Shown here piece by piece: positions 1 through 36,270 of a DNA stretch of 36,270 bases (positions are counted from its first letter, which is position 1; every line of letters begins with the position of its first letter). The notes under the pieces are model-generated. The model was not told where the DNA came from, searched no databases, and saw only the letters and a program-made list of their open reading frames with translations. This DNA is from Spirochaetales bacterium. GTDB lineage: Bacteria > Spirochaetota > Spirochaetia > DSM-2461. Location: assembly GCA_016936555.1 (NCBI GenBank), contig JAFGXR010000079.1:1-36270 (forward strand), written 5' to 3'. Both the position numbers and the translations under genes were made by a program.

Positions 1-45
1 GAATAGCTGAGTTATGAAGATATGAGATCGGGACATAACCTGGCA

Positions 46-100
46 CCCCTCTCCCAGATCGTTGCGTACTTGTGGGTAATAGTATGTTGTGGGAGAGGGG
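46..100. repeat. REP-like long inverted repeat
   Basis: Perfect 11-bp inverted repeat: CCCCTCTCCCA at 46-56 and TGGGAGAGGGG at 90-100, with a 33-nt spacer, followed by a G-rich stretch ending in GGTGAGGG. The composition resembles repetitive extragenic palindromes found in many bacterial genomes. It lies downstream of the minus-strand RNase gene, so it could also fold at the 3' end of that transcript. Only one copy is in this window, so its repetitive nature is inferred. Confidence 0.5.
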
Positions 101-197
101 ACGGGGGTGAGGGTTGGTAAAAGCAATATCCTAGTTTTCACACAGTCTGTTTGGGAAAGGGTCGGACCAGGACGGCAACCCCGGGGACTGAATATGA

Positions 198-1580
198 TCA
201 GATCTCTATGGGCTCATCCTCTTTCGGCACAGCCGTATTAAAACCGAGGCCCTTCAAATGCTTTGAAAAAGCTTCGATGCTCTTCTCCTCCCCGTGGACC
301 AGAAACACTTTCTCCGGTTTCGGCTCGAAAGCTTCCAGCCACCGGGTCAGGCCGCTTTGGTCGGCATGGGCGGAGAAACTGCCGATCCGCTGGATTTCCG
401 CTCTCACATCGAAGAGCCTCCCCATCATTCTGATCTCTTCAGCCCCGTCGAGAAGAACACGGCCCAGACTCCCCGGAGCCTGATAGCCGACGAAGAGTAC
501 CGTATTCGCTGGATTTTCGATCCCGTGCCGGATATGATGGCGGATCCGTCCGGCCGTGCACATGCCGCTTCCGGCTATGACGATGGCGGGATCGTCGGAC
601 CTGCTGATGTCTTTGGAATCCTCCGTGTCGGGCGTGCACTGCAGGTTGGGAAAGGAGAAGGGCTGATCTTTCCGGGCCCTGGCCTCGGCGTCGTAGAGTT
701 CGGGATGGTCTTTGAAGACTTCGGTGATCTTGATGGCCAGCGGGCTGTCCAGGTATATGGGAACATCGGGAAAGTCGCTGTTATCACGTTGCAGTTCACT
801 GAGGGTATAGAGCAGTTCCTGCGTTCTCTCCAGAGCGAAACTGGGAATGAATACCTTCCCTCCCCTGCCTATTGTCCTTTTGACTATTTCAAGGATCTGC
901 TGATCCCGGGGAAGCCGCTTGTCGTGAAGTCTGTCGCCGTATGTCGATTCGATGAATATGTAATCGGCTTTTTCTATAAGAGTCGGATCTTCGATGATCG
1001 GAACATCATTCTGCCCCAGATCTCCGGAAAAGACGATTTTTTTTTCTTTTCCCTTATCGGTGACAGATAACTCGACAATAGCCGAACCGATAACATGTCC
1101 CGCATCCTGGAGTACGAATTCCAGCGATTCTCCCGGAGAAAAAGGCTTTTTGTACTCCAGTGGAGTCACTGAAGCTATGGCTTTTTCCGCATCAGCCATG
1201 GTAAACAGAGGATCTCTGGGAGGCAGCCCCTGACGGACCCGTCTCTTGTTCTCGTGCTCCGTATCCTTTTCCTGGATAAAGGCGGCATCGCGGAGCATGA
1301 TGGGAACCAGATCGGCCGTAGCCGGACTTGTGTATATTTTACCGGAAAACCCTTTTTTAACCAGCCTGGGAATCAGGCCGCAGTGATCGATATGGCCGTG
1401 GGTCAGTATCATAAAATCAATATCTTCGGGAATAAATCCGAATGGCTCGTAGTTTTTCCGGGCCAGCTCTTTTCCCCCCTGAAACATGCCGCAGTCGATA
1501 AGAAAATTGAAATGTTCGGTTTCCACCTGATGGCAGGATCCCGTGACGACCTGAGCGGCGCCGTGACTTGTTATAAGCAT
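198..1580 (-). CDS. MBL-fold beta-CASP RNA metallohydrolase
   Basis: Cytoplasmic metallo-beta-lactamase/beta-CASP nuclease of the CPSF73/YSH1-like type, expected to process or degrade RNA with two zinc ions. The N-terminal half carries the metal motifs in order: LIDCGMFQGG, HGHIDHCGL (HxHxDH), GHVIGSA and SGDLG. The beta-CASP insertion follows with PSFALERTQELL and GSGMCTAGRIRHH, and the C-terminal part has SAHADQSGL and VHGE. At about 460 residues it has the usual family length. The ATG at 1578-1580 is chosen because GGAGG lies 5 nt upstream and homologues begin at this point; an in-frame extension to 1628 runs through the probable promoter. It is divergent from the reductase gene at 1757. 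Family is certain, the substrate is unknown. Confidence 0.93.
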   Translation of the reverse strand: MLITSHGAAQVVTGSCHQVETEHFNFLIDCGMFQGGKELARKNYEPFGFIPEDIDFMILTHGHIDHCGLIPRLVKKGFSGKIYTSPATADLVPIMLRDAAFIQEKDTEHENKRRVRQGLPPRDPLFTMADAEKAIASVTPLEYKKPFSPGESLEFVLQDAGHVIGSAIVELSVTDKGKEKKIVFSGDLGQNDVPIIEDPTLIEKADYIFIESTYGDRLHDKRLPRDQQILEIVKRTIGRGGKVFIPSFALERTQELLYTLSELQRDNSDFPDVPIYLDSPLAIKITEVFKDHPELYDAEARARKDQPFSFPNLQCTPDTEDSKDISRSDDPAIVIAGSGMCTAGRIRHHIRHGIENPANTVLFVGYQAPGSLGRVLLDGAEEIRMMGRLFDVRAEIQRIGSFSAHADQSGLTRWLEAFEPKPEKVFLVHGEEKSIEAFSKHLKGLGFNTAVPKEDEPIEI

Positions 1581-1596
1581 AAAGTCCTCCGGAATA

Positions 1597-1628
1597 ATTA
1601 TATTACCGCCGTCAGGGCAGATCCACAA
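1597..1628 (-). promoter_or_regulatory. Probable sigma70 promoter of the beta-CASP RNase gene
   Basis: Reading the minus strand, TTGTGG (plus positions 1623-1628) is followed after 17 nt by TAATAT (1600-1605); a perfect TATAAT overlaps at 1597-1602. The predicted start would give a very short leader containing the GGAGG ribosome site. Assigned by eye from consensus match and spacing. Confidence 0.45.
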
Positions 1629-1638
1629 ATATTTTGAA

Positions 1639-1666
1639 TTGACACGGATCAGTTCCTCAGTATTAT
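1639..1666 (+). promoter_or_regulatory. Probable sigma70 promoter of the ketopantoate reductase-like gene
   Basis: A perfect TTGACA at 1639-1644 is followed after 16 nt by TATTAT at 1661-1666, with a second TATAAT at 1670-1675. This leaves a leader of about 80 nt before the ATG at 1757. The divergent RNase promoter lies within 50 bp. Confidence 0.5.
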
Positions 1667-1756
1667 TAGTATAATATTAAAGTACAAAAACCAGTATTCC
1701 ACTGATGCCTGTTTCCTGTTACTGTTGAAAGCAACTGAACTTTCAGGAGAATAAAG

Positions 1757-2677
1757 ATGACTTTTACAGTATTCGGAACAGGCGCAGTAGGGGCATATTA
1801 CGGAGCCAGACTGGCCCGGGCGGGGCACACCGTTCACTTTCTTGTCAGAAGCGATTACGAAGTGATAAAGGAAAAGGGATTGACGGTTCTCTCGCCTGAG
1901 GGGGATATCTATCTGGACAAACCTTCCGTTTTCAACTCTCCTGAAGCCGTCCCTCCTTCCGATGTCATCCTCATAGCCTTGAAAACAACGGGTAATAAAA
2001 ACCTGAAAGAACAGTTAAAACCTCTGATAGCGAGGAATACGGCTATTCTGATTCTGCAGAACGGGATGGGGATGGAGGAGGAGATGGCCTCATGGTTCCC
2101 CTCCAATCCCGTTCTGGGTGGGATGTGTTTCATCTGTTCCCGGAAGAAAGCTCCTGCCCTTATAGAGCATCTGGACAAAGGAGCCGTCACTCTCGGATGC
2201 GGAGATGAAAGAGACAGAGCCTTGAGAGATTCATTGTATTCCCTTTTCAACGAGGCGGGAATCGAGACATCTGTCGTTGAAAATCTCAGGGAAGCCCGAT
2301 GGCGCAAACTCCTGTGGAACATCCCCTACAACGGTCTTTCCGTCGTTCTGAACAGCGACACGAGGGAGCTGATGACCACAGAAGGTGCCCGCGAACTGGT
2401 CGAAGGTCTTATGGAGGAAGTCCTGGCCGGAGCGGCGGCCTGCCGATGCCCCATAGAGCGTGAGGCGATGGAAAAAATGCTTCATTACACGGAGATTATG
2501 ACACCTTACGAACCGAGTATGAAACAGGATTATATGGCGGGAAGACCTATGGAAATAGAATACATGTATGAGATTCCATTGGCACAGGCTCTTGAAAATG
2601 GTTGCGATATGAAAAAGGTCCGCATGCTGAAAGATCAGCTCCATTTTATTCAAAACCGGAACTTGCAAAAACACTGA
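1757..2677 (+). CDS. Ketopantoate reductase family (ApbA/PanE-like) oxidoreductase
   Basis: Predicted NAD(P)H-dependent 2-dehydropantoate 2-reductase, which makes pantoate for coenzyme A synthesis; several paralogues of the family act on other 2-oxo acids. The N-terminal Rossmann motif is GTGAVGAYYGARLARAGH (GxGxxG, residues about 7-24). A central ILQNGMGMEEE segment and the KLLWNIPYNGLSVVL helix, with the catalytic Lys and Asn, match PanE. At 306 residues it has full family length. The ATG is preceded by AGGAG. The receptor gene follows after only 10 nt, suggesting cotranscription without obvious functional linkage. No other pantothenate gene is nearby, so a strict PanE assignment is not secure. 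Confidence 0.85.
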   Translation: MTFTVFGTGAVGAYYGARLARAGHTVHFLVRSDYEVIKEKGLTVLSPEGDIYLDKPSVFNSPEAVPPSDVILIALKTTGNKNLKEQLKPLIARNTAILILQNGMGMEEEMASWFPSNPVLGGMCFICSRKKAPALIEHLDKGAVTLGCGDERDRALRDSLYSLFNEAGIETSVVENLREARWRKLLWNIPYNGLSVVLNSDTRELMTTEGARELVEGLMEEVLAGAAACRCPIEREAMEKMLHYTEIMTPYEPSMKQDYMAGRPMEIEYMYEIPLAQALENGCDMKKVRMLKDQLHFIQNRNLQKH

Positions 2678-2687
2678 TCCATCACTT

Positions 2688-4946
2688 ATGATTATTTCAA
2701 TGAAAAGACAACTCCTGATAACGGCAATGTTTACATTCTTCATCCAAACTTCTCTTTTTGCCGGGGATTCCTCCTGGTACCTGGACCTGAACAGTTATCC
2801 CCTTTATGCAAAATCAGGTTTCACCATATCTGACACTCAAATCCATCCGGGAATATCCGGGGAGGAATGGACGGTCATCCCTCCTGCGCAAAAGAGAGGA
2901 CGGCTCGCGAGACCGGTAGACCTCAATATCCCGGGGATTCCCGTTCCCCGGTTTTTCTCTTTTCAGAAACACGACCTTGTGGATCTGACCTATTCGATTC
3001 CTTTTACGTTGAATATTCCCGGAGGCATCGATGTCCCGGGTGTTCATCTGGCCTCGTTGGGAGACAACTGGGAGATTTATCTGAACGGAATACCGGTATA
3101 TTCGGAAATGGATCTGGACCGGGACGGCGGAATAAAAGTCCATCATGCACGGCGCGACGTTTACTTTCCCCTGGACCGGGCTCTTTTCAAAAACGGTGAG
3201 AACCTTCTGGTCATCCATCTGATAGTTGATCCGGGATTTGAATCGACCGGTTTCCATCTGGCTTATCCCTATTATTTCGATAGTTTTGTAAATATAAGCA
3301 AAGCCAATACGTCCCTTCTGACTTTTGCATTACTCATTCTCTATCTCTTTATGGGGATATACCATATATTTCTCTATTTTTCCGAACGGAACTACCGCTA
3401 TAACCTCTTTTACGGTTTGTTTTCAACCGATTTGTTTCTGTATCTCTTTATGCGGACCAATATTGTTTACAACCTGATTCCCGATACATCGATAGTTTTA
3501 AAAATCGAATTGATCAGCCTCTTCGGAATTCTGCCGGCTGTCAGCGCCTTCCTGCAGCTGGTACAAAACAGAAGTGTCAATAAATTGACCCGATATTACT
3601 CCCTGTTCAACCTTTTTCTGGCGATTGCCGTCATCTTTACACCTGCCAATATCAATCTGGATATACTCAGGATCTGGCAGATTGTAAGCCTGGCCATGAT
3701 CCTCTACATTTTCATTTACCTCATTCTCTGGCAGTTTGTCTCCGTCTTCAGACGGAGATTGAACAGAAGGGATACAGGGCAGAAGGGCATGAACCGATTC
3801 CGGGTCTTTTTGCAGACCCTCTCTAAAACAGCCATCGGAAACCTTCTGATCGGGGGGATAATACTCGTCTCGACGGCGGTATACGATATTCTCGACTCCA
3901 TGTTTTTCCAGAGAGATCTAGTTCTGACCAATTACGGCTTTCTGGTTTTCACTCTGGGCAGCGCCTTTATCCTGGCGAACCGTTTCGCCTTTATGAACAA
4001 GCAGACCGCCCGGTTGAATCAGTCCCTGGAAAAGAAGATACAGGAAGTCGAGCAGGCCTCTGAAATGTCCAAGGTATCGGAAAAGAAATACCGCAGTTTT
4101 TTTGAGGGGCACAGCGATGCCGTTCTCCTCCTCAATACCGATTTAACCATCCTGGATGGCAATAAAGCGGGGATAAAACTGCTGGGAACCAGCAAAAAAG
4201 AGTTGAGCCGCTTCAATCTTCTCCAGGCTCTGGCAACAGGCGGAGAGAATGGCGACCATGCGGGTAACCTCTTTAAACTGAAGTTCAGGGAATTGCTCAG
4301 GACGGGCAAAGCAGTTGAGCTCAAATTGCGGTTTTCAGGAAAAATGGGAGAAACCCATGCTGTCCTGGTCCGGATGGAGCTGATAAAGTCCTTATCCGCG
4401 GGAAGCCAGATTCTTTTCAGAGGCGTCATACTACAGCAGGATGCCCTTCTGAACTATTTCGTCGGAGAGAAAGTACAGTACAGAATCAGCAATTCCTTTC
4501 CTCTGACAGAGGAAATCAGCCGGCGTATCACCGCGAATCTCTCCCGCTATATGGACAGGGGAGAAGCGGAAGTTCTCTATATAGGTCTGAGGGAGATCAT
4601 TATAAATGCTGTGGAGCACGGAAACCTGCATATCTCTTTTGATGAGAAAACCCGTGCTCAGGCGCAGGGGCATTACATAGAATTTCTGATGGAGCGTCAG
4701 AAGCAGAAGGAATACCGGAGCAAAAAAGTCAAAATCGATGCCCTGATCACGCCAGAAAAAGTCGAATACAGAATTTGCGATGAAGGCCCGGGGTTTGATC
4801 ACAGAAAATTTCTCAATGCGGCACTCAGCTCGAAAAATGAAACTCTGGCCCACGGCAGGGGCATTGTCATGACCCTCCAGCTCTTCGATTCTGTTTCCTA
4901 CAACGATAAAGGGAATGAAGTGACATTGATGAAACGGCTGAAATAG
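2688..4946 (+). CDS. 7TMR-DISM receptor with PAS-like region and RsbW-like ATPase domain
   Basis: Membrane sensor. A signal peptide is followed by an extracellular beta-rich domain (about 25-205) typical of 7TMR-DISM receptors. Seven hydrophobic helices lie at about 205-425. A short coiled coil follows, then a PAS-like domain starting near KYRSFFEGHSDAVLLL, and a C-terminal GHKL ATPase. The ATPase has the N-box EIIINAVEHGN, then DEGPGFD and GRG, which resemble anti-sigma kinases such as RsbW or SpoIIAB more than classical histidine kinases. No HisKA phosphoacceptor helix is visible. The start at 2688 lacks a Shine-Dalgarno sequence and may rely on coupling to the gene ending at 2677; ATG 2700 (MKRQLL) is an equally good start. 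Family is firm, while the partner and output are unknown. Confidence 0.85.
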   Translation: MIISMKRQLLITAMFTFFIQTSLFAGDSSWYLDLNSYPLYAKSGFTISDTQIHPGISGEEWTVIPPAQKRGRLARPVDLNIPGIPVPRFFSFQKHDLVDLTYSIPFTLNIPGGIDVPGVHLASLGDNWEIYLNGIPVYSEMDLDRDGGIKVHHARRDVYFPLDRALFKNGENLLVIHLIVDPGFESTGFHLAYPYYFDSFVNISKANTSLLTFALLILYLFMGIYHIFLYFSERNYRYNLFYGLFSTDLFLYLFMRTNIVYNLIPDTSIVLKIELISLFGILPAVSAFLQLVQNRSVNKLTRYYSLFNLFLAIAVIFTPANINLDILRIWQIVSLAMILYIFIYLILWQFVSVFRRRLNRRDTGQKGMNRFRVFLQTLSKTAIGNLLIGGIILVSTAVYDILDSMFFQRDLVLTNYGFLVFTLGSAFILANRFAFMNKQTARLNQSLEKKIQEVEQASEMSKVSEKKYRSFFEGHSDAVLLLNTDLTILDGNKAGIKLLGTSKKELSRFNLLQALATGGENGDHAGNLFKLKFRELLRTGKAVELKLRFSGKMGETHAVLVRMELIKSLSAGSQILFRGVILQQDALLNYFVGEKVQYRISNSFPLTEEISRRITANLSRYMDRGEAEVLYIGLREIIINAVEHGNLHISFDEKTRAQAQGHYIEFLMERQKQKEYRSKKVKIDALITPEKVEYRICDEGPGFDHRKFLNAALSSKNETLAHGRGIVMTLQLFDSVSYNDKGNEVTLMKRLK

Positions 4947-5017
4947 GAGCCGCATCAAGCCAATCATCGAGGGTCCTGAATCGGATTGAACCGCGAAAGG
5001 ATGCAGTCCCGCTTCTG

Positions 5018-5046
5018 TTGACGAAGCATAACAACTGTTATACATT
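5018..5046 (+). promoter_or_regulatory. Promoter with palindromic operator for the TetR gene
   Basis: TTGACG (5018-5023) and TACATT (5041-5046) are separated by exactly 17 nt. The spacer contains the perfect 6-2-6 inverted repeat ATAACA-AC-TGTTAT (5028-5041). A palindrome between -35 and -10 of a TetR gene is the expected arrangement for autorepression. The operator assignment is an inference. Confidence 0.55.
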
Positions 5047-5063
5047 AGATTCAGGAGAATAAT

Positions 5064-5783
5064 TTGCCCCCGAAAGTACAGTTTTCAAAAGAACAGATTA
5101 TCGAAACGGCATTGGATATCGCCCGGGAAACCGGCATAGCTTCGCTGACAGTGAGAAAAGTGGCCTCGAGCCTCGGTTGTTCCGTCGCGCCTATATATGT
5201 GAATTTCAGGAAGAGTGAAGAGCTGATTGAAGCCGTAATGGACAGGATTAAAAAGTTATCCTGGGAGTATTCCACAGGCTCCTACACGGATATCGGATTC
5301 TTCAATATAGGCATCGGCCAGCTGCTTTTCGTCAGAGACAACCCGCGGCTTTTCCTGGAACTGGTCAATTCCGATTACATCTGCTCCGATATGGAAAAAG
5401 ACGTGGAGCAGCAGATGGTCGATATCATGATGAAGGATGAGATGCTCGACGGCCTGTCCCGGGAGGAGAACCGGAACCTGCTCCTGAAAATGTCGGTGTT
5501 CACAAACGGATTATCTCTGGAACTGCTGAAATGCAACAGCAGTTTATCTCTGGATGAAGCTCTCTCCCTCCTCGAAGAGACGGCTCATCAGCTTATTCAT
5601 TCCTACAAATCGAACTTTAAAGAGAGCTTCAGCCCTTACGAACATATTGACGGGGAAGCCAGAGAACTTATCGATGAGTTCATCGATCGCAACACCCTGA
5701 ATATGCGTCCGGTTAAAATGCTGAAACTGAACCTGACAGAAAGCAACGCAAAGGAGATCAGTCATGAAATTAACAGTCTTTAA
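5064..5783 (+). CDS. TetR/AcrR family transcriptional regulator
   Basis: One-component regulator with an N-terminal helix-turn-helix: TALDIARETGIASLTVRKVA, then SLGCSVAPIYVNFRKSEEL (residues about 10-50), the classic TetR pattern including the Y-x-F recognition helix end. The rest (about 60-239) is an all-helical ligand-binding domain without recognisable ligand specificity. The start is TTG at 5064, supported by AGGAG 6 nt upstream; no better ATG precedes the HTH. Its last 20 bp overlap the flavodoxin-like gene, so the two are translationally coupled and probably functionally paired, the regulator sensing a substrate or stress handled by the oxidoreductase. Autoregulation through the palindrome in its promoter is likely. 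Confidence 0.92.
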   Translation: MPPKVQFSKEQIIETALDIARETGIASLTVRKVASSLGCSVAPIYVNFRKSEELIEAVMDRIKKLSWEYSTGSYTDIGFFNIGIGQLLFVRDNPRLFLELVNSDYICSDMEKDVEQQMVDIMMKDEMLDGLSREENRNLLLKMSVFTNGLSLELLKCNSSLSLDEALSLLEETAHQLIHSYKSNFKESFSPYEHIDGEARELIDEFIDRNTLNMRPVKMLKLNLTESNAKEISHEINSL

Positions 5784-6408
5784 CGGTTCCCCCAGGGGAA
5801 AAGAATCCAATTCGACGAGAATGATACCCTGGATCCTGCCGCAGGCGGCCGGGGATATCTGTTACCTCAATAAAAGCACACTCTACGATTCCTATATGGA
5901 AAGAGCGGAAGCATCCGGGGTATTTCTCTTCGTATTTCCTCTTTATGTCGATTCCATGCCCGGCACAACCAAAGCCTTCTTCGAAGTGATGGAACAGAAC
6001 AAATCCTGTTTTTCAGGAAAGCCCGTTTATTTTGTCATACACAGCGGCTTCCCGGAGATGATCCAGAGCCGGACCCTGAGCCGCTATAATGCCTACTTTG
6101 CCTCGAAAATTATGGAGATGGATTACAAAGGAACGGTTATCATCGGCGGAAGCGAAGCCATGCAGATGGCTCCCGATCAGGCCTTCGGAAAACTGCAAAA
6201 GAACCTCAGACTGGTTGGAAAGGCGATTGAGGAAAAAAGAGAGATTCCCGAAGATATCAATCTCCGGATTAACAAGAGAGACAGACTGACCGGTTTCCAG
6301 AGATTTATTTATGCCCGGACTCCCGGTCCGCTGAGAAATTTCTACTGGCACCACAGAGCCAGACAGCATGGAGTAAAGATAGACCTGAAAGCCAGGCCGT
6401 ACGATTGA
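5764..6408 (+). CDS. Flavodoxin-like NAD(P)H-dependent oxidoreductase
   Basis: Predicted FMN-binding flavodoxin-fold protein. The phosphate-binding loop is FNGSPRGKESNSTR (residues about 5-18), and the FPLYVDSMPGTTKAFFEVM segment (about 58-76) supplies the second flavin loop and first dimer helix, as in NADPH-dependent FMN reductases and quinone reductase-like proteins. At 214 residues it is slightly longer than a minimal flavodoxin. A basic C-terminal tail includes FQRFIYARTPGPLRNFYWHH. It overlaps the TetR gene by 20 bp, so expression should follow that regulator. The substrate is unknown; quinones, nitro compounds or metal complexes are possible. Confidence 0.85.
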   Translation: MKLTVFNGSPRGKESNSTRMIPWILPQAAGDICYLNKSTLYDSYMERAEASGVFLFVFPLYVDSMPGTTKAFFEVMEQNKSCFSGKPVYFVIHSGFPEMIQSRTLSRYNAYFASKIMEMDYKGTVIIGGSEAMQMAPDQAFGKLQKNLRLVGKAIEEKREIPEDINLRINKRDRLTGFQRFIYARTPGPLRNFYWHHRARQHGVKIDLKARPYD

Positions 6409-6481
6409 ACTATCAGCCAATTCAGGACCGGCTCCGAAGCGCCTGAGACAAGATTGATTCTTTCTTCCCTGCTTCCCCTGA

Positions 6482-7363
6482 CTAGAAATCGAAAAGCTTG
6501 TAATTCAGGGCATCGAGAAGCTCGATTTTCTCCGATTGAATCAAATGATCTTCAAAAATTTCCGTCTTCTGTATTTTGCCGCCGGAAGAGTCGATGACAA
6601 AAAAAGCATTCTGCGGGTATTTCCTTTTTATCTCCACCAGAGTAGCTGTGATCTCCTCGATATTGCGGGGATCATCATCACTGACGCCGAAACGGTGATG
6701 GGGATTGTATCCGTACCGTTTAAAAGCCCTTTCGACGGAGCGGTGAAGCGCTTCTTTTTTGAGAAGGGCGATCGGTCGTTTCAGGTCGGGATCCCCCAGT
6801 TTTTTTCTCAGCTGGGGGTTGGAGACGGGATAGATGGTCAGGATATTGGGGCGTTTAAGAAGATGCCCCTTTTCATGGAGAAGGTCCAGGGTTCTTCGGA
6901 TCGTTTCCGAACGGTGGCCTCTCGCCGTGATAATGGAAATAGGCCTCTCGTTCAGAACCGCATAAAAGAAATGGTTCCAGCTGGGGCCGTGCCATTCCCA
7001 CTCGGGTTTTTCCACGGCACGCTCCAGGTCGATCTCGATGGATTGTCTGCGCTTCCTCCCCCGGACCCAGGGGGGAAAGATTTTATCGCGGAAGTTCCGG
7101 TAGGACCCCGTGGCGTCATTCAGATCGAGGTAATAATCGGCGAAGCGCCCCTCTTTTCCGATCATTTTAATATTCCGAGCCAACTCGGCGGAGCTGATTT
7201 CAATCTCTTCATTCGTCTCTTTATGAAAGAGGATGATCCTCGTATCCATAAAGAGGATATTGTCATCGAGATCGAAGAAATAAAAACTGCGTCCCCCGTG
7301 ACTGGCGTTCCTGTCCTCTTTATAGGGGAGCCACTGAGCCAGGGGAAGCTGTTTATTAGCCAT
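6482..7363 (-). CDS. HAD-superfamily hydrolase, uncharacterised
   Basis: Cytoplasmic HAD-like phosphatase candidate of 293 residues. Motif I is FFDLDDNILFMDT (nucleophile Asp about residue 30, acid Asp 32). Motif II is SIITARGH. A Lys in LLKKEALHRS can serve as motif III, and motif IV is FGVSDDDPRNIEEI. An insertion of roughly 100 residues between motifs I and II, including PPWVRGRKRRQ, is the cap or a specific domain. The ATG overlaps the end of surE by 8 bp, making it the last gene of the phnC-phnE-phnE-surE unit. A phosphomonoesterase role on the product of that transporter or of SurE is inferred from context only. Confidence 0.75.
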   Translation of the reverse strand: MANKQLPLAQWLPYKEDRNASHGGRSFYFFDLDDNILFMDTRIILFHKETNEEIEISSAELARNIKMIGKEGRFADYYLDLNDATGSYRNFRDKIFPPWVRGRKRRQSIEIDLERAVEKPEWEWHGPSWNHFFYAVLNERPISIITARGHRSETIRRTLDLLHEKGHLLKRPNILTIYPVSNPQLRKKLGDPDLKRPIALLKKEALHRSVERAFKRYGYNPHHRFGVSDDDPRNIEEITATLVEIKRKYPQNAFFVIDSSGGKIQKTEIFEDHLIQSEKIELLDALNYKLFDF

Positions 7364-8090
7364 TAAGCCTCTCTTTCAGTATATCCATATACCCGTAATC
7401 GGTCCGGTTTATCTGTATGGGGGAAAGGGAGACATAGCCGTTCTCCCAGGCCCAGACATCGGTCTCCGGCCCGTTGTGAACCCGGTCCCAGCTGCCCTTC
7501 GCCCAGACGAGCCCCTCTTCCTCCACGAACTCGTGGCTGAAGGGGCGCTCCCCCATTTCGGTAATTTTAATCCCTTTAATTTCAGAGAACTCTTTCTGGG
7601 GGAAATTGATATTGAGAACACGGCCTTTATCGACAATTCCCGCGCCCAACACCTTCGACATGATCTCTTTGAGATGGGGTTTCGCCGCATCAAGTCCGGA
7701 AAAGTCCGATGAAACGGCAATGGCCGGGAGACCGCAGATTATCCCTTCGCTCGCCCCGGCCAATGTACCGGAATAAATGATATCGGTTCCCACGTTGGGC
7801 CCGTCGTTGATTCCCGACACGACCAGATCGATAGACAGGCCGAGCCCGTAAAGAGCGAATTTCACGCAGTCCGCCGGTTTGGCCTCGAGGCTCCAGGCTT
7901 CGATACCCTCATACAGCTCATTGCGGCGATGAACCCGGAAGGGTTCGTGAATGGTAATGCCGTGGCCGATCGCGCTCTGCTGTGTGTGGGGGGCGACGAT
8001 GGAAACAGTCCCGAAATCCTTCATGGTTTGCGTCAGGAATTCCATTCCGGGAGATTCGATTCCGTCATCATTAACTAAAAGTATGTTCAT
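7356..8090 (-). CDS. surE: 5'/3'-nucleotidase SurE
   Basis: SurE hydrolyses nucleoside 5'- and 3'-monophosphates, and sometimes short polyphosphate, using a divalent metal. The N-terminal ILLVNDDGIESPG carries the metal-binding Asp pair. APHTQQSAIGHGITI and VVSGINDGPNVGTDIIYSGTLAGASEG are the conserved SurE substrate and metal loops. At 244 residues it is full length. It starts 6 nt after the stop of the upstream permease gene and overlaps the HAD gene by 8 bp, so it belongs to the transporter operon rather than to the usual pcm/nlpD stress neighbourhood. This is an unusual context for surE. Confidence 0.95.
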   Translation of the reverse strand: MNILLVNDDGIESPGMEFLTQTMKDFGTVSIVAPHTQQSAIGHGITIHEPFRVHRRNELYEGIEAWSLEAKPADCVKFALYGLGLSIDLVVSGINDGPNVGTDIIYSGTLAGASEGIICGLPAIAVSSDFSGLDAAKPHLKEIMSKVLGAGIVDKGRVLNINFPQKEFSEIKGIKITEMGERPFSHEFVEEEGLVWAKGSWDRVHNGPETDVWAWENGYVSLSPIQINRTDYGYMDILKERLNG

Positions 8091-8096
8091 ATTGCT

Positions 8097-8897
8097 TTAA
8101 ACCAATCCCTTTCTGATACGGCTCGAAATCATATCGATGATCGAAACCGTTAGAACCAGCACCATGACGATGATCATGGCCCGGGGCCAGGCCCTCGTCC
8201 GGATGGCGAATATCAGCGGCGCCCCGATTCCGCCGGCGCCGACCAGCCCCAGGGTGGATGCCGCCCTCATATTGATTTCAAAGCGGTAGAGCGTGTAGGA
8301 AATCAGCTCGGGGCTGACCTGGGGGAGAACGGCGCGGAACAGGACTTCCATGCTGCTGCCGCCGCAGGATTCCAGAGCCTCCTTCACCCCCATATCCATG
8401 CTTTCGATCGCTTCACTGAAGAGCTTTCCGAGCATCCCGATGGAATGGATCCCCAGAGCGAGAATACCCGCCGGAGCGCCGGGACCGACGACGCTGATAA
8501 AAATCAGAGCGAGAATCAGTTCGGGGAAGGTCCGGATCAGGGTGATGATAAACTTCCCGACCAGGGATACGCGCTGTCCCACGATGTTCTGGCTGGCCAG
8601 CAGGGCGAAGGGGATGGAGATGACCGCCGAGACGAATGTCCCGCTTATGGCGATGGCGATGGTCTCCAGAATGGCATAGGGGAGCCCGTCTATCGTCATA
8701 TTGGAGAGATAGCTCATATCGGGGTGGACGATGCCGCTCAGGAGAGAGGCGATAGTCCCTTCGGCCGTGGCCATGATGCCTTTATAGGGAATTCCCAGCA
8801 TCCCCCAGAGAATCAGGAGAGCCAGTCCGCCGTAATTGATAACCCGGTAGAGAATCTGTCCGGGGGTGATAGTTTTTCTGACAACAATATTTTCCAT
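8097..8897 (-). CDS. phnE: Phosphonate-type ABC transporter permease (PhnE family), second copy
   Basis: Inner-membrane permease of a PhnCDE-type importer. At 266 residues it has about six hydrophobic segments. The BPD-transporter EAA-loop region is SIGMLGKLFSEAIESMDMGVKEALESCGG, split by a typical glycine. The C-terminal segment LGLVGAGGIGAPL is the PhnE-family hallmark. Start and stop signals are shared: its ATG overlaps the stop of the preceding permease by one base (TAATG). Two PhnE paralogues side by side suggest a heterodimeric channel. The substrate cannot be read from the permease. Confidence 0.92.
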   Translation of the reverse strand: MENIVVRKTITPGQILYRVINYGGLALLILWGMLGIPYKGIMATAEGTIASLLSGIVHPDMSYLSNMTIDGLPYAILETIAIAISGTFVSAVISIPFALLASQNIVGQRVSLVGKFIITLIRTFPELILALIFISVVGPGAPAGILALGIHSIGMLGKLFSEAIESMDMGVKEALESCGGSSMEVLFRAVLPQVSPELISYTLYRFEINMRAASTLGLVGAGGIGAPLIFAIRTRAWPRAMIIVMVLVLTVSIIDMISSRIRKGLV

Positions 8898-9679
8898 TAA
8901 ACCAACCTCTTCCTGATATGTGAGCTGACAAAATCGATGATGAGGACCACGACGAAAGAGATGACGATAATCACCCCGACCCTGTCGAAATTCCTCCAGG
9001 CGAGATTGTGCTCGAAAGTCTGTCCGATTCCCCCGGCGCCCACATAGCCCAGAACGGCGGCGGCTCTGACATTAACCTCGAAGCCGTAAAGCGTATAGGA
9101 CATAAACTGGGGGAGTATCTGGGGCATTATGGCATAGCGCAGAATGTTGGGCTTGTCCGCCCCGAGGGACATGAGCGCTTCGACCTGACCGAAATCTATG
9201 GCTTCAATCGACTCATAGGTGAGCTTGGAAATGAGACCGAACGTGAAAATGGACAGAGCCACGACCCCGCTGAAAGGACCGATTCCGTAAACGGCGACGA
9301 ACAGCGAAGCGAGGACCATGGCGGGAATGGTCCTGAACACGTTGAGAATCAGCCTCACCGGTTTGCTGATCCAGGGGTTTTTAAGGAAGTTGCCGGCCGC
9401 CAGCACTGCCACGGGAAGGGCGGTAAGGGCGCCCCAGAAGGTGCCGACTATGGCCATGCGGATCGTTTCGAGCAGCGGCGAGATGACTTTGGCCGAATAG
9501 GACCAGTCTGGCGGCAGAAACATCCGGCCCAGAAGCCTTTTCCCCTTGCTGAAATTCTCTATGATTTCAATGGGATTGAATCCGGCGAAAACAGCGCTTC
9601 CGACAATCAGAAAAACAACGGAGAGCACAACGGCGTTCCGCCTGAGATTGCGGGGTTTCGGAACAACGATTTTATCCAT
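8897..9679 (-). CDS. phnE: Phosphonate-type ABC transporter permease (PhnE family), first copy
   Basis: Second half of the putative heterodimeric channel, 260 residues with about six membrane helices. The EAA-like loop is FGLISKLTYESIEAIDFGQVEAL, and the C-terminal motif LGYVGAGGIGQTF is shared with the downstream paralogue at 8097-8897. An N-terminal cytoplasmic extension rich in Arg/Lys precedes the first helix. It starts within the phnC stop (TGATG, one-base overlap), which ensures stoichiometric translation of ATPase and permeases. The PhnE family also includes phosphite and other oxyanion importers, so phosphonate itself is not proven. Confidence 0.92.
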   Translation of the reverse strand: MDKIVVPKPRNLRRNAVVLSVVFLIVGSAVFAGFNPIEIIENFSKGKRLLGRMFLPPDWSYSAKVISPLLETIRMAIVGTFWGALTALPVAVLAAGNFLKNPWISKPVRLILNVFRTIPAMVLASLFVAVYGIGPFSGVVALSIFTFGLISKLTYESIEAIDFGQVEALMSLGADKPNILRYAIMPQILPQFMSYTLYGFEVNVRAAAVLGYVGAGGIGQTFEHNLAWRNFDRVGVIIVISFVVVLIIDFVSSHIRKRLV

Positions 9680-10458
9680 CAGCCCTCTCCCAGCATTTCA
9701 TCGTGATGAATCGCCCGTCCGTAGACTTTCTCCAGATCGGCGAGGAAAGTCTTCTTGTCGATGTCTTTAATCTTCACATCGTAGACGATTTTTCCTTCCC
9801 TCACGCCGACAACGCGGCTCGAATATTTCAGGGCCAGGTCCACATGGTGCAGGTTGGCGATAGTGGTGATCCCGTCCTCTTCATTGATTTTTTTCAGATA
9901 ATCCATAACCTGAATGGTCGTAATGGGATCGAGGGACGCGACCGGCTCATCGGCCAGCATCAGGCGGGGCTCCTGTGCCAGAGCGCGGGCGATGGCCACT
10001 CTCTGCTGCTGCCCCCCCGAAAGATCGCTGGCGCGGCTGTGGACCTTTTCCAGGATATCGACTCTCTGGAGTGCCCGGTAGGCGATCTGCTTATCCTCTT
10101 CGGGAAACAGCCCCAGAATGGTTTTCCAGGTGGGGTGATAGGCGACGCGCCCCGACAGGACATTGGTCAGAACCGAAGCCCGCTTCACGATATTGAACCC
10201 CTGGAAGATCATGCCGATCTGTCTTCTGATATTTCTCAGCTCTTTCCCGCCCGCCGAGGTGACATCGGTCCCGTCGAAGGTGACCGTTCCCGATGTGGCC
10301 GGAATCAGCTGGTTTATCAGCCGAAGCAAGGTGGATTTACCGGCTCCCGAGAGGCCGATGACGGCCACGAACTCCCCCTCTTCTATTTTCAGGTTGATAT
10401 CATTTAAGGCTCTGGTTCCGTTGGGATAGACCTTGCTGACTCCGGTGAATTCTATCAT
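9679..10458 (-). CDS. phnC: Phosphonate-type ABC transporter ATP-binding protein PhnC
   Basis: Cytoplasmic ATPase of the importer. Walker A is [11 protein letters not shown], the signature is [15 protein letters not shown], Walker B is [12 protein letters not shown], and the switch His lies in [11 protein letters not shown]. The ATG at 10456-10458 (MIEFTGV) is chosen because CAGGAG lies just upstream and PhnC homologues begin here; an in-frame extension to 10530 would run through the promoter. At 259 residues it has family length. It heads a five-gene unit phnC-phnE-phnE-surE-HAD and is transcribed divergently from phnD across a 95-bp regulatory gap. Confidence 0.95.
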
Positions 10459-10481
10459 TACTGGCTCCTGTAATATTTTAC

Positions 10482-10538
10482 TTGCATATTGTTTAATAAA
10501 CTTTATAGAATTATAGCAGATTTTGATCACTGTATTAA
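10482..10538. promoter_or_regulatory. Divergent overlapping promoters of phnC and phnD with a palindrome
   Basis: Rightward (phnD): TTGCAT at 10482-10487 and TAGAAT at 10506-10511, spacing 18. Leftward (phnC): TTAATA (plus 10533-10538) and a perfect TATAAT (plus 10510-10515), spacing 17. The two -10 boxes overlap, and the palindrome GTTTA-A-TAAAC (10491-10501) lies inside the phnD promoter and at the predicted phnC start. One regulator could control both directions. Assigned by eye. Confidence 0.5.
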
Positions 10539-10553
10539 TAAAAGGAGAGTTTG

Positions 10554-11477
10554 ATGAAAAAAAACTTGTTTCTGATGGTGCTTATCGCCCTTTTACTCAC
10601 GACCGGTGCCTATGCAAAGGGGAGCGAAGATAGTGTCGTAAAACCTGAAGTTCTCGAAGTTCAGCTGATCCCTTCCCGCGATGCGACATACCTCGATGCC
10701 CAGAGACTTCCTCTTCAGCAGCTTCTGGAAGCCCAAATGGGAATGAAAGTGAATGTTACCGTAGCGACAGATTACAACGCTCTGATCGAAGCCATGGCTT
10801 CCGAGCAGGTTCACGTGGGGCTTCTGGCAACGACAGCTTATGTTCTGGCCGCCGATGAAGGCGCTGCCGAAGCCATTCTTAAATCTCTCCGGTTCGATGT
10901 CGATGACAACGGCGCCCTGATGAAGGACAAACCTCTGGTATCGGGTTATAAATCGCAGCTCATCGCCGCCGCCGACAGCGGAATCAAATCGGTTAAAGAT
11001 CTGGCAGGACGCAAAATCGCCATTGCCTCTTTCACCTCCACTTCCGGATTCGTATGGCCCGCCAACCTGCTGGCCGACAACGGGATCGATCCCGAATCGG
11101 GAGTCGAATGGATCAATGCGGGCGGACACGACAACGCCGTTCTGGCTGTTTATAACGGCGATGCCGATGCGGCATTCACGTTCAAAGATGCGAGAAACCT
11201 CTTCGATAAAGAATCCTTTTTCGACGATCTTATGAAAAAAGTCGTTCTGATCACCAACACGAGCCTCATTCCCAATGACACGATTTCCGTAATCCCCGGA
11301 CTGGATCCCGATCTGAAAAAGAAAATCGCCGATGCCTTTATCGCCATCAGCGAAGACCCCAAAGGCCATGAGATCGTCTTCGGAATCTACAGCCACGAAG
11401 GATACGCTCCTGCAAAGGATTCAGACTACAATGAAGTACGGACATACCTGGAAAGAAAGAACCAGTGGGATTTCTAA
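10554..11477 (+). CDS. phnD: Phosphonate-type ABC transporter substrate-binding protein PhnD
   Basis: Periplasmic binding protein of the importer, 307 residues. The N-terminal signal peptide [21 protein letters not shown] has no lipobox Cys. [22 protein letters not shown] opens the first lobe, and [17 protein letters not shown] (about 160-176) corresponds to the Ser/Thr-rich anion-binding loop of PhnD/PtxB-type proteins. [21 protein letters not shown] is the matching conserved segment of the second lobe. ATG 10554 is preferred over TTG 10551 because AGGAGA is optimally spaced. It is divergent from phnC, an unusual split arrangement, and followed by a strong hairpin. Confidence 0.93.
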
Positions 11478-11501
11478 TCGGCTGAAATAAATACATTTCC
11501 A

Positions 11502-11529
11502 ATAAGGGAGACTCTCGAGTCTCCCTTAT
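11502..11529. terminator. Strong hairpin between phnD and the HD nucleotidase gene
   Basis: A perfect 12-bp stem, ataagggagact at 11502-11513 and agtctcccttat at 11518-11529, with a 4-nt ctcg loop. It is not followed by a U tract, so it could be a weak terminator, an RNA processing/stability element or an attenuator setting the ratio of binding protein to nucleotidase. Confidence 0.6.
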
Positions 11530-11561
11530 CTATATACCAGTAGAGAACAGGAGGCTTTCCT

Positions 11562-12230
11562 ATGCCCTTTGGAACCCATCTAGTTGAATCGCGCTCCCTT
11601 ATGGAGATTAAACGGTATCAGAACAAATACTGCTTTAAAAAGCGTTCTGTTGCCGAACATATGTGGTCCGTCGCCAAAATCGCTGAAGGGCTGGCTATCT
11701 GGGAAAGCAAAAAATTCGCCAATAAGGTGGATATGGCCAAGGTTCTGCAGAAAGCCATAAACCACGATATGATCGAACAGTGCACCGGGGATATTCTGGG
11801 ACCCACCAAAAAGAAAACCCGGGCCATGCAGGAAGCCATGGAGGAAATCGAGGAGATCGCCTTCACAGAGGATATCGAATCCCATCTCCCCAGATCATGG
11901 CGCAACCAGTTCAAGGAATACATCCTCAACCCCAAAACCGACGATGCGGAGGGGCAGATCATCAGAGCCGCCGATATTATCGATACGATCATCGAGTCGA
12001 TCGAGGAGATCAAGCTGGGCAATGAGATATTCAGAGCTGTGCTTATAGACAGTTCGGAATCCCTGATCAAAGTGGACCTGGAAAGCGTCAGATACTTTAT
12101 CAAATACGCGATCCTTGATTTCGATATCGATATCAGGGAGTTCTTCGGGGAAAAGCTTTTTGATTACAGGGAGACACTCCATTTCGACCCGGCTGTTTTT
12201 GAAGCCTGTGAGGACATCAGAGATATTTAG
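11562..12230 (+). CDS. YfbR-like HD-domain 5'-nucleotidase
   Basis: Cytoplasmic HD-domain phosphohydrolase related to E. coli YfbR, a metal-dependent 5'-deoxynucleotidase. Predicted metal ligands are H33 (RSVAEHMWSVAKIAE), H68-D69 (AINHDMIEQCTGDI) and D138 (IIRAADIIDT), with E72 as the catalytic acid position. The spacing is almost the same as the E. coli enzyme as I remember it. R18 is kept, but the following position is Tyr where E. coli has Trp19, reported near the sugar and relevant to deoxy selectivity. At 222 residues it is slightly longer than YfbR. AGGAGG lies 7 nt upstream of the ATG. It lies 85 bp after phnD, separated by a hairpin, so readthrough cotranscription is possible. Confidence 0.85.
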   Translation: MPFGTHLVESRSLMEIKRYQNKYCFKKRSVAEHMWSVAKIAEGLAIWESKKFANKVDMAKVLQKAINHDMIEQCTGDILGPTKKKTRAMQEAMEEIEEIAFTEDIESHLPRSWRNQFKEYILNPKTDDAEGQIIRAADIIDTIIESIEEIKLGNEIFRAVLIDSSESLIKVDLESVRYFIKYAILDFDIDIREFFGEKLFDYRETLHFDPAVFEACEDIRDI

Positions 12231-12234
12231 CAAT

Positions 12235-12261
12235 AAGGCTCAGATCATTTTTGGGCTTTTT
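12235..12261 (+). terminator. Weak intrinsic terminator after the HD nucleotidase gene
   Basis: An imperfect stem, AAG(G)CTC at 12235-12241 with GGGCTT at 12253-12258 (one bulged G, one G-U pair), runs into a T tract at 12257-12261. It lies in the short gap between convergent genes. Confidence 0.3.
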
Positions 12262-12294
12262 CAATCTTTCCCGAAGGAGAAATGGATTCCAGGT

Positions 12295-13515
12295 TCAGAA
12301 GGCGGATATTTCCTCCTGAAGTTTCTCCAGCAATTCTTCATAATTTGCCGGTTCTCTGAAAAATGAAGCGAAAAAATCGAGCCCGGCTTCGGCAACACGG
12401 GGAACCGTAGCCAGATCATAGTTAAAAGACCAGTATTGCGATTGCTCAATTTCATTCAGAATTTCTATCTGCAGATCGGAATATATTTCCCGGCCCACCC
12501 CCAGATGGGGCGCCAGTGCGCCTGATTTTTCATTGAACGCTTTCTGAGCGTCCGCACTTGCCAGTTCCTTCAGGATTTCTCCCGAAGCCTTTTTTTTCAG
12601 TGAGTTCGCAGAGAGGAGAACTCCGTCGACAGGCCCCAGCGAGGCAACCTCGACAGAGGGATCTATTTCCGGAAAGGGAAAAAAACCGGTATCGCCTTCC
12701 CCGAGATAGGGGATAATCCACGTGCCCATCAGAGTCATGGCCGCTTCACCGTTTTTCAGAAGGTCGGCTGCCTGATCCCAGGTGAGGCGGCTGCTGTTTT
12801 CATTGAAGCAGTCTTTATCGATCAAGTCCTTCCAGACAGACATGATATGAAGAACTTTCTCATCGGTGTAACCGGCCGTTCCCTCCATTAAATCTTCACG
12901 GAATCCGAACCCCCAGGTCCGGAGAATGAGATAGTCGAACCAGAATTGCGCCGGCCAGCGGTTGACCGAGCCGAGAGCGAAGGGAATAATTCCCTCATCT
13001 CTTATCAGACAGGCCGTCTCGATAAGCTCATCCCAGGTTTCCGGTTCGCTCAGACCGAGGCGGTCGAATATCTCTCGATTGTAAAAGAACCCCACATAAT
13101 GCTGGGTCAGTGGGAGCATGTAGAGTTCTCCCCTGTAGGAACAGGCCTCCAGGACTGATTTGTCAAAGGAATCATTAATGGGAAAAGTTCCCAGGAGATT
13201 ATCAATGGGAACGATTTTATCTCTTTCCGCCAGATAATCGGTCCGGGCGCCGGCCCAGTAGGAAAACAGGTCGGGAGGATTATCCGTTTCGAGCTGCAAT
13301 CGGATATTGATTTTGAATTCCTCATGTTCCATCGGCGTGGCAATGAGCCGGACGGAACTCCGGCTGCTGTTGAGCGATTCAGCCAGCTCATCAATCCCCT
13401 GGGAAAGACTGCCAGTAAAATAATGGAGGAGCATGACTGTATCAACCATCTCTTCTTTTTTCGAACATCCTGAAAATGCAATTAATACGATGAGAAAAAG
13501 AGCTTTCTTACCCAA
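12295..13515 (-). CDS. Extracellular solute-binding lipoprotein (family 1-like), orphan
   Basis: Predicted lipid-anchored sugar-type ABC binding protein, 406 residues. The lipobox FSGC follows a short hydrophobic signal (residues about 5-17). Family 1 features include PDLFSYWAGARTDYL, YMLPLTQHYVGFFYNREIFDRLGL, PETWDELIETACLIRDEGIIPFALG and a late NGEAAMTLMGTWIIPYL. The start is TTG at 13513-13515 with GGGAGG about 6 nt upstream, inside the end of the histidine kinase gene (8-bp overlap). No ABC permease or ATPase gene is adjacent. The coupling suggests it presents a ligand to the kinase rather than feeding a transporter. That role is inferred. Confidence 0.85.
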   Translation of the reverse strand: MGKKALFLIVLIAFSGCSKKEEMVDTVMLLHYFTGSLSQGIDELAESLNSSRSSVRLIATPMEHEEFKINIRLQLETDNPPDLFSYWAGARTDYLAERDKIVPIDNLLGTFPINDSFDKSVLEACSYRGELYMLPLTQHYVGFFYNREIFDRLGLSEPETWDELIETACLIRDEGIIPFALGSVNRWPAQFWFDYLILRTWGFGFREDLMEGTAGYTDEKVLHIMSVWKDLIDKDCFNENSSRLTWDQAADLLKNGEAAMTLMGTWIIPYLGEGDTGFFPFPEIDPSVEVASLGPVDGVLLSANSLKKKASGEILKELASADAQKAFNEKSGALAPHLGVGREIYSDLQIEILNEIEQSQYWSFNYDLATVPRVAEAGLDFFASFFREPANYEELLEKLQEEISAF

Positions 13516-15409
13516 GGGGAACCTCCCTGTTCGCGGGAAACCTGATCCTAAAGCGAACTCCCTCTCCCGGCGAACTCTCGCAGAGGATAGAACCTCGAAG
13601 GTTCTCTTCGATCAATCCCTTTATAATATTCAATCCGAGACCGGTCCCGCCGGCACCCGATTTGGTCGTGAAGAACGGCTTGTAGATCTGGGACAGATTT
13701 TCGGTACTGATACCTTTACCGTCATCACTGTATAAAATGACGATCTGATCAGATTCCTTTGAGATATGAATAGAAATAAGACCTTGATCTTTCCCTTCAA
13801 AGCCGTGAAGCAGGCTGTTATTTATCAGATTCGTCAGTGTCTGATAGATTATGGAGGGGACAGTCTCCACTTCGATGTTTTCATCTCCCCGGTATTCGAT
13901 TCTGTAGGGTCTGTTTTTAAGCTCATAGGAAAAGGCATCGATAATCTCTTTTACATAGCGGTCCAGGGAGATGACGGCCCAGTCCTCTTTTGCCTGGTCC
14001 GACGCGAAATTCTTGAAGCCGATGATCATGGACGTCGCATGACGCAGATTCCGGTTGACGGTTTCCGAGACAGTCCTGGATGTTTCAATAAGAGTCGTAA
14101 AATCTTTTCTGGTGAGATTATTCGCAATGAATTTCTTTTCTATCTCCGAGACGACCGAGCTTAGATGGGAGGATGCCGTTACAGCAACTCCCAGAGGGTT
14201 GTTGATCTCATGAGCGACCTTGGCACTCTGACGCCCCATGAGGGCCATTTTTTCCGAATGGATAAGGGTCTGCCTGGTTTTCTGAAGCTCTTCCGATCTC
14301 TCGCGTACACTGGATTCCAGGGACGAGCGGCTCACTTCCACTTCACCTGCCAGTGTCTGCATGGCCTGATTCAGCCTGAGAATCTCTTTCAACTGGATAA
14401 AATGCTGCTTCCAGACAAGACGATACTGTCCCGCTCCTATCCTTTCCGCCGCATCGAGAAAATCATTCATCTGCCTGGCAATCAGATAGGAGAGAAATAA
14501 ACCGGAACTGAACATTACCAGGGACAGGAAGGCAAGAATGACTGTTGTAATTCTGAAAATGATATCGAATCCGCGGAATAAGGTTTTTTCCGGAGTAATG
14601 ATAACCAGATTATAGAGATAGGCGGGATCCGTATAAGTCTGAACCATCAGCTTTTCAGTTCCCTTATCAGATTCGATATAGTCATAAATAATATTGTAGC
14701 GGCTATCGAGACTGCGGCTCAGTGCTTTCGCCGCAAAGGGGTAGCTAAAAAAACCGGAATTCTCCGGTATGGTTTGATTATCCGAACTGATAAGGATAAC
14801 CTCGGCTTCGGCGGCAGAAGAGAACAGGGAGAGCATTTCCTCGAAAAGCCGGCGGTCGATAGATGCCGCCAGCACATAATGGTGCCCTTTGTACTTCAGC
14901 GTCTTATAAAGCCATAAAGTGATATCGGTTTTTCTCCCTGAACCGATGGGCGGCCTTCCCATCCATAGAGAGCGCGAGGGATTTTCAAGCAGCAGTGCAG
15001 CCTGTTCGGACAGAAGGAACTTGTCCAGATCGGGAAATGGTTCGGTCAGAGATCTTTTTGCCGTTAAATCGATAACGATAAAGTCCTCGAGACTGCGCAC
15101 GAGTCCGGCCATTTTCTGAAAAGAAGCTATTTTTTCTCTTTCGATTATCATCTCTTCCAGAAGTTCCGGAAAAGCCGCCTCGGCAATAAGACCGTCGATA
15201 GTTATTTCAACATCTTCAAGCAGGTGATTGAGGTAATTCCGGGACTGATCAAGTATCCCCTGCGTAAGTTTTGTCGTGTTATCGACAATAATTGTACGGA
15301 TGGTCTTATTAATGATTGTCTGTGAAAAAAAAAGCGGAATAATACCTATCAGGACAACGAAAGTAATGGGAATATATTTAATGGATAGAGTCAGTTTTCC
15401 TTTAATCAT
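13508..15409 (-). CDS. Membrane sensor histidine kinase with periplasmic Cache-like domain
   Basis: Two-component sensor. One membrane helix lies at about 12-34. A periplasmic region of roughly 245 residues with a Cache-like appearance follows (ITLWLYKTLKYKGHHYVLAA, VQTYTDPAYLYNLVIITPEK), then a second helix at about 287-311, a HAMP-like linker and a coiled coil. HisKA has H401 in AKVAHEINNPLG. HATPase has LINNSLLHGFEG, YSDDGKGIS and a PFFTTKSGAGGTGLGL box. Numbering is from TTG 15412; ATG 15409 is the likelier start, though no good Shine-Dalgarno sequence is visible. There is no receiver domain and no adjacent response regulator, so its partner is elsewhere. It is followed by an overlapping gene for a solute-binding lipoprotein, the probable accessory sensor. 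Confidence 0.9.
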   Translation of the reverse strand: MIKGKLTLSIKYIPITFVVLIGIIPLFFSQTIINKTIRTIIVDNTTKLTQGILDQSRNYLNHLLEDVEITIDGLIAEAAFPELLEEMIIEREKIASFQKMAGLVRSLEDFIVIDLTAKRSLTEPFPDLDKFLLSEQAALLLENPSRSLWMGRPPIGSGRKTDITLWLYKTLKYKGHHYVLAASIDRRLFEEMLSLFSSAAEAEVILISSDNQTIPENSGFFSYPFAAKALSRSLDSRYNIIYDYIESDKGTEKLMVQTYTDPAYLYNLVIITPEKTLFRGFDIIFRITTVILAFLSLVMFSSGLFLSYLIARQMNDFLDAAERIGAGQYRLVWKQHFIQLKEILRLNQAMQTLAGEVEVSRSSLESSVRERSEELQKTRQTLIHSEKMALMGRQSAKVAHEINNPLGVAVTASSHLSSVVSEIEKKFIANNLTRKDFTTLIETSRTVSETVNRNLRHATSMIIGFKNFASDQAKEDWAVISLDRYVKEIIDAFSYELKNRPYRIEYRGDENIEVETVPSIIYQTLTNLINNSLLHGFEGKDQGLISIHISKESDQIVILYSDDGKGISTENLSQIYKPFFTTKSGAGGTGLGLNIIKGLIEENLRGSILCESSPGEGVRFRIRFPANREVPLG

Positions 15410-15497
15410 CAATTTAAAGCATATGTTATTTTTCCGCGAATAAAAGACATAAAAGAATCATACCGAATTTTTATTGACTCAACGGATGTTAAAACAG

Positions 15498-15525
15498 AAA
15501 AAAAACCGGCACAGGGATGAGCCGG
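15498..15525 (-). terminator. Rho-independent terminator of the lipoprotein gene
   Basis: On the minus strand a GC stem, CCGGC...GCCGG (plus 15521-15525 and 15506-15510, 10-nt loop), is followed by eight T residues (plus A run 15498-15505). It lies about 25 nt beyond the stop codon at 15552. Confidence 0.75.
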
Positions 15526-15551
15526 CACCGGTTGATTGAAAAAGAAGTATT

Positions 15552-16259
15552 TTACTGTCTTACAGCTGTAAGAACCCCGGTCATAGCGAGAACGCCGTTT
15601 TCAAGAGTAACTTTCAGGTCTCCGTCCCAGAAGTACATAGCTTCGGGATGGTAGTTTTCGGCGACAACATTAGAAGAGAATACTTTCTCAAAATCTACAC
15701 CCATGGCTGTTCCGTCAGAAGAAAATTCCGCTTCCAGCTCCTGGGGAGTTCCGATTTTTCTGCTTTCCATTTTCGCATCAGGGAGAGAGAGAATACCTTT
15801 GCTGTCTGTTGTGAACCGGTAAGCCGTTCCTCTGTGAACATAAAGGATGGAAATGGATCCGTCGCTGTTTTTCATAGCGTGAAGATTGTCGTTAACAACC
15901 TGTGATGCACCGGTAACACCGAACAGGAACAAGCCTCTGAGTCCAGTGGACATGGTGTTTTTAGCTTCCACATCGTACAGGTAGGTCATAAACAGATGAG
16001 TCGATCCAGCTGCAGAAGCTCCACTTGCCGCATCGTATGAATCCTCAGCAGCCATGTAACGTATGTTACCTTTCCAGATGAAGTGATTCATGGAATCGTT
16101 GCCGTTCAGCCCGACCTGTAAATCGATTACAAGGTCTTCACTTCCATCGGATACTGCAGCTGCTGCGGGCTTCGCTTCGGGTGTAGATGTCGGTATAGGT
16201 TTATTGCACCCTGTAAATACTAAAATTACAATACTGATTAAAAGGATAATTTTTTTCAT
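15552..16259 (-). CDS. Uncharacterised lipoprotein
   Basis: A 235-residue predicted lipoprotein. The signal peptide MKKIILLISIVILVFTGC ends in the lipobox FTGC, followed by a Pro/Thr/Ala-rich tether (about 19-40). The remainder is beta-rich and hydrophilic, with an Ala/Ser/Gly patch (SYDAASGASAAGSTH) and aromatic segments such as MYFWDGDL; I recognise no family. It is flanked by its own promoter (TTGATC/TATGAT) and terminator, so it is monocistronic. It lies between the histidine kinase and chemotaxis receptor genes without overlap. A surface or periplasmic role is all that can be supported. Confidence 0.8.
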   Translation of the reverse strand: MKKIILLISIVILVFTGCNKPIPTSTPEAKPAAAAVSDGSEDLVIDLQVGLNGNDSMNHFIWKGNIRYMAAEDSYDAASGASAAGSTHLFMTYLYDVEAKNTMSTGLRGLFLFGVTGASQVVNDNLHAMKNSDGSISILYVHRGTAYRFTTDSKGILSLPDAKMESRKIGTPQELEAEFSSDGTAMGVDFEKVFSSNVVAENYHPEAMYFWDGDLKVTLENGVLAMTGVLTAVRQ

Positions 16260-16289
16260 TATGTTCAGTCCTCCACTTTACTTTATTTC

Positions 16290-16318
16290 ATCATACAACT
16301 ATTTCACATATTGATCAA
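16290..16318 (-). promoter_or_regulatory. Sigma70 promoter of the lipoprotein gene
   Basis: On the minus strand, TTGATC (plus 16313-16318) and TATGAT (plus 16290-16295) are separated by 17 nt. Upstream (plus 16319-16375) the DNA is extremely AT-rich, like an UP element. GGAGG precedes the ATG. Confidence 0.55.
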
Positions 16319-16462
16319 TTTTTATTTATATTTTTTTATTGTATATATTAAAAATAATATACTTTACAAACTTTATGTACAATCCCTCTGCTTCCCCTAT
16401 CCCCTCCTGCTATTTTCAGAGGTGGAAAGGTAAGCAGATGATTATAGATATAGTGGAGGAAG

Positions 16463-18463
16463 TCAGTTCCCGGCAGAACTCTTAAGCTGCGCGACTGTGT
16501 GCGCATTTCTTTCTACGGCTTTCTGGAGATTCCCGATAAAGTTGTCCAGTTCCCCCAGGACATCCTTCTGTTCATTCATCCTCTCGCGGATATGTCCGGC
16601 CGCTTCGGAGAGAGAGACGCTGTTTGCCAGAACCGATGAGCTGATATCGCTCTGGTTCTTCATGTATTCAAGAACTTCGCCTGTCATGTCTTTCAATTTC
16701 ATCATCGAGGACTGAATATCCCGGCTTCCCTGATTCTGCTCCTCCATGGCCGATGAAATGGTGCTGTTGATTCTCGTCAGAACTCCCACGCCCTCTTTGA
16801 TAATGGAGAACCTCTTCATTGTCTCTTCGGTTTTCTGAAGACCGGACAGAGCCCGGGAATTCATGTCTTTTGTCATTTCGGTTATCCGCTTGGAAACGGC
16901 ACCGGATTCCTCGGCCAGCTTACGGACTTCCGCCGCCACAACGGCAAAGCCGCGGCCTCTGTCGCCGGCGTGGGCCGCTTCTATGGCGGCATTCATGGCG
17001 AGCAGATTGGTCTGGTCGGCTATCCGGGAAATCTGGGAAGTGCTTGCTGAAACCTCCTGTGACGCTTCCGATATCATTCTTATTTCCCGCAGAAGATCGC
17101 TCATGGCCGCGCCGCCCTCTTCCGACCGGTTCAGCAGATCTTCGGTATTTTTGTAGGCCTCCTCCGAACTGACCGTCACCGAAGCGATGCTGGCGGTCAT
17201 CTCTTCAATGGCAGCGGTCGATTCCTCAACGGCGAGAGACTGCACGGTCAAATTCCGGTTCATAATCTCTATGCCCATGACCAGCTCATTGACATTGGTG
17301 CTCGTCTCTTCTATCGAGGCATTCTGATGATTGACCGAATGGCCGACTTCCGATACGGAAGAGTTCAGCTGATCCCGGATAACCTGGGCGCCGCTGCCGA
17401 TCCCCGTCAGATCTTCCGAAACTGTCCTGATCGTTGCCGATGCTTCACGGATTGTCTGAAAGAGATGATTCTGCCTGTCCAGAAAGCGGTTGATCCAGTT
17501 TATGGTTTCTCCCAGCTCATCGGTCGCTGTAATGGGAATCCGCTCTTCCAGATTCATCTTCCCGGAACTCAGATCCTCTATGCTCTGATTGATCAGCCGG
17601 ATCCTTTTGGATGTCGGCGCCTGCTCCATCCTGAGAATAAGCCAGCTGGCCGCAACAATCAGAACTCCCAGGAGACCCATTTTAAGATAAAATTCATTCA
17701 GGCGCACGGCCAGTTCCGGTGTGTGATCATTCAGAAGAGGAGCCTTGCCCTCCAGAGCGGCACTCCAGAAACGGACGCGGTAATCCATATGCTCCGACGC
17801 TCCGCTGGTCGCGTCGACACGGGAGGGGGCGTACATCTCCTCTTTCAGATAGGACAGACCGGCTGTCGTAAAGAGTGTGAAACAGATATAGAAAATAGAG
17901 AACCCGATTATATACTGACGCCTGGCCCAGTCCGGCCTGGATTTTTCGATCAGATAGAGTTTTCTCTCCATTTCAAAGGAGAACAGAATTCTGTCGGTGA
18001 TCCTCATCTGAATGACCGTGACTCCCAGACCGATTCCCGTCGAGTACAGAATAGCCGACAGCAGGTCGAATCCCAGAAAAGGAAGTCCCAGAGTGAGGGA
18101 TTTAATAACGTACTGAATGACAGGTCCGATAAAAAAACCTGTAATGTTGGCGCCCATAAAAATGAGGGGAAGCGAGGAAATGACTTTGTTAGTTTTCTCT
18201 CTGGTTTCGCGATCGGGCCGGTTCCCCGATTGAAGGATTCCCGCTTCACCGACAAGAGGCGTCAAACGGAATCCCAGAATCAGCGCGACGATTAAAATCA
18301 GAATGAAAACAATGGAGGCAAAGGTCGGCAGATTCTCGGCAAAGCGGCTGTAGTCTCTCAGAATATAAAAAATACTGAAACTCCAGAGCAGAGCCGTTCC
18401 GATCAGATCGGTGACAACGAAATTCAGCAGGATGAAAAATCGAAAAGATTTACCAGCGGACAT
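16463..18463 (-). CDS. Methyl-accepting chemotaxis protein with multi-helix membrane sensor
   Basis: Chemoreceptor of 666 residues. The N-terminal third holds about six hydrophobic helices, more than the usual two, with one small extracytoplasmic loop between helices five and six (about 215-265). A HAMP domain (about 300-350) and a long cytoplasmic signalling coiled coil follow. The highly conserved tip is [20 protein letters not shown], followed by [18 protein letters not shown], which contacts CheA and CheW. ATG 18463 is chosen because GGAGG lies 5 nt upstream; a TTG further out would put that ribosome site inside the coding sequence. The stimulus is unknown. The neighbouring MEDS/kinase operon is divergent. 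Confidence 0.95.
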
Positions 18464-18480
18464 ATCAACCTCCACCAATA

Positions 18481-18523
18481 ACTATAGGTTAAGTTTTTTC
18501 AATCATCAATTATGTGAACATAA
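18481..18523 (-). promoter_or_regulatory. Promoter of the chemoreceptor gene with upstream palindrome
   Basis: On the minus strand, TTGATG (plus 18504-18509) and TATAGT (plus 18481-18486) are spaced by 17 nt. Directly abutting the -35 is a perfect 6-2-6 inverted repeat TTATGT-GA-ACATAA (18510-18523), a candidate regulator site in the divergent region. Confidence 0.45.
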
Positions 18524-18541
18524 ATTATCGATATCCGTAAA

Positions 18542-18570
18542 TTGACATCGCCCGGCTCTGATACAACAAT
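18542..18570 (+). promoter_or_regulatory. Possible promoter of the MEDS/hybrid kinase operon
   Basis: A perfect TTGACA at 18542-18547 is followed after 17 nt by a weak -10, AACAAT (18565-18570). The leader is about 70 nt. Confidence 0.35.
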
Positions 18571-18614
18571 TAAAAGAGACACTTCTGGAATACATCATTG
18601 CATTTTATATACAA

Positions 18615-18628
18615 GGCTCTGTAGAGCC
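18615..18628 (+). promoter_or_regulatory. Hairpin abutting the ribosome site of the MEDS gene
   Basis: GGCTC-TGTA-GAGCC forms a 5-bp GC stem with a tetraloop, ending at the base just before the GGAGGA ribosome site (18629-18634). It could tune translation; it is also short enough to be chance. Confidence 0.3.
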
Positions 18629-18644
18629 GGAGGAAGAGAATAAT

Positions 18645-19295
18645 ATGCATATTAAAACATCGGAAATGGAACAGATCATGCTCGGAATAGGGAACTATTC
18701 CTGTAATCTGGCGACTCATGTCTGCGGTCTCTACGAAACGGAGAAGGAACGGGACGAGATTATTTCGGGATTTCTCTGTCAGGGTTTCAAAGATGATGAT
18801 AAACAGATCTACATTCACAGCGAGCAGACAGAGGATCATTTCTGGGAAGTCATGCATTCCGAATGTCCGGTCTGCAAAGCGGATAAGGAGAACCCCGGCA
18901 AACTGGATGTAAAAGATGCTCCCGAACTGTACTACCCTGATGGAATATTTGATCCCTGGCTCATGGATACAGCTATAAACGGCTATTACGACTATACACA
19001 ATCCGAAGGACCTCAGAACCTGAGAACCATTGCGGAAATGTACTGGGCTTTACAGAAAATAGAAGGAAGCGAGCACCTGTTCGCCTACGAATCCCGGTTG
19101 AATTACTTTGTCAGGGACAAAACCATTATCAGCCTCTGCCTTTACAATACTTCCAAAATTTCCGGAGAAATGCTGATGAATGTTCTGAGAACCCATCCCT
19201 ACTCCATCAACAGCGGCGTCTTTACAGTCAATCCCTTTTATGAAGAGCCGGATATCTGGCTGGCGAAGAATGCGCCTCAGTACCTTGACAAATAG
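18645..19295 (+). CDS. MEDS-domain sensory protein
   Basis: A 216-residue cytoplasmic protein that is essentially one MEDS domain (methanogen/methylotroph DcmR sensory domain), a RecA-like fold proposed to sense small organic compounds. Recognition rests on the opening HVCGLYETEKERDEIISGFL, then the KQIYIHSEQTEDHFWEVM strand-helix, a central LRTIAEMYWALQKIEG and the end strand TIISLCLYNTSKISGEML. It has no fused output domain. The hybrid kinase begins 6 nt downstream, so the pair probably forms one signalling module in which MEDS is a detached sensor. A Cys pair in CPVCKAD could bind metal. Confidence 0.8.
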   Translation: MHIKTSEMEQIMLGIGNYSCNLATHVCGLYETEKERDEIISGFLCQGFKDDDKQIYIHSEQTEDHFWEVMHSECPVCKADKENPGKLDVKDAPELYYPDGIFDPWLMDTAINGYYDYTQSEGPQNLRTIAEMYWALQKIEGSEHLFAYESRLNYFVRDKTIISLCLYNTSKISGEMLMNVLRTHPYSINSGVFTVNPFYEEPDIWLAKNAPQYLDK

Positions 19296-19301
19296 AACCG
19301 A

Positions 19302-21266
19302 ATGAAAAACTACGCCCTCGAACTGTTTCTACTGACGACAACCCTTTCACAGATGAACAACAGGGAAATGGTGATAAGACTTTTTGTCGAGAGCATGAAT
19401 GACATATTCCCGGACTATTCTTATAAATGGGAGAATGAAAAAAAGGGCTCAGAGACGTCCATAGAGGTCTGTACCCGGAAAAAGTCCTACGGCTATTTCA
19501 CCTGTTTATCCTCAGGTGACATTGAGGCGACAGAAGAAAAGCTCATTCACAACGCCGTTCAGTTACTGGCCATTTTTCTGGAAAAGATAGAACAGGAAAC
19601 CAATCTCCAGCATCTGGTTAATGATCAGACGGAAGAATTGAGCGCGGCGAATGAAAACCTGGCCATATCAAACACAGAGCTGAAAGAGCAGATACAGGCG
19701 CATAAGCAGACACTGGAAACTCTCAGAAAGAGCGAAGAAAAGTACAAGTCTCTCATTGATAAAGTGCAGACGGCTATAGTCCTCTATGATGCATACGGTA
19801 ATATCATAAATACGAATCCACTGGCTGACTCGCTCCTCGGCATATCAGAAGAAGATACAGCAGCCGAGGCTTCCCGGAAACTGCAATGGGATTTTTACCG
19901 GGAAGACGGTACAAAAATGCAGGAATCGGAATACCCCGTATATCAGGTTCTTACCCGGAAGATAGAGGTTCGGGATTTTATCATCGGCATCGGGCATCGG
20001 GAGCCGGAGAAATTGGTATGGGCTCTCCTCAATGCGGAACCGGAATTTGATGAAAACGGAGAGATTATACAGGTCATCGTCTCGTTTATCGATATGACTG
20101 AGCGCCGCAAAACCGATGAAATGCTGCGGCAGTCACAGAAGATGGACGCGATCGGTCAGCTGGCCGGCGGGGTTGCCCATGATTTAAACAATATGCTGGG
20201 CGGCATCGTCGCGGCAGCCCAGATTCTGAAAAACCCGAAACAGAATCTCGATGAGAAAGGGTTGAAATTCGCCGACTTGATTCTCGATGCCTCCCAGCAG
20301 GCCGCCGAACTGACAACCAAGCTGTTGGCTTTCGGAAGAAAAACAGAAATAGAAATGGCACCGGTTTCCATATGCAGCATTATTGATGATACGATCTCGC
20401 TTCTGAGGAGAACGGTAGACAAGCGGATCAGCATATCATTTGAGAACCAGGCCGACGAGGAAATTGTTTCGGGTAACAAAACAGCTCTTCAGAATGCACT
20501 ATTAAATATGGGTATCAACGCCTCTCACGCCATGCCGAAAGGGGGCAAGCTGCAAATTAAAACCAGAAACATCTGTTTAAACGAGAAATACGGCAAGTCA
20601 AGTCCTTTCGAAATTGCCGCGGGAAATTACATTGAAATTGAAATCGGCGATACGGGCACCGGCATTTCCCCTGAAAATATCAGTAAGGTTTTCGAACCCT
20701 TTTTCACGACGAAAAAACAGGGACAGGGAACAGGCCTCGGTTTATCCACAGTCTATGCAACCGTTCAGAATCATCTTGGCGCGATAAATATCCACAGCGA
20801 GCTTGGAACCGGAACAGTGTTTCATATCTATCTCCCGACAACGGAAAAAAATCCCGAAGCATATCCCGGAAAGGATCTCAGCTTTTCCGGCAAAGGAGTA
20901 ATCCTTCTGGTCGATGACGAGGAACTGATCCGCGTAACCGCCCAGGAGACTCTGGAAGAGATGGGATTTTCCGTCATAACGGCAGAAAACGGCCGGGAAG
21001 CCGTAAATACATTCAAGGAAAGGAATGAAGAAATCGATCTTGTAATTATGGATATGTTAATGCCGGTCATGAACGGATCCGATGCCTTCATGGTGATGAA
21101 GGATATAAACAGAGACTGCCCGGTTATCATCTCCTCGGGATTTACCAAGGATGAAAACCTGAAAGAACTCAAAGATGCCGGTCTGGCCGGTTTCATACAG
21201 AAGCCGTTCAGGATTTATGATCTGAGCCAGTTGATTTCTGAAGTCCTGAACCATGATCATCCGTAA
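19302..21266 (+). CDS. Soluble hybrid histidine kinase (PAS-HisKA-HATPase-REC)
   Basis: Cytoplasmic hybrid kinase of 654 residues with no membrane helix. Residues 1-100 form an unassigned N-terminal domain with GAF-like appearance and 105-145 a coiled coil. A PAS domain spans about 146-268. HisKA has H293 in GGVAHDLNNMLGG. HATPase contains NMGINASHAM, GDTGTGIS and the PFFTTKKQGQGTGLGL box. A C-terminal receiver (about 533-650) has the acidic pocket DDE 538-540, phosphoacceptor D584, S/T near 612 and K634. No DNA-binding output follows, so signal must leave by phosphotransfer. It starts 6 nt after the MEDS gene and overlaps the next gene by 14 bp. Confidence 0.93.
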   Translation: MKNYALELFLLTTTLSQMNNREMVIRLFVESMNDIFPDYSYKWENEKKGSETSIEVCTRKKSYGYFTCLSSGDIEATEEKLIHNAVQLLAIFLEKIEQETNLQHLVNDQTEELSAANENLAISNTELKEQIQAHKQTLETLRKSEEKYKSLIDKVQTAIVLYDAYGNIINTNPLADSLLGISEEDTAAEASRKLQWDFYREDGTKMQESEYPVYQVLTRKIEVRDFIIGIGHREPEKLVWALLNAEPEFDENGEIIQVIVSFIDMTERRKTDEMLRQSQKMDAIGQLAGGVAHDLNNMLGGIVAAAQILKNPKQNLDEKGLKFADLILDASQQAAELTTKLLAFGRKTEIEMAPVSICSIIDDTISLLRRTVDKRISISFENQADEEIVSGNKTALQNALLNMGINASHAMPKGGKLQIKTRNICLNEKYGKSSPFEIAAGNYIEIEIGDTGTGISPENISKVFEPFFTTKKQGQGTGLGLSTVYATVQNHLGAINIHSELGTGTVFHIYLPTTEKNPEAYPGKDLSFSGKGVILLVDDEELIRVTAQETLEEMGFSVITAENGREAVNTFKERNEEIDLVIMDMLMPVMNGSDAFMVMKDINRDCPVIISSGFTKDENLKELKDAGLAGFIQKPFRIYDLSQLISEVLNHDHP

Positions 21267-21675
21267 ACTGCTTTTTATTATTTTTCTCCTTTCCGGACTG
21301 CCTCTCCGGAGTCAGCAGGCTTCCATATATCCCGGTCCCGACCCCTTTTCCGTAGACGGGAGAAGCGCCCTATACTGTATCGCCCTTCTCCGGGAGAATC
21401 CTTTTCTGGAACAGAAAGACAGCAATGGAGCCTCTTCTGTACTCAAGATAAACACAGTCTGGTCCTATTTTCTGGAATTTGATGAATCCTGGCCCGAGGG
21501 ACATCAGCTGCGCTACGATATTATCGTGAACGGCTCACCCCTCGACTGGGACAACAGCTTTATCGAGTACGGAGGAGAGATGATCAATCTCCGGCTTCTG
21601 TTCACCTACAGGAATCAATATCCCCCTTCCGGCCTTTCATACAGGTCTATTCCATCGGAAGGGGAAGAAGAGTGA
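21253..21675 (+). CDS. Small secreted protein of unknown function
   Basis: A 140-residue protein with a hydrophobic signal peptide (IIRKLLFIIFLLSGLPLRS), likely cleaved near residue 20, then a short beta-rich domain with YPGPDPFSVDGRSALYC, TVWSYFLEFDESWPEG and a final acidic EGEEE tail. I recognise no family. The ATG overlaps the hybrid kinase by 14 bp, so it is probably the third gene of the MEDS-kinase unit and may be a periplasmic accessory to that pathway. Confidence 0.65.
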   Translation: MIIRKLLFIIFLLSGLPLRSQQASIYPGPDPFSVDGRSALYCIALLRENPFLEQKDSNGASSVLKINTVWSYFLEFDESWPEGHQLRYDIIVNGSPLDWDNSFIEYGGEMINLRLLFTYRNQYPPSGLSYRSIPSEGEEE

Positions 21676-21766
21676 CGAAAGAGGCGTTTCCGTCTATCGT
21701 CGTCTCATGGGCCGCATAGAAGTTCCCGGTGTCACTTGTAACAGAGCCCCGGAGAAGTCTGTTTTT

Positions 21767-22462
21767 TTATTTATCCGACAGCAATTCCGACCTGAAAGGA
21801 AGCCATGTTCCCGACAGAGGATTCGGCTCAGGCAGATAATACTGGGCTTTATCCTCTCCCAGAAAGAGTTTATAATCCATTTTGGGATTGCCCCTGATGA
21901 CATATCCGGGATAATACCACTCCAGCCCTTCGGTCCGGCAATAGTCCAGCGTTTTCAGAATCAGAAACTTACCGGGACTGAACTTCCTGTATTCCGGATC
22001 GTAAAAATGCAGAACCGACGCGACAGACAAAGCTCCCTGGTGGAAAATTCCACAGGACACAAGCTTGCCATGGCGGCGCACCAGAAAGGCTTTACTCCTG
22101 TAAATGTTTGGTTCACATTCTCTGTATGTGGCATTTTCAACAGATTCATAACCGTCGAAATTCACGGAAGAAAGGTATTTCCCATACAAATCGTTCAGTT
22201 CCTCACTGTGGACAAAAGGATCGGCCAGTTCGATTTCAAAACAGCTGTTCTTTTTCCGGATCCTCCGGTGGGAAGTCTTCTCGGCAAGCGAAGGGATGTG
22301 ATAGCGCAGCCAGAAAACTTCCGCCGGGATTGAATCATCCTCCCGGAAAAGATGGGATGTCGTGAAAATTGTCTGCCCCATGGGATACCAGCCTAATGAC
22401 AGCAGGATATCGAAAATATCCTCCCTGCATTCAGGTGGATTCAGAACTTCGTAGTAATGCAT
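21767..22462 (-). CDS. Arginyl-tRNA--protein transferase (Ate1/Bpt)-like protein
   Basis: Resembles the GNAT-fold C-terminal half of aminoacyl-tRNA protein transferases, which attach Arg or Leu to N-termini and mark proteins for ClpAP degradation. The key similarity is LHFYDPEYRKFSPGKFLILKTLDY followed by EWYYPGYVIRGNPKMDYKLFLG, matching the ATE_C pattern PE-x-SLG, YYLGYYI and KMxYK. The N-terminal Cys-rich tRNA-binding part typical of eukaryotic Ate1 is not obvious; only one Cys lies near residue 12. At about 231 residues it is close to bacterial Bpt. ATG 22462 is preferred; a GTG at 22483 would add 7 residues, and neither has a clear ribosome site. True transferase activity is unproven. Confidence 0.7.
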   Translation of the reverse strand: MHYYEVLNPPECREDIFDILLSLGWYPMGQTIFTTSHLFREDDSIPAEVFWLRYHIPSLAEKTSHRRIRKKNSCFEIELADPFVHSEELNDLYGKYLSSVNFDGYESVENATYRECEPNIYRSKAFLVRRHGKLVSCGIFHQGALSVASVLHFYDPEYRKFSPGKFLILKTLDYCRTEGLEWYYPGYVIRGNPKMDYKLFLGEDKAQYYLPEPNPLSGTWLPFRSELLSDK

Positions 22463-22600
22463 AAGTACAAAATAATATAACACATCCGGATTTATACGAA
22501 AATATAGCTTATATTCCTGCGGCGCTTATCGAACATTTCTTTTTTCAGATTACCGGTACAGATTCTCTGATCCTGCCTTGTAGAAGAAGCCCTGAAAGAA

Positions 22601-22684
22601 ATGGATGGCATAGCTCCTGAAGATATAGATCTGCTCAGATCGAATCGCAGGAACATTGAAAATCTGATTAATCAGCTCCCGTAA
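22601..22684 (+). other. Short open segment, possible gene remnant
   Basis: An ATG at 22601 opens 27 codons ending in TAA; the same frame is open back to 22571, giving VEEALKEMDGIAPEDIDLLR and then a polar helix-like tail. The residue composition looks like the C-terminus of a helical protein, but no ribosome site or start is visible upstream and the end overlaps the nitroreductase gene by 13 bp. It may be a remnant or chance. Confidence 0.2.
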
Positions 22685-23196
22685 CGGCCGAACCATGCCC
22701 TTTCGCCGAAAGCTTTTTTCTCTTTCTGAGTTCCTTCTTCGACAGCTATACCGATAGGCAGTACCACAGTGAGCAAACGGTCGTCAGGCGCTCCGAGAAG
22801 TCTGGAAATCTTTTCGATCCGATCATCGCTTCTCAGAGCGCCGTCAATCCAGAGGGAACTGTACCCCAGTGCCGTTGCGGCGAGCAAGATATTCTCCACC
22901 GCGGCGGCATAATCCTCTCTGTAAAACGAATAGCCGCTCATATTGGGTGTCCTGTCGGAAAAAACGGCTATAAGCGCCGGGGCCGTCTTTAAATATTTAT
23001 ATCCGATAATTTCGGCGATGGTCTGTATATCGCCTTTATCGGTGATGATGACAAATTCCGATGTCTGTGAGTTTTTTCCCGACGGCGCCTGTATACCGGC
23101 CTGAACGATCTGAATGAGATCTTCCCGGGGAACCGGAGAGCCGGAGAAATCTCCGCGATAACTGTATCTTCTTTCGACGGCTTCAAAAAGCTCCAT
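22672..23196 (-). CDS. Nitroreductase family protein
   Basis: FMN-dependent NAD(P)H oxidoreductase of the nitroreductase fold, 174 residues. The N-terminal FEAVERRYSYRGDFSGSPV supplies the Arg/Ser FMN phosphate contacts. AGIQAPSGKNSQTSEFVIIT is the canonical AP-S-N-QP-like flavin loop. The late LLTVVLPIGIAVE and KAFGERAWFGRYG end matches short-chain members that reduce nitro groups or serve as iodotyrosine/BluB-like enzymes. ATG 23196 is chosen because GGGAGG lies just upstream; the in-frame extension to 23217 contains that site. It stands alone between an Ate1-like gene and decayed DNA. The substrate is unknown. Confidence 0.9.
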   Translation of the reverse strand: MELFEAVERRYSYRGDFSGSPVPREDLIQIVQAGIQAPSGKNSQTSEFVIITDKGDIQTIAEIIGYKYLKTAPALIAVFSDRTPNMSGYSFYREDYAAAVENILLAATALGYSSLWIDGALRSDDRIEKISRLLGAPDDRLLTVVLPIGIAVEEGTQKEKKAFGERAWFGRYGS

Positions 23197-23352
23197 ATAT
23201 TCCTCCCTTGGATGCATAGGCGAGCAGAAAACAAAGTTTTCGGTCAGGCCTGAACATAGAACATCAGATCAGTCAGTTCCCCTATAACTAAGAGGATTAT
23301 ATTCCGGTCAGGTTTATCATGTAAAGAAACTTCCGTTCTTTTCAGATTGCAT

Positions 23353-23463
23353 TCAGCAGATGATTCTCTTATCTCCCAGACGCCGGAGGATCCGGCTTCC
23401 CAGAGGACTCAGTTCATTATGAATGCCTGATAGAATTGATAGTATAAAAAGTGTATTTTTCAT
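23353..23463 (-). other. Tiny ORF with good ribosome site in a decayed intergenic region
   Basis: The stretch from 23197 to 23938 has no intact gene. Within it a minus-strand ATG at 23461-23463, preceded by CAGGAG at good spacing, opens 36 codons starting MKNTLFILSILSGIHNELSP and ending RRLGDKRIIC. The hydrophobic N-terminus looks like a truncated signal peptide. It lies downstream of the kinase remnant on the same strand. It could be a small peptide gene or the start of a lost gene. Between 23197 and 23352 nothing else was recognised. Confidence 0.3.
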
Positions 23464-23581
23464 GTTATCTCCTGCACAGGTCGAAACATGATACTTTAAA
23501 AAAGGTGGGATTTAAAGTTTTTTACCATAACGGTTCAAAGAGTATCAGTAACAGCGTTGGGGATAGCCCCAATTGCAGGAT

Positions 23582-23895
23582 TTATAGGTCGGCTTTAAGA
23601 TGGAGCAGGAATTTCGTCCCTTTTCCGGGGGCACTCTCGCAGACAATGGATCCCTGGAATTTCTGGGTTACAAGCGTATAGACAACGGAGAGGCCGAGCC
23701 CGGTTCCGCCCCGGTTCCGCCCCGGTTCCGTCTGGTCGTAAAAAAGGGCTTAAAGACACGCGATCTGACAGCCTCGGACATACCTTTCCCGTTATCTCTT
23801 AAATCGATTTCGAAATAATCCTCAACTTCCCGGAGCAATATATCGATTCTGCCCTTCGATCCCTTCGAGATAAAAACACTGAGAATTATTTGCAC
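23582..23895 (-). pseudogene. Remnant of a histidine kinase ATPase domain
   Basis: The minus strand encodes only the C-terminal part of a sensor kinase: EIDLRDNGKGMSEAVRSRVF (G1 box), PFFTTRRNRGGTG (F/G2 box), then, in a different frame, LGLSVVYTLVTQKFQGSIV and CESAPGKGTKFLLHLKADL ending at TAA 23582-23584. The frame shift falls in the G2 box at three tandem copies of an 11-bp unit (23699-23730). Removing one copy restores TTRRNRGGTGLGLSVV. The HisKA domain, most of the N-box and everything upstream are missing, and the remaining 5' end abuts the promoter of the next gene. It is a dead gene fragment with at least two lesions. Confidence 0.8.
23699..23730. repeat. 11-bp tandem repeat, three copies
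   Basis: CCCGGTTCCG (23699-23708, one base short) followed by two full CCCCGGTTCCG units (23709-23719 and 23720-23730). The unit encodes part of the kinase G2 box on the minus strand; the extra copy shifts the frame. Confidence 0.85.
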
Positions 23896-23918
23896 TGCCC
23901 CGTAGGCACTCCTATAAT
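23890..23918 (+). promoter_or_regulatory. Sigma70 promoter of the chalcone isomerase-like gene
   Basis: TTGCAC (23890-23895), a 17-nt spacer and a perfect TATAAT (23913-23918) stand just upstream of the GAAGGAG ribosome site and ATG 23939. Confidence 0.6.
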
Positions 23919-23938
23919 CTTAATTTGAAGGAGTCTCT

Positions 23939-24499
23939 ATGAAAAAAACCGTATTTTGCCTCATATTCACTGCATTGCTTTTTCCCGCTTTTGCCGGAAC
24001 GACTATTGCAGGCGTTTCCGTCGGCGACAGCGTCTCCTATGAAGGACAGACATTCAATCTCAACGGCGCGGGGATCAGAACGAAAGTCATTCTGAAGCTC
24101 TACGTGGGCTCTCTCTATACGACGAGTTCCGTTACCGATCCCCAGCCCGTTCTGGCCGGCCCCGTTCCCTCGGTCATCCGGCTCGACATTATATCAAAGC
24201 TGATCACCAGCGAACTGATGAAGGAAACCATTGAAGAGGGATTCGACAAGGCCATGAGCGGCAATACGGTCCCCTTGAGAAAAGAAATCGATGATTTCAT
24301 CGCCATTTTCAGCGATGAAATCACCAAAGGCGACCAGTTTACCTTTGTCAGCCTTCCCGGAACAGGCGTCATCGCCTACAAAGGGGAGAGAAAACTGGCG
24401 GTGATCAGCAACGACCGATTCCGCCGGACCCTTTTCACCATCTGGCTGGGCGAAGATCCCGCCGATGCCAAACTGAAAAAGGCGATGCTCAATAACTGA
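23939..24499 (+). CDS. Chalcone isomerase-like secreted protein
   Basis: A 186-residue exported protein of the bacterial chalcone-isomerase-like family, whose cellular role is generally unknown. The signal peptide KKTVFCLIFTALLFPAFA is cleaved near residue 20. The family core follows: GVSVGDSVSYEGQTFNLNGA, then GIRTKVILKLYVGSLYTT, a central RLDIISKLITSELMKETIEE helix, GDQFTFVSLPGTGVIAYKGE, and a C-terminal FTIWLGEDPADAKLKKAML, which is the most typical signature. It has its own promoter. The 3' end overlaps the convergent NlpC/P60 gene by 11 bp, so the transcripts are antisense at their ends. Confidence 0.88.
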   Translation: MKKTVFCLIFTALLFPAFAGTTIAGVSVGDSVSYEGQTFNLNGAGIRTKVILKLYVGSLYTTSSVTDPQPVLAGPVPSVIRLDIISKLITSELMKETIEEGFDKAMSGNTVPLRKEIDDFIAIFSDEITKGDQFTFVSLPGTGVIAYKGERKLAVISNDRFRRTLFTIWLGEDPADAKLKKAMLNN

Positions 24500-25052
24500 T
24501 CAGCATTCTTCCGAAACCTTTGATGTGCTGACCGCCGGAGATCTGATTGAGATCCCATGTTCCGGCTTCAACTTCACCGGTGGTGCCATCGGGAGAAGCG
24601 GCATTGACAAAGGAGACGGAAGAACTGTCGATCTCCCGGATCAGCCCGCCGTGTACGATGTAATCATCTTCATCGGCAAAAAAGATGATATCCCCGGGCA
24701 GAACATCAATCGGCTCTAAAGACCGGACATTGAAGAGGTACATGGCAGCCATGGAAATATCCTTCACAAAGCCCGATCCATCGGTAAATATATAATCATC
24801 CCCGACTGCGGACTGATAGGACCAGACGATCAGACCGGAACAGTCAAAAGTTTCGGGACCATTGCCGCCCCACTCATAATCGGAACCGATTTTCGACTCG
24901 GCGAACCGGAGTGCCCGGTCTGCCGTTTCCGGGATAGCTTCCTCCTGAATGAGAGGAGATGAGAGAATACTGCAGGAACCGGCTGAAAAAATCAGCAGAA
25001 AAAGAGTAAAAATAGCAAGTCCGAAGAAACTTTTATTACCGGAACTGTCCAT
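24489..25052 (-). CDS. NlpC/P60 family lipoprotein
   Basis: Predicted cell-wall cysteine hydrolase, 187 residues. A hydrophobic N-terminal segment ends in a lipobox-like SAGSC (residues about 23-27). The catalytic domain shows ALRFAESKIGSDYEWGGNGP then FDCSGLIVWSY with the nucleophilic Cys. VLPGDIIFF precedes the HGGLI segment with the catalytic His, and a polar residue should follow in VSFVNAAS. The typical substrate is a D-Glu-diamino-acid bond in peptidoglycan. The start ATG has only a weak ribosome site. It is divergent from the ArsC-like gene with a 61-bp gap and convergent with the chalcone isomerase-like gene. Confidence 0.88.
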   Translation of the reverse strand: MDSSGNKSFFGLAIFTLFLLIFSAGSCSILSSPLIQEEAIPETADRALRFAESKIGSDYEWGGNGPETFDCSGLIVWSYQSAVGDDYIFTDGSGFVKDISMAAMYLFNVRSLEPIDVLPGDIIFFADEDDYIVHGGLIREIDSSSVSFVNAASPDGTTGEVEAGTWDLNQISGGQHIKGFGRMLISY

Positions 25053-25113
25053 ATGGTGTTTTCTTTATTACCTTTATATCAATTATATCCTTAATCAAGG
25101 GAGAAGACAGCAT

Positions 25114-25470
25114 ATGTCCGATTATGAACTCTATCAATACCCCTCCTGTTCCACCTGCCGGAAAGCAGTGAAATGGCTGGATCAGAATGATTTCAAATAC
25201 AAGTCCCGCCATATCGTGGAGGAAACTCCCGATGCCCGCCTGATCAAGGCCCTTATCGAAAAAAGCGGTCTGCCTTTCAGGAAATTTTTCAACACCTCGG
25301 GAATGCGCTACCGCGAGCTGGGTCTGAAGGACAAGCTGGAGGGCATGAAAATCGATGAAGCGGCCGCGCTGCTCGCATCGGACGGCATGCTCATTAAAAG
25401 ACCCATTATAATCAAGGAAGACAAAGTCCTTGTAGGTTTCAAAGAAGCCGATTGGAAGGAGATATTATGA
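25114..25470 (+). CDS. ArsC/Spx-family thioredoxin-fold protein
   Basis: A 118-residue protein of the ArsC/Spx/YffB family. The N-terminal YQYPSCSTCRKAVKWLDQND has a CxxC in the active loop, as in Spx-like and YffB-like members. The downstream segments FFNTSGMRYRELGLKDKL and LLASDGMLIKRPIIIKEDKVLVGF carry the conserved Arg-Pro turn. ATG 25114 is chosen because AAGGGAG precedes it and the family begins here. The stop overlaps the next ATG (ATGA), coupling it to an Old Yellow Enzyme. Whether it is an arsenate reductase, a glutathione-dependent reductase or a redox regulator cannot be told from sequence. Confidence 0.88.
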   Translation: MSDYELYQYPSCSTCRKAVKWLDQNDFKYKSRHIVEETPDARLIKALIEKSGLPFRKFFNTSGMRYRELGLKDKLEGMKIDEAAALLASDGMLIKRPIIIKEDKVLVGFKEADWKEIL

Positions 25471-26501
25471 GCCGACTGCTTTCCCCCTACAGCCTGAAAA
25501 ATATGGTATTGAGAAATCGCATCGTCATGCCCCCCATGTGCATGTACAGCGCCGGCCGGGACGGCGTCGCCACAGAATGGCACCGGTTCCACTACAGAAC
25601 CAGAGCTCAGGGCGGGGCTGGACTGATGATTCAGGAAGCTACGGCCGTTCAGCCCGAAGGAAGAATATCCGACAGAGATCTGGGCATCTGGAGCGACGAT
25701 CATATCCCTGCCCTCCGGGCTATCGTGGAGGGCATAAAAGGCGAAGGCGCCGTTCCGGCGATCCAGCTGGCCCATGCCGGCCGTAAATGCACGGTCCTCA
25801 CAGAAGATATCATCGCCCCCTCAGCAATCTGCTTCGATGAATCGGACAGGAATTACAAAACTCCGAGAGAGATGGAGAGAACCGACATCGAGAGAGTCAT
25901 AGGATCATTCCTCGAGGCGGCACGCCGGGCTTCGGAAGCGGGATATGAGGTTCTGGAAATTCACGGAGCTCACGGATATCTCCTGAGCGAATTCCTCTCT
26001 CCCCTGACAAACAGAAGAACCGATGATTTCGGCGGAACTCCCGTAAAAAGAGCCGAATTACTCCGGCGGGTTATCAGAGCGGTCCGGACCGTATGGGACA
26101 GGGAAAAGATCCTGATGGTTCGGGTCTCGGGAGAAGACTGGAAGGACGGAGGGAACCGTGCGGAAGATCTGGCGGACCTGATCAACTTCATCAAGGAGGA
26201 AGGGGTCGATATCGTTCACGTGAGCACAGGCGGTGTTGTTCCCGATGCGGTTATTCCTGCCGGACCGGCCTTTCAGATTCCGGCCGCCTCGACAATCAGA
26301 AAACTGACGGGACTTCCGGTTATCGGCGGCGGGCTGATCACCGATCACGACAGGGCCGAACAGGTTCTGACCGACGGTGATGCCGATCTTGTTTTCTTCG
26401 GACGGGAACTGCTCAGGAACCCCTATTTCCCGCTTCTGAGTGCCAGAGAAAAAGGGATAAAAAGCGACTACATCCCGGTTCAATACGAAAGAGCCCTTTA
26501 G
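25467..26501 (+). CDS. Old Yellow Enzyme family NADH:flavin oxidoreductase (YqjM-like)
   Basis: FMN-dependent ene-reductase, 344 residues. The N-terminal NRIVMPPMCMYSA with Cys and Tyr is the YqjM-class flavin-modulating signature. Further marks are QEATAVQPEGRIS, IQLAHAGRK with the conserved His, YEVLEIHGAHGYLLSEFLSP, NRRTDDFGG and the C-terminal FFGRELLRNPYFPL phosphate-binding end. ATG 25467 with AAGGAG upstream is the start; four bases overlap the ArsC-like stop. The two-gene unit looks like an electrophile or disulfide stress module. The physiological substrate, likely an activated alkene or quinone, is unknown. Confidence 0.94.
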   Translation: MSRLLSPYSLKNMVLRNRIVMPPMCMYSAGRDGVATEWHRFHYRTRAQGGAGLMIQEATAVQPEGRISDRDLGIWSDDHIPALRAIVEGIKGEGAVPAIQLAHAGRKCTVLTEDIIAPSAICFDESDRNYKTPREMERTDIERVIGSFLEAARRASEAGYEVLEIHGAHGYLLSEFLSPLTNRRTDDFGGTPVKRAELLRRVIRAVRTVWDREKILMVRVSGEDWKDGGNRAEDLADLINFIKEEGVDIVHVSTGGVVPDAVIPAGPAFQIPAASTIRKLTGLPVIGGGLITDHDRAEQVLTDGDADLVFFGRELLRNPYFPLLSAREKGIKSDYIPVQYERAL

Positions 26502-26567
26502 CCATTTTCCATCTTTACACAATTCATTTTCTCGGATATATCATCCCTTATCGGAGAGAGACAAGAA

Positions 26568-27533
26568 TTGAAAGAAAAGATTTCCCTGCCAGGCGATTTG
26601 ATTATCAGACAGGAGACATGGAGCGATTCCCCCTGCTCCCGCTGCTCGGGGAGTCCCTGCTGCAGCAATCTGCCGCTGGCGCCCCTGAGACTCAGCAGCC
26701 GGAAGGATTTCGTCGATCTCCTGCTGCTCTCTACCTACGGCGATATTTTTCCCGGACTGAAACCTTCGGGAGAGTGGACGGTTTATCTGAAACGGGCCTG
26801 CGGTTTTCTCCAGTCCGATGAAGGGAAATGCGCCATCCATGGCGGTCAGGATCAGAGCATGATCTGCAAATCCTACGATTCCCACAACTGCTGGTATATC
26901 GATGCGTTCAATCCGCATCGCTACACCACGATGATCCCCTTCAGCACCTCGATGCTCATTCAGCTGGAGAAGGATTACCAGCTGATAAAGCACCGCTTCG
27001 ACAGAGAGCCCGACTGGGATGAGCTGTGCCGCGACGCTTTCGAATACAGGCGCCATACCATAGAACTCCCTTCGGAGCCCTTTTCTCCCCTGGCCGAATC
27101 CAGGCTTCCCTTTAAGAAAAGCCGCGGCGACGAGTACCTCTTTTTTCAGCCCTATGAAAAGCCGTCGGATATCAAACATTTCGAACTGATGTCCTTCCGC
27201 CTCGGATTTCCGGGAGTCTATCTGGCCGTTTCCGATACGAGCTGGGCCTATCTGGTCAAGGCAAAACAGAATACCGCCTATCTGAACCTGGTCAGAGATG
27301 AATACTTCCCGGGGCTGGCCCATAAGGACAGCTCTTTCAGCTTCGATTCCTACAGGGAAACCTACACCCCCCATTCGGGAATCGGCGACCAGTGGGTCAT
27401 CCTCCGGAAAAAAGATCTCCCGCTTCTCAAGAGCCTGACAGAGTTCGGGCCTTCCGGACAGTTACGCAGACTCCCCGCTGTATCGGCTCTTGTCAAAGCG
27501 CTGGAGACAGGAAGACCGGACCGGGCGGCCTGA
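26568..27533 (+). CDS. YkgJ-like cysteine-cluster protein
   Basis: A 321-residue soluble protein. The N-terminal part has a CxxC-xxxx-CC cluster (SPCSRCSGSPCCSNLPL, about 22-38), then ACGFLQSDEGKCAIHGG and MICKSYDSHNC. Together these give the Cys spacing of the CxxCxxCC (YkgJ-type) Zn/Fe-chelating family. The long C-terminal region (about 130-321) has no family I know, but includes LGFPGVYLAVSDTSWAYLVK and a final helix. The start is TTG 26568 with GGAGAG 7-9 nt upstream, as the next Met is past the clusters. It stands between the OYE gene and the ferredoxin operon and probably has its own transcript. Function unknown. Confidence 0.75.
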   Translation: MKEKISLPGDLIIRQETWSDSPCSRCSGSPCCSNLPLAPLRLSSRKDFVDLLLLSTYGDIFPGLKPSGEWTVYLKRACGFLQSDEGKCAIHGGQDQSMICKSYDSHNCWYIDAFNPHRYTTMIPFSTSMLIQLEKDYQLIKHRFDREPDWDELCRDAFEYRRHTIELPSEPFSPLAESRLPFKKSRGDEYLFFQPYEKPSDIKHFELMSFRLGFPGVYLAVSDTSWAYLVKAKQNTAYLNLVRDEYFPGLAHKDSSFSFDSYRETYTPHSGIGDQWVILRKKDLPLLKSLTEFGPSGQLRRLPAVSALVKALETGRPDRAA

Positions 27534-27547
27534 TCAGAAAACAGAGC

Positions 27548-27576
27548 TTGACCATATAGCAAACCTTATATATATT
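27548..27576 (+). promoter_or_regulatory. Sigma70 promoter of the ferredoxin-transporter operon
   Basis: TTGACC (27548-27553), exactly 17 nt, then TATATT (27571-27576). The predicted start near 27583 is just upstream of the palindromic site at 27586, which would place a repressor over the start site. Confidence 0.6.
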
Positions 27577-27585
27577 AGGCTTATC

Positions 27586-27601
27586 TAATTTGCATATGCA
27601 C
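27586..27601. promoter_or_regulatory. Palindromic operator candidate, copy 1
   Basis: TAATTTGCATATGCAC with the perfect 10-bp palindrome TGCATATGCA at 27591-27600. The same 16 bp occur at 31422-31437 before the flavoprotein gene. ArsR-type repressors often use ATAT/GCATATGC-like palindromes, but no regulator gene is in the window. Confidence 0.6.
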
Positions 27602-27620
27602 ATATAAGGAGAATATATTC

Positions 27621-27905
27621 ATGCCCTGGATAAATGAAGATCAATGCCGCGGATGCGGCGCCTGCGTCAGGGTCTGCCCTGTAAATGCCATTTCCATGAA
27701 CAGCAGCAGAATCGCTGTCATAGACCAGTCAAAATGCACAAAATGCGGAAACTGTCTTTCTCTCTGTCCGATGGATTGCATCCGCCCGAACTCGGAGAAC
27801 AGCGATCTGAAAGGTCAGGGCGGCGGTGCGGCTATGAGATCCGGTAGCGGATCGGGAGCCGGCAGAAGAGGTCCGGGTTCCGGTTTGGGACGGGGACGGA
27901 GATAA
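27621..27905 (+). CDS. 2[4Fe-4S] ferredoxin with Gly/Ser/Arg-rich tail
   Basis: A 94-residue electron carrier. Two classical clusters are CRGCGACVRVCPVNAI and CTKCGNCLSLCPMDCI within the first 58 residues. The extra C-terminal tail (about 63-94) is made of Gly, Ser and Arg (GQGGGAAMRSGSGSGAGRR and on), unusual for a ferredoxin and probably disordered. AGGAG precedes the ATG by about 8 nt. The TDT transporter gene starts 3 nt after the stop, so both are expressed from the promoter at 27548 and the palindromic operator. An electron-transfer role is sure; the partner is not. Confidence 0.92.
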   Translation: MPWINEDQCRGCGACVRVCPVNAISMNSSRIAVIDQSKCTKCGNCLSLCPMDCIRPNSENSDLKGQGGGAAMRSGSGSGAGRRGPGSGLGRGRR

Positions 27906-27908
27906 ACA

Positions 27909-28994
27909 ATGAAAGAAAATAAAACAAAAGGATTTTCCCTTGAAGCCTTTGTCCCTTCCTGGCCCTCATCCGTTATGGGAACAGGTATTATACCGGTAGC
28001 GCTCTATCTCGGGCAGAAGACTGTGCCTTTTTTCTACAGCCTTTCCATTTTTTTCACAGCCCTGACGTTCCTTTTGCTGACCATAGTTTTCGGATTGTGG
28101 ATAGCACGGCTTTTCAAACACCCGAAGCAGTTTTATCTGGAGCTCCATCATCCCGTTGCCGGATCTTTTCTGCCGACCATGCCTATAGCTTTCATGATTG
28201 CCGCAATCGATCTCCTGCTGACCGGTCCCGGTTTCATGGAATCTTCCAGGGCGGTTTTCATTGTCTGGATCATGTTTCTCGGCGGGACAGCGGGCATATA
28301 CCTGTTCAGCTGGCTGATAATGCCTGTTCTGTTTCAGAGCGACAAGGTCAAAGCGGGCCATGGAACATTCGGCTGGTATATCCCGCCCGTATCCCATCTG
28401 ATCGTTCCCGTACTCGGTCTGGAATTAATTCATATGGGAGGAGAACAGGTCCCGGTCATGTTCATATTCTTCATTTCACTGATCAGTCTGGGAATCGGTC
28501 TTTTCCTCTTTATCTTTGTGGGAGCCAATGTCTTTCACAGATATCTCTATCATTCGACGCCGGTGGGAAAAATGGCCCCCACGCTGTTTATCGGACAGGC
28601 TCCGACAGCCGTTCTGGTTATAATTCTCGTTAAGCTGAACAGCGCTCTCCATCATATCGGGTTGATCGAGACGGAAAACTTCAGCGCCACGGCTCAGATC
28701 CTCGGAATCATCCTCTGGGGCTTCACTCTCTGGTGGATGGTACTGTCCATTGCGAAAACAGTATTTGCGCTGATGAGAAAGACAATGGGTTTCACATTGT
28801 CCTGGTGGGCTTTCACCTTTCCCATCGGAGCTGTTGCCGTATCGACGGGCTCACTGAACACACTGTTTCATATGGGGACTTTAAATTACATTCAGATAGG
28901 AATGAGCTCTTTTCTGCTGCTCGTCTGGCTTGCGGTTTCTGTCTTTACGGTACGGGGAATCTCAAACGGTTCCATTTTTGCGGAAGAGGATTAA
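27909..28994 (+). CDS. TDT-family transporter (TehA/SLAC1-like)
   Basis: Integral membrane protein of 361 residues with about ten hydrophobic helices, the TDT/SLAC1 architecture. FVPSWPSSVMGTGIIPVALY at the N-terminus is the family's first helix. Repeats of helix pairs with conserved aromatic residues follow (FGWYIPPVSHLIVPVLGLEL, TLFIGQAPTAVLVIIL, LSWWAFTFPIGAVAVSTG). Known members export sulfite (SSU1), transport C4-dicarboxylates or conduct anions; TehA is linked to tellurite resistance. It is coupled to ferredoxin by a 3-nt gap. Sharing an operator with a CoA-disulfide-reductase-like gene makes an anionic sulfur compound an attractive substrate, which is inference. Confidence 0.88.
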   Translation: MKENKTKGFSLEAFVPSWPSSVMGTGIIPVALYLGQKTVPFFYSLSIFFTALTFLLLTIVFGLWIARLFKHPKQFYLELHHPVAGSFLPTMPIAFMIAAIDLLLTGPGFMESSRAVFIVWIMFLGGTAGIYLFSWLIMPVLFQSDKVKAGHGTFGWYIPPVSHLIVPVLGLELIHMGGEQVPVMFIFFISLISLGIGLFLFIFVGANVFHRYLYHSTPVGKMAPTLFIGQAPTAVLVIILVKLNSALHHIGLIETENFSATAQILGIILWGFTLWWMVLSIAKTVFALMRKTMGFTLSWWAFTFPIGAVAVSTGSLNTLFHMGTLNYIQIGMSSFLLLVWLAVSVFTVRGISNGSIFAEED

Positions 28995-29052
28995 ATCCGC
29001 CGGCCGGTTGCATAAGCTATCCTTCCGAGGCCCGGCTTTTGCAACAGCCTTT

Positions 29053-29991
29053 TTATGTCTTTTTCAATCGGTAGAAAACCCCGCGGTCTTCCCGGACAGC
29101 TTCTATCTTCCCTTCACCTTCCAGAACATCGAGATACTTATTCAGTTCGTTTAAATGAAGCCCGAGGATCTTTTTGAGGTCACCGGAAGTGCAGGGACGG
29201 CGGGAAATCGTTTCCAGAATCGTCTTTCCCGCTTCAGAGCTATAGGAACTGACTTTTTTTCTCTCCGTCGCTTTGGCGATGATCTCGACATTATCCAGAT
29301 TCCAGATCCGCCTGACCCTTTCCAGCTCCTCTGAAGTTGCCTTCCTGAGCCCGGGAACTGCGCCGGGCCTGTCCAGGCTATTGAGCTGAACCCGGTCTGG
29401 TTCTATTGCTGCAATGGCATCCCTCAAAGCCAGGAGTTCGCTCTCTCCGTCGTTGTACCCGGGCAGAATAAAGACCTCCAGGCGGATTTCTCCTCTGTAT
29501 TCCTTTCTGAACTGAATCAGATTATCGATGCAGTCGAGTATATCGAGCCCCTCGGCGGGACGGTTGATCTTTTGAAAGACAGACCGGGTGGCGGCGTCGA
29601 GAGAAGGAAGAACAACATCGCACAAGGCAAGAGCGTCCCGGACCGTTTTATCGGATAGCAGAGTGCCGTTTGTCAACATGGCGACAGGTATCTCCGGGCG
29701 CAACTTTCGAATAAACCGGATGATGTCCGGAAGCCCTGTATTGAGAGTCGGCTCGCCTGATCCGGAAAAAGTTATATATTCGGGATCGGGATTCTCCCGG
29801 AACCACCGTTCCAGTTCCGACTTGATTTCCCCGACGGGAAAATACTCCCGCCGCTCCATCGTCAGATCGGTGGTCCTGCCGACCTCGCAGTAGACACAGT
29901 CGAGAGAACAGAATTTCGGAGGGACAAGGTCGACGCCGAGAGAGACGCCGAGCCGTCTCGAAGGAACCGGTCCGAACAGATATTTATACAT
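29053..29991 (-). CDS. Radical SAM protein with C-terminal winged-helix-like domain
   Basis: A 312-residue radical SAM enzyme of the COG0731 type. The cluster motif CSLDCVYCEVG (CxxxCxxC) lies at about 28-38. YITFSGSGEPTLNTGLPDII is the SAM-binding GGE-like strand, and MLTNGTLLSD and VLPSLDAATRSVFQKINRP are typical barrel strands. The C-terminal 70 residues (ILETISRRPCTSGDLKKILG on) form a wHTH-like domain, so it may contact nucleic acid. The family start FGPVPSRRLGVSLGVDLVP is intact. It lies 59 nt after the CoA-disulfide-reductase-like gene on the same strand, but a terminator-like hairpin separates them. The substrate is unknown. Confidence 0.88.
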   Translation of the reverse strand: MYKYLFGPVPSRRLGVSLGVDLVPPKFCSLDCVYCEVGRTTDLTMERREYFPVGEIKSELERWFRENPDPEYITFSGSGEPTLNTGLPDIIRFIRKLRPEIPVAMLTNGTLLSDKTVRDALALCDVVLPSLDAATRSVFQKINRPAEGLDILDCIDNLIQFRKEYRGEIRLEVFILPGYNDGESELLALRDAIAAIEPDRVQLNSLDRPGAVPGLRKATSEELERVRRIWNLDNVEIIAKATERKKVSSYSSEAGKTILETISRRPCTSGDLKKILGLHLNELNKYLDVLEGEGKIEAVREDRGVFYRLKKT

Positions 29992-30010
29992 GCTCTACCT
30001 TCTTTTATAA

Positions 30011-30041
30011 AACAGAAAAGGGGAGATTATGACTCCCCCTT
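30011..30041 (-). terminator. Intrinsic terminator after the flavoprotein gene
   Basis: On the minus strand the stem GGGGAG...CTCCCC (plus 30033-30038 and 30020-30025, 7-nt loop) is followed by TTTTCTGTTTT. It separates the flavoprotein from the radical SAM gene. Confidence 0.6.
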
Positions 30042-30050
30042 CCAACGCTA

Positions 30051-31367
30051 TCAAACAAGTTTTTTTCTGATATCTTCCGCGGCGAGCACGACCACATTGG
30101 CTGCGGGATAGAAGGACTGATGAGGCTGCGAAGCATAGCTCAATTCCGAGAGATCCTCGACAGTCGATTCTTTCTGGATTGCATAAGTCAACAGATCGAT
30201 GCGGCCTACAACAGGTTCCCGGCTGACGATCTGAGCCCCGAGGACCCTATGGGTCTTCCGGTCCGCGACCAGCTTCATCTGTTTGTTCTTGGCTCCGGGA
30301 ATGATGGGGAACTTGGTCGTTACGGCACTGTAACCCGTTACGACATCGTATCCGGCTCTAAGGGCGGCTTTTTCGCTGAGCCCCGTACCTCCGACGAAAT
30401 AGGTTCCGACCTTTGTCGCTGCTCCATTATAAAATCCGGGATACCGTCTCTCCTGACCATTGAGATTAAATCCCAGAACTTTGGCCATGGGTACGGCATT
30501 GGTCGCCAGCTTACCCGGTGTCACTTCGCCGGTTATACCGCTTGTAAACTGAGTACAGTCCCCTACGGCGTAAACATTTTCCAGATTGGTTTCCATTTTA
30601 TCATTGACGATGATACCGCCCCTGTCCATTTTCAAGGCGGAATTCTTAAAGAGGCTGACTTCGGCAACGGCTCCGACTGCGAAAACGACAAGAGTCGCCG
30701 GCAGCATCTCTCCGTTATCGAGAACAACGCCTTCCGCATGGTCCGTCCCTTTGACTTCCGTAACTTTAACACCCAGATGGACATTGACACCCTGTTCTTC
30801 CAGCTCTTTGTAAAGCAGATCCTGCATATCCTTATCGACCAGATTGGGAAGAACCGATTCCTCCAGATCGACAAGCTCAACTTCCACGCCTCTGTGGTTC
30901 AGAGCCTGGGCCAGTTCGATGCCGATTGCGCCGGCCCCGACGACGACCGCCCGGTCGAGACCGTCATTGACGATGTGATTGACAAGAGCCAGGTCCTTTT
31001 CCGTTTTGAAACCCATTACGCCTTTGAGGCTGCTTCCGGGAACAGGGGGAATAAAGGGAACCGCTCCGGTAGCGATGATGAGTTTTTCATATCCGTATTC
31101 TTCACCGGATTCCATGTTGAGGATTTTTTTGTCCAGATCGACAGCCGCGACTGTGTCTCTGATAAGGGCCGCGCCGGACCCGGTAACCAGATTATCGCTT
31201 TTCAGCGTATCGCCGTGAGTAATAATTCCCTCGATGGCGTAGGGAAGAGCGCAGTAGATCATACTGGCTTTCTCCGGTCTTATGATAGCGACTCTCTTTC
31301 CGAGCATTTTAGCCAGAGTGATTCCGGCAGGGCCTCCCCCGATAACTATAATTTCGTGTTTTATCAT
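30051..31367 (-). CDS. CoA-disulfide reductase / NADH oxidase-like flavoprotein
   Basis: FAD-dependent pyridine nucleotide-disulfide oxidoreductase, 438 residues. The FAD motif is IIVIGGGPAGITLAK. The redox Cys is C39 in MIYCALPYAIEG, the single-cysteine arrangement of CoA-disulfide reductases, NADH oxidases and NADH peroxidases. NAD binding is AVVVGAGAIGIELAQAL, the second FAD motif is NVYAVGDCTQF, and the dimerisation end has LSYASQPHQSFYPAANV. There is no extra rhodanese domain. GGAAGGAG precedes the ATG. The promoter region carries the 16-bp palindromic motif shared with the ferredoxin operon. Reduction of CoA disulfide, persulfide, peroxide or oxygen are the possible activities. Confidence 0.92.
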   Translation of the reverse strand: MIKHEIIVIGGGPAGITLAKMLGKRVAIIRPEKASMIYCALPYAIEGIITHGDTLKSDNLVTGSGAALIRDTVAAVDLDKKILNMESGEEYGYEKLIIATGAVPFIPPVPGSSLKGVMGFKTEKDLALVNHIVNDGLDRAVVVGAGAIGIELAQALNHRGVEVELVDLEESVLPNLVDKDMQDLLYKELEEQGVNVHLGVKVTEVKGTDHAEGVVLDNGEMLPATLVVFAVGAVAEVSLFKNSALKMDRGGIIVNDKMETNLENVYAVGDCTQFTSGITGEVTPGKLATNAVPMAKVLGFNLNGQERRYPGFYNGAATKVGTYFVGGTGLSEKAALRAGYDVVTGYSAVTTKFPIIPGAKNKQMKLVADRKTHRVLGAQIVSREPVVGRIDLLTYAIQKESTVEDLSELSYASQPHQSFYPAANVVVLAAEDIRKKLV

Positions 31368-31421
31368 GATTTAACTCCTTCCAATAAAAAAGCACTCATG
31401 AATCAGTCTCACAAACCTTCT

Positions 31422-31437
31422 TAATTTGCATATGCAC
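31422..31437. promoter_or_regulatory. Palindromic operator candidate, copy 2
   Basis: TAATTTGCATATGCAC, identical over 16 bp to 27586-27601, with TGCATATGCA at 31427-31436. For the leftward flavoprotein gene it lies just downstream of a TAATAT -10 candidate (plus 31442-31447), the same placement relative to the start as in copy 1. It is also 121 bp upstream of the divergent gene at 31558. Confidence 0.6.
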
Positions 31438-31557
31438 GCTTATATTAGTTGAGACTATACACCTTAGCTGCAAATAAAGCAATAGATAAAGAATGATTTA
31501 TCCAATTGTAAAATTCGCCGGAACGTGAAATGATTACGCAAACATAAGGAAAAACCG

Positions 31558-33246
31558 ATGGAAAAAAGCGATAACCGCTCAACCTGCATTCCCGGAGAGT
31601 TTCTCTCTTCCACTCTGGGAGAGAGAGTCCTGATTTTTGATGAGTCAATGGATCAGGAAATGATGGAGAATACCATAAACTATCTTCATGAAAAAATGAA
31701 ACACGATGAATTCAGCGATGAAAGGTTCGCTATCCTTCTGAAACCCGGAACTTACAATCTGGATCTGACCATTGATTACTATATGCAGGCAGCCGGTCTC
31801 GGAAAAGGACCCGGAGATGTAATCATCAGAGGCTCGGTTCAGTCTATCACCACAACACAGAACAATAATGTAACGATCATGTTCTGGCGGGCGGCGGAAA
31901 ATATGACAGTAGAGCCGTCAGATAAAGATAAACCTGTTATCTGGGCAGTATCACAGGCTGCGCCTTACAGAAGAATGCATATAAAAGGCGATTTGATCTT
32001 CGATCAGAACGGATGGGCCAGCGGCGGATATCTGGGCAACTCCCTGGTTGAAGGAAAAGCAGGAACGGGAAGCGGTCAGCAGTGGTTTACCAGAAACTCC
32101 CGCCTGGGGGAATGGTACGGCGGCCAGTGGAACCGGACCTTTATCGGTGTCGAAGGCGCTCCGGAGGAGAATTGGCCCCACGAGCCGACAACCACCCTTG
32201 AAAGCGCACCTCTATTCCGGGAAAAGCCTTTTCTGACAATCAACGACGCGGGAGATACGGGAATCTTTGTTCCGGCATTAAGGGCGGAGAATAAAGGTGT
32301 AACCTGGAAGGGAGAAAAGGAGAAAGGGGAATGGATCAGCCTGGACCGGTGCTTTATAGCTTTTCCGGAACAGCATTCAGCGGAACAGATCAATGAGGCC
32401 CTGGCTGAGGGATTCCATCTTATACTGACACCCGGCATATACAGGATTGATGAGCCTCTGAAAGTGACCCGGCCCGATACGGTGGTTATGGGACTGGGTA
32501 TGGCCACACTGATTCCTTTAAAGGGAACAGCCGCTCTTGAAACATCTGATGAACCGGGAATCATTATCTCCGGTCTGCTGGTCGATGCCGGCCCTGAAGA
32601 ATCGCCGGTTCTGGTGCGGATCGGCGAAAAAAACAACAGAAACTATAACCGCGGCAACCCCCTGTCCCTTCACGATATATTCTGCCGGATCGGGGGCGCT
32701 GCTCCGGGCAGGGCGGAAATATGCATGGAGGTGAACAGTCACTGCGCCATTCTCGATCATCTCTGGCTCTGGCGTGCCGATCACGGAGCCGGTGTCGAAT
32801 GGAAGGGGAATACCTGCCGGAACGGCCTGGTCGTCAACGGAGACGATGTTTCAGCCTACGGCCTTTTCAACGAGCACTTTCAGGAATATCAGACGCTATG
32901 GAACGGAGAAAGGGGAACAACGGTATTCTACCAGTCGGAACTCCCCTACGATCCGCCTGACCAGTCCGACTGGACAGCTCCCGACGGGCATGACGGGTTT
33001 GCATCTTATAAAGTGGCCGACGGAGTGAAAGAACACCGTGCCTACGGACTGGGAATCTACGCTTTTCTGGGTATTAAAGAAAACAGCGACAAAAAGGTTC
33101 ATCTGGAAAATGCCGTGGAAACTCCCGGAACCGGCGGGATAGAGATTAAACACATAACAACATTTTCCAGGGGATACGGGAGTATCCGCCACAGCCTGAA
33201 CGGACAGGGCGGATCAACAGAACCGGGGTCGAACCGGTTCTATTAA
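31558..33246 (+). CDS. Large right-handed beta-helix-like protein (actinobacterial 'adenylyl cyclase'-annotated family)
   Basis: A 562-residue protein with a predicted pectin-lyase-type beta-helix: LKPGTYNLDLTIDYYMQAAG, then DTVVMGLGMATLIPLKGTAA, AILDHLWLWRADHGAGVEW, GLVVNGDDVSAYGLFNEHFQ, YDPPDQSDW and YKVADGVKEHRAYGLGIYAF. From memory these segments closely match large secreted actinobacterial proteins often annotated 'adenylyl cyclase' or coagulation factor 5/8-type; that name is not supported by any cyclase motif here. A carbohydrate-active role is plausible because of fold and family relatives. No signal peptide is visible at the chosen ATG (AAGGA upstream), which is odd for such a protein. 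The catalytic site is unknown. Confidence 0.7.
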   Translation: MEKSDNRSTCIPGEFLSSTLGERVLIFDESMDQEMMENTINYLHEKMKHDEFSDERFAILLKPGTYNLDLTIDYYMQAAGLGKGPGDVIIRGSVQSITTTQNNNVTIMFWRAAENMTVEPSDKDKPVIWAVSQAAPYRRMHIKGDLIFDQNGWASGGYLGNSLVEGKAGTGSGQQWFTRNSRLGEWYGGQWNRTFIGVEGAPEENWPHEPTTTLESAPLFREKPFLTINDAGDTGIFVPALRAENKGVTWKGEKEKGEWISLDRCFIAFPEQHSAEQINEALAEGFHLILTPGIYRIDEPLKVTRPDTVVMGLGMATLIPLKGTAALETSDEPGIIISGLLVDAGPEESPVLVRIGEKNNRNYNRGNPLSLHDIFCRIGGAAPGRAEICMEVNSHCAILDHLWLWRADHGAGVEWKGNTCRNGLVVNGDDVSAYGLFNEHFQEYQTLWNGERGTTVFYQSELPYDPPDQSDWTAPDGHDGFASYKVADGVKEHRAYGLGIYAFLGIKENSDKKVHLENAVETPGTGGIEIKHITTFSRGYGSIRHSLNGQGGSTEPGSNRFY

Positions 33247-33250
33247 AAAC

Positions 33251-33709
33251 TCAGACCCGGTGTTTTTTCATCAGGCCTTTGATTCTGGCGGCGTGTCCCT
33301 CTTCCTGATTCATCAGTTCGGTGAAAACTTTGAGAATTTCCTCTGAAAGATCGGTAATGGTCGATAGGGATGTGTACACGGCTTTGGTGTCCACCTCTCT
33401 CTGATAGGCGATTTCCAGAATATCGGCGACTGTGGGCTCATCGGGCATCTGTCTCGTTGCGACGAGCGTTTCGTAATGGACTTTGGCAATCTGAACCTTC
33501 TTGTTCATTTCCTCTTCAGAGGCTTTGATCCCTTCGAGCAGCTGATTCAGCCGGTTGTAGTGGCCCATCTCCTCTTCGGCCAGCTCTTCAGCCAGATCAT
33601 GAAGATTTTCCTCTTTCAGCACAATAGCGCTCTCTTTATAGAAACTATAGGATTCAAGCTCAATTTTTTTGGAATAATTGAGGATTTCTTCAACGATTAT
33701 TTCTTTCAT
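33251..33709 (-). CDS. Rubrerythrin-like diiron protein
   Basis: A 152-residue four-helix ferritin-like protein. Iron ligands are visible in two E...ExxH pairs: ELESYSFYKESA and EEEMGHYNRLNQL in the first half, EVDTKAVYTSL and NQEEGHAARI in the second. The C-terminal rubredoxin domain of classical rubrerythrin is absent. ATG 33709 is chosen because GGCAGGAG lies upstream; an in-frame extension to 33775 would run through the promoter. A role in peroxide reduction or iron handling is expected from the family. The promoter region holds a 20-bp palindrome shared with the divergent membrane protein gene. Its end lies 4 nt from the convergent beta-helix gene. Confidence 0.9.
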   Translation of the reverse strand: MKEIIVEEILNYSKKIELESYSFYKESAIVLKEENLHDLAEELAEEEMGHYNRLNQLLEGIKASEEEMNKKVQIAKVHYETLVATRQMPDEPTVADILEIAYQREVDTKAVYTSLSTITDLSEEILKVFTELMNQEEGHAARIKGLMKKHRV

Positions 33710-33748
33710 ATTCAATCTCCTGCCATAAATTATGTTCGATCTCACTAA

Positions 33749-33779
33749 AAAATCCAGATATGGATTTTCCTGCATTATA
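33749..33779 (-). promoter_or_regulatory. Palindrome at the rubrerythrin-like promoter
   Basis: A perfect 8-4-8 inverted repeat, AAAATCCA-GATA-TGGATTTT (33749-33768), sits just downstream of a perfect -10 TATAAT (minus strand, plus 33774-33779), overlapping the expected transcription start. It is a likely repressor site; it does not look like a PerR or Fur box. Confidence 0.5.
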
Positions 33780-33807
33780 CCCTTAATATAGGGATAAGAG
33801 GTTTTTT

Positions 33808-34245
33808 ATGGTAATTTTATCTATAGTTTTACTCGCTTTTTCCTTTATTGAGACCCTCAACATCATTCTGCTTTACAAAATGCCCGGTTCGAAGATGGGA
33901 AACGCCGTAGGGGTCTTCAAAGCCTACGAAAAGTCGCGGCAGGACCCTGAAATCAGCCAGTTTGTCGATTATCTTATCAACTGGGTTGCCGGCACGAAAC
34001 TCATCTTCGTGGTTCTTCTTATCGGCATCGTTATTACCGGCCCTGTGGAAACCAAAGTCTTCAGCGTTATCGCCCTGATTTTCTCCATTGCCACCTTCTT
34101 CACCCAGCTCTATCCGAAGCTGAAAAAAATCGATGCCGAGAAGGGAATCGATCCGGCGGGATACTCCCGGACTCTGGCGATTATGATTGCCGGATTCATA
34201 GCTATTTTTGCCATTGCGCTGGCGGTCTTCTTTATCATACGATAA
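33808..34245 (+). CDS. Small four-helix membrane protein, unknown function
   Basis: A 145-residue integral membrane protein with hydrophobic segments at about 2-22, 62-82, 84-100 and 120-144, and a charged loop between the first two (KMGNAVGVFKAYEKSRQDPE). No family is recognised. It is divergent from the rubrerythrin-like gene across a 98-bp gap with a palindrome, and is followed after 19 nt by another membrane protein, so the two probably form an operon. The residues PGSKMGN and YPKLKK are the only polar landmarks. Confidence 0.75.
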   Translation: MVILSIVLLAFSFIETLNIILLYKMPGSKMGNAVGVFKAYEKSRQDPEISQFVDYLINWVAGTKLIFVVLLIGIVITGPVETKVFSVIALIFSIATFFTQLYPKLKKIDAEKGIDPAGYSRTLAIMIAGFIAIFAIALAVFFIIR

Positions 34246-34264
34246 CCGGACAATCAACACCTTT

Positions 34265-34936
34265 ATGCCGGGGAAAACAGATCTGTTTCTCTCGGCGGCC
34301 ATCGCCCTTCTCTTTCCGGCAGCCGCGGGTTTCCTTCTGACAAAAACCGGAGCCCTGCTTCCCATGCTGCTCTACTACGGAGCCGCCTGGTGCCTGAGTT
34401 ACCTGCGAAGAGGGAAATCGGGCTATGAGCTGAAGAATCCGGACAAACCTCCCCTGTGGTTTTATATTAATACGGGAGTGATCATGATCACTCTCATCAT
34501 CGCTTATGCCGCCCGGATAGAAAGTACCGATTCAACCATATGGGGGCTATTATTTACGGGATTGATCTGGACCACGGCCAATGCCTCATCGAAGCAGCTG
34601 CTCTGGATTTACATTTTCGATTCCTGGGATCTATATGGAAGAGAAAAGACCTCCCGGACGGGACGGTATATGAAAAGAGGCGCTGGATTGCTTCTCTTCT
34701 CCTTTTTCGTGGGGATGATCCATGCGCTGTACTGGGGACGGTTTCTCCACACAGTCAATCCCGGCGGCTCCCTGGGGATTCTGTTTATAGCGGCCACCTC
34801 GCTGTCGGGATACCTGCACATAGTCGTCTGGCGAAAGAGCGGCAATATGCTCTACACCTTTATTCCGCACTTTCTGCTCAACCTCTTTCCCCTTTTCTGG
34901 ACGGGGTATTCGATTGTGCCCTTTCTGATAAAATAG
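34265..34936 (+). CDS. CPBP-like membrane protein lacking the EExxxR motif
   Basis: A 223-residue protein with about seven membrane helices. The C-terminal half resembles CPBP (CAAX protease/bacteriocin-processing) intramembrane proteases: SFFVGMIHALYWGRF supplies the second-motif His, then SLGILFIAATSLSGYLHIVV, and IPHFLLNLF gives the HxxxN motif. Where the catalytic EExxxR should be, the sequence reads TANASSKQLLWIYIF, so the proteolytic glutamates are missing. It may be a pseudo-protease or use another chemistry. ATG 34265 is preferred; an extension to 34208 would overlap the preceding gene by 38 bp. The ribosome site is weak, fitting translational coupling to the upstream membrane protein. 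Confidence 0.65.
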   Translation: MPGKTDLFLSAAIALLFPAAAGFLLTKTGALLPMLLYYGAAWCLSYLRRGKSGYELKNPDKPPLWFYINTGVIMITLIIAYAARIESTDSTIWGLLFTGLIWTTANASSKQLLWIYIFDSWDLYGREKTSRTGRYMKRGAGLLLFSFFVGMIHALYWGRFLHTVNPGGSLGILFIAATSLSGYLHIVVWRKSGNMLYTFIPHFLLNLFPLFWTGYSIVPFLIK

Positions 34937-35512
34937 ATTTGATGATATCTAATCAAACAGCCTGCAAGAATTGGCTCAGTAGTTCCATTTTCATTTCTAT
35001 CTATTGTCATTAAATATTCCGATGTATCAATAGCCATCTCTCATGACACTCCCAGGAACAGTCCTGCGGAGAAAAACGATAATTAAATCAATATGAAAAT
35101 ACCTGTCGTCAGTTCACTTACAGCTGCTTTGTCTTCCAGATATCGCAAATTGAGCCAGTACAGAGCTCGAACTGGAATCATGAAGGGCGCAGGTTAGTCT
35201 CTATCTATATCTAGAACACCCTAGTTTCTTAAATGAAGAGTTCTATAGTGCTGGCATTGCGTGAAGAACGATAAAGTATTTTCACTTTTGATAATTTCTT
35301 ATTTGTTTATTTTTTACATTTATGTTATTATATTTTTTATTATTCAATGTTTATAGTAATTTATAACCATAATATAAATATAATGATAATTGATTCAATA
35401 ATCTACAATACTTAAGAAGTATAGCTATTTGGGAACGAAGGAATAAAAAGACCAGAAGTAATCGTAAGAATTAATGCAACAAAAGTATAATAATTGATAA
35501 GTAAATTATATA
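34937..35512. other. Gene-poor junction between core DNA and AT-rich DNA
   Basis: No intact gene is recognised over 576 bp. Two weak coding traces exist. One is a minus-strand open frame from ATG 35037 reading MAIDTSEYLMTIDRNENGTT into the preceding gene. The other is a plus-strand ORF at 35093-35197 (MKIPVVSSLTAALSSRYRKL ... RTGIMKGAG) without a ribosome site. From about 35220 the DNA becomes very AT-rich and stays so to the window end. No tRNA, direct repeat or integrase was found at the junction. Confidence 0.5.
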
Positions 35513-35839
35513 ATGATTAAAATTATCTTAAAAAAGAATTCAAAGCTAAGAGTCTCGTTTTCAAGAAATTCGTTTGGGTTTTCAATAATCATTCCTGGAG
35601 ATGTAGATTGTAGCATATGTCAATATTTCTTCATTTCATTTGGTGGTGTGTTAGTAAATTTCTGTGCTATTCTCGTTACTATTATACATAGCCTTCTTTC
35701 ATGTATGACTAGATTTCAATTCTTAATTATAGCGGCCAATACAATAATCATTTTCAATTCTTTTTCAAATAAAAAAGATTCTGATTACACAAAATTTATA
35801 ATCATGTATGAGAAATATAAAGGTATAACTAATGAGTGA
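35513..35839 (+). CDS. M50-like membrane protein fragment or small membrane protein
   Basis: A 108-residue AT-rich gene. FISFGGVLVNFCAILVTIIH (about 40-59) and IAANTIIIFNSFSNKKDSDY (about 72-91) resemble the second half of site-2-protease (M50) proteins, with a GGxxxN helix and an NxxxxxN...xSDxxK segment, found beside bacteriocin/peptide ABC transporters. The N-terminal HExxH helix is missing and none is seen upstream, so it is either truncated or a separate non-catalytic protein. The ATG has no clear ribosome site. The stop overlaps the next ABC ATPase start by 8 bp, indicating coupling. Codon and base composition differ strongly from the left part of the window. Confidence 0.5.
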   Translation: MIKIILKKNSKLRVSFSRNSFGFSIIIPGDVDCSICQYFFISFGGVLVNFCAILVTIIHSLLSCMTRFQFLIIAANTIIIFNSFSNKKDSDYTKFIIMYEKYKGITNE

Positions 35840-36270
35840 AATTTTATCTGTGAATAATGTATCAAAAACTTATTCTTTAAAAAAAGGAAAGAATAGGAAA
35901 GCCGTTAATAGATTATCTCTTTCAATTAATGAAAATGAAATCGTTGGCCTTCTAGGACCGAATGGAGCTGGAAAAACGACATTGATAAAAATGATCTGCG
36001 GGTTAATAATTCCTGATGATGGAAATATAACTCTGAATGGTAAAAGTAATATTGATAGAAATGACTATTACACAAGTTTTGGTGCCTTGCTTGAAGGTTC
36101 AAGAAATATATACTGGAAGATGACAATTGAAGAAAATATGGATTATTTTTATATCTTGAAAAAAGGCCATAATTCAAATCGAAAACAGTATAAAGAGTAT
36201 TTGCTTGATTTAATGGGTTTAAGTGAACATAGAACAAAGACCGTAGGGCAATTATCCAGAGGTTTACAGC
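35832..36270 (+). CDS. ABC transporter ATP-binding protein, 5' part (cut by window end)
   Basis: The first 146 codons of an ABC-2-type exporter ATPase. Translating from ATG 35832 gives ILSVNNVSKTYSLKK, Walker A LLGPNGAGKTTLIKM (about 43-57), a Q-loop-equivalent region SFGALLEGSRNIYWKMTIEE with Glu instead of Gln, and the beginning of the signature QLSRGLQ at the window edge. The Walker B part lies beyond. The family (NatA/BcrA-like) exports antibiotics, sodium or peptides with a separate membrane subunit that would follow. It overlaps the M50-like gene by 8 bp. AT-rich composition marks it as probably acquired. Confidence 0.88.
   Translation, partial: MSEILSVNNVSKTYSLKKGKNRKAVNRLSLSINENEIVGLLGPNGAGKTTLIKMICGLIIPDDGNITLNGKSNIDRNDYYTSFGALLEGSRNIYWKMTIEENMDYFYILKKGHNSNRKQYKEYLLDLMGLSEHRTKTVGQLSRGLQ

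Follow-up and report, generated by a model that had tools for sequence, protein, structure and literature searches.

The window, a 36,270-nucleotide stretch of DNA from a Spirochaetales bacterium, carries a copy of the same short palindrome at each of two predicted promoters on opposite strands. On the forward strand, a predicted sigma70-type promoter (TTGACC-N17-TATATT, 27548–27576; 10 of 12 consensus matches) is followed by a putative operator located by motif scans (TTGCATATGCAC, 27590–27601, with its palindromic core TGCATATGCA at 27591–27600), by a gene for a 4Fe-4S dicluster ferredoxin with a Gly/Arg-rich tail (27621–27905; Pfam Fer4/Fer4_10) and by a gene for a TDT/SLAC1-family transporter (27909–28994; Pfam PF03595, E = 2.5e-50 over positions 14–348), which scores 161.4 bits against TIGR00816, under the cut-off of 237. 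On the reverse strand, a predicted promoter with a weak −35 element (TTGCTT-N17-TATAGT, 31454–31482; 8 of 12 consensus matches) and a second putative operator, found by the same scans in the 5′ UTR (GTGCATATGCAA on the strand of the gene, 31426–31437) and identical in the related genome G002, precede a gene for a CoA-disulfide-reductase-like flavin NAD(P)-dependent oxidoreductase (30051–31367; Pfam Pyr_redox_2, best NCBIfam match TIGR03385). A 562-residue open reading frame without a Pfam match (31558–33246) is divergent from this last gene, and the Gly/Arg-rich tail of the ferredoxin resembles the DUF5320 proteins of the regulon described below.

The initial annotation had reported an identical 16-mer containing a perfect palindrome at both promoters and had judged this identity unlikely to arise by chance, all of which our analysis bears out. 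A mismatch scan of the window returns exact copies of TAATTTGCATATGCAC at 27586–27601 and 31422–31437, with the decamer TGCATATGCA exact at both places, and no further match in the window at up to three mismatches (shuffle mean at that threshold 0.22). With a third exact copy on contig C27 (151842–151857), the 4.73-Mb genome holds three, against 0.0003–0.0011 expected under a Markov model, and all three lie at members of one gene set. The background came from shuffles and from a Markov model for which about 120 kb of the genome's own loci served as training sequence; the reversed-pattern controls contain CpG-rich strings and were given no weight. The decamer TGCATATGCA occurs nine times in the genome (about 2 expected), eight of these at promoters of one gene set, including the two in the window, and the 12-mer GTGCATATGCAC occurs three times (about 0.05 expected); the motif is not frequent within the coding regions of the source genome. 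The ninth decamer, at C14:31312 (around position 1501 of locus L125, in G000), lies inside a longer palindrome-like stretch, GCAAGCGATTGCATATGCAAGCGCTTGC, and is probably the site of another regulator, unrelated to the regulon. All related sites share the 12-bp palindrome GTGCATATGCAC, which, with its close variants, is the functional unit. In the window copies the outer half of the palindrome is imperfect, with T for G on one side, and the left flank TAATT is AT-rich, as at other sites, so that we interpret the 16-bp identity as the palindrome plus a similar flank and not as a longer motif.

A motif search of the source genome places about 12 copies of the palindrome, most of them grouped in a few loci, at promoters of one coherent gene set. 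On contig C88, sites at 391, 3481, 4466 and 6610 precede DUF1007-NicO (a Ni/Co transporter), DUF5320-DUF5320-DUF134, NifX-MinD-MinD (with MinD/ferredoxin ATPases) and a second NifX, respectively. On C27, the region separating a third NifX from a divergent thioredoxin-like/thioredoxin-reductase pair holds a site at 148940 and a GTGCATTTGCAC variant at 149030, and the site at 151842 precedes a second CoA-disulfide-reductase-like gene. The 117-residue thioredoxin-like protein has no Pfam or NCBIfam match and takes its name from gene place and cysteine motif only. Single variant sites precede the genes for a CGGC protein (C93), Mrp (C106) and, weakly, XdhC (C103). A palindrome-marked regulon, as initially proposed, thus exists, but it is not one of two redox operons alone: it comprises mainly Fe-S/metal-sulfur genes (NifX/MinD/Mrp/DUF5320/CGGC) together with thiol-redox genes, and by its gene content it is most likely an iron-sulfur/metal-sulfur cluster handling and thiol gene set of anaerobic bacteria.

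The window had been said to contain no cognate regulator, in agreement with our finding that the candidate sits elsewhere, on C88. We chose the DUF134 protein encoded at C88:4097–4420 as the candidate for its place within the regulon and its predicted DNA binding. It matches DUF134 (PF02001) at 72.7 bits (cut-off 27; positions 1–91 of 98) and Sigma70_r4_2 with an E-value of 8.7e-8, which corresponds to a helix-turn-helix of the sigma-70 region 4 type, and it has a weak match to solved ECF sigma factors. DUF134 is also named UPF0251 and corresponds to COG1342. We found no function, operator or regulon assigned to DUF134 in the open-licence papers searched, and a search of such papers by motif letters or family name returned nothing relevant; prior work may exist. 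The family occurs in 39 of the 61 genomes of our set of relatives, as a short type A (helix SR[GA]T[VI]QR, with a cysteine in LCD) and as other types. Subtype A forms one clade (support 100/97, 30 rows) that spans Spirochaetes and Desulfobacterota. Its LCD cysteine is present in 29/29 sequences and an N-terminal cysteine in 27/29, positions that in the other types are mostly replaced by Ala and by Val/Ile, respectively; as a lead, both cysteines are candidates for a thiol or metal-sulfur sensor.

The association between this helix and the palindrome was assessed across 88 DUF134 genes from two phyla, 29 with the helix SR[GA]T[VI]QR and 59 others, by scoring the palindrome with at most one mismatch within 4.5 kb of each gene. 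It lies near 25/29 type A genes and 2/59 others (p = 1.2e-15), that is, 21/23 versus 2/36 in Spirochaetes and 4/6 versus 0/23 in Desulfobacterota (p = 6e-4), p-values that overstate independence because the genes are related by descent; the stronger point is the type A clade itself, across the two phyla. Of the two positives outside type A, L169 results from a mis-framed overlap within a subtype A locus; the other was counted for a type B gene in G022, where type A is present as well, but its site belongs to a neighboring PNPOx-like flavoprotein gene. Among the four type A genes without a nearby site, L152 and L165 are cut by contig ends and L282 and L285, both from Desulfobacterota, are real exceptions; L284, a member of the type A clade whose helix was not parsed, likewise has no nearby palindrome. 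Counted per genome, exact GTGCATATGCAC occurs in 18/23 genomes with subtype A and in 4/38 without it (p = 1e-7). In Desulfobacterota it is found in 11/99 genomes, mostly not those with subtype A, so only the locus-level test is informative there. In one Desulfobacterota locus (L279, 769–4905), a NifU-like gene and a CGGC-like reading frame come after a subtype A DUF134 gene, a further link between the family and Fe-S assembly.

Genes with other helices have palindromes of their own, mostly CATATG-centered and about 20–50 bp upstream of the DUF134 start: ATGAACATATGTTCAT with SRPTF[ST]R, ATGCACATATGTGCAA with SRSTFTR, ATGAGCATATGCTCAT with SR[AQ]TFGR and ATTGGCATATGCTAAT with SRQTFGN. A 16-bp palindrome lies within 80 bp of 25/86 DUF134 genes compared with 42/620 other open reading frames of the same loci (p = 1.5e-8), and for many genes of the other subtypes the scan returned no palindrome. 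Two genomes, G030 and G055, have DUF134 genes of both kinds, each with its own palindrome. In L154, L156, L164, L167, L179 and L198, long DUF134 genes are divergent to another CoA-disulfide-reductase-like flavoprotein gene.

The regulon, the positions of its sites and the co-variation of helix and operator are thus computational observations, and we consider it probable that the motif is the palindromic operator of the short, cysteine-containing DUF134 factor at C88:4097–4420, a dimer of which, through its sigma-region-4-like helix-turn-helix, would most likely bind GTGCATATGCAC at about 12 promoters and repress them. The palindrome might instead belong to another factor and DUF134 be only one of the regulon's members; such a factor could be the TetR protein at C88:7126, an unlinked FNR/Rex-like protein or a response regulator that acts together with the hybrid kinase at C88:1945. 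The genes for the TetR protein and the hybrid kinase do adjoin the main cluster, and palindromic operators over promoters are typical of many regulator families; we nevertheless regard this explanation as unlikely, given that the palindrome tracks DUF134 subtype A across two phyla, that DUF134 paralogues of the same genome differ in their operators and that the kinase has no DNA-binding domain in Pfam. The TetR protein was rejected as the regulator, a relative having been found near the cluster only in G000 and G002. The kinase gene (1945–3429 in locus L069) encodes a hybrid histidine kinase with a receiver domain and is divergent to the DUF5320-DUF134 operon.

The direction of the proposed control is suggested by where the sites lie. 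In the window, the palindrome starts 13 bp after the −10 hexamer of the ferredoxin-TDT promoter and 16 bp after that of the CoA-disulfide-reductase-like gene; the initial annotation had placed both copies over the transcription start, whereas the best −35/−10 calls put them just downstream of the predicted start. The palindrome does cover the predicted start at the DUF134, NifX-MinD and NifX promoters, where a TTGACW-N17-TATMTT element ends −2 to 4 bp before it, and the C27 sites lie, as judged by eye, between hexamers of the −35 and −10 type. The predicted −10 boxes are weak at several targets. Sites between −35 and −10, over the start or just downstream, from which we deduce that RNA polymerase would be blocked, are found at most promoters, and the repressor-like placement noted at the outset is to that extent upheld. 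At DUF1007-NicO the site is perhaps upstream of a −35 box, where it fits repression less well; with this possible exception, the positions fit steric repression. It is also improbable that DUF134 binds the site and there activates transcription or serves the polymerase as a sigma-4-like co-factor: its resemblance to sigma region 4 and the DUF1007-NicO site would agree with such a role, but most sites occupy positions that normally block polymerase.

The orthologue of the window's CoA-disulfide-reductase-like gene in G002 (91% protein identity) has an identical site, and in G030 and G055 the operon order is operator-DUF134-CoA-disulfide-reductase-like-NifX. In G028, which has other DUF134 subtypes only, the promoter region of the gene carries TGAACATAAGTTCA, close to the DUF134 operator of that genome, ATGAACATATGTTCAA. 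The site expected at this gene if the motif is functional is therefore kept in G002, G030 and G055 and replaced by another operator type in G028, so that the operator at this target, if there is one, corresponds to the genome's DUF134 type. In G024 the gene comes after MinD-NifX; at the G011 and G054 orthologues we found no site. No close relative of the TDT transporter was found in congeners, and the ferredoxin query returned only distant matches in other genomes; sequence and position suggest regulon membership for this pair, which is absent from congeners. Exact GTGCATATGCAC is present at the promoters of four PNPOx-like flavin genes (L290, 2665–3051; L291, 2604–2981; L293, 3209–3595; L172, 2088–2507), which are therefore likely to be further targets, in G006, G020, G022 and G024. 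Although AT-rich promoters make partial identity likelier and the ferredoxin-TDT site is without phylogenetic support because the pair is not conserved, a chance or repeat-derived identity of the two window copies with no regulatory function is very improbable in view of a 16-mer seen three times, all in one gene set, where about 0.001 is expected in the genome, and of a site kept at the G002 gene with functional equivalents in G030, G055 and G028.

Under the DUF134 repressor reading, the protein would repress its own operon along with the NifX-like, MinD/ferredoxin ATPase, Mrp, CGGC, thioredoxin-like/reductase and CoA-disulfide-reductase-like genes and, in the source species, ferredoxin-TDT. 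We infer DNA binding by a dimer, repression and a thiol, sulfur or Fe-S signal, the last perhaps read by the invariant LCD cysteine. This reading would explain both window promoters and supply a domain that is widespread but of unknown function with a concrete operator, a regulon and a protein-DNA specificity code open to testing; it would also place the poorly understood NifX/MinD/DUF5320/CGGC clusters of anaerobes under the same switch as thiol-redox enzymes. More tentatively, and with more doubt than conviction, we suggest that DUF134 may be a large family of sigma4-like repressors in which the cysteine subtype senses thiol/sulfane-sulfur or Fe-S status in anaerobes, with a simple recognition-helix code whereby subtypes are distinguished by residues of the helix and by the bases on either side of a shared, mostly CATATG, center. 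If true, such a code would make operators and regulons predictable from sequence across bacteria.

Several known systems resemble parts of this one. The window oxidoreductase shares its fold, length and best NCBIfam match with CoA-disulfide reductase (TIGR03385) but scores 250.7 bits against an equivalog cut-off of 578.8, so that its substrate is not assignable. The ORange Protein (ORP) cluster of Desulfovibrio vulgaris contains paired MinD-type ATPases with ferredoxin inserts, NifX-type (Di-Nase) proteins and Mrp/MrpORP-type Fe-S carriers (PMC6345978, PMC3897727), and transcription of the orp operons of Desulfovibrio relies on sigma54, IHF and the activator DVU2106 (PMC3897727). The region C88:4508–7006 likewise has a MinD/ferredoxin ATPase pair with NifX-type protein(s), whereas the promoters of the source genome look sigma70-type and have the palindrome at the start, and the regulator linked to them would be DUF134. 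Control of the sigma54/ORP type was considered and rejected, as the kinase at C88:1945 is without a sigma54-activation domain (Pfam) and three promoters read TTGACW-N17-TATMTT. Thiol/persulfide repressors that control CoA-disulfide-reductase-like or thiol-redox genes include CstR of the CsoR family and BigR/SqrR of the ArsR family; DUF134 may parallel them in cysteine-based sensing, although the protein families differ. The C88 protein is itself a clear member of DUF134, predicted to bind DNA through a sigma-region-4-like helix-turn-helix, and what sets the present picture of the family apart from the previous one is that putative operators are now assigned by subtype, on the strength of co-variation and position.
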